IMG/VR virus record: IMGVR_UViG_3300032287_003855
Location: 1 to 37,196 of that record
Reading direction: 5' to 3' (one strand)
Source: a virus
Length of the DNA stretch: 37,196 bases
The position numbers were made by a program, and so were the translations under genes. The notes under the pieces were generated by a model. The model saw nothing but the letters and a program-made list of their open reading frames with translations, was not told the DNA's origin and made no database searches. Shown here one piece after another: positions 1-37,196 of this stretch. The first letter of the stretch is position 1. Each line of letters starts with the position of its first letter.

Positions 1-2526
1 ATTATCTCTCCAGTTTTGTTCTACTTTATAAGGATAACTTCCAGGATCTCTTTCGTATTTTACTCTCATTTCATCTTCTCCACTTTTTGTAAAGCGACCT
101 TCTGTAAAGTTAGGTAAAGTACCTTCATTAAAAGGTATCCAATCATTACCTCCTTCCCATGTATTTCCGGAAGCAATAGATGAATATTGATTACGTAAAT
201 ATGGAGAGTATCTACCAACACCATTGCTTAATTTTGAACCGTCTGTTTCAGTATATAGTTGATCTGCAGTAAATCCTCCTGATATTATGTTTCCTTCATT
301 ATCAGTAATTGCTGGTCGAGTCCATCCAAATAATTTTTTACTTAATGTATTATTTTTACCCCAGTTCTCTAAAACTTGTTTATCTCTTAAATCCATTGCT
401 GTCATTAATGGTAAAACTTTATCTAAGTCATATAAATCATTTGGGGATTGTATGTTAAACTTTTCTTTTAAATCTTTTGGAATAAATTGATATTTAATTT
501 GACCAGGTCCTACTGATAATTTTTTTCCACCTCCAAATGCTGTTACAACACTTTCAGCAACATTTTCAAAGAAAGATCCAACACCTTTTCCTTTAGAAGT
601 AGTCCAGTTATTTTCTGCACCAAGTTCTCCAAACACGTTTAATAATGAATCATGAATTTCTTCTTTTGATTTACCAGTCTTTTTTACAAGATCGTTTATT
701 TTATCATTGTCATTTGCATACTCAATAAAAGTATCTATAACACGTTTTGTAGTGTCGTTATAATTTTTTGCTTTTTTAGATACACTCCATATGTAAGACT
801 GTTTAGATTTTGATTCGTTTTTTATAAACTCTTGTTTATCATCATAGTTTTTCTTTTCTTCTGGAGTAAGTCCTAATGGATTTGAATCATCATACGGATT
901 AACTTTATAAATAGTTGCTGAGAGTTCTGTTTTTTTTCTTGCTCTATCAAGCAACTTTTTTACATCATCTTCAAAATAAGTTCTTTCAGTTTTCCAAAAA
1001 TTATCAAAAAATCGAAATTGACCACTTGCATCTTTACCTAAATAAATTTGAGAATGTCCTGGATAGTAGTTGCCTTGTTTATTTAATTTATTGTTATATT
1101 GTAATACATCTCCAGGTTCTAAATTTTCAATACCTTTTACACCCCATCCTTGATTTGCTGTAAAACCATATTCTTTTGCATGTTCAGAAAAATGCGTATT
1201 AGACCAATCAACTTTGTCCATTACACCAGCTTCTTTTAAAACTGTGCATACACCGCCTATACAACTAAACGCTGATTCACCTCTCGCTTTTGCAATATCT
1301 TCAATATCTTTAGGTACATCTACATAGTTATTATTTTTAATTCTTTCTTCTGCAATTTGCACAACTCTTTGAGCTGCTTCATTTGTATTAGTATTTTTCT
1401 CGGAAATGTTTGTAGGGTTTACAGTTCCTGCATTTTGATACTTATTACTAACAGACATTTCATCTGCATTACCGAACCAACTTCCACCATTTTTTGCAAC
1501 AACCATTTGGTCATCATTGCTATTGTTATTTTGAGCAATATTATTCATTAACCATATAAGGTCTTCTTCTGAATAATTCTGTAAAGCTCTGTCTTTTATA
1601 TCAACAGGTAATTTATCTAAATGCTCTTTTGTAAATTCTTCAAAACCAGGTTTATATATGCCAAGTTTTGCAGCTTCATACTGCAATGCTTTTTGATCAG
1701 CATAATTTTCATTAGGACCTCTTGATATTTTTCTGTCTTTGTTTCTTGACTGCAACTGTTCATAATCATATCTATTATAACCAGGAGTTTGTCTTCCAAA
1801 AAATGTTTTACTATTGTCTAATACAGAATGTCCAAATTCATGTGCAAGTACAGTATCCTGTGGCAAAACACTTTCGTATTCTTTAGACCATATTTCAGAA
1901 TCTTTTTTAGGAGCATGATGTACTACGTTAGTGTTAGGTTGGTAATATGTACCAAGTCTATTTTCATCATATACATACTCTGTTTTGCCGATGTTTGATT
2001 TTCTTTGTTCAATTACTTTATCAACATCTATGTAACCTGAATTTTGTAAATTTCTTTTATATAATGGCGAGTCTATGTAATTATTATACCATTCTTTTAC
2101 TTTGTTAAAATCTGCTTCACCACCAGATTGCATTATCTTATTTTCATTACCACATTTATGACAAGTAGTAACATCGTTACCACCATCTGCAGCTTTCCAA
2201 GACCAACCGCAATTTGAACACTTAATAGTTTTATTAAGTAAACCACCATACTTTGCCATAGGTGTTTCTACTACGCGCGAACCAGGATACTCATATTTTT
2301 GTCCAGGAAACATTTTTTGTGTGTTACCAAACTCATCTCTACCAACAAGAGGAATGCTTACTTCTTCCATTGTAATAGATGTTCCATCCGGTGTACCATA
2401 AATAGTATTGGAAGGATTATTTCTATATGGAGAATCATCTTTGTATCCTTGCATGGAAACATCTTGACGCGCCTTTTCAGTTTGTCCTGTGATGAATTTC
2501 ATCAATATTTCTCTGTTCGTGCTCAT
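1..2526 (-). CDS. Multi-domain virion lysin, C-terminus cut off by the window edge (zinc ribbon, HExxH protease, NlpC/P60-like, lysozyme-like)
   Basis: The frame is open for 842 codons from the ATG at 2524-2526 to the window edge, with no stop, so the 3' end is missing. Visible parts in order: a zinc ribbon with two CxxC knuckles (about residues 102-126); a gluzincin-type metallopeptidase motif HEFGH at 229-233 with a candidate third ligand E273 inside NENYAD; an NlpC/P60- or CHAP-like cysteine hydrolase with C422 in SCIGGVC and H491 in PGHSQIYLG; and, near 620-680, a transglycosylase/lysozyme-like stretch with GELGAENNW and SVGPGQI. Its ATG overlaps the stop of the upstream giant tail gene by one base (TAATG), which suggests translational coupling and a shared role in the tail. 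The likely job is local digestion of cell-wall peptide and glycan bonds during DNA entry. The HExxH assignment is strong. The cysteine and lysozyme assignments are from motif shape only. Confidence 0.75.
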   Translation of the reverse strand, partial: MSTNREILMKFITGQTEKARQDVSMQGYKDDSPYRNNPSNTIYGTPDGTSITMEEVSIPLVGRDEFGNTQKMFPGQKYEYPGSRVVETPMAKYGGLLNKTIKCSNCGWSWKAADGGNDVTTCHKCGNENKIMQSGGEADFNKVKEWYNNYIDSPLYKRNLQNSGYIDVDKVIEQRKSNIGKTEYVYDENRLGTYYQPNTNVVHHAPKKDSEIWSKEYESVLPQDTVLAHEFGHSVLDNSKTFFGRQTPGYNRYDYEQLQSRNKDRKISRGPNENYADQKALQYEAAKLGIYKPGFEEFTKEHLDKLPVDIKDRALQNYSEEDLIWLMNNIAQNNNSNDDQMVVAKNGGSWFGNADEMSVSNKYQNAGTVNPTNISEKNTNTNEAAQRVVQIAEERIKNNNYVDVPKDIEDIAKARGESAFSCIGGVCTVLKEAGVMDKVDWSNTHFSEHAKEYGFTANQGWGVKGIENLEPGDVLQYNNKLNKQGNYYPGHSQIYLGKDASGQFRFFDNFWKTERTYFEDDVKKLLDRARKKTELSATIYKVNPYDDSNPLGLTPEEKKNYDDKQEFIKNESKSKQSYIWSVSKKAKNYNDTTKRVIDTFIEYANDNDKINDLVKKTGKSKEEIHDSLLNVFGELGAENNWTTSKGKGVGSFFENVAESVVTAFGGGKKLSVGPGQIKYQFIPKDLKEKFNIQSPNDLYDLDKVLPLMTAMDLRDKQVLENWGKNNTLSKKLFGWTRPAITDNEGNIISGGFTADQLYTETDGSKLSNGVGRYSPYLRNQYSSIASGNTWEGGNDWIPFNEGTLPNFTEGRFTKSGEDEMRVKYERDPGSYPYKVEQNWRDN

Positions 2527-5500
2527 TATCGTGGACTTAATAAGTATTTATTATTTACAAATTTAAGAATCATTTTCTTATCGTTGCTTATGTTTTTGCG
2601 TAATATAATTTTATTACCATAGTGTCTAAACTTTTTATGTTGTAATGGTTGTTTAGCATAGTTAACATAAGCAGGATTAATTATTTTGTGATAACCATCA
2701 GCAGCAGTGATCCACATTGGAACCGTGTTGTTAGTAAACTCACCTCTATCAGCAGTAACATCATAAAACTGATTGAATCTAAATTTGTTTTCTTCTTTGC
2801 TAAATTGAATGTCAATAGAGTCAATGTTTATAACAGGATAGGTTAATAATGTCAACGGATCATTTTTAGTTTTTAAATTTAACTTAAGCAATCCACTATT
2901 CTGTTCAGAGTTAAAAATGATAGCTCTGTCAAAGTTTTCATCAAGAATATGATTAAAGTCTTTACCATCATTATAATATTTGTACACATCAAGAGTGTAT
3001 TCAAAATTTCTTAATGTTGTAATTGTATTAGGTGTAACAACACTATATTCAACTTCCCAAGGAAAATCATCACCATAATAATTTGCAAAACTATCTGTAC
3101 GAACATTGTGTCTCCAAATTTTACTTATTGAATTACTTGCAGGTTTAATTAAAGTATAACTTGACAAACAAACCAATGGATCTTGATTTATATAACCAGG
3201 ATTACCTGCTTGTAAAACATCGTCACATGCTCCAGTTGTAGATACTTCTGCACCAGGTTCACAAACAGTAGGACATTTACAAGTCACTTTTTTACAAATT
3301 GGAGGATTAGTCTCACTACATTCACCAATTAAAGTATATCCCGGAGGACAAGTACATGTTGGAGGATCATCACATATTGCACCTGCAACAGCGTTTGCCA
3401 CAACATCTGTTGTATTAGCTGGAAAACTACCATCAGCAACTACAATAAACTGGTTTGCTGTTACATTACAAGTAATTGCATCTAATAATGCTGCTGCACC
3501 ACCTGGTAAAGTAGGACTGGATGGATCACAAAATACAGAATACACTTCTGTATTAGGTGTGTTTTGTAAAGCACACCCAACAGCTGTGCTACCTGCACCA
3601 CAATTAGAAGGATTTCCTCCTTCATTATTTGCAACTGCATCTGTCATAAACAACATTATAGATCTTAGTATAGAAGTCGATGTTCTATCTCCAAGTTCAG
3701 AATTAGCTTTATCAGCTAAAACAACTGTTGCTCCTGCAAATCCATTACAAATATTTGTACCACCTCCTGGAGCAGCATTATAATAAGTTGCTACAGCAGC
3801 AGGTGTTACTGTGTTGCTCATAGAAAATCCTAAAGGCTGCATCGAATTTTGACCACTTGACCATCTTGTAAAACCTACTTGAATGTCTCCTGCTGCCATT
3901 CCAGCTGAAATTTGAGAAGAGTTTAAAAAATCTTGAACAAACTGTCTTTGCGCTTCAATTCTATTTCCTGTAGTTGTACTACCAGAAACATCCATTGCAA
4001 TAACAATGTCAATTAAACATGGTATTTGATCAGGTATTACAGTTGCTGCAACTTCTGAAATAGTAACTTGAGCAAGTTCAGTATTTGAAACTGTTTTAAC
4101 ACATTGAACTGTGTTTGGATCAAATGTGTATCCTGGTGGACAAACAGGTGCAATTGATTGACCTGATTTAATAGTTAAAAAGTGATCATAAGAAGGTAAT
4201 ACCCATTCAGGATGCCAATCATGAAATGATAACCATATTTTTAATTTTGGATCATAACTTATTGTCCAACGTATTTCTTCTAAAAAGTCTTTGATATCTA
4301 TTTTTGTCAAAACAGGACCTAACACTGCAGGTGCTCTTAGAATACAAGTACATGTGTTTTCTTCTATATCAGTAACACAATCTTCACTACACGGTGATGC
4401 TGGTGAATTTTCAGGTGGATCTTCGTTAGTATTTTCACAAAATCCTGATACAGGATTATACACAAATCCGTCTAATGCACACAATGAAGTAACAACATTT
4501 TTCTCACATGATCCACTAATAGGATTATAAGTGTATCCTGCAGGGCAGTTGTAAATATATTCTGCACCATTACACAATGATTCATTAACATAGTATCCTT
4601 CACCATTAACATACACTAAACAGTTTGCAATTGCATCAAACTCTGCTGTAGGTTTGTAATCTTTTTTAGTAATATAAAGTAAGTCGTATTGTGAATCAAA
4701 TACTGTTTGAATTGATATACCTTCAACAACATTATCATACAATGGAAACTCTGGATATTTTTTTAATAATGGAGATGGTAAGTTTTCTAAGAACCAGTAT
4801 TTCATACCGTCTTTAGAAATTTCATTCATTCCACCACCAGTATAATTAACAACTTTACCAGTTTGTTGAGATACCCAAAACAATCCATAAGGAGTGTTTA
4901 CCGCAGACTTGCTTGAAATACATGTTCCATATTTAAAAGCATCATCTGCATTTACAAGTGACTGCATGTTTTGTTGAAACAATCCTGCGTCACCTATTGT
5001 AAATTTTACACCACCTTGTGTTTGTAAAGTATCAACACCTACAAATTGTGTAGGTTCAGCATCTTCATACAAGATAATTGCACCTTGTGCATTTAATGAT
5101 TTAATGGTGCTTATTTTTCCTCCAAAGTCTCTATAGTTATTTTGTAAATAGTTTCTCCAGTTGTCTCGCTTAAGTCCTTCTTGTTGCTGTAATGAATACA
5201 CAACTCTTTTTGGGAGGTATTGAAAACATGTTTCGTACAAGGTTGGATCATAGTCCCTTGGTAAGATATTTGACCAGGAAGCAAAGTTACTGTACAATTT
5301 GGATGCGCTAAGTGATAAGTCATATTCATAATAAATTGGTCTTGTTATAAGGTCACTTCTAAACATTGTGTCCAAATCAGTAAACGAGTTACCAATTGGA
5401 TCATAAAATTTTTCCCATGGTTCTTCACCATAATCTCTAAATGCTACATTTAATTCTGACTCAGTAAAAAAGTCTCTTACACCACTAAATGATAAATACA

Positions 5501-8500
5501 TCCAAGAATCATAAAAACTTGAATTAACTAACTGACCAGTATTTACTTGACCACGAGTATCTAAATTATAATAATCACCTGGAGAATTAAAATTAAATTG
5601 TGGAAAAATTACAGCTGACCAGTCAAGAGCTACATCAAATCTTGAAGCATCATATCTTGTAGAATCTAACCAATATGTCGGTAACGGTCCATTTACATAA
5701 TTTTTATAATTCCATTCTGTCCCATTTGGCACATCAATTAACCATGTATTATAAAAATAATATGTATTTTTTTCAGTATATCTATTTATGTATACATCTC
5801 CGCCAAAAATTTGTGATGTTGAATTTGGAATTAATACATTTTTATTAGTAGAATATACACATGAGTTAGTAGGTATTTGTACAATACTATATAATTGTCC
5901 GTACTGGTTTTCATAATCAACTTTTACTGCACCATAATAAGATGCTGTATTTTGTGTATATATTTTTGCTATATTATTAGGATCAGCAATTAATTGTTTT
6001 GAATTGTCAACGTTAAATGTAAAAGGAACAGATGTTTGTGTTTGAATTGCTAAAAATTTATTTCTATTATTATTATTAATTCTTTGGGTAGAATTAAAAT
6101 CTTGCAGTCCTGAACTAACATATTTTGCTCCTTGTGGTGCAATAGGTCTGGTAATAGATGGTTGTAATGATGAAGGAACATTTGTGTTTACAACATTAGA
6201 AAAACTATTATAAAATGAATGACTATTTAACTGAATTACACAATCGTGAAAATTAATCATTTCATACATAATATCAATACAAACTTGCAATGCTTGTAAA
6301 AAAGTATATGATGCGGTTAATCCTGCAACAACAATAGTTGCAATAGTTGCTGCAATATTAAGAACACCAGTACTACCTGATTGAGCACCATTTGCAGCAG
6401 CATTAATATTATTTTGAAGTATACCTGCTATCACGTTTGCAGTACCTCCACCTGTTGAGGTTGTTAAATGTGTATCATAATTTCCAGTTCCTGGAGATAC
6501 ACCAGGTGTTCTTAAAACTGCTTCTTGACCAATTCCATAAGGAGCTCCCCACGTATGAGTTTCGCCACCAAGATATGTAGAATGTCCTGTAGAACCTGTT
6601 GTAACAGATTGATTACCAAATAATGTTAACAATGCAATACCTGTAGAAACAATAACAGCTACTGCAAAAAAATCATCATGTATAAATTTAAAACGCGGAT
6701 GTTTATATGGAATAATACCATATATTTCAGCTAAACCAATTTCTTCAGTATAAAGTTTTACATGTCCACCACCACCTACGTATGGTCGTACTAAATTATT
6801 TTCAGGTGCGTGAAATGAAAATATAGCATCTTGCACTTGCAAATTATTATTAACTCCAGGATTATAAGATTGTAAAAAAGGATCTACTGTAGTTACATCA
6901 TTGTAGGGATAATTTTGAAATAATCCTTTCAGAGTTACAGTATTTTGCATGTCATACTGCACCATGTTATTAAACATACCTTTTGCAAGAATACTTCTGT
7001 TTCCTTCACGTGATCCACGAAGAATTTCGTATCCTACAATTTCTTCAATAGGCACACCATCATTATCAACCGGTTGTTTTATATTAGTAAATTCTACACC
7101 AAGAATAATTATTCTTGTACCGGTTGTGTCATGTATATGAATAGTTTCATTAGAAGGCATCTTGTGATGTCTAATTGCTTCATTACATAACTCACCCCAT
7201 ATTTCAGGATGCTCATTAGGATACAATTCAGAAGATTCCCAATACGCCATTGTTCCACGAGCAATAATTACACCACCATCAGGTCGTGTTTCAGAAGAAG
7301 TACTTGTAATAGAAGATGTATCATAAACTTGCCATGTACGTCTACGAGTATTAATAAGTAAATCAGGATTTGATACTGGTAATAGAACAAGATCATTTGC
7401 TGTAGATTGTCTTCCAGGAATATGAAATGATGCAGAACGAGCGCCTGTATTGAATACCCATCTAATAAAAAATGAATATACCTCATCTCTATAATATCCT
7501 GTTTCATGACCACCATCCCAATAGTAACTTGCAGGATATTCGACTGCAACCCAGTTTGTTTGTATAAGATTTGCTAATGGTTGATAATTAAAAAACGGTT
7601 GCGATGTAACCCCTGATCTTAACAAGTATCCACTAATGTCAAACATTTTTTCACTCTTCTCGTATATTACTTTTCTTAAAGGAATAAGAGAGAGTTCAAC
7701 TGTAATTAAAGAAGCATTGTATAAATCTAAATGCACTTTTCTTTGAGTTGTAGAATAGTAACCAATTTTTTTAGCAACAGATTGTTGGTTAATAGTTGCA
7801 ATAACCACTAACTCGTATTCATCAAAATTTGGATCCAAGTTGTCTACAATAATATCAATAGAACCTCCCATACCGGTGTGATCCCATAATGACTGTGCAT
7901 TACTTGGCATACTGTAATCAGTAAGTTTAATACCGTTCTCAGAATATGCAATAACTGCTTGATAAGAACCATTATTTAATTGACCAGAACCTGCTGATTT
8001 ATTTACAGTAACACATGGTTGTTGTATTAACGGATGCAATCTTAACGCGTCACAATCTAATTGTGAAGTACAGCACTCTGCACCACACGCATCTGGATCA
8101 GGTACAAGTTCATTAAATTCAAAACATACATCACCAGGTTCTGAAACACTGTATCCTTGTGCAATATTAACTATGTCAATGCTGCCTTCTAATACACATA
8201 TTGTAACAGTTTGTCCATAATCTAAACTTGGCACTTCAACTAAAAGATCATTTTCATCTGTATAAAAAATACCTGTGGATATAATAGGCATTGGTGGTGT
8301 TTCAGGCGTCACTACTGGACAATTAACTGTATAATTCCATTCAGTACCGTTTGGTCCTGTAACTCTCACAACACATGTAGATGTTAATGAAAATTTATTA
8401 AATGTTAATGTGCCTGTACCAGACACTGGTCCACCTGTTGTAACAGTTGGTGGATCTGTAAGAGGATTTGCATCAAACCACACATCCATTTGATCTTGTA

Positions 8501-9143
8501 TAGTAAACATTTCGTAATTAATTGTTACTACACCAAAACTATCACCAAGAGCATGAATTGTTTCTGTAACACCTGCTCCTCCCGCATTGGTAGATTGACC
8601 ACAAGGATTAACTTCTGCAGCTCTTGAAACAGTATAATTATTCCATTTTTTATCTACATTGATAAGTATTGGTTCACATATATACGGAATTTTATCTGCA
8701 TCCAGATTCATTACTCTATCTGGGTTTAGATTATCTTGCCAGTATACTGAATAAGAACAATCATAATTTTCTTTAGAAGCACCGGTGATTAAATTAAAAG
8801 TACTGAACTTTAAACATAAGTCGTTGACAAGTGTTCTATATGAACAGTCTGCCTCATCAAATATTCCAATTTCAGAATTTACATTATCTGTTGAAAATAT
8901 AACCCATTCTGTTTGAGTTTTATGAATGATGCCAATTACCGTGTATGGGAATGTAGAACATTCTAAATTAGATTGTTCATTACCAATTGCACCTAACTCA
9001 CCATTATGAGCATTGTTGATTGCATTAATAGCATTAAACCAAACGCCATCAGGTACATACACATCGGTAGCATCCTTCTGCATTCCTTTTATAAAACTAT
9101 TAATCAATCGTGGGTTTCCTGTATTTTTAGTTTCTTCAGCCAT
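2526..9143 (-). CDS. Giant tail protein, crAss-like muzzle/nozzle type, with inserted vWA domain
   Basis: This 2205-residue protein is the largest in the window. Its N-terminus (INSFIKGMQKDATDVYVPDG, then IGNEQSNL and EWVIFSTDNVNSEIGIFD) resembles the tail muzzle/nozzle proteins of crAss-like phages (functional counterpart of T7 gp12), from memory. Two hydrophobic segments lie near 825-843 and 930-957, around a Gly/Thr-rich stretch. EGF-like Cys-rich pieces (CPAGYTYNP, CPPGYTFDP, CTCPPGYTL) lie near 1530-1610, 1670-1690 and 1925-1975. Between them, about 1705-1925, is a von Willebrand A domain with a complete MIDAS: DVSGS from D1718, T1796 in GGGTNI and D1835 in MTDA. The protein probably forms the distal tail conduit, with the vWA domain exposed as an adhesin. 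It follows the 367-residue connector after a 3-base gap and overlaps the lysin ATG by one base. No truncation or frameshift is seen. Confidence 0.85.
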   Translation of the reverse strand: MAEETKNTGNPRLINSFIKGMQKDATDVYVPDGVWFNAINAINNAHNGELGAIGNEQSNLECSTFPYTVIGIIHKTQTEWVIFSTDNVNSEIGIFDEADCSYRTLVNDLCLKFSTFNLITGASKENYDCSYSVYWQDNLNPDRVMNLDADKIPYICEPILINVDKKWNNYTVSRAAEVNPCGQSTNAGGAGVTETIHALGDSFGVVTINYEMFTIQDQMDVWFDANPLTDPPTVTTGGPVSGTGTLTFNKFSLTSTCVVRVTGPNGTEWNYTVNCPVVTPETPPMPIISTGIFYTDENDLLVEVPSLDYGQTVTICVLEGSIDIVNIAQGYSVSEPGDVCFEFNELVPDPDACGAECCTSQLDCDALRLHPLIQQPCVTVNKSAGSGQLNNGSYQAVIAYSENGIKLTDYSMPSNAQSLWDHTGMGGSIDIIVDNLDPNFDEYELVVIATINQQSVAKKIGYYSTTQRKVHLDLYNASLITVELSLIPLRKVIYEKSEKMFDISGYLLRSGVTSQPFFNYQPLANLIQTNWVAVEYPASYYWDGGHETGYYRDEVYSFFIRWVFNTGARSASFHIPGRQSTANDLVLLPVSNPDLLINTRRRTWQVYDTSSITSTSSETRPDGGVIIARGTMAYWESSELYPNEHPEIWGELCNEAIRHHKMPSNETIHIHDTTGTRIIILGVEFTNIKQPVDNDGVPIEEIVGYEILRGSREGNRSILAKGMFNNMVQYDMQNTVTLKGLFQNYPYNDVTTVDPFLQSYNPGVNNNLQVQDAIFSFHAPENNLVRPYVGGGGHVKLYTEEIGLAEIYGIIPYKHPRFKFIHDDFFAVAVIVSTGIALLTLFGNQSVTTGSTGHSTYLGGETHTWGAPYGIGQEAVLRTPGVSPGTGNYDTHLTTSTGGGTANVIAGILQNNINAAANGAQSGSTGVLNIAATIATIVVAGLTASYTFLQALQVCIDIMYEMINFHDCVIQLNSHSFYNSFSNVVNTNVPSSLQPSITRPIAPQGAKYVSSGLQDFNSTQRINNNNRNKFLAIQTQTSVPFTFNVDNSKQLIADPNNIAKIYTQNTASYYGAVKVDYENQYGQLYSIVQIPTNSCVYSTNKNVLIPNSTSQIFGGDVYINRYTEKNTYYFYNTWLIDVPNGTEWNYKNYVNGPLPTYWLDSTRYDASRFDVALDWSAVIFPQFNFNSPGDYYNLDTRGQVNTGQLVNSSFYDSWMYLSFSGVRDFFTESELNVAFRDYGEEPWEKFYDPIGNSFTDLDTMFRSDLITRPIYYEYDLSLSASKLYSNFASWSNILPRDYDPTLYETCFQYLPKRVVYSLQQQEGLKRDNWRNYLQNNYRDFGGKISTIKSLNAQGAIILYEDAEPTQFVGVDTLQTQGGVKFTIGDAGLFQQNMQSLVNADDAFKYGTCISSKSAVNTPYGLFWVSQQTGKVVNYTGGGMNEISKDGMKYWFLENLPSPLLKKYPEFPLYDNVVEGISIQTVFDSQYDLLYITKKDYKPTAEFDAIANCLVYVNGEGYYVNESLCNGAEYIYNCPAGYTYNPISGSCEKNVVTSLCALDGFVYNPVSGFCENTNEDPPENSPASPCSEDCVTDIEENTCTCILRAPAVLGPVLTKIDIKDFLEEIRWTISYDPKLKIWLSFHDWHPEWVLPSYDHFLTIKSGQSIAPVCPPGYTFDPNTVQCVKTVSNTELAQVTISEVAATVIPDQIPCLIDIVIAMDVSGSTTTGNRIEAQRQFVQDFLNSSQISAGMAAGDIQVGFTRWSSGQNSMQPLGFSMSNTVTPAAVATYYNAAPGGGTNICNGFAGATVVLADKANSELGDRTSTSILRSIMLFMTDAVANNEGGNPSNCGAGSTAVGCALQNTPNTEVYSVFCDPSSPTLPGGAAALLDAITCNVTANQFIVVADGSFPANTTDVVANAVAGAICDDPPTCTCPPGYTLIGECSETNPPICKKVTCKCPTVCEPGAEVSTTGACDDVLQAGNPGYINQDPLVCLSSYTLIKPASNSISKIWRHNVRTDSFANYYGDDFPWEVEYSVVTPNTITTLRNFEYTLDVYKYYNDGKDFNHILDENFDRAIIFNSEQNSGLLKLNLKTKNDPLTLLTYPVINIDSIDIQFSKEENKFRFNQFYDVTADRGEFTNNTVPMWITAADGYHKIINPAYVNYAKQPLQHKKFRHYGNKIILRKNISNDKKMILKFVNNKYLLSPR

Positions 9144-9146
9144 GTC

Positions 9147-10250
9147 TTAGTACATATAACTTTTAAACATGTTATAATAATTGTGATACTGTGCTCTTCT
9201 GTTCATTTCCCATAAGTCTTTCATTTCTCTAAAATCAGGAGTGTTGACAAATGATAATGCATTAGCACGTGCACCACGTAGTTTTTGTTCCATTAATTGT
9301 AAATGATTGGCAACATTTTCACCACTCATAAATAAGTTCTCATAAATACGTTGTTTAATTGCGTATTCATAATATTCATTACAATAAGGATGATCCAGTA
9401 TTAATAAGTTACCATCGTCATCTTCCATTAAAGATTGATAGTTAACATATATAACACCTTCGTCAAAATTCACATGAATAAATCCATTTTTTATATACGC
9501 ATCGTATCTACCTTTTACATTCAAATTAAAACAATCAGCAGATACCGATTTAGACCTGTGCATTCTTAATGGAATTAAACTTCTACTATCAGTTCTTTTA
9601 CCATTTGTAACATAGTGCACATGAGGAGTACCGTCAGCTGCACAATCAAGTAATGCTGGACAAGAACCAGAACCTGTACCCATTGTGCTTATTTTAGCAC
9701 CCATTATAATCACTTTAACATTTGTTATAGTGGTCATAGATGTTGATATAATATTTATGTTGTCAGAATCAATAATATTAATATCGAAATCTAATGCAAC
9801 ACCATCTGGACCAAACGCTTGAACAATTATGTTTTGCGTATGTAATTGATGATTAATGATATTAGATCCCTGTGTAATATCTGTAAAAGTAGTAGACTGA
9901 TTAACAAATTTATCTGCTAAAAAGTTTTCTGAAAGAGCAATTCCTTCTAAGATACCTTCAGTATATGTTTTGTTATAAGTAGGTATTTCTTCAGTATAGT
10001 GTTCTTCACATACTAATCCAAAATTCATTACGTAAAAGTCTTGAGGAAGTTTTCCTTTTCCTTTGTGTATTTCAATTGCTTTTGAACGTGATTGATTTAT
10101 ACGTAGACCTAAGTCATAATTTACACGTATAGCAACTTTGATAAGTTGTTGAGGTGAAATTAATCCTTCAAGATCCCATGTGTATAAATCAATTTTTACA
10201 CTGTCTAATAAGTCATCAAATGTTCTATATTGTGATTCAGTTAACGCCAT
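9147..10250 (-). CDS. Tail/connector protein, crAss-like ring-protein candidate (367 aa)
   Basis: The 367-residue protein starts MALTESQYRTFDDLLDSVK. The first 120 residues are largely helical and charged (YTWDLEGLISPQQLIKVAIRVN), followed by a conserved-looking PQDFYVMNFGLVCEEHY segment. The middle is beta-rich and the end helical, with many aromatic residues (MNRRAQYHNYYNMFKSYMY). It has no signal peptide or membrane segment. It sits between a 223-residue connector-like protein (8-base gap) and the giant muzzle gene (3-base gap), the place where crAss-like and T7-like phages carry ring or tail-tubular proteins joining portal to tail. Function is inferred from position and resemblance, with no catalytic motif. 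A few Cys residues (CPALLDCAADG) are present as in other virion proteins here. Confidence 0.7.
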   Translation of the reverse strand: MALTESQYRTFDDLLDSVKIDLYTWDLEGLISPQQLIKVAIRVNYDLGLRINQSRSKAIEIHKGKGKLPQDFYVMNFGLVCEEHYTEEIPTYNKTYTEGILEGIALSENFLADKFVNQSTTFTDITQGSNIINHQLHTQNIIVQAFGPDGVALDFDINIIDSDNINIISTSMTTITNVKVIIMGAKISTMGTGSGSCPALLDCAADGTPHVHYVTNGKRTDSRSLIPLRMHRSKSVSADCFNLNVKGRYDAYIKNGFIHVNFDEGVIYVNYQSLMEDDDGNLLILDHPYCNEYYEYAIKQRIYENLFMSGENVANHLQLMEQKLRGARANALSFVNTPDFREMKDLWEMNRRAQYHNYYNMFKSYMY

Positions 10251-10258
10251 AATGCAAA

Positions 10259-10930
10259 TTAGTTAATTATGTTTCTATTATCTTGTTGTGGATCTGATGG
10301 AACAGCCATCATTGCCCCTAAGTCTTTTATAACATTTTGCTCTATCTCTGCATATAAGTATTCAGGTATAGCAAAATTTTTATCTTGAATAAATGTACAA
10401 TCATCAGTAGTATCACAATTGTAACCACTTATGTCACCTTCAAACACACCTTCAATTCTAACAGCATCCCATTCAAGATTTGGAAAATAAATATGACCAT
10501 CCATGTACCAGTAATATTTTTTCTTGTTATACTTAAATGTCTTTTGGTTTGACATTTTTTCAAAAGTGTTTGGATATGTTGGTATTACTTCTTCTGACAA
10601 ATCTAATGAAGACACTAATCTAAATATAGGTCCCCAATGACCCTCCATCATATTAGGTAGTTTATCTTTTGTACGCTTAAATGTACATCCGGATGTTATG
10701 CAATGACATTGTGATTCAGCACGATCAACTTCAATAAGTTCTACATAATTCAAAACTTGAAATACACTGTTGAATTTCATTATTCTGTTTTGAATGTCTT
10801 GTCTACGTACAAGCATTTTTGCATGCTTCATTACCATAGAGTACAAAAATCTATCAGTAAGAAACGCGTCTTGTTTTACTGCTTTGATTTGATTACGTAC
10901 TCTTGATAAAACTTCACCTATTGCTATCAT
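10259..10930 (-). CDS. Head-tail connector/ring protein candidate (223 aa)
   Basis: This 223-residue protein begins MIAIGEVLSRVRNQIKAVKQ with an amphipathic helical N-terminus (to about 65), then a beta-rich middle with a Cys cluster (QCHCITSGC near 75-83), and a helical end. The helical-then-beta layout and its size fit the stub/ring proteins that stack beneath a podovirus portal. It is followed after 8 bases by the 367-residue connector and preceded after 8 bases by a 190-residue conserved protein, so these three and the muzzle gene probably form one translational block. No enzyme motif is visible. Assignment to a specific ring is not possible from sequence alone. Confidence 0.65.
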   Translation of the reverse strand: MIAIGEVLSRVRNQIKAVKQDAFLTDRFLYSMVMKHAKMLVRRQDIQNRIMKFNSVFQVLNYVELIEVDRAESQCHCITSGCTFKRTKDKLPNMMEGHWGPIFRLVSSLDLSEEVIPTYPNTFEKMSNQKTFKYNKKKYYWYMDGHIYFPNLEWDAVRIEGVFEGDISGYNCDTTDDCTFIQDKNFAIPEYLYAEIEQNVIKDLGAMMAVPSDPQQDNRNIIN

Positions 10931-10938
10931 AATTTTAT

Positions 10939-11511
10939 TTATAAATCGAACTCATCATAGTATTTAATAAGTTCTTGTTCTTCATCTTTTTTATCCAACT
11001 TGTAAGAGTCTGATTTATAGATATTTGAGATTTTTACTTTAGGATCAACTTGTAAATACTTTTTCCAATTTTCAGGATATGTAGCACTTACAGTTCTACT
11101 AAATTCTCTTGTTGCATCAAATGCCCATAATTCATGATTCTTAAATCTATATTTGCTTCCAAAGGTTGTAAAAAATATTTTTGCAAGAAACTGATCGCTT
11201 TCATAATTTCTATGTTGAACAGTCTGCAAATATTCTTCACTTGCTTTAAAATCAATATTTTTCTTTTTTGGTGGTGGACAAGTTCCAACAAACAAATGTC
11301 CGATTTGTTCGGGCAGTTCAACACCATCTCGTTTATCAATTACTGAGTGCCACATGTTTTTATTAAACATGCTCACTATAGATTTTATTTGCTGACTTGT
11401 TAAATTAGCAGATGCTGGAACTTTTTCTTTCAACATCTTTATAAAATCTGTATTCAATGTACCATCTGTCATTTTTCTGAATCGTGGTGCATTTAAGTTT
11501 GGTTTATTCAT
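10939..11511 (-). CDS. Conserved phage protein of unknown function (190 aa)
   Basis: The 190-residue protein starts MNKPNLNAPRFRKMTDGTLN. It is basic and mostly helical in the first half, with a motif WHSVIDKRDGVELPEQIGHL near 54-73, then CPPPKKKNIDFKASEEYL and an acidic tail (KKDEEQELIKYYDEFDL). I recall similar proteins (NAPRFR start, RDGVELPE, NVDFK motif) in crAss-like structural blocks but know no function. Its strongly basic first half would suit nucleic-acid or scaffold binding. It lies 8 bases upstream of the ring candidate and about 60 bases downstream of the phosphoesterase gene, so it is probably in the same transcript. Confidence 0.7.
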   Translation of the reverse strand: MNKPNLNAPRFRKMTDGTLNTDFIKMLKEKVPASANLTSQQIKSIVSMFNKNMWHSVIDKRDGVELPEQIGHLFVGTCPPPKKKNIDFKASEEYLQTVQHRNYESDQFLAKIFFTTFGSKYRFKNHELWAFDATREFSRTVSATYPENWKKYLQVDPKVKISNIYKSDSYKLDKKDEEQELIKYYDEFDL

Positions 11512-11574
11512 AAACTATTTACATTAAGAATTTACTAAAAAATAAGAACATATTAAAGGATTTGTCCAATTATA

Positions 11575-12843
11575 TTACACTGTATATACAAATTCAGATA
11601 TCAATCCTTTATCTGCTTCGTGAATATGCATTATTGCAGCTCTTTGATTACCAGTCCATTTGTTATGATAATGATAATAATCAGAAGACGTAAGTGCTGG
11701 AATGATTCGCGTAACAAATCCTTGTTCTTCATTCTCAGTAATTACTTCTTTTGTCTTTCTACCATGATAATGTCCGGTGTACAAAATGCGATGAGTAGAG
11801 TTACCCCATTCAGTTGGAAACTCAACAGCATAAACTAATGGATTGTTTTTAGAAGATACATCACCATGCTCAACAGCAATCATGTTTTTACCATATACAA
11901 TTACTTTGCGTTCAGCGTATTCCACATTAAAAGTAATATTATAATCATTTCGAAACACTTGAGCTGCTGCATGAATCATATGATAAGAAGATAATCTATC
12001 ATGATTACCAGGAATGAATACAACCTCAAGGTTGTCACAAAATTGTTTAAGTCTATTTATACCATTACACACTGCGTCAAATGCTTTTATGTATGCTTTA
12101 GTAGCAACCTCAGAGTTTTCTACCAGTGTGCCTTTTGTTGTGGTTCCGTCAAAAGTGTCCATGTTAAGAGTGTCTGGTCCAATTATAAATACAATTTTAT
12201 CTAAGTGATAATTTTTATATGCTTTACCAACAAGATAAAGCAATGCCGTATCCATTATTTCTCCCATGGTTTCATTACCTGGTTTACCAAAGTGCAGATC
12301 CTGTAATGAAATAACCCCACACACTTTCTCAGATGATACTGAGTTTAAATGTATAGGGTTTATATTTGTGTAAGCAGGTAACTTATAAGTTACAAGTTGC
12401 TGTAAAAATGATTGTTGTATTACTTGTGCTTCAGGAAGTTTTGTAATTAATGCTGAAATTAACCATTTGTTGTTTTGTTCTTTGTTCCAAAATTGAGACA
12501 GTTTCCATTTTGTCGTATCTATTCCTAATAACTTTATAATTTCATCAGGTGTTTTTGGTTCTGTTGAAGATATCCCTGTTATTTTACGGGTTCCTGTGTC
12601 TTCATTGTGATGCACTTCTGTTACTTTTGAAACTTCATTTTTTGATTTTGCAATACTATTTCCAATTTTGATAAATAGTTCATCATTAATTTCTGTATGA
12701 TCTTCAAGATTATAAATAGTTTTTGTTACTTCTTTTTTAATTATTTTGTAATCTGTCAAAGATAATCCTAATCTTGTAGCTTCTTCATGATTAGACTTCT
12801 TTCTTTTTAATCCTTGGTATACCAATTTTGTGATAAGAGTCAT
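11575..12843 (-). CDS. Calcineurin-like metallophosphoesterase (422 aa)
   Basis: The binuclear metallophosphoesterase signature is complete and in order: DLHFGK (D182, H184), IGPDTLN (D224), GNHD (279-282), VEHGD (H326) and GHYH (357-360). These residues normally bind two divalent metals and hydrolyse a phosphomonoester or phosphodiester. The substrate is not predictable here; the family includes nucleases (SbcD/Mre11 type), nucleotide phosphodiesterases and RNA-processing enzymes. The first 150 residues are an extra charged region with a possible helix-turn-helix (EATRLGLSLTDYKIIKKEV, 21-39), so the protein is larger than a bare catalytic domain. It is the first gene after a terminator and a TAnnTTTG-type promoter candidate, and is an enzyme set amid tail genes. 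No signal peptide is seen, so it probably acts in the cytoplasm. Confidence 0.9.
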   Translation of the reverse strand: MTLITKLVYQGLKRKKSNHEEATRLGLSLTDYKIIKKEVTKTIYNLEDHTEINDELFIKIGNSIAKSKNEVSKVTEVHHNEDTGTRKITGISSTEPKTPDEIIKLLGIDTTKWKLSQFWNKEQNNKWLISALITKLPEAQVIQQSFLQQLVTYKLPAYTNINPIHLNSVSSEKVCGVISLQDLHFGKPGNETMGEIMDTALLYLVGKAYKNYHLDKIVFIIGPDTLNMDTFDGTTTKGTLVENSEVATKAYIKAFDAVCNGINRLKQFCDNLEVVFIPGNHDRLSSYHMIHAAAQVFRNDYNITFNVEYAERKVIVYGKNMIAVEHGDVSSKNNPLVYAVEFPTEWGNSTHRILYTGHYHGRKTKEVITENEEQGFVTRIIPALTSSDYYHYHNKWTGNQRAAIMHIHEADKGLISEFVYTV

Positions 12844-12866
12844 AGTATTAAGTATTTGGAGTTATA

Positions 12867-12898
12867 CAAATGTAGTAATTATTTATTATAAAAAACAA
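12867..12898 (-). promoter_or_regulatory. Bacteroidota-type promoter candidate for the phosphoesterase-tail unit
   Basis: On the minus strand TACATTTG (12874-12867) matches the Bacteroidota -7 consensus TAnnTTTG. A TTG lies about 21 bases upstream, close to the expected -33 TTTG position. It starts about 24 bases before the ATG at 12843 and directly follows the terminator of the fibre gene, so it would restart transcription for the phosphoesterase, connectors, muzzle and lysin. In AT-rich DNA an 8-base degenerate match can arise by chance, so position is the main support. Confidence 0.4.
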
Positions 12899-12924
12899 CC
12901 CTCCCATATTTCTACAAGAGGGTG
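12891..12924 (-). terminator. Rho-independent terminator after the 897-residue fibre gene
   Basis: On the minus strand ACCCTC (12923-12918) pairs with GAGGGT (12903-12898) across a 14-base loop and is followed by TTG and a run of six T. This is an intrinsic-terminator shape, placed between the fibre gene stop (12961) and the phosphoesterase start (12843). Confidence 0.7.
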
Positions 12925-12930
12925 TCTTTC

Positions 12931-12960
12931 AATGTTTAGAAAACCAACAAACTAAACATT
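12931..12960 (-). repeat. Perfect 9-bp inverted repeat directly after a stop codon
   Basis: AATGTTTAG (minus strand 12960-12952) and CTAAACATT (12939-12931) are exact inverted repeats with a 12-base loop. They abut the TAA of the 897-residue gene (12961-12963) and sit just ahead of the intrinsic terminator. The hairpin may protect the mRNA 3' end or act as an auxiliary terminator. Confidence 0.5.
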
Positions 12961-15654
12961 TTAAAAAGGTACTAACAAAATAGCTCTAATAGCAGATCCA
13001 GTTCCTCCTGTAATATTTACAGTTGTTGTGGTTGATATAGTACCATTTGAATTTAAGATATAATATTTTGCTTTTGTGCTTGGACCATACTGGGTGTATG
13101 TAGTTCCTAAATATATTTTATTATTTTTAACAACAATGTGTCTTACTTCTGGACATGCCCCTACTGGTGTATATAAAGTAAATGATGAATCAAATGCTGC
13201 AGTAGTATCACTAATTCTTGCAAAACCGCCAGGTGTACCACCTCCATTAAATGAATTAAAAGAGCCACCAATTAACAATTGTGTACCTTGATATACAATT
13301 TTATAAACACTTCGAACTGAACAACCTATAGGAATACCAATTATTCCAGGATTAAATGTTGTGTTAATTGCACCCGTTGAAGACATTTTCACAATTCCAC
13401 TTCTTGATACACCTTGATACGTATCAAAAACTCCTCCTACAAAGATGTCTCCTGCTGAATTTGATAGTATTGTTTCTACACTTAATAATACTGGTGTTGA
13501 AAAAGTAAAACTTGTTCCTAAATTTAAACTTGTATCAACAACACCTGTAGATGTAAATCTGCATAAGTATTTACAAGAGTTGTTTCCATACATGCTTGTA
13601 AATATACCACCCACTAATATTTTACCATCTTGTTGAATTGTAATATCATTTACAGTGCTTGCCCCAAGACTATTTACAGCACCTACTGTACTTGTAGCAA
13701 ATGTTGTATCAATGTTACCAGTAGTAGCATTTAAAACTACAAATCCTGGTGTACAAAGAACTCCTTTATAACTAACAAAGTTTCCTGCAACATATAGTCT
13801 ATTTGTATTTGCATCGTATACTACTTTTTGAATATATGTAGGAACTCCTGGCGAATTTGTACTAAAACCTGAACCAAAAAATGTTGTATTAGGAGTAAAA
13901 TCACAATTAATTAATACAATACTTCCTAATCCTGAAACTAATGGAAAACCTACACTTGATACACCTGAAAACCACCCAGAATAAACATATCCTAATGGAG
14001 TAAGAGTTATGTCGTTAATTACTCTACTACTTCCAAAGTTTAAGTTAGCTAAAGCAAAAGTAGTATCATTTGATGCACCTAATGCAATTGTTTGCCCTGC
14101 AGGTGCTGTTATTCCATATCCACCTATCATTGGTCTTGCAGGTTCAGTATTACAAAATGCACATGCATCTGTAGTAATAGGTCCCCAAGAAACTGGACTA
14201 CTTGTTAAACCATTTGTACATTGTGTAACAATGGTTCCTGTATATGTTGCGTCACAAGTATATGGTAATGTTATTGGAGATGATGCTCCTGATAAAACTA
14301 CCGGAGTACCTCCATCAATTGAGTAACTTACTTGATAACTTGCTGCACCAGAAACACCAGTAAATGATATAACAACTGCAGAACCTGTTTGAGTTGCTAC
14401 AACAGCAGTAGGAGGAAAACATGCAGGTACAGAACATTGTTCTGTTTGTAAAAGTGGAGGACATGGCGGAACATTTCCTGAAGGAGGAGTTGTAACAGTA
14501 CATGTACGTGTACGCGTACCTCCTACACATGCAGACCATGGTCCACAATCAAGCACACAAGGAACATCTGGTGGTTGAACACATGGACCTCCTAATGTAG
14601 ACGATTGCATTGAACTTATAACACCTTCATCTCCTATCCATTCAACAGTTGATGTACTAACAGGAAAAAAAGTATTTGTAAGTAAAATGTTGCCATTACT
14701 ATAGTTACCATCTGGATCTTCAATAATATGAAGCCATTCAGTACCATAACTAACTTGCATATTATATACACCATCAGGTGTATTAATACTCCATTGATAA
14801 ACAGGAAAACTTCCTCCTCCTAAAAAGGTAGGTGCAATATATGTATAATATGTAAATGCTTGTGCAGTAAGACCGCCACTATTATATATTATAATAGTAT
14901 ATTGAAAACATATTTTTACATCAGGACATGTTGTTGTTTGTGTACTAATTAAATAATTCTGACCACTTTCAGATGTACTCCATCTTTGTGTAGTATTATT
15001 ACTTATTGGTAAATAATTACTATTATTATTTAATGTTTGATATTCGCCATCAGTCTCATTTAAAGTAGGTGTTATGTGCCATAACTCAGTATTATCATTA
15101 TACCAAACATAAAGATCAGGTGCACCTGACTCACAAAAAAATTCTAATTTATAATATGGTTTACCATTAAGTAAACCTGCAGGTGATGCTAATATCTGTA
15201 TAGGATCAGGTTGTGTCTCACATAAACCACTACCAAAAGTAAAACATACATCTGGAAGATCACATGGTCTATATTCAACTAATGGTGGACAAGCTGTTCC
15301 TCCATTTTGAGGAGGTGTAATAACACTTCTTGTACGTGTTTCTCTGCCACAAACTAATAACTCATCTTCATAATAACATTCACATTGACTCCATGGACCC
15401 CATGGTCCAACAACACAGTTTACTGGTACTTTTTCACAACAATCACAACCAGGTAAAATATTATTAAAAATAGCTAATACTTCTAAAAAAGTCATTCCAG
15501 ATTCAATACCTAAACAAGTAATATCTGGACCTGTATATATTACACAAGCAGCATTATATTCATCACCACATAATCCAGATAAATCTGGAAGCGGTAATGG
15601 TGTTATAGTACCAGGACATGGTGGACAATCGTCACAGTTATTATTTGGATACAT
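12961..15654 (-). CDS. Mosaic receptor-binding/tail fibre protein with thrombospondin-1, FN3 and beta-propeller domains (897 aa)
   Basis: The N-terminus is Cys/Pro-rich (DDCPPCPG) and holds the shared module CVIYTGPDITCLGI at 37-50. Thrombospondin type 1 repeats follow at about 81-131 (GPWGPWSQCEC, ETRTRS, C-rich end) and about 364-408 (GPWSACVGGTRTRTC). Two beta modules with LNGKPYY/W-H patterns lie between them (about 155-230 and 275-345). A fibronectin III-like domain follows (about 412-505), then a C-terminal array of delta-60-like repeats (VNDITIQQDGKILVGGIF and variants, about 520-897) likely to fold as a beta-propeller. No signal peptide is seen, as expected for a virion protein. It is the last gene of the fibre cassette and is followed by a hairpin and a terminator. 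It probably binds a surface glycan or protein. Confidence 0.75.
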   Translation of the reverse strand: MYPNNNCDDCPPCPGTITPLPLPDLSGLCGDEYNAACVIYTGPDITCLGIESGMTFLEVLAIFNNILPGCDCCEKVPVNCVVGPWGPWSQCECYYEDELLVCGRETRTRSVITPPQNGGTACPPLVEYRPCDLPDVCFTFGSGLCETQPDPIQILASPAGLLNGKPYYKLEFFCESGAPDLYVWYNDNTELWHITPTLNETDGEYQTLNNNSNYLPISNNTTQRWSTSESGQNYLISTQTTTCPDVKICFQYTIIIYNSGGLTAQAFTYYTYIAPTFLGGGSFPVYQWSINTPDGVYNMQVSYGTEWLHIIEDPDGNYSNGNILLTNTFFPVSTSTVEWIGDEGVISSMQSSTLGGPCVQPPDVPCVLDCGPWSACVGGTRTRTCTVTTPPSGNVPPCPPLLQTEQCSVPACFPPTAVVATQTGSAVVISFTGVSGAASYQVSYSIDGGTPVVLSGASSPITLPYTCDATYTGTIVTQCTNGLTSSPVSWGPITTDACAFCNTEPARPMIGGYGITAPAGQTIALGASNDTTFALANLNFGSSRVINDITLTPLGYVYSGWFSGVSSVGFPLVSGLGSIVLINCDFTPNTTFFGSGFSTNSPGVPTYIQKVVYDANTNRLYVAGNFVSYKGVLCTPGFVVLNATTGNIDTTFATSTVGAVNSLGASTVNDITIQQDGKILVGGIFTSMYGNNSCKYLCRFTSTGVVDTSLNLGTSFTFSTPVLLSVETILSNSAGDIFVGGVFDTYQGVSRSGIVKMSSTGAINTTFNPGIIGIPIGCSVRSVYKIVYQGTQLLIGGSFNSFNGGGTPGGFARISDTTAAFDSSFTLYTPVGACPEVRHIVVKNNKIYLGTTYTQYGPSTKAKYYILNSNGTISTTTTVNITGGTGSAIRAILLVPF

Positions 15655-15674
15655 ATTTGTATTTTTTAATATTA

Positions 15675-16334
15675 TTATGGTTGTTGAGAATCACACCATT
15701 TTGCATAAGTATCCTTAGTTAATACCCATACTTCATCACCACCAACAGGACAAACAATTAAAATGCCTATTGCTAAAATTTCTTGAATAAATTTACAGGT
15801 TGCTTCTGGATCCTCATACCTATCATCTAAATAAGTTTTTAAAAAACAAATATTATCAGGATCATCGATAGCACCGTATTCAACAACACCTGACTGTAAC
15901 AATTTATAATAACAAGCAAGTGGTGCATTATTTTCAAATGTTTTAAAACAATTATCAAATTCATTACAACATCTTTCAATAGATGACCAACACATTGTGC
16001 TTTCTAAATTTAATATTATTTTATAATGTCCCATAAAATTATAACAACATGGAACACTTCCCGGATTACCAGTCCATCTTTTAAATTCTGCCAGTTGTAA
16101 AAAACTAATAACGTTTCCTAAAAAATAAATGTTTCCACAAGGATCATCTATTGCATCACAACTTGGACAACAATATTCAGGAGTTGGATAAATACCAAAT
16201 TCAACAGGATTGTTTTGAATTATATCATCAGCATTATTACCCATAAATGTAGAAAGATCATCACTTTGACCTGACGCATCATATGCTTCAAACAAATCTT
16301 CAATAAATTTTTTAAAAGGACTTAAACAAGGCAT
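15675..16334 (-). CDS. Cysteine-rich tail-cassette protein (219 aa)
   Basis: The 219-residue protein starts MPCLSPFKKFIEDLFEAYDA and has a CCPSC motif near 53-57 (YCCPSCDAIDDPCGNIYFLG) and further paired cysteines (CCYN, CCNEFDNC). The remainder looks helical. The CCPxC-plus-GxxYFLxN pattern is also found in its upstream neighbour (16365-17411), suggesting the two share a domain. It sits in the fibre cassette, 20 bases upstream of the 897-residue fibre protein, so it could be a fibre subunit or adaptor. No known enzyme motif is visible and I do not recognise a named family. Confidence 0.65.
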   Translation of the reverse strand: MPCLSPFKKFIEDLFEAYDASGQSDDLSTFMGNNADDIIQNNPVEFGIYPTPEYCCPSCDAIDDPCGNIYFLGNVISFLQLAEFKRWTGNPGSVPCCYNFMGHYKIILNLESTMCWSSIERCCNEFDNCFKTFENNAPLACYYKLLQSGVVEYGAIDDPDNICFLKTYLDDRYEDPEATCKFIQEILAIGILIVCPVGGDEVWVLTKDTYAKWCDSQQP

Positions 16335-16364
16335 GATTATATATTTTTATAGTTGTTTATTTAT

Positions 16365-17411
16365 TTATTTTTTTGCAACAGGGTCAGCAATACGTGCAGC
16401 TAAACCTCTAAAATTGCATCTACCAATACATTCTACTTTTAAACTTGAATCAAGTACAACACCTTGATCTATACTTGCCTGGTCATCCCAATTAATTGCA
16501 GTTAAAAGTAAGTCTAATGAAGGATTTGATAATGATGAATGGAATGTTCCAGTACCTACGTTTGTAGTAGTATTAAATCCACTCCAAACTTCCCATCTAC
16601 TATTTGCAGTACTCCAAAATACATAATACTTTCCTACCACTCCGCCTTCATTGTAATTAATTACATAAAATGGTTGACCATTTACTAAAGTTGGTTCTGG
16701 TAAAATATTTGAATAGGTATATGTAGTGACAGTACCTTGTCTATTTCTTTGAGTTTGTAAACATAAGTACAAGTTAGAACCAAAATAATTTTCTAAAAAT
16801 CCATAATATGAATCAGCATGTGATATTAAAATATCATCATTAACACATCTTATCAAAAGTCCTTTAATAGTTTCTTCATTTTTAGGATTACCCATAATGA
16901 TGAAAAACATATCTTGCATTTCAGATTGTGAAAGTCCTGTTGATAATAAAAATTCATATATAAATTTTAATCCACTGTGACCACCAATAGTGTTAATTTC
17001 TAATATTCCAAATTGTTCAACATAAGCTTGAATAAAACTTTGACCAGGATTAATATTACCTAACAGTATAGTTAACTGATTTATATAAAACATGAAATCA
17101 GATGTTGCTCCACATTGTGTATAAGCATCACCATATGATGTCGGAATATGTTGTAAATCTGGAAAATCAGGACCATAACTTTCTAAAAATTTTAGCAGAT
17201 CTTCTGTACTTAGAAATACAGAAAGACAACATAAATCACCTACATCGTTTCCATTATCTTGAGCATTTATGTAAACTTCATAAAATGCCTGAAAATCATT
17301 ATAATTACTTAAATAATAAGGACCATCACAATCTGGACAACATAAATTAAACTTTGTTAAAATAAGTCCGCTTTCTACTGCTGAATCAAATATTTCTATA
17401 CTACCTGCCAT
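16365..17411 (-). CDS. Tail-cassette protein with CCPDC domain and C-terminal beta module (348 aa)
   Basis: The 348-residue protein starts MAGSIEIFDSAVESGLILTK. An N-terminal CCPDC segment (near 24-28, LCCPDCDGPYYLSNYNDF) parallels the CCPSC of the neighbouring 219-residue protein. A long helical middle part follows (about 60-210). The last third, about 237-300, is a beta module (LVNGQPFYVINY, KYYVFWS, RWEVWSGF) resembling two modules in the 897-residue fibre protein (LNGKPYYKLEF, LYVWY, LWHI). That points to a lectin-like or structural domain reused in the cassette. It lies between the DUF11-containing protein and the 219-residue protein with short gaps. Function is inferred as fibre or adaptor. 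Confidence 0.65.
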   Translation of the reverse strand: MAGSIEIFDSAVESGLILTKFNLCCPDCDGPYYLSNYNDFQAFYEVYINAQDNGNDVGDLCCLSVFLSTEDLLKFLESYGPDFPDLQHIPTSYGDAYTQCGATSDFMFYINQLTILLGNINPGQSFIQAYVEQFGILEINTIGGHSGLKFIYEFLLSTGLSQSEMQDMFFIIMGNPKNEETIKGLLIRCVNDDILISHADSYYGFLENYFGSNLYLCLQTQRNRQGTVTTYTYSNILPEPTLVNGQPFYVINYNEGGVVGKYYVFWSTANSRWEVWSGFNTTTNVGTGTFHSSLSNPSLDLLLTAINWDDQASIDQGVVLDSSLKVECIGRCNFRGLAARIADPVAKK

Positions 17412-17423
17412 TTTTTTTAATTT

Positions 17424-18092
17424 TTAATTGTTATTAGTGTAACCTGCTGTTAGTAAAGCATAGTTTAAGAAATATGTAATTGGATTTTCACAACAACTTG
17501 TGCACAATACTTCTGGTACAACTGTAACCCCTGATTGTATTTCTTCTGTTTGATCAGATCTTACAAATGCAACATTCTCATAAAGACCTGAACATTTAAC
17601 CTTAACAACCATTGTTAACACTGATACTTGATATGGAGCCATGTTTCCAATTAACCAAAATAGACCACCTGTATATGAACCATCTGTTACAGTATAACTT
17701 ATTAGTTCAAATCCTGATGGTAATGTATCTTCAACAAGAACATTTGTTTGTGTACCGTTACCTGCATTACTTACAACAATTGTAAATGTAATTTCAGATT
17801 CAACAAGTGGAGTCAAATCACTTGCTGTTTTTTCAATTGACAAAGTACTACTTAAACAACAATCACAAATTCTTGTTGCCAATAATTGTACAATAGTATT
17901 AATATTATCATTAGTCTGGATACCAATGCAATTAAGATCAGTACCAGTATATATTACACAATTTCCGTCATAAAGTTCAACACAATCCGTTCCTTCACAT
18001 GAAGGAGGAGTCGGTGGAACCGGTGGTGGAGTTGGAGGACAACATTGATTACAATTACATGCTGAATTGCAATTAGGATCTGTACATGCCAT
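17424..18092 (-). CDS. DUF11-domain fibre/adhesion protein with shared Cys-rich N-terminal module (222 aa)
   Basis: The N-terminus is strikingly Cys/Pro-rich (DPNCNSACNCNQCCPP, then a PPTPPPVPPTPP linker). It then carries the shared module CVIYTGTDLNCIGI (about 50-63), ending in ICDCC. Residues about 85-195 match the DUF11 / conserved-repeat Ig-like fold: LSIEKTASDLTPLVESEITF, then VVSNAGNGTQTNVLVEDTLP. DUF11 repeats are common in bacterial surface adhesins. It shares its N-terminal module with the 550- and 897-residue proteins of this cassette, so this module probably docks them to a common site on the virion. It is preceded by the 550-residue gene after 23 bases. Confidence 0.75.
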   Translation of the reverse strand: MACTDPNCNSACNCNQCCPPTPPPVPPTPPSCEGTDCVELYDGNCVIYTGTDLNCIGIQTNDNINTIVQLLATRICDCCLSSTLSIEKTASDLTPLVESEITFTIVVSNAGNGTQTNVLVEDTLPSGFELISYTVTDGSYTGGLFWLIGNMAPYQVSVLTMVVKVKCSGLYENVAFVRSDQTEEIQSGVTVVPEVLCTSCCENPITYFLNYALLTAGYTNNN

Positions 18093-18115
18093 TTTATATA
18101 TTTTTTTAATTTTTA

Positions 18116-19768
18116 TTATTTACAACTACCGTATTTAGAATCAAACTGAATCACAGGATTAGAAACAAATACACCACATAATAAATACTTACTATATGCT
18201 CCACACGAACCATCAACACAATTTGTATATTTTTCTGCAATAAACTCATAAGTGTTTGATTGAGATTCACCTGGTAAAATTTCAAATGTCACGTCTTCAT
18301 ATGCAGTTTCTGAACTATTTTCACAACTTAAAATTGCAAATCTTGCAATAATATTTAAAGTATTTCTTGTTTCATTTGGAACTTTTAATTTTGTAGCAAT
18401 ATTTATTATTTCAAAAAACAATGAACCTTTTGAACCAGTGTAATCTAATCGTTCACCTTCATTATTATTATTAACACAACTTCCTTCAAAAGATTCTCTA
18501 TTAATGTTTGCTAAAGTTTCAAAATAAATAGTTGTTGTAAGTAATTTACTTACTAAACTTGAAGGTTTAGATTTTCCACATTTATATATTGAAGAAATTT
18601 GTATTAGATACTCAATGTCAGCTGTTATATTTTCACTTGTAATATTTACAGTGTTTGTTTTATTTTCTGATTGAGTTTTTGAAAACAACGGATTTTTTAA
18701 TTCCGTATCTTTTAGATCATAAACTTCAATAAGATACGATGTAGGTACCTGAACACTATCTACAGATGGTTTTTCCCAAAAAACTTGCCCATAATATTCA
18801 TTGACAGAACCCATTGTTATGTTTTCAGGAGACACTAAAACACAAGGAACATCAAATGTAGCATTTGCGATTTCAATTATCTTACTTCTCATGTCACCAA
18901 TTGTTAACCATAAGTTCGTTAATGAATTACCTATATTGTTTACAGAAGCTGACCATCTTGGTAATGTTTTCATTTGCAATGATCCGTTCATCAACTGAGG
19001 TAAATTAGAAAGATTTGCAATTTGTGAATTTATACCATTGTATAAAGTTGTTGTAGTTCCTATTACAGAAGTTAAATTACAATAGTTTCTTTCAAATACT
19101 GTAAATGCATCTTGAATTAAAATTTGTTGTCCCGGTGTACCACTTGAAGCACATTGAGATACTACATATATATCTGAAGTAGAAGAATTAACTTGTAACT
19201 TTTGTACAGTATTTTCTAAACTTTTTATTGTTTTTTCAGCATTAAAGATTCTACCTTGAGTTGTGTTTATTAAAAGTATAGTTTCTGCTAATTTAGTTGC
19301 AGCAACTTTAATATATTTAGATTGTTCTAATACTTTTATATAATCACCATTTTCATCAAAATAAGCAATGCCATCTGGTAATTCTATAATAGGTTCATTT
19401 GAAGAAGACTCGCCTACAACTCTTGCTCCAGATAATAATGTAGAAGCAGATGCAGAACGTAACCCAACAGCCTCAACACCACAAGAATAATTAATTATTG
19501 TTTGAATTAATTGTTCAAGATTTGTTGGTATGTCTTCTTTTGGAACGTCTGGTGGTAATAAACATGTGAAATTAACATTCTCAATATCAAAAATATTTTT
19601 TGACAACTCACATAAGTAAGTTGCAAGTTTAAATACAACTTCATCTATAGCATCACCAGCGCATAAATCTATACAAGGAATATTTGGTCCTTGCCATATC
19701 ACACATGCTGTAGATATTTTTGGACAGTTTTCTCTGTTTGAACCTGGATTATTTACTGGTACTCCCAT
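18116..19768 (-). CDS. Fibre-cassette protein with shared Cys-rich module, coiled coil and FN3-like domain (550 aa)
   Basis: The protein starts MGVPVNNPGSNRENCPKIST, followed by the shared module CVIWQGPNIPCIDL (22-35). Residues about 150-310 are helical with a coiled-coil-like stretch (AEKTIKSLENTVQKLQVN), typical of trimeric fibre shafts. A fibronectin III-like domain follows at about 315-405 (SYLIEVYDL, ADIEYLIQISSIYKCGKSKP). The last 120 residues are beta-rich with several cysteines. It lies 2 bases downstream of an 83-residue gene and upstream of the DUF11 protein. A structural fibre role is inferred; no enzyme motif was found. Confidence 0.7.
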   Translation of the reverse strand: MGVPVNNPGSNRENCPKISTACVIWQGPNIPCIDLCAGDAIDEVVFKLATYLCELSKNIFDIENVNFTCLLPPDVPKEDIPTNLEQLIQTIINYSCGVEAVGLRSASASTLLSGARVVGESSSNEPIIELPDGIAYFDENGDYIKVLEQSKYIKVAATKLAETILLINTTQGRIFNAEKTIKSLENTVQKLQVNSSTSDIYVVSQCASSGTPGQQILIQDAFTVFERNYCNLTSVIGTTTTLYNGINSQIANLSNLPQLMNGSLQMKTLPRWSASVNNIGNSLTNLWLTIGDMRSKIIEIANATFDVPCVLVSPENITMGSVNEYYGQVFWEKPSVDSVQVPTSYLIEVYDLKDTELKNPLFSKTQSENKTNTVNITSENITADIEYLIQISSIYKCGKSKPSSLVSKLLTTTIYFETLANINRESFEGSCVNNNNEGERLDYTGSKGSLFFEIINIATKLKVPNETRNTLNIIARFAILSCENSSETAYEDVTFEILPGESQSNTYEFIAEKYTNCVDGSCGAYSKYLLCGVFVSNPVIQFDSKYGSCK

Positions 19769-19770
19769 GT

Positions 19771-20022
19771 TTATAATGTGTTTATTTTTTCTTTAATTGC
19801 TGACAATGAACAACCGTTGCTCATTATACATAAACATGCTTCCATTTCAGTTGCACGAATTAATAGATTGCGCAAATCATCTGCAAAATCAGCGTCAATA
19901 AGAGCACTGCAGTTTTTTAAACCATACCTCTTTTGCTTATATTTTGCATACACAGCTTGTGCAAATACTTCATTTATTCGTACTAATTCTGACGATGTAC
20001 AACTATGTTCAGATGAATTCAT
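19771..20022 (-). CDS. Small helical protein of unknown function (83 aa)
   Basis: The 83-residue, mostly helical protein starts MNSSEHSCTSSELVRINEVF and has cysteines in an ACLCIMSNGC segment near the end. Its ATG overlaps the stop of the upstream 51-residue Cys-rich gene by one base (TAATG), so the two are translationally coupled, and the 550-residue fibre protein follows after 2 bases. No family is recognised. Being wedged between a zinc-ribbon-like protein and fibre proteins suggests an assembly or adaptor role. Confidence 0.6.
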   Translation of the reverse strand: MNSSEHSCTSSELVRINEVFAQAVYAKYKQKRYGLKNCSALIDADFADDLRNLLIRATEMEACLCIMSNGCSLSAIKEKINTL

Positions 20023-20177
20023 TATTTATTTTTATTCAGTGTTTGATTATTTTTTAATGCTGCAATTTGTTGCTCGTATTGTGTTAAACAATTTGAACAT
20101 ACTTGTACACCATTAGAAGCCTTTCTGTTTTGACATCCACAGCTTAAGGTAGTTTTACAGTTATTACATTGTGCCAT
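20022..20177 (-). CDS. Zinc-ribbon-like small protein (51 aa)
   Basis: ATG at 20175-20177 and TAA at 20022-20024 give a 51-residue protein. The first 30 residues hold three Cys pairs (CNNC at 4-7, CGC at 13-15, CSNC at 27-30), a plausible zinc-binding arrangement. A helical, Gln/Lys/Asn-rich tail follows (QYEQQIAALKNN). Its stop overlaps the ATG of the 83-residue gene (TAATG). I recall similar short MAQCNNCK-type proteins in phages of Bacteroidota, but with no assigned role. Confidence 0.65.
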   Translation of the reverse strand: MAQCNNCKTTLSCGCQNRKASNGVQVCSNCLTQYEQQIAALKNNQTLNKNK

Positions 20178-20196
20178 TGGTTTTGGTATTTAAAAG

Positions 20197-20763
20197 TTAA
20201 TGATTACATGTTATACAACATCCAGTAAGATATTTTGCAAGCAATCTTTCTGCATATTCATACATCTCTACAGCTTGAACCGGTGCATGACAATATTCTG
20301 CTTTTGCTTTTGCAGCATCAGCATACATTTTAATGTATCTTAAATCATGCATTTTTTGGTGTTGTTCTGCAGTAGGTTCACATGCTTGTAATTGTACTTT
20401 ACAAATTTCTCTGTAATATGTGTTTACTAAATGTGTTGTTCTTAAATGATAGTATTGTACAAAAACAAGATCGTTAGGAGATACACTATATCTAATTGTA
20501 TATAATCCATCAGGAAGGATTCCTGGATCTGTATTTGGTGCAGTTATTCCTAAGTCTGACGTTGATAGATTCAACACAAAATTTGGAGCAAGACCATCAT
20601 CTTCTGTGTAATAAATTGGTAAAGAAAAACCAGGTAAATATATATCAAGTCTTGGACAATCAATCGCCAATCCTTCTCCATATACAGATGCATCTAATAT
20701 TCTAATTATATTTTCACATGCTGTTTCTGGAATATCCAAACAAAGATGATGTTTAATCGCCAT
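20197..20763 (-). CDS. Virion-associated protein of unknown function (188 aa)
   Basis: The 188-residue protein starts MAIKHHLCLDIPETACENII. The first 110 residues are beta-rich (LDIYLPGFSLPIYYTEDDG, GLYTIRYSVSP). The rest is helical and Cys/His-rich (KAEYCHAPVQAVEMYEYAER, ending CCITCNH). It is the first gene after the terminator of the 543-residue protein and the 5'-most gene of the fibre cassette. The beta-then-helix layout could be a tail or fibre attachment protein. I do not recognise a family. Confidence 0.65.
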   Translation of the reverse strand: MAIKHHLCLDIPETACENIIRILDASVYGEGLAIDCPRLDIYLPGFSLPIYYTEDDGLAPNFVLNLSTSDLGITAPNTDPGILPDGLYTIRYSVSPNDLVFVQYYHLRTTHLVNTYYREICKVQLQACEPTAEQHQKMHDLRYIKMYADAAKAKAEYCHAPVQAVEMYEYAERLLAKYLTGCCITCNH

Positions 20764-20823
20764 AACTCATTTATATTTATATCATTACTACAATATGAAT
20801 TTACAAAAAAAAATTAAATAAAA

Positions 20824-20855
20824 CAAAAAAGAGGAAGCAAATTAATACTTCCTCT
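20824..20855 (-). terminator. Strong Rho-independent terminator after the 543-residue virion protein
   Basis: On the minus strand AGAGGAAG (20855-20848) and CTTCCTCT (20837-20830) form a perfect 8-bp stem with a 10-base loop, followed at once by six T. It lies about 22 bases past the stop of the 543-residue gene. Its strength suggests a discrete, highly expressed transcript upstream. Confidence 0.85.
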
Positions 20856-20877
20856 GATTTGTTTATAAGCTTTATGA

Positions 20878-22509
20878 TTACGGTAATACTGTGAAACCAC
20901 AATCCCAGTTATTAGCAGTAGATAACCAGTTACCTATACCTTGCTCAAGAGCAGTCAAACGACCTACAGATTGAGGTACAAAGATTCTGATTAAGTATTG
21001 ATCATTATCCATTGTTCCAGAAGGATTGCTCTTACGAGGAACACTGTGTAACAAGTTGTAAATAAGGTATTTATTTGCACGTGTTACTTCAGCAAATGGA
21101 CTATAATCAAGAACCTCTCTCAAACGAGGATCTTGCTGCCATGGTTCTTGTTGGTATCTCTTAGCTAAGATTAACTCTCTGATAAGTGTTTCACCAAATC
21201 CTCTACCTTGGATAGCTTGTTGAACTTCAGCAGGATTAAAGCATTGTGCTAAACATTGATTTCCTAATGGATCCAATGCAGTAACAGAAGCATAGATTTC
21301 AATTGGTTGATATTCTACGTGATCTCTTGGAGCAAAAGAACAGTCACCAAATACAGTGTCTACATAAGCACCTACAATTTCTAAGAATGAATCAACAGTA
21401 TCAGGAGCAGTAGCACCAGTTAAAGGCACGTAAGTCGTTGAGTTAATTGCATCATAGATTTTAGTAACAGTACCGGCAGTAGTTGTTATTGTACCTAAGT
21501 TTGTTGTACTTGGAGTTTGAAGATTACTTGCAGCAACAAGTTGTACTGTACCAGCACCTGTAGCAGGAACATGAGCAGTAGAAACATATGCAGTCAAAGG
21601 AGACGCAGAAGTAATAGTTGTTGAAGCAACAGTTTGTGCAATGTTAACTGTAAAAGTTGAACCTGTACCACCACCACCAGTAACTAAAGATACAATAGTT
21701 GTACCAGCAGCAACACCAGTTCCAGTAAGAACTTGTCCTACACTAAATCCTGTAGCAGCAGCAGTACCAACAGTAAACAAGTTACCATTGATAGTAGAAC
21801 CTGTAGCAGATGAAGCAGTAGTCGGAGTGAAGATTACTCTATCACCAGCAGCAATACCAGTTCTGTCTGTAACAGTAATAATACCAGCAGTACCTGCAGC
21901 AGTAGAAGTAGCAGCTACACCAGCAACTAACACTCTATTCCATACAGTTCCTTGTACAAAATCTTTAACAGTTGGGTATAAAGCCAATCTGTCTGCCCAT
22001 CCTAACAATACAATATTTGGATCTACATTATTTTTAGCTTCATCACAGCATCCTGTATAAGCATCTAATGTAAAGTAAGCATTGTGAGTTAAGAAACGTA
22101 ATGCAGGAGAACCTTTAAGATCAATTCTTAATCTGTAAGTAGTGTCACAAGTAACTTTACATCCAGCAGTAACAGGTACTTGAAGAATGTCTTGTACAGG
22201 ATTTGACGGTTCAGATACAGTAAATGAACTGATGTACTTAGGATTAATACCTTTAGATTTTACAGACTCTTTGTAACCTCCATGATAAGGTCCTAATTTG
22301 TCTACAGTGTGAAAACTACCTTGTGCTAAATACGCAAGTGGAGTTGTCAAATAAGAAGGTGATGCACCTGATAATACAACAGACGCGTTGGTCGTTGCAC
22401 TAATTAAGGCAAGTTGACCTGCAGTTAAAGCAGAACTTGCAGTACCAGCTGTTGCAACTAAAGAGTTAGCAACTAAAGCCTTCTGGTAGGCATGTGGAAA
22501 ATAAGCCAT
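20878..22509 (-). CDS. Abundant virion protein candidate with inserted beta-rich repeat domain (543 aa)
   Basis: The protein starts MAYFPHAYQKALVANSLVAT. The N-terminal 190 and C-terminal 200 residues look like a conserved structural core (GPYHGGYKESVKSKGINP; FAPRDHVEYQPIEIYASV; LLHSVPRKSNPSGT). Between them, about 193-336, is a Gly/Ala/Thr-rich domain (GFSVGQVLTGTGVAAGTTIV, TFTVNIAQTVASTTITSASP) of a beta type I recall as widespread in phage tail and fibre proteins. Its base composition is visibly more GC-rich than its neighbours. It ends just before a strong terminator, fitting high expression. The fold is unassigned: a tail-tube, head-decoration or head-fibre protein are all possible. It follows the ferritin-like gene after about 30 bases. 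Confidence 0.7.
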   Translation of the reverse strand: MAYFPHAYQKALVANSLVATAGTASSALTAGQLALISATTNASVVLSGASPSYLTTPLAYLAQGSFHTVDKLGPYHGGYKESVKSKGINPKYISSFTVSEPSNPVQDILQVPVTAGCKVTCDTTYRLRIDLKGSPALRFLTHNAYFTLDAYTGCCDEAKNNVDPNIVLLGWADRLALYPTVKDFVQGTVWNRVLVAGVAATSTAAGTAGIITVTDRTGIAAGDRVIFTPTTASSATGSTINGNLFTVGTAAATGFSVGQVLTGTGVAAGTTIVSLVTGGGGTGSTFTVNIAQTVASTTITSASPLTAYVSTAHVPATGAGTVQLVAASNLQTPSTTNLGTITTTAGTVTKIYDAINSTTYVPLTGATAPDTVDSFLEIVGAYVDTVFGDCSFAPRDHVEYQPIEIYASVTALDPLGNQCLAQCFNPAEVQQAIQGRGFGETLIRELILAKRYQQEPWQQDPRLREVLDYSPFAEVTRANKYLIYNLLHSVPRKSNPSGTMDNDQYLIRIFVPQSVGRLTALEQGIGNWLSTANNWDCGFTVLP

Positions 22510-22539
22510 TTTACAATATATTTAAAGTTAATAAAAATT

Positions 22540-22971
22540 TTATTTTAAGAATAGTAGTTTATATTTGATACCATTCATTGTACTTTTGATTGTGTCAAGG
22601 TCATTTACAATTTCACTGTAAGGCATAACTGTCTGTAAAGTATTGACTTGTTGATACAATTCTCTTATATAAGATAATGCTTCTTCTACAGAATTCAAAA
22701 TTCTTGGAGCAGAATCTTCATAATTTAATAATTTTTCTGATGCACCTTGAAATCCTTCTGCTAAATCATCAGCATGTCCCGGTAATGCATCGTATAATTC
22801 GTTCAATGCTTTGTGAGAAGCAAATGAACCTAATCCTGTTACTTTTAAATGCAACTTGTGAAAACTTGTAGCAGCATTCATTAATTCACCTACTAACATA
22901 GACGTTTGTCCTTCAAGAGATGAGCCAGAACTACCTGGTCTTTTTAATTTATAATTTCCTGCAAAATCCAT
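22540..22971 (-). CDS. Ferritin-like/DUF5856-type helical protein (143 aa)
   Basis: The 143-residue protein is almost wholly helical (TSMLVGELMNAATSFHKLHL, ASHKALNELYDALPGHADDL, LNSVEEALSYIRELYQQVN). The pattern of a first helix with HKLHL, then an ALNELYDALP helix, and a Glu/Asp-rich set resembles the Dps/ferritin-like four-helix bundle (DUF5856 family, from memory). If the metal site is intact it could bind iron, but I cannot confirm ligands without alignment. It sits between a ring/connector protein and the 543-residue virion protein, so it may equally be a virion-associated helical protein. Confidence 0.6.
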   Translation of the reverse strand: MDFAGNYKLKRPGSSGSSLEGQTSMLVGELMNAATSFHKLHLKVTGLGSFASHKALNELYDALPGHADDLAEGFQGASEKLLNYEDSAPRILNSVEEALSYIRELYQQVNTLQTVMPYSEIVNDLDTIKSTMNGIKYKLLFLK

Positions 22972-22976
22972 ATTTT

Positions 22977-23687
22977 CTAATTATTTAATGTTGCGTTTTG
23001 TTTGTTTCTTTGATATTGATTCATTGACTCAATGTCTCCAGCAAGAATAGATGCTGTTTCATCAATAATCAATTCGACAATGTCATCTTTAAATTCACAG
23101 ATTGTGTCAGTTGTATAAATTGAACCATCGTTTGGATTCATACATCCTGTAAATGCAATGTCAGCAGGTTTTCTATAGTAATACAATACCGGTGTACTCA
23201 ATTTGAATTCACCATTTGTATATATTTTAATCCTGTTGTCTTGTATCGTACAAAAAGTTTCACCCCATTCAGCACTTGGTTGTCTAAAATTATCACCTAA
23301 TAAATTATCAACATCTCCTACTTGTGCAAGATATGTAATCATTGGTCTTGGATCAGGACAACAATCTGATAAACAGTTTACTGATATTCTTTTGAAATAC
23401 AAATAATTACTTGGTAATGGAGCTGTTTCATAAAACAACGGATACTCTGTTGCACTCCAAGTTATTCCAGTATCAACCAACATACGTTGAACATCATCAA
23501 TATTCATCTTTGTAGATTCATCACCTTCTTTTCCTTGATTATGTCCATGAACTTGTCTACGTAACCATTCAAGTTGCGCTTTATTAAACGCTTCAGCAAC
23601 TTGCCAACATTCGATATTATCATAATCAAATGATGACAACTTATTCAACCGTTGTTTAAGTTTTATTTGTAATAAATTATTTGTCAT
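22977..23687 (-). CDS. Head-tail connector/ring protein, crAss-like (236 aa)
   Basis: This 236-residue protein opens with a helical region (QIKLKQRLNKLSSFDYDNIE) and carries EWLRRQVHGHNQGKEGDEST, NIDDVQRML and YLYFKRISVNCLSDCCP. I recall this signature in structural blocks of crAss-like phages, where comparable proteins form rings under the portal. The middle is beta-rich (NRIKIYTNGEFKL) and the C-terminus helical (DDIVELIIDETASILAGDIE). Its ATG overlaps the stop of the 48-residue small basic protein (TAATG), so it is co-translated with it. No enzyme motif is present. Confidence 0.7.
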   Translation of the reverse strand: MTNNLLQIKLKQRLNKLSSFDYDNIECWQVAEAFNKAQLEWLRRQVHGHNQGKEGDESTKMNIDDVQRMLVDTGITWSATEYPLFYETAPLPSNYLYFKRISVNCLSDCCPDPRPMITYLAQVGDVDNLLGDNFRQPSAEWGETFCTIQDNRIKIYTNGEFKLSTPVLYYYRKPADIAFTGCMNPNDGSIYTTDTICEFKDDIVELIIDETASILAGDIESMNQYQRNKQNATLNN

Positions 23688-23833
23688 TATTTACCTTTTG
23701 ACTTTATCTTTTTTTCTTGTTTCAACATTTCAGCTGTAGGTTTCTTTCCAGAACCTTTGTTTGCTCTAATATTATCCCAAAGACCTCTTTGAGAAGTAGA
23801 ACCATCTGCGCGTTTAATCATTTGCTTTGCCAT
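23687..23833 (-). CDS. Small basic conserved protein (48 aa)
   Basis: ATG at 23831-23833 and TAA at 23687-23689 define a 48-residue, strongly basic protein (MAKQMIKRADGSTSQRGLWD, then NIRANKGSGKKPTAEML). The LWDNI-R...GSGKKP pattern recurs, from memory, in short proteins beside head genes of many large phages. It ends in Lys-rich sequence. The stop overlaps the ATG of the ring protein by one base, and the previous small gene ends 12 bases upstream. The role is unknown; high basicity would suit binding DNA or a capsid surface. Confidence 0.65.
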   Translation of the reverse strand: MAKQMIKRADGSTSQRGLWDNIRANKGSGKKPTAEMLKQEKKIKSKGK

Positions 23834-23845
23834 GATTACTTAGTT

Positions 23846-23995
23846 TTAACAACCTCTTTTAATACCGCCACCCATTTTCTTTACATTTGGAGTAGCAAGA
23901 CTTTTTGTTGCAATTATTGGTCTTTGTTGTTGTTTGCTAATAGGTTTTTTTGCTTCTGCAGCATCTTTACCTAATTGTTTTTTATTGAATGACAT
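23846..23995 (-). CDS. Small basic protein with C-terminal Cys (49 aa)
   Basis: ATG at 23993-23995 and TAA at 23846-23848 encode 49 residues, starting MSFNKKQLGKDAAEAKKPIS and ending KKMGGGIKRGC. It is Lys/Gln-rich, without predicted globular content. It lies 15 bases downstream of the 338-residue gene and upstream of the 48-residue basic protein. The 41-residue protein at 25209-25334 has the same character (Pro/Lys-rich and Cys-terminal), so the two may be functional relatives. Function unknown. Confidence 0.55.
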   Translation of the reverse strand: MSFNKKQLGKDAAEAKKPISKQQQRPIIATKSLATPNVKKMGGGIKRGC

Positions 23996-24010
23996 GTCTT
24001 TATATTTTAA

Positions 24011-25027
24011 TTATACGTTCCAATATGATTCTGTTGTCAATGTAAGTTCTGATAAAATCTCATCATTCAATGGATTTTTCAAGAACATTACAACATCAGA
24101 AGGATTCTTTCCTAACATGGTTCCAGATTTTAAATGGTAAATATAACCATCACCTCTTGTTGAAATTAATTTGTAAAAGTTTGCGTCTTTTACAATTGCT
24201 CTTAATTTCAATGTTTCCATGTCTAAAGCAGCAATCTCTATAAACTTACCAGCTGTTTTACGTTTATCTTTATCAACAGTGTCACCATTAATATAGCTAT
24301 CCATGTTCTCATACATCACATCAAGTGGTGTAGATTTTTTGTATTGTGTTGAATTTCCATCAATCACTTTACATATGTAGAACAACTTGTTAGCATTTTT
24401 ATCAAATAATTTTTGTAATTCTGATAATGCTTTATTTCTAAGTTTCTTAACTTCAGTTCTAATAGAAGCAGTTTCTTCATACTTGTCTAAATAAAACTTG
24501 TATGGTACTGATGCATTTCTTGCAACTTCTAATGATTTTGCAACAATAGAAAAACCACCAGCTTCAATTGCGCGCAACTTAATAAGATCATATGGATCTG
24601 TAACAGGGTCTAAATAAACCGGTTCATTACCAAATCTCATTGTAATTTTACTCCAGAACTCATCATTATCAGGTCTAAGTAATTTACATTTATTCCAAAA
24701 GTCTACATCATTAACATCTAATACATTTGCTGCCAATTCTCTTTCTAATTGTGCAACAGTAGTTCTAATGTCTTTGATAGCTGCTTCAGCATCATCAGGA
24801 TTCATCAATTTGATTTCAGGAGCAAATTCATTTAATCCTGATACATATCTTCTAATACCATTGTATTCAAGACACGCTAATGATTCTTCATGAAACACTC
24901 CTTCAAATAGTGCCATCTGATACTTTTCTAATCCCATGTTTGCCATCTCGTTATCCACGTATGGTCTAATTGTCAATGAACTGTTTCTTTTTAACGACTG
25001 ATGTTTGTCGATTACTGTTACTTCCAT
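24011..25027 (-). CDS. Conserved virion-block protein of unknown function (338 aa)
   Basis: The 338-residue protein starts MEVTVIDKHQSLKRNSSLTI. It has an N-terminal mixed region (LEKYQMALFEGVFHEESLA), a long helical centre (DIRTTVAQLERELAANVLDV; TEVKKLRNKALSELQKLFDK) and a beta-containing end (DGYIYHLKSGTMLGKNPSD). It follows the structured intergenic RNA candidate and precedes two small basic genes. Position between capsid and connector genes suggests a head-completion, inner-capsid or assembly role. I do not recognise a named family. Confidence 0.65.
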   Translation of the reverse strand: MEVTVIDKHQSLKRNSSLTIRPYVDNEMANMGLEKYQMALFEGVFHEESLACLEYNGIRRYVSGLNEFAPEIKLMNPDDAEAAIKDIRTTVAQLERELAANVLDVNDVDFWNKCKLLRPDNDEFWSKITMRFGNEPVYLDPVTDPYDLIKLRAIEAGGFSIVAKSLEVARNASVPYKFYLDKYEETASIRTEVKKLRNKALSELQKLFDKNANKLFYICKVIDGNSTQYKKSTPLDVMYENMDSYINGDTVDKDKRKTAGKFIEIAALDMETLKLRAIVKDANFYKLISTRGDGYIYHLKSGTMLGKNPSDVVMFLKNPLNDEILSELTLTTESYWNV

Positions 25028-25090
25028 GTTTGTTTAATTAAGTTGGTTGTATTCTTCTTTTCTCTGTTTTTTGTAACTCTTAGTTTAAAG

Positions 25091-25191
25091 CTCCTAAACC
25101 ACGTCAAGGTTGTTACATCTTAGGAGGAGTACCTACATTTCTGCAGGTACGGAAGTAGACCATGTCAACTTCGGGGAGAGAGGGTATCTCT
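25091..25191 (-). ncRNA. Structured RNA candidate (four consecutive hairpins, one with a GAAA tetraloop)
   Basis: On the minus strand, 5' to 3': AGAGA/TCTCT (25191-25187 with 25081-equivalent arm 25181-25177, loop TACCC); GAAGT/ACTTC (25072-equivalent arms 25172-25168 and 25156-25152, 11-base loop); GTACCTGCA/TGTAGGTAC closing a GAAA tetraloop (25150-25142 and 25137-25129, nine pairs with one G-U); and CTCCTAA/TTAGGAG (25126-25120 and 25097-25091) enclosing AACC...GGTT. TTGACATGG (25168-25160) and TTGACGTGG (25107-25099) recur in the loop regions of the second and fourth hairpins. The stretch is non-coding apart from a 16-codon frame. It lies between a 41-residue gene and the 338-residue gene, so it could be a leader RNA, processed RNA or cis-regulator. 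It matches no family I know. Confidence 0.5.
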
Positions 25192-25208
25192 TTTTTGCTT
25201 ACGCAAAT

Positions 25209-25334
25209 TTAGCATTTTTTATACTTGTTTGGTGTAGCACCTTTAAGTATTGGAGTTTTTGGACCAGACTGAGGAGAAGTAGGTTTTTTAACTACTATCT
25301 TATTACTCATTGCTGCATTGTTCTTTCCTTTCAT
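25209..25334 (-). CDS. Small basic protein (41 aa)
   Basis: ATG at 25332-25334 and TAA at 25209-25211 encode 41 residues, starting MKGKNNAAMSNKIVVKKPTS and ending NKYKKC. It is rich in Lys and Pro and lacks a clear fold. It lies 16 bases after the 74-residue gene and just upstream of the structured RNA. Like the 49-residue protein at 23846-23995 it ends in Cys after Lys. Short, but the tight spacing and coding-like composition support it. Confidence 0.5.
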   Translation of the reverse strand: MKGKNNAAMSNKIVVKKPTSPQSGPKTPILKGATPNKYKKC

Positions 25335-25350
25335 GATTTCTTATTTTTTA

Positions 25351-25575
25351 TTAGTCTAATAAATTTGTAAAAAATCCTTTTTCTGTAAGATCTTCAGGAT
25401 TTCTTTTTGCTCTTTCTTCAGCTTTTGCAATCTCTGCATCAGTGAATAAAATGCATCTTTCGTTTCCTCCATCTGCATCTTCAACCTGAACAGCTATATA
25501 ATAAGCAGAAGAACCAAATGTTCTATCTCTATTCTCTACAGATATTAGTCTTCCTTTAACAACTTTTGTACTCAT
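25351..25575 (-). CDS. Small conserved protein downstream of capsid gene (74 aa)
   Basis: The 74-residue protein starts MSTKVVKGRLISVENRDRTF. It opens with strands (VVKGRLISVENRDRTFGSSA, YYIAVQVEDADGG, ERCILFTDAEI) that could make a small beta-barrel, then a helical acidic tail (IAKAEERAKRNPEDLTEKGF). It comes right after the hairpin beyond the major capsid gene. The place and size suit a capsid-associated or decoration protein, but no family is recognised. Confidence 0.55.
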   Translation of the reverse strand: MSTKVVKGRLISVENRDRTFGSSAYYIAVQVEDADGGNERCILFTDAEIAKAEERAKRNPEDLTEKGFFTNLLD

Positions 25576-25589
25576 AATTTTTTATTAAA

Positions 25590-25626
25590 TGTACTTACCT
25601 GGGGACACTATATCCCCAGGAGTACA
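25590..25626 (-). terminator. Strong hairpin 3' of the major capsid gene
   Basis: On the minus strand TGTACT then CCTGGGGA (25626-25613) pair with TCCCCAGG and AGTACA (25605-25590), with a 7-base TATAGTG loop and a 2-base bulge, 14 pairs in all. A weak AT-rich tract (TTTAATAAAAAATT) follows. It lies 9 bases past the MCP stop. This may be a partial terminator that sets the capsid-to-connector ratio, or an mRNA-stabilising hairpin. Confidence 0.6.
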
Positions 25627-25634
25627 AGTTAATA

Positions 25635-27287
25635 TTAGAATGATCCACCAGTGATTGGGTTTCTCATAACAATTTTTAATACTTTGGTTGGATCTTTAAC
25701 CCAGATACTTGGCATAGTTTGAGTCATAAATACTCTATAACCATTGAAGTTTCCAGAAGATGCAAATCCTTGAGATCTACCCATATAGTCCATAGTACCA
25801 TTTTGGTAGAACCATTTCATCTCGCTATCCCATTTAAGTTTTAACAAGAAGATGTTATCATTAGTATTGTCAGTAATGTCAAATACAATGAAGTTGTAAG
25901 ATGATAATGGGTATCCATCAATGATAGGATTCTCAATATCATTAGTGTGAACATTGTCAAACGCAGGATTCAATACAAACTTAACATTTGCCAAGAAAGG
26001 AATTGTGTAGCTTGTGAAAGCAAATCCAAAGTTTAAGTCCATTGCGTTGTTACCTGTAATAGCACCAACACCAGACTTATCCATGTTCGCAACTAATCCA
26101 GAGTAAGAAGAACCTAAGTTAGCAGTAAATGCTTCTTTTTTGATTGCTTCGTTAACCATTCTCATACCAGCCATACCAGTTTGAACAATGATTTGACGAC
26201 CTGGATCTGGTCCTTTGAATTCAACTTTACCATTGTAGAAGTTAAAGATCTCAGAACGGAACAACTCTAAGTTGAATGTATTCTTGTTATAGATTCTCTT
26301 GAATGAGTTATCTAATTGAGACCAAAGTCCTACTGATAATCTAATATCATCTGGACCGTCTTGTTTAATTCTACCACCTTGTCCCCACATTAAGTAAGTT
26401 TCGATGTCATTTGCAACTTTTGATAAGTGAGCTGCTTCTAAGTTAGTAACGAATGAACGAGTCAAATTACCATTATCATATGATTTTTTGATCCAATCTT
26501 TACCCATTGCTTTTACCATGTCATCAATCTTAGTGATAGATGGGTCAAGGTTTTTATCAAATGATCTCCAGATTTCAGTTACAGGAACTGTACCGTCTGC
26601 ATTCAATCCACCTTTCATCATCATGTCAGCACGAGATGAAATTGAATAGTGTACGTGAGCTTCAGCACCTCCTACGAAGTTGTAGTACTCACGGAAACCA
26701 TTTTGCAATTCTCCGATATCTGAAAATCTTTCACCATACTCACCACGAGCAGAACCTTTTCTGAAGAATTTAGTTCCTGGTTTAAGATACTTTTTATCTA
26801 AAGTAGCAGTGTTGTTGTTGTTTACTAATTGTACTGTGTAGATAAAACCATCTCCTGTTGGAAGAATGTCCTCTGAAGGTACAATGTAAAGCTCAAGACC
26901 TTTATATTTGTCATAAGTGATGATATCACCTGATCCAAATATACGTCTGTTAATTTTGATTTTGAACAAAACTCCGTCAGCTCCTAAAGCAGTCTGAGTA
27001 GGTTCAACGTCTTCAACAATGTACGGAAGATCTTGTACGATTGGCGTTTGCCATTTGTACTCTCCACGAGCATTGTCTACCATTATGGTGTTTTTACCAC
27101 CAAAAGATGCCATCTGATAAAGAGGCATTTCTACCTTTTGCGTCATTGCCCAAAGATCTACAGGACCTAAATCCATAGGTTCTGAAGTTTTAAGCATGTT
27201 TTGCAAATGGTAAGAGTCTACATGCGAACTTACCTTGTAAGTTGTATCACGCAAGAAGAGACCATTGTTTAAAACAGGTGTTGCCAT
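25635..27287 (-). CDS. Major capsid protein (550 aa)
   Basis: The 550-residue protein starts MATPVLNNGLFLRDTTYKVS. Its mixed alpha/beta sequence, Gly-rich patches and position (after portal and scaffold, before connectors) fit an HK97-fold major capsid protein. Features include an N-terminal arm (to about 60), a beta-rich region (YIVEDVEPTQTALGADGVLF), a central helical part (AAHLSKVANDIETYLMWGQ) and a C-terminal beta region ending VLKIVMRNPITGGSF. The codon use shows more C-ending codons than its neighbours, as expected for a highly expressed gene. A hairpin follows the stop. Family membership is inferred from genome order and length; crAss-like capsid proteins are of similar size. Confidence 0.8.
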   Translation of the reverse strand: MATPVLNNGLFLRDTTYKVSSHVDSYHLQNMLKTSEPMDLGPVDLWAMTQKVEMPLYQMASFGGKNTIMVDNARGEYKWQTPIVQDLPYIVEDVEPTQTALGADGVLFKIKINRRIFGSGDIITYDKYKGLELYIVPSEDILPTGDGFIYTVQLVNNNNTATLDKKYLKPGTKFFRKGSARGEYGERFSDIGELQNGFREYYNFVGGAEAHVHYSISSRADMMMKGGLNADGTVPVTEIWRSFDKNLDPSITKIDDMVKAMGKDWIKKSYDNGNLTRSFVTNLEAAHLSKVANDIETYLMWGQGGRIKQDGPDDIRLSVGLWSQLDNSFKRIYNKNTFNLELFRSEIFNFYNGKVEFKGPDPGRQIIVQTGMAGMRMVNEAIKKEAFTANLGSSYSGLVANMDKSGVGAITGNNAMDLNFGFAFTSYTIPFLANVKFVLNPAFDNVHTNDIENPIIDGYPLSSYNFIVFDITDNTNDNIFLLKLKWDSEMKWFYQNGTMDYMGRSQGFASSGNFNGYRVFMTQTMPSIWVKDPTKVLKIVMRNPITGGSF

Positions 27288-27328
27288 TGTAATTAAATTA
27301 ATTTAAGGTTAATATTGTTTATTGTTAA

Positions 27329-28591
27329 TTATCGTCTACTAAATATGTTTTGAGGTTTACTCAATCTTTTTGAAGGTGTTCTTTCATCTACTTCGTCATC
27401 TTTAACATAAGAAGACAGTTTACGTGCTTCTTCTGTTTTTAACTTTTTAACTGTATCCTGAACAACTTCATTCTTTGCTTGTTTTCTAATGTTTTCTTTG
27501 TAATCTTCCGGATCAGAAAGTAACCATAATGTTTCAGCAATTAAATCGTATCTTGGTTTTTGACCAAACTGATAATCTTCTAATAGTTTACCAAGCAAGT
27601 TGGTTGGTCTACCAGTAAGACTTTCATATTTAACTGTTGTAAGTTCATCCCACAACATCTTTTGTCTTTTACCATCTATTTTAACACCATTCAACTCAGA
27701 AGGTTTTAAAGTTTCATATATGTTTTGCATATAAGCTTCTTTCTTTTGTTGTTGTTGTTGTCTGTAAGATTCTTGTTGTGCAAGTTTTGCTTGTACAACT
27801 TCTTCTTGCATATCATTCAATTTAGGTTGAAACTGAATTGCTTTCTTTTGCAAATTACCATTATCAAACCATTCTTGAATTTGATCTTCAATTAGTTCTT
27901 GATCTCCACCTCCAAACCCAGATGCTTGTAAATATTGTCTAACAATTATTTCTTGGTGCTCTGGTTGACGTGCGTCAAGCGTTCTAACTTCTTCAACTTG
28001 TGCAAGTGCTCTAAATAGACCTTTTAAATCTTGTCCACCTTTAGCAACATACTCTGCAGCATATTGTAATTCTTCAGGTAAACTTTCAAAGAACTCTTTT
28101 GGTGTAGCAGCAGCAACTTCATTTTTCATGTTGTCTACGTTTGCTTTCCATAAATCTTCAACATCTTTCTCAGAAAGACCTCCAAGATAATCATCTAATG
28201 ATTGTTTCGAATCATCAAAATCATCAAAGGCAAACATTTCATTACCTTCAATTCTTTTCTTTAAGAAATCAACTAATCCACTTTTATCAGTTTTCTTTCT
28301 TCCTGGTTTTGATTTGATTTCCTCATCATCATCACCATTTTCTAATGCAGTATCTAATTCTGCAATTGCCTGACTTGTGTCTTCATCTTCGTCACTGTTT
28401 TTCTTTTTTGAATTATCATCTAAGAAATCCATGTTTACTGACTTGTTGTTAGATGAAAACAAGTTAGGTTTATCATCATCTTCATCATCAGATGTTACAA
28501 TACTTTCTGCACCAGGCATCGGTAAAAAGTCATCAATGTTGTCGATACTTACATTATCAACTGTCGAGTTGTTGTTCGTGTCTGTACTCAT
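27329..28591 (-). CDS. Scaffold-like protein between portal and capsid genes (420 aa)
   Basis: The 420-residue protein is highly charged: an acidic N-terminus (SDDEDDDKPN, DEDEDTSQ) and a low-complexity, coiled-coil-prone middle (QQESYRQQQQQKKEAYMQN), finishing in a basic tail (ERTPSKRLSKPQNIFSRR). This composition and the place between portal and major capsid gene are typical of phage scaffolding proteins, which assemble the shell from within and are then lost or cleaved. No protease catalytic motif was seen, so a separate maturation protease is not indicated here. The basic C-terminus would be the usual capsid-binding part. Confidence 0.75.
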   Translation of the reverse strand: MSTDTNNNSTVDNVSIDNIDDFLPMPGAESIVTSDDEDDDKPNLFSSNNKSVNMDFLDDNSKKKNSDEDEDTSQAIAELDTALENGDDDEEIKSKPGRKKTDKSGLVDFLKKRIEGNEMFAFDDFDDSKQSLDDYLGGLSEKDVEDLWKANVDNMKNEVAAATPKEFFESLPEELQYAAEYVAKGGQDLKGLFRALAQVEEVRTLDARQPEHQEIIVRQYLQASGFGGGDQELIEDQIQEWFDNGNLQKKAIQFQPKLNDMQEEVVQAKLAQQESYRQQQQQKKEAYMQNIYETLKPSELNGVKIDGKRQKMLWDELTTVKYESLTGRPTNLLGKLLEDYQFGQKPRYDLIAETLWLLSDPEDYKENIRKQAKNEVVQDTVKKLKTEEARKLSSYVKDDEVDERTPSKRLSKPQNIFSRR

Positions 28592-28668
28592 TTGTTTAAT
28601 TGTTAGTTATTTTTCAATTCTTCTTCATATATAATCTACATAATAAATCTTAAAGATTTAATATTATG

Positions 28669-28676
28669 CAAAAATA
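28669..28676 (-). promoter_or_regulatory. Weak Bacteroidota -7 element candidate upstream of the scaffold gene
   Basis: TATTTTTG on the minus strand fits the consensus TAnnTTTG and lies about 78 bases before the scaffold ATG, in the 122-base gap after the portal gene. No TTTG lies at the usual -33 distance. A short palindrome (AAATCT/AGATTT) is nearby. It may boost scaffold and capsid expression but could be chance in AT-rich DNA. Confidence 0.25.
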
Positions 28677-28713
28677 ATTTTAACTTTTTTCGACTATAAC
28701 GCTATGATTCATT

Positions 28714-31461
28714 TTACTTCTTCTTTGAAGTACTTTTTTGATCATATTTATTCTTATTCATTGCTGCAATTTGAACTTGTTTATCAGCAATTCGCTCACG
28801 TACTTGAAGTTCTTGTTGTGTTAAGTTAGCTTTACGTTGCTCGTTTACTTGTTGATTAAGTTCCTTATCACGTTGTAACGCAATGTTTTCACTTTTTGCA
28901 TTCTTTTCGTCAAGATACTTCAAGGTATCAATATAGTCAGATTGTTTATTCTCATTCATATCTTGCATACCTGTATATCCTGCAGAACGTATTTCAGCTT
29001 CACGTAAATCATTCTCACGATCCAATTGATTTTGTTCAGCTTCAAAAGCAAGTCTCTTATCTTGTCTTTCAGTTTCTGCTTGTTGTTGCATTTGGATTGC
29101 TTGTTGTTGACCTTGTTGTTCTTGCTCACGTTGTTTGTTAACTTTTTCTTCAACAGCTTTAAGTGTATGATCAATTTCAGCAAGAGAGTCAGCTTTGATG
29201 ATGTTTCCAAGATCATAAATAGATGCACCGGCAGTATTATTAGATAATGCAAGTTGTCGTATTTGTTCTGTAATCATACGTTGATTTACTTTTGTAGAAG
29301 TAAACACGTTCAATTCTCTTGCTAATAACTCAGTACCATTGATTTCAAAATTAACTTTTTCATCCATAGAAGTCATGTACTGCAGTCTAACACTTGGTTT
29401 ATTACTGTGATAGTATTGTGCAAGATCCGTACGCATCTGGTGCACGCGAGGCATCAAGTTTTCACTATGTTGTACAAAGTACATTTCTGTTTGTGAGAAA
29501 GATTGATTCAATGCTTGAGTGACACCTGTAGCAGTTTCTTGAGATGTTGGTCCACCAAGTCGTTGAGGTGTAATGCCAATTGCTTCAAATGCTTGATTTT
29601 TAAAATATGTAGAAAGTTGTATACGAGATAACAACCTTTGTGTTTGTTCAAGATTTAATACTTGATAATGCTGGAAGTTTAATGCATTCTCTGTATTAGT
29701 TATAGATGTATCCAACGGTAACATTTGGAAATTCTTCATTGCAACATATGCATTTGCCAAATTGTTTTTACCCCAGTCTTCACCCATTGAGTGACGTGGT
29801 AATGCATTCTGATCAAGCATAATTACTGTACCTAATTCATCTACTAATATGTCTGCAATCTGATTATTAACTAAATTATATCCAACTTGATACGGTTTCA
29901 TCTTGTCAATAAGAGAACGCGACTTGGTATTTCTGTCTGAGAATACAGCGCCTTCAACTGGTAATTTACAACCATACAATGTAAAGTCACCTTTGAATTG
30001 GAATCTTACCGGGCGTACATTAAGATATATTGGAGCAAATCCAGTGCTGTCGTTATTACCATAGAATGATGGTCTATTTGGTCCAATTTTGATACCACCC
30101 CACGTTTGATTGATCCATATCCAATCAATGTGTTCCCCATATAATAAGTTATCTTTTGATTTGTTTTTAAGTACAGTGTTGTCATATAAAGGTTTGTCAG
30201 TAACTTTATAGTTTTCATCCACAATCATTTCCATTGGAATACCTTCTTCGTCAATTCTTGTAAGGTGTCCAACCATTCGTTGTGATTTCCAATATACAGT
30301 TGTTACACGTAGTAATGAATAATTACTAAAGTCCATTAAGTCTTCAGACTCATTTAAAATTCTATAGATAATATCATCACCTGTATTTAAGATTGCATCT
30401 CTGTGTGCAATAAACTGACGCATTCCAAGAGAAGGTCCTTCTACATTCCACTCGTGCGAGCGCGTAGCATCATAGAATGATCCATCATTTTGAACACCTG
30501 GAAGCATATATCCTGCAGATTTTACTGGATAAATTACTTCAAGTGCAGCAAGCTGCTCCTCGTTCATCATGTAACCATACTTATCAATGATATCAGAAAT
30601 AGTCATAAGGTCCATACGACCTGCCCAGTTTGATTGAGATATATATCTTGCTTCTGGAGACTTATGATAGAATGTTAATAATGGATTCCACAGTTCAATT
30701 TCATAATCATCTTCGTTCATTTTAAAATGCCAGAATTCTCTATCTGCAATAAGCATATCTCTAAATGCAAGATTTTCAAGCTCACTCATTTTAAAACGCT
30801 CACCATCAACCTCATGCTGATGCGATGCCCATTGCTCAATCATAGAACGATAGTCTTTTTTAAAAAATTGTTCTATTTCTGGTAATGATTTTATATTTTC
30901 AGGCGACATCATTTGTTGTGCCTGTTGTGCTTGTTCTGGATCTTGCAAGTCCATTCCCATTTGTTGGATTGTCTGTTGCATTTTTTGTTCACCATAACTA
31001 ACAAGAGTTTCTTCAATCATGCTTCTTTTCATTTCAACCATCTCGTTGAAGGAAGTATCATCTACAGCACGGTATGTAATTTTATCATTACGTTTTGCAA
31101 ACTCACCGGTAAGTACATTAATAACATTAGGAATAATAGGAAAGAACTTTAACTCAAACGCAGATTCGTCTTCTTTTGTTAGAGTATCAATTAGTTCTGC
31201 CATCTCATTGTTTTCTTCAACAATGTAATCTGACTTATCAATAATACCATTTGCAAGTTTGTAGTTTTTCATTAAACGTCTTGCATTACGTCTAATTTGT
31301 TTTAGTCCTTGCATTTCGTGCCAGTCCATATTCCACGCACCCCATGTTACGTCTTTGTCTTTTGTCAACAAAAACTGAACAGGTTGGGTAATTGTACCCA
31401 TTCTGTTATACTCTGATTTTGCTCCAGCTTTTAACTGTAACGCATTATATATTTTTGGCAT
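28714..31461 (-). CDS. Portal protein (915 aa)
   Basis: This 915-residue protein starts MPKIYNALQLKAGAKSEYNR and follows TerL by 32 bases, the usual place for a portal. The body is a mixture of helices and strands with a helical wing/stem region (NLVNNQIADILVDELGTVIM). A Gln-rich, coiled-coil-like C-terminus (about 770-900: QREQEQQGQQQAIQMQQQAE) is followed by a Lys-rich end. Portal proteins form the dodecameric DNA gate at the capsid vertex and bind TerL during packaging. The long Q-rich tail is an extension beyond typical portals, and crAss-like portals are also large. Assignment rests on order, size and general look. Confidence 0.8.
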   Translation of the reverse strand: MPKIYNALQLKAGAKSEYNRMGTITQPVQFLLTKDKDVTWGAWNMDWHEMQGLKQIRRNARRLMKNYKLANGIIDKSDYIVEENNEMAELIDTLTKEDESAFELKFFPIIPNVINVLTGEFAKRNDKITYRAVDDTSFNEMVEMKRSMIEETLVSYGEQKMQQTIQQMGMDLQDPEQAQQAQQMMSPENIKSLPEIEQFFKKDYRSMIEQWASHQHEVDGERFKMSELENLAFRDMLIADREFWHFKMNEDDYEIELWNPLLTFYHKSPEARYISQSNWAGRMDLMTISDIIDKYGYMMNEEQLAALEVIYPVKSAGYMLPGVQNDGSFYDATRSHEWNVEGPSLGMRQFIAHRDAILNTGDDIIYRILNESEDLMDFSNYSLLRVTTVYWKSQRMVGHLTRIDEEGIPMEMIVDENYKVTDKPLYDNTVLKNKSKDNLLYGEHIDWIWINQTWGGIKIGPNRPSFYGNNDSTGFAPIYLNVRPVRFQFKGDFTLYGCKLPVEGAVFSDRNTKSRSLIDKMKPYQVGYNLVNNQIADILVDELGTVIMLDQNALPRHSMGEDWGKNNLANAYVAMKNFQMLPLDTSITNTENALNFQHYQVLNLEQTQRLLSRIQLSTYFKNQAFEAIGITPQRLGGPTSQETATGVTQALNQSFSQTEMYFVQHSENLMPRVHQMRTDLAQYYHSNKPSVRLQYMTSMDEKVNFEINGTELLARELNVFTSTKVNQRMITEQIRQLALSNNTAGASIYDLGNIIKADSLAEIDHTLKAVEEKVNKQREQEQQGQQQAIQMQQQAETERQDKRLAFEAEQNQLDRENDLREAEIRSAGYTGMQDMNENKQSDYIDTLKYLDEKNAKSENIALQRDKELNQQVNEQRKANLTQQELQVRERIADKQVQIAAMNKNKYDQKSTSKKK

Positions 31462-31493
31462 AGTTTATATATTTTTGACGAAGTTATATATTA

Positions 31494-33695
31494 TTATCTA
31501 ATGTTTTTAAACGGATTACGTGATCTTTGCATTGTGTTACCATTTGAGTTTGTGGTACCATAATGTCGAAAAGGACTCACTCTCAATTTAACATTTTTAT
31601 TTGACTTTTCCAAATTACCATCCTCTCTTTCAACACGTTTTGTATATCCTCTGTTTGATTCTTGCACTTTTGCAAATGCTACCAATGCACAAAACGATAC
31701 AATTCTGTCGACGTTTAGTCCATCACGATATGCAGCCATTTCTTTAAGTAACATAATATCAGGTATTCTTTCAACACCATATGTGGTTTTAACAATGGTT
31801 CCATCTGTTTTTGTTTCATGATCCAACTCTTCTTCAAGGAATTGCTTACCATATGGAATAATGTTTACTTTAAACATGGTTCCTACGTTCTTCCAACCAT
31901 ACTCTTGAAACACATTCATGTTTGCTTGTATTTCTTTTAAGAACATAATTTGTGTTTTTGGAACTAAGTACTTTTGTTTTCTACGCGCTATCATGTGCTG
32001 AATAAAGGCGCTGACGTTGTTTTCACAGATTGTCCAAGCGTTATACCATTCAATGATTAGTTCGAGTCTCTCGTGCGTTTTATTTAAGTCATCAAACCTA
32101 CCACACCATGCTGCAACAATTCTGTCTCGTTCAATTGTAGATTCAATTGATCCGTCTGCTTTGTGTGTAGTTATTTCTTGTGAAGTTTTGTATATGTAAA
32201 TTGAACACAAGGAGTCTGATGTGTTTGTTTTACCTTCAGCAACTGGATCGACAGATGCATAATATATTCCAAATCCTGGATCTTTAATTGGTCTTTCCCA
32301 CACAACTACCACACCTTCTTTATCTTGTGTTTTTGGAGATAATGGAAATTCAGATATTGGAATTTTTCTGGATTCTTTTGCGGTTACTTTACCAGTCTCA
32401 TCGCGTGATAATTCTAAAAACTCTTTATAGTATTCTCCTTCTTCGATTCTTCTTATTTGTTGTGTAACCAAATGCAATGGAAATACAGATTTAGTTCTAT
32501 GTGCAAATGCTTCTTCAATGTTAATAGGTTTCTGAGAAATACGAAGTTGATAATCATCTGGTTTTAATTTCTTTTTCCAATCTATTCTTTCTTCAAGAAT
32601 CATTTCTAAAGCTCTCTCTACCTGAGAGTTACCATATTCGTCTATACAAGGAAGCATCGACCATTGTTCTGGAATAAACAATCCACATTGTGCAATCTCA
32701 CCTTTGTCGTTTAACAGATTAGTTTCAACAGCAAGTACGTCTTTACTATCAGGATTTAATAACATCTCGCGTAATGGTTCACATTGAGCAAGATCTCCCA
32801 CAGAACCAGCAGCAATAAACTGACCGGTATATACCATACCTGATTTCATTGCTGGAAGTAAGTATTCCATAGTTGTATTCATCTTTGGAGCAATACCTGC
32901 TTCCTCATGATAAAACAATGTACATGGTCCCCCAACTCCATTAGTAGGATCTTTGTCAAGTACTAATCCAAAGATAACAGACTTTAATCCAATATCACGT
33001 TTTTTACCACCTTGATTGATTTCAATTTTTTGTTCCCAGTTGAGAACTTTATCTGGAGTACATGGTCTGTACCATGCAGTATATGTATTAAGAAAGTTTC
33101 GATATTCTTCGAGAAAACGCCATGTACCTTTTTCACTAATATAGTCTTTAAGTGAACCTGCCATTTTACTAATTGATCCTTCTTCAAACCAGAAGTAGTT
33201 AATCATTTTTGCACCATGGTAGTAACTGGATGCAATCTGACGTTTCTTTAATATAACAGCATGCTTGTATGAGTGTCTTCCAATCTCTTCATAAAGTGCC
33301 ATGTGATACTGAGCATCTCTGACTTTAGCAAATCCAAATCGTGCTTCTTCTTTATCGTAGATTGGTAGAAAGTTTAACCACATGTAGTATTCTCTGGCTA
33401 AATACCAAGTCTTGGTACCATTTTTATAGATGACGCCATTTCTACACTTTGCCTTTTGGTCATCCCAGTATGCAATATAATCTTTAGAACGCATTGGAGC
33501 AATGCAGTATACTTTGTTATTTTTATTAAACAATACTGCTTGTTCATTAAATTTCTGAGAACACTCATCAAATTCATACTGACCTGGTTCTTTAAATACA
33601 GACCACATAAATTTTACAAATTCTTCTCTTGTTGCAAATTCTGTTGTTGACCATGCGTCAGTTACATAATCATATGTTGGTACATTTATATACAT
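31494..33695 (-). CDS. terL: Terminase large subunit (TerL), ATPase and nuclease (733 aa)
   Basis: The 733-residue protein has an N-terminal packaging ATPase and a C-terminal RNase H-like nuclease. Visible: a degenerate Walker A-like LKKRQIASSY (149-158); Walker B-like TLFYHEEAG with E264/E265; and nuclease acidic residues D483 (YASVDPVAEG), E558 (AWTICENN) and D663 (LNVDRIVS). It pumps DNA through the portal and cuts it to genome length. The Walker A lacks the canonical GKT/S, a known variation in large terminases of this kind. Its ATG lies within the end of the preceding 60-residue gene (10-base overlap). The portal gene follows. Confidence 0.9.
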   Translation of the reverse strand: MYINVPTYDYVTDAWSTTEFATREEFVKFMWSVFKEPGQYEFDECSQKFNEQAVLFNKNNKVYCIAPMRSKDYIAYWDDQKAKCRNGVIYKNGTKTWYLAREYYMWLNFLPIYDKEEARFGFAKVRDAQYHMALYEEIGRHSYKHAVILKKRQIASSYYHGAKMINYFWFEEGSISKMAGSLKDYISEKGTWRFLEEYRNFLNTYTAWYRPCTPDKVLNWEQKIEINQGGKKRDIGLKSVIFGLVLDKDPTNGVGGPCTLFYHEEAGIAPKMNTTMEYLLPAMKSGMVYTGQFIAAGSVGDLAQCEPLREMLLNPDSKDVLAVETNLLNDKGEIAQCGLFIPEQWSMLPCIDEYGNSQVERALEMILEERIDWKKKLKPDDYQLRISQKPINIEEAFAHRTKSVFPLHLVTQQIRRIEEGEYYKEFLELSRDETGKVTAKESRKIPISEFPLSPKTQDKEGVVVVWERPIKDPGFGIYYASVDPVAEGKTNTSDSLCSIYIYKTSQEITTHKADGSIESTIERDRIVAAWCGRFDDLNKTHERLELIIEWYNAWTICENNVSAFIQHMIARRKQKYLVPKTQIMFLKEIQANMNVFQEYGWKNVGTMFKVNIIPYGKQFLEEELDHETKTDGTIVKTTYGVERIPDIMLLKEMAAYRDGLNVDRIVSFCALVAFAKVQESNRGYTKRVEREDGNLEKSNKNVKLRVSPFRHYGTTNSNGNTMQRSRNPFKNIR

Positions 33696-33868
33696 TTAAA
33701 AGTATTAAGAATTTTCAAGAGTTCTGTAATGTCTGTATGTTGATAAATGTTGTGTTCATGTAGAGTACCATTCCAATATGCGGCATGGTCTTCTCTATGA
33801 AAAGCATTCCAAAAACCAGTGTGATGGTTATAATGAAACATCCAGTTATATAAAGCGTTGTCTTTCAT
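33686..33868 (-). CDS. Small aromatic/His-rich protein upstream of TerL (60 aa)
   Basis: The reading frame could start at 33904, but the ATG at 33866-33868 (MKDNALYNWMFHYNHHTGFW) sits four bases after the preceding stop and is the better start. The protein is rich in His, Trp and Tyr (HEHNIYQHTDITELLKIL near the end). The stop overlaps the TerL start region by 10 bases, implying translational coupling. The family is unknown. Linkage to TerL suggests a packaging helper. Confidence 0.55.
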   Translation of the reverse strand: MKDNALYNWMFHYNHHTGFWNAFHREDHAAYWNGTLHEHNIYQHTDITELLKILNTFKCI

Positions 33869-33872
33869 GATA

Positions 33873-34388
33873 TTACATTTGATCGTAAGCAACTTGTTGT
33901 CCACCTCTCACTTGAGATTTTTGTTCTTCCATGAGGTCCTTGTACGCACCTTTAAACGATATTCTAATTTGCTCAAACTTTGCTGCAGCATTAACCATAG
34001 AATTGATATTACCATCCCTACCGTGCTCGATTGGAGTGGTCTCCATATACCGCCCAAGACGATCCAACATACTTTTGATACCCATGTACGCGCGAAACGT
34101 AGGGGTTTCATACAACTTACTACAAAGTTTGAGAGCTTCGACGATAACGTCATCTTCAGTACTAAAATTGACATTAAGCTGCGAAAGTATAAGTTCTTCT
34201 TTTTCATGTTCTTGCGTATCAAAATAAGGATTCATATCAGGATTTGGACACGTCATGTAAAATAGATACGCAAATACATTTTGATAATCATCCGGATACT
34301 CGTCAATTATCATCTTTAAATCTCTCAGTACATAACAATGTTCACTTGGAACCACTGTTCCGTTTTGAATATCAAATAGTCTTACCAT
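33873..34388 (-). CDS. Terminase-adjacent conserved protein, small terminase candidate (171 aa)
   Basis: The 171-residue protein starts MVRLFDIQNGTVVPSEHCYV and is mostly helical (LKMIIDEYPDDYQNVFAYLF; DDVIVEALKLCSKLYETPTF; FEQIRISFKGAYKDLMEEQK). Similar DYxxVFAYLFYMT...LYETPTxRAYxGIK...RDGNI proteins recur, from memory, next to TerL in crAss-like phages. Position two genes upstream of TerL and the helical content fit a small terminase, but no helix-turn-helix is obvious, so this is inference. It is followed by the 60-residue gene four bases on, and the RecB-like nuclease is upstream. Confidence 0.6.
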   Translation of the reverse strand: MVRLFDIQNGTVVPSEHCYVLRDLKMIIDEYPDDYQNVFAYLFYMTCPNPDMNPYFDTQEHEKEELILSQLNVNFSTEDDVIVEALKLCSKLYETPTFRAYMGIKSMLDRLGRYMETTPIEHGRDGNINSMVNAAAKFEQIRISFKGAYKDLMEEQKSQVRGGQQVAYDQM

Positions 34389-34392
34389 TTTT

Positions 34393-35238
34393 TTATTTTT
34401 TAGTTACAGCATTTGGATTATCCTTATACCAACTTAAGATGTCAAGTACTTCTTGTTTAAGATATGGAAGTTCATATACTTCAATATCACGAATAATTGG
34501 ATCACCTTCAACAGATGTTTTTAAAATTGGATATCCGTACTCATCTTTTTCATCTTCTTCTTCAAAGGTAATATGATGTATGATCAATTTACCAGGTTTT
34601 AAGTTAGGATTATGCTTCAGTATAATATACATATAAATACTGAGTTGTAGATTATAATGGTTTAAATTACAGTCATCTAAATGCGAAACTGGACCAAGCA
34701 TCTTTTTAGAGATACCTTCCCAGTTTTTAAATGATTCCTTTTTAATTTCTTTATTAGTCTTGTAATCTGTAATATGAACAGTATCATTTGCAACCTCAAC
34801 AAGATCTGATTGACCACATATGCCTGCTGATTTTAGATATACCATGTGTTCAGGAAAAATACCATTGATTAACTTTTGTAACGGTGCCAGCTTTTTACCT
34901 AATCCATCAAGTAACGGTTTAATAACCGGTAGTTCTGTATCATGTCTAACCATTGTCTCACAACCTACAATATCTTGTTCGCGTTGATCATGATACCAGT
35001 TACCTAATGCACATGCTCTATCTGACTCGCGCTTCCATGCTTTCTGAATTGCTTCAGGAGTCATGCCTTTCCACTTGTTATCTTTACGAGTATTTTTAGA
35101 ACATCTAAGTGCAATTGCCTCAGAATCAAATGGTTGCTTCAATCCACCTAACAATGTAGTAACTGAAATCCATTTTGTCTTGTCTTGCGGATCTATCGAA
35201 ACGTAAGAATGTGTTGCTGCTTCAAACAATATTGCCAT
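34393..35238 (-). CDS. PD-(D/E)XK nuclease, RecB/Cas4-like (281 aa)
   Basis: The start at 35236-35238 (MAILFEAATHSYVS) is chosen because it lies just past the upstream stop (35241-35243); a longer frame to 35316 would overlap that gene. Catalytic residues of the RecB-type nuclease family are in order: H83 (GNWYH), E131 (FPEHMVY), D145 (GQSDLVEV), D158 and K160 (ITDYKTNK), and Q198..Y202 (LQLSIYMYI). It cuts DNA with divalent metal. In crAss-like phages a PD-(D/E)XK nuclease lies near terminase, consistent with a role in processing replicated DNA or in recombination before packaging. There are no Cys of a Cas4-type iron-sulfur cluster, as only isolated cysteines are present. Confidence 0.85.
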   Translation of the reverse strand: MAILFEAATHSYVSIDPQDKTKWISVTTLLGGLKQPFDSEAIALRCSKNTRKDNKWKGMTPEAIQKAWKRESDRACALGNWYHDQREQDIVGCETMVRHDTELPVIKPLLDGLGKKLAPLQKLINGIFPEHMVYLKSAGICGQSDLVEVANDTVHITDYKTNKEIKKESFKNWEGISKKMLGPVSHLDDCNLNHYNLQLSIYMYIILKHNPNLKPGKLIIHHITFEEEDEKDEYGYPILKTSVEGDPIIRDIEVYELPYLKQEVLDILSWYKDNPNAVTKK

Positions 35239-35240
35239 AA

Positions 35241-35549
35241 TTATTCTTTTATTTGTTTTAGAAGCTCTTGTTCTTCTGCTTCTGTAAGTTCTGCTTTCCA
35301 AAATCCTTTTGGACATTCAGATGCAAGAGATCTTGTTTTTAGTTTTAAAGAACATCCACATTCGGAACAACATGGTTGTGTTGTAGGCACTGCGCATGAA
35401 TCACCAATTTTATCAATAAACTCACAATCCTTGCATATTTCATTTCTAAAAAATGCAATATTTTCTACGTGAGCTGTCTTGAACATATTGTTCTTGATAC
35501 CTTCCATAATCAACCCACGATTTTTCCAGATTCTAATTGGATTTGCCAT
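35241..35549 (-). CDS. Cys-rich zinc-ribbon-like protein (102 aa)
   Basis: The 102-residue protein has Cys at 39, 42, 52, 60, 61, 64, 66 and 79 (CKDC, PCCSECGC), a likely zinc-binding layout. It starts MANPIRIWKNRGLIMEGIKN. This start overlaps the HU-like gene by 17 bases; an internal ATG at 35507 (residue 15) would avoid that, so the true start is unsure. The end (ELTEAEEQELLKQIKE) is an acidic helix. It follows the IHF-like gene and precedes the nuclease. Possibly a nucleic acid-binding helper; unknown family. Confidence 0.6.
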   Translation of the reverse strand: MANPIRIWKNRGLIMEGIKNNMFKTAHVENIAFFRNEICKDCEFIDKIGDSCAVPTTQPCCSECGCSLKLKTRSLASECPKGFWKAELTEAEEQELLKQIKE

Positions 35550-35925
35550 CTTTAAATTCTTGTTTTTTAAGTTTGACTTCTTGTTTTCTGTTCTGTTCTG
35601 ATTTCATTAACTCTAACAACTGCAGGTAATCTGCAATATCTTTTCGTTTTTGAATTATCAACTCATATGTTTGTACTGAAATATCAATATCTGTTTCAAT
35701 TTTTTGTACAAACAATATACTTTTTTTAATTTTTTCTTCTAATGCTTTTCGTTTAATCACAAATGTTCCCAGATTGGGAACAACAATAGAGTGATGTTTA
35801 ACAGCAGATAGTTTTTTTTGCACCGTTTTATAATAGAAAGATACAATTTCATCAACTATTTGAACAGGTAAATCTAAATCTGTTGCTGTCTTCTCTACTA
35901 TTGTTTTACGCTTTATTGGATTCAA
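35533..35925 (-). CDS. HU/IHF-like DNA-bending protein with long C-terminal extension (130 aa)
   Basis: The first 65 residues match the HU/IHF fold: helical N-terminus (IVEKTATDLDLPVQIVDEIV), then the hallmark PNLGTFVIKRKA (about 49-60), equivalent to the GFGTF motif of HU. HU is about 90 residues. Here the DNA-binding arm is replaced or extended by a helical, Lys-rich tail (about 70-130: KKSILFVQKIETDID, EQNRKQEVKLKKQEFKDGK). crAss-like phages are known to carry IHF-type subunits near structural genes. It overlaps the upstream winged-helix gene by 20 bases and the downstream Cys-rich gene by 17, indicating an operon. It probably bends or compacts DNA. Confidence 0.8.
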   Translation of the reverse strand: MNPIKRKTIVEKTATDLDLPVQIVDEIVSFYYKTVQKKLSAVKHHSIVVPNLGTFVIKRKALEEKIKKSILFVQKIETDIDISVQTYELIIQKRKDIADYLQLLELMKSEQNRKQEVKLKKQEFKDGKSN

Positions 35926-36301
35926 CTGCTAAATAATTATAGTCTAACAATATGTTACCTTTTGAATGCACATCAATATCAGGATTTAAACTAATAACCT
36001 TTCTGCCGGTTTTAGATTTTACCACAATATTTCTTTTTTCTAACTTTACAATTCTGTTACGTACGTTTTGTGACCGTACAGATAAGTCTTCAGGAGCTGT
36101 TTCAGGATACAATTGTTTTGCAGCATTCATGCAAAAACCTACTAACTCCATTGGTCCCCACATCACAAGTAATATAAGTATGTCTAAATCAGAAGGAATA
36201 AGATGTTCTTTTTTGAAAAACACTATTTCTGTTATTAACTGATACTTAATTACATCAGGAGTAGTGACTCTTAGTTTTTTAGTTACTTTTTTTACTTCCA
36301 T
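35906..36301 (-). CDS. Winged-helix-like DNA-binding protein (131 aa)
   Basis: The 131-residue protein starts MEVKKVTKKLRVTTPDVIKY. The central helices (LIPSDLDILILLVMWGPMEL) are followed by SVRSQNVRNRIVKLEKRNIV and a strand-like wing (VVKSKTGRKVISLNPDID), as in winged helix-turn-helix regulators. It is the first protein gene after the tmRNA. Its product could regulate the structural operon or belong to the packaging complex. Its stop region overlaps the start of the IHF-like gene by 20 bases. The fold is inferred from pattern alone. Confidence 0.65.
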   Translation of the reverse strand: MEVKKVTKKLRVTTPDVIKYQLITEIVFFKKEHLIPSDLDILILLVMWGPMELVGFCMNAAKQLYPETAPEDLSVRSQNVRNRIVKLEKRNIVVKSKTGRKVISLNPDIDVHSKGNILLDYNYLAVESNKA

Positions 36302-36331
36302 TATTTGTTTAAAATGTTGGTTATTTCATGC

Positions 36332-36355
36332 ATATTGTATGATTTTGTACAATAT
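36332..36355 (-). promoter_or_regulatory. 8-bp inverted repeat between tmRNA and the winged-helix gene
   Basis: ATATTGTA and TACAATAT (36355-36348 and 36339-36332) are exact inverted repeats with an 8-base spacer, in the 67-base gap between the tmRNA 3' end and the ATG at 36301. It could be an operator for the adjacent winged-helix protein, or a hairpin for 3' processing of tmRNA. Confidence 0.35.
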
Positions 36356-36368
36356 ACTATACATTTTG

Positions 36369-36687
36369 TGGAGGTGAGGGGAGTCGAACCCCTGTCCAAA
36401 CCATGATCAATAATACAATTTATACAGCTTTTAGGTAATCAACTCAGTTGACGACTCCACCACTCTGTTTAATCTAACAGAGAAATCTTTTTAATTTAGG
36501 CTGCTACAGCAACTTCTTCTCCTAATAAAGAGAATACTTTGTTCATGTTAGCTTCGATTTGTGCGTTATCTCCTTGAGACACTACACGCAAGTTAGTATT
36601 GCCATTTAATTAATTCACCTTAGTTTACAGTTATCTCTCTGGCTGATTGTATTACCTACTAATGACCTGTCAAAACCAGTCACCCCC
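36369..36687 (-). ncRNA. ssrA: Transfer-messenger RNA (tmRNA)
   Basis: The 319-nt RNA has the full tmRNA layout. The acceptor 5' arm GGGGGTG (36687-36681) pairs with CACCTCC (36376-36370), including the G3-U70 pair that marks alanine charging. The D-like segment ACTGGTTTTGACAGG follows. The T arm AGGGG/TTCGACT/CCCCT is intact (36393-36377). A long-range P2 helix pairs TAATACAAT with ATTGTATTA. The discriminator A is at 36369; CCA is not encoded. The tag frame ends GEEVAVAA then TAA. If the resume codon is the TCT after GTAGTG, the tag is 27 residues, starting SQGDNAQIEA; the exact resume codon is inferred. tmRNA with SmpB rescues stalled ribosomes and tags the protein for proteolysis. Bacterial tags usually end ALAA; here AVAA. 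Confidence 0.93.
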
Positions 36688-36690
36688 AGG

Positions 36691-36888
36691 TTATTGTTTT
36701 CTATCTAATGATATGTTTTTACAAAATCTTATCTCTTTATTATTTAATGTCCAAATTTCACCATCATCCATTGCACATGTAAATAACAAGTCATGTTCTT
36801 GTGAATAATCAATTACAAGAAACGCATATCCTTCCATGTTGTCAGATACTCTTTTTATAGGTATCATTGGATCTAATTGTAATATCAT
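36691..36888 (-). CDS. Small protein of unknown function between tRNA and tmRNA (65 aa)
   Basis: The frame extends upstream through the tRNA gene, but that part is tRNA-derived sequence, so the ATG at 36886-36888 is preferred, giving 65 residues (MILQLDPMIPIKRVSDNMEG, then YAFLVIDYSQEHDLLFTCAM). The alternating pattern suggests a small all-beta fold (about five strands, ending NNKEIRFCKNISL). Its stop ends 3 bases before the tmRNA 5' end, so mRNA, tRNA and tmRNA are probably cut from one transcript. The family is unrecognised. Confidence 0.6.
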   Translation of the reverse strand: MILQLDPMIPIKRVSDNMEGYAFLVIDYSQEHDLLFTCAMDDGEIWTLNNKEIRFCKNISLDRKQ

Positions 36889-36902
36889 ACTCTTATCTTT
36901 AG

Positions 36903-36977
36903 TTGCAGGGGAGGGATTCGAACCCTCGTCATTTGGCTTATGAAACCAAGCTGGAACCATCTCCAGTCCACCCTACG
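36903..36977 (-). tRNA. tRNA with CAU anticodon (Met-type; Ile-lysidine not excluded)
   Basis: The 75-nt cloverleaf has T arm GAGGG/TTCGAAT/CCCTC, anticodon arm TTGGT/TTCATAA/GCCAA with anticodon CAT, and acceptor CGTAGGG opposite CCCTGCA, with a C1-A72 mismatch and a G-U pair. The D region is two bases longer than usual (stem CTGG/CCAG, connector TGGA). C1-A72 recalls initiator tRNA, but the three G-C pairs of the initiator anticodon stem are absent, so elongator Met or tRNA-Ile2 is likelier. No CCA is encoded. Confidence 0.85.
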
Positions 36978-37114
36978 ATGTGTGTAGTTTTTTGAATACC
37001 CCCAGAACTACTAACTGTGCTAACCTACGATTTAGAGGACCTCCACGCCAACATCATTATGTTTGACATTATGATCTGTAATTCCTGTCTTCGATCCTGT
37101 GCGCACCAGGCTGC
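36978..37114 (-). other. Non-coding spacer before the tRNA, no gene recognised
   Basis: This 137-base spacer between a gene end and the tRNA has no convincing ORF. It has a small hairpin (CCTG/CAGG) near 37110, a GTAGTT/AACTAC inverted repeat around 37005-36984, and a repeated octamer ATCGTAGG that also begins the tRNA. It may hold a decayed tRNA, but no cloverleaf could be built. Confidence 0.4.
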
Positions 37115-37196
37115 TTACTTAGAATACTCGTAATCGAGTATTTGACCTACTAAATCAGATCTGTGATTTTCTTTAAGTTTTATCCACTTAATTCCA
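37115..37196 (-). CDS. 3' end of an unidentified protein (26 codons in window)
   Basis: An open frame enters from the window edge and stops at TAA 37115-37117, encoding GIKWIKLKENHRSDLVGQIL and then DYEYSK. The 5' part lies outside. The fragment is too short to identify; coding use looks like its neighbours. It is the gene directly upstream of the tRNA-tmRNA group. Confidence 0.5.
   Translation of the reverse strand, partial: GIKWIKLKENHRSDLVGQILDYEYSK

Follow-up and report, generated by a model that had tools for sequence, protein, structure and literature searches.

tmRNA tags are mostly treated as short degrons. Whether a phage gene can encode a tag of another kind, and what such a tag might do in the infected cell, is the question raised by one locus of the 37,196-nucleotide viral stretch analysed here (the window). 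A preliminary description of this DNA had placed at the locus a complete tmRNA whose tag is unusually long and ends in AVAA.

Identity and structure of the tmRNA gene

The tmRNA model RF00023 matches the minus strand at 36687-36366 with 87.4 bits (cmscan, E 8.7e-33; gathering cut-off 47 bits), the only RF00023 match in the 37,196-base record. The alignment spans the model from 1 to 374, end to end, so the gene order is that of a one-piece tmRNA and not of the circularly permuted, two-piece form. Of the two programs suggested earlier for checking the region, the covariance model recognizes the gene, while ARAGORN gives no tmRNA call on the window. The elements of the gene and its immediate neighbour are as follows.

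36366..36687, minus strand: tmRNA gene, 322 nt (RF00023, cmscan)
36681..36687, minus strand: acceptor stem P1, 5' strand GGGGGUG, pairing with 36376-36370
36370..36376, minus strand: acceptor stem P1, 3' strand CACCUCC, with U70 opposite G3
36377..36393, minus strand: T arm AGGGG-UUCGACU-CCCCU, stem pairing in relatives
36642..36653, minus strand: P2 helix, 5' strand AAUACAAUCAGC
36412..36428, minus strand: P2 helix, 3' strand GCUGUAUAAAUUGUAUU
36614..36641, minus strand: near-invariant 28-nt segment CAGAGAGATAACTGTAAACTAAGGTGAA, pseudoknot-1 region by position (alignment A2)
36463..36482, minus strand: hairpin CUCUGUUAGAUUAAACAGAG just past the tag stop, P5-like by position (alignment A2)
36369, minus strand: discriminator A at the 3' end, followed by CAA, not CCA
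36902..36977, minus strand: tRNA-Met (CAT), just upstream of the tmRNA on the same strand (ARAGORN, RF00005)

Among 47 distinct full-length relatives, every cell of the acceptor stem is paired (329/329), as is every cell of the T stem (235/235, with 12 different stem sequences), and the G3-U70 pair is invariant (47/47). The covariation score of P1 and the T stem in alignment A2, which comprises 34 sequences, was reached by none of 500 shuffles. In P2 of the window gene, AAUACAAUCAGC pairs with GCUG(UAUAA)AUUGUAUU, and compensatory variants occur among relatives, for example GTTAATGT/ACATTGAC in Calle. With a model score above the cut-off, an acceptor bearing G3-U70, a T arm showing compensatory change, and P2 all in place, the proposal of a complete phage tmRNA is confirmed. 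Both stem sides of the hairpin at 36463..36482 also change among the relatives in A2 (e.g., CTTAG/CTAAG in L010), and a wider block around it is common to the short-tag phage cr128_1. Single-sequence folding of the whole gene gave a z of -2.0, by a method that is of no use for pseudoknots.

The encoded 3' end of the window tmRNA reads ACAA (36366-36369), and those of relatives read ACTA, ACGA, ACTT, ACAG, or ACTG. Since ACAA is encoded instead of CCA, the latter must be added post-transcriptionally. Much of the 3' half of the tmRNA varies in length among the phage members, and for this reason the activity of every one of them is not assured. In one long-tag phage tmRNA (L094:3485-3530, minus strand), the T loop is interrupted after GAGGGTT, an intron being the probable cause.

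The tRNA-Met upstream of the tmRNA is also found in relatives L005, L007, and L014. Packaging and structural genes lie downstream, all on the minus strand; the terminase, portal, and head proteins of the record match phage families, and crAss-like phages top the terminase matches in the phage collection at about 25% identity.

Resume codon and length of the tag

The tag frame was read as follows.

36499..36603, minus strand: tag frame, 35 codons, GNTNLRVVSQGDNAQIEANMNKVFSLLGEEVAVAA; resume codon GGC at 36603-36601
36498-36496, minus strand: tag stop codon TAA

An experimentally derived rule has the tag frame fixed by U at -5 together with A at -4 (U85/A86; PMC2481249). In the window gene, the five nucleotides before the resume codon are TAAAT, which puts U and A in these two positions and is followed by GGC and an open frame of 35 codons ending in TAA. 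The same five nucleotides stand in host tmRNAs, as in TTAAAT|GGCGAAAATAAC, with the same geometry as in the phage genes. Of 92 distinct tag coding sequences, 91 have TAAAY or TAATT before GGC, GGA, or GAC (the exception, L283, has TAACT), a uniformity that is in part by construction because the tag-reading script sought a context of this general kind (TAA-N-Y before the resume codon). Locus L280 does not fit the context.

The frame ending in GEEVAVAA before a stop, as first described, is found again. The start is another matter: a tag of about 27 codons from the TCT at 36579 had been proposed, and whereas its frame and unusual length hold, its start does not, because the conservation of TAA-N-Y followed by GGC, GGA, or GAC across relatives points to 35 codons. 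TCT 36579 lies eight codons downstream of GGC 36603 in the same frame, and the UAGUG just before it resembles the UAGUC context of Escherichia coli; GTAGTR is nevertheless present in only 32 of the 47 relatives, against the near-universal TAA-type context. An internal start at the invariant ATG was likewise rejected, because the upstream Q and A-N keep their amino acids while their codons change synonymously. By sequence comparison, GGC at 36603 is thus the most likely resume codon and 35 amino acids the most likely tag length. A short tag identical to that of the host, the outcome that would have spoken against the original proposal, is not what the locus encodes, as the tag has 35 residues and a different core. 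Where ARAGORN does call relatives, it usually misplaces the tag start, and the long-tag trait is therefore hidden in current annotations.

A conserved core within the phage tags

Collecting the related genes gave 85 distinct phage tags of 24-49 amino acids, with an A-N-M core in 84 and an AA end in 80; their consensus core is QxxANMxxV. Part of this set came from searching for the core itself, so the fair figure is that of a tag-blind set, in which loci were found only via the 5' segment CAGAGAGATAACTG...AAACTAAGGTGAA (a pattern scan of the 28-nt segment at 36614..36641): QxxANMxxV is present in 35 of 36 complete tags, L254 being the exception, and two further tags run off the end of the locus. 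L254 and L282 hold one related tmRNA with a 49-aa core-less tag, GNIDNDAQEVVDINYTFSTPMMVVHKGERKSVSPSQDLSWGTRQVAIAA. The window gene combines QxxANMxxV in the resume frame, a tag above the family minimum of at least 24 amino acids, and the CAGAGAGATAACTG...AAACTAAGGTGAA segment. Its core lies at:

36523..36561, minus strand: conserved tag core QIEANMNKVFSLL (invariance, pN/pS, predicted helix)

An alignment of 28 diverse tags shows no change at Q, A, N, and M and hardly any at V. AlphaFold predicts a helix over residues 10-34 with moderate confidence (mean pLDDT 76.5). The Callevirus tag GNNTNAVNAQIEANMEAVNAILNLEVAVGV (L096:2001-2362, Calle_1; L101, phi38:1) has the core and ends in GV (VAVGV), not AA.

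A conserved stretch within a tmRNA could in principle reflect RNA structure or DNA-level recombination and not a function of the peptide, and among close relatives the core is indeed nearly identical even at synonymous sites, with the tag halves flanking it exchanged between tags. Across lineages, however, the third codon position of the core is the most variable (entropy 1.13 vs 0.78 and 0.51), and among 69 distinct cores pN/pS is 0.39 in the tag frame vs 0.81 and 1.29 in the two others, with four codons used for the invariant Ala and two for the Asn while the amino acid stays unchanged. Tag length also varies widely between relatives, yet the frame runs uninterrupted to a stop. Since third positions vary most and pN/pS is lowest in the tag frame, it is the peptide that is conserved, and an explanation at the RNA or DNA level appears highly improbable. 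The identity of the tmRNA, its resume codon, the length of the tag, and the peptide-level conservation of the core are supported by sequence.

The origin of the core was also sought among other sequences. That a phage protein was the source of the core, or has it in common with the tag, was rejected, as no motif match was found among the 5,948 ORFs of the 16 phage genomes searched, in PDB chains, in Pfam, or in plasmids. The presence of the core in bacterial tmRNAs was rejected as well: across some 85,000 genomes of bacteria and archaea, a strict core DNA pattern gave 49 matches, all of them outside a tmRNA context.

Distribution among phages

Homologues occur in many viral contigs and in isolate phages, namely FpV4 of Flavobacterium psychrophilum and its kin, in which the tmRNA is unannotated, Cellulophaga phage phi14:2 (Crassvirales), and phi38:1 and Calle_1 (Pervagoviridae). 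The last two belong to Callevirus of Cellulophaga and are unrelated to the Crassvirales carriers; for Callevirus Calle, the accessible part of PMC8776804 notes no more than the presence of one tmRNA gene. The long-tag tmRNA is carried by many phages of Flavobacteria-type hosts. The upstream sequence is long enough for the comparison in 37 terminase relatives: 17 of these carry the tmRNA, located about 3 to 3.6 kb upstream, and the other 20 are without it there; in seven of those lacking it at that place, a search of the full record gave at most weak sub-threshold matches. Its presence in only part of these relatives marks the tmRNA as an accessory gene.

Possible function of the tag and its partner

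We put at about even the chance that the gene is a functional tmRNA whose tag has two parts, an AA-type degron and an upstream helix for docking a host factor. We regard the tmRNA half of this reading as well supported and the docking as inferred. The host AlaRS would charge the phage tmRNA with alanine via G3-U70, host SmpB would bind it, and it would enter ribosomes stalled on broken mRNA during infection, the stalling presumably arising from mRNA decay. Translation would resume at GGC 36603, append Ala and the 35-residue tag, and then terminate normally. The C-terminal A-V-A-A tail may deliver the product to a ClpXP-type AAA+ protease of the host, while an amphipathic helix would dock, through its invariant Q-x-x-A-N-M-x-x-V face, a host adaptor, unfoldase, or protease. 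Such docking would alter the choice of machine that handles the tagged protein, or the speed at which this happens. A docking helix is the best reading of the core, and it is plausible that the long tag redirects tagged proteins or alters their turnover, as the preliminary description had surmised. The VAVGV end of the Callevirus tag, which is not a typical ClpX-type tail, speaks against this reading.

Two other readings of the tag were weighed. Trans-translation may be quite ordinary and the long tag a degron read by Lon or FtsH, with the core as the protease recognition sequence. There is precedent in the Mollicute Mesoplasma florum, whose longer-than-standard tag, ending in NYAFA, is recognized by its Lon (PMC9382460), and Lon is known to recognize hydrophobic-rich stretches (PMC11986505), to which the V, F, L, and L of the core may be compared. 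Most phage tags nevertheless keep the Ala-Ala end, unlike NYAFA, and Bacteroidota hosts retain short tags ending in LAA or MAA; as these hosts keep ordinary short tags, there is no hint that a loss of ClpXP forced a switch. We consider this reading conceivable, if fairly unlikely. The tag might instead be mainly something other than a degron and let tagged fragments, or the free peptide, work for the phage, whether by inhibiting or occupying a protease or defence factor of the host or by protecting phage fragments from turnover. The invariant core, its phage-only distribution in the searches done, the long variable linker between core and tail, and the one lineage ending in VAVGV would all suit such a role. 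Given that 80 of the 85 tags have the usual degron end AA, and that the motif is without match in the PDB chains, Pfam, and phage ORFs searched, it seems unlikely.

For the two-part tag, the identity of the docking partner can be narrowed. No SmpB was found in 16 phage records of the long-tag clade. Calle_1 was found to have no protein family in common with two or more of the three other carrier lineages examined (FpV4, phi14:2, and G127), nor did a sequence search, from which small fast-evolving partners could escape, give a family that all carriers have and the non-carriers lack. Because Callevirus shares the tag but no such family, and none tracks the tmRNA, the genomic evidence makes a host factor the more likely partner. 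An 80-aa protein (MAKTAAWQRKEGKSPSGGLNQKGRDSYNKANPG...; L331, phage record G127) was considered as a phage partner, being present in four of five carriers and none of seven non-carriers, but it is absent from other carrier lineages; its co-occurrence with the tmRNA in the clade is probably coincidence. A broader proposal, which we advance tentatively and with some doubt, is that Bacteroidota phages evolved their own long helical QxxANMxxV tag, one that none of the bacteria sampled uses and whose binding to a host factor takes over stalled products and forms a phage-dedicated branch of ribosome rescue.

Significance

In the literature covered on phage tmRNAs and tags and on F. psychrophilum and Cellulophaga phages, the tag family is undescribed, which is weak evidence of novelty as subscription papers fall mostly outside that coverage. 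The shared core of the phage tags appears to be unreported; tmRNA databases may already contain individual members of the family. A long tag with an invariant motif across unrelated phages would imply altered ribosome rescue in infection, and the invariance of an internal motif would imply a defined binding partner. The tag family offers a testable route to a Bacteroidota protein-turnover factor and might supply a new orthogonal degradation tag.

Comparison with known tmRNAs

The closest cellular counterpart is the tmRNA of Bacteroidota hosts (RF00023), which shares with the phage gene the tRNA-like domain, G3-U70, P2, the TAAAT|GGC context, and the Ala-Ala end of the tag. All 72 readable Bacteroidia tags are 8-10 amino acids long and of the GENNYALAA type. 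The count covers tags plausibly readable by ARAGORN (a few genes gave none) as a sample of the class, and 25 of them come from a search within Flavobacteriales, the order to which a Fluviicola genome belongs. Host tags are thus short, as stated in the preliminary description, and the long phage tag ending in AVAA does differ from them: its 35 residues fall outside the host class and include QxxANMxxV, which is absent from the sampled hosts, and the phage 3' end is not encoded as CCA.

Phage-borne tmRNAs are themselves known. Those of the mycobacteriophages of the Bxz1/Cali group and of Bacillus phage G appear in PMC4131195, and PMC11915505 gives 79 phage tmRNA sequences; these share with the window gene their location on a phage genome, and the accessible portions of both sources describe no conserved long phage tag. 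The Mollicute tag resembles the phage tag in being longer than standard. It differs in being cellular, in having no reported QxxANM core (PMC9382460), and in its NYAFA end, where the window tag ends in AVAA. The E. coli ssrA tag is a two-part tag with an SspB site and ClpX/ClpA sites (PMC9382460), and the phage tag, in the layout proposed here, would likewise combine an upstream docking element with a C-terminal protease element; the ssrA tag has 11 residues and no comparable core, and the phage tag is without an identified adaptor.

Within Crassvirales, permuted tmRNAs also occur, since the gut phages cr7_1 (L098:1974-2209) and cr124_1 (L099:1974-2209) match the permuted model RF04321 with 66 and 63 bits. 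A further member of the order, cr128_1 (L100:1713-3020, NC_055885), has an unannotated tmRNA with a group I intron (RF00028, 86 bits) inserted in its T loop; an endonuclease gene is annotated on the other strand. A 44-nt block of its 3' half is 88% identical to that of the window gene and the GGC resume position is the same, whereas its tag, GNTYRAAA, is short and host-like, and the intron sets it apart as well. As the body of this tmRNA is related and its tag is short, the tag and the tmRNA body can evolve apart.
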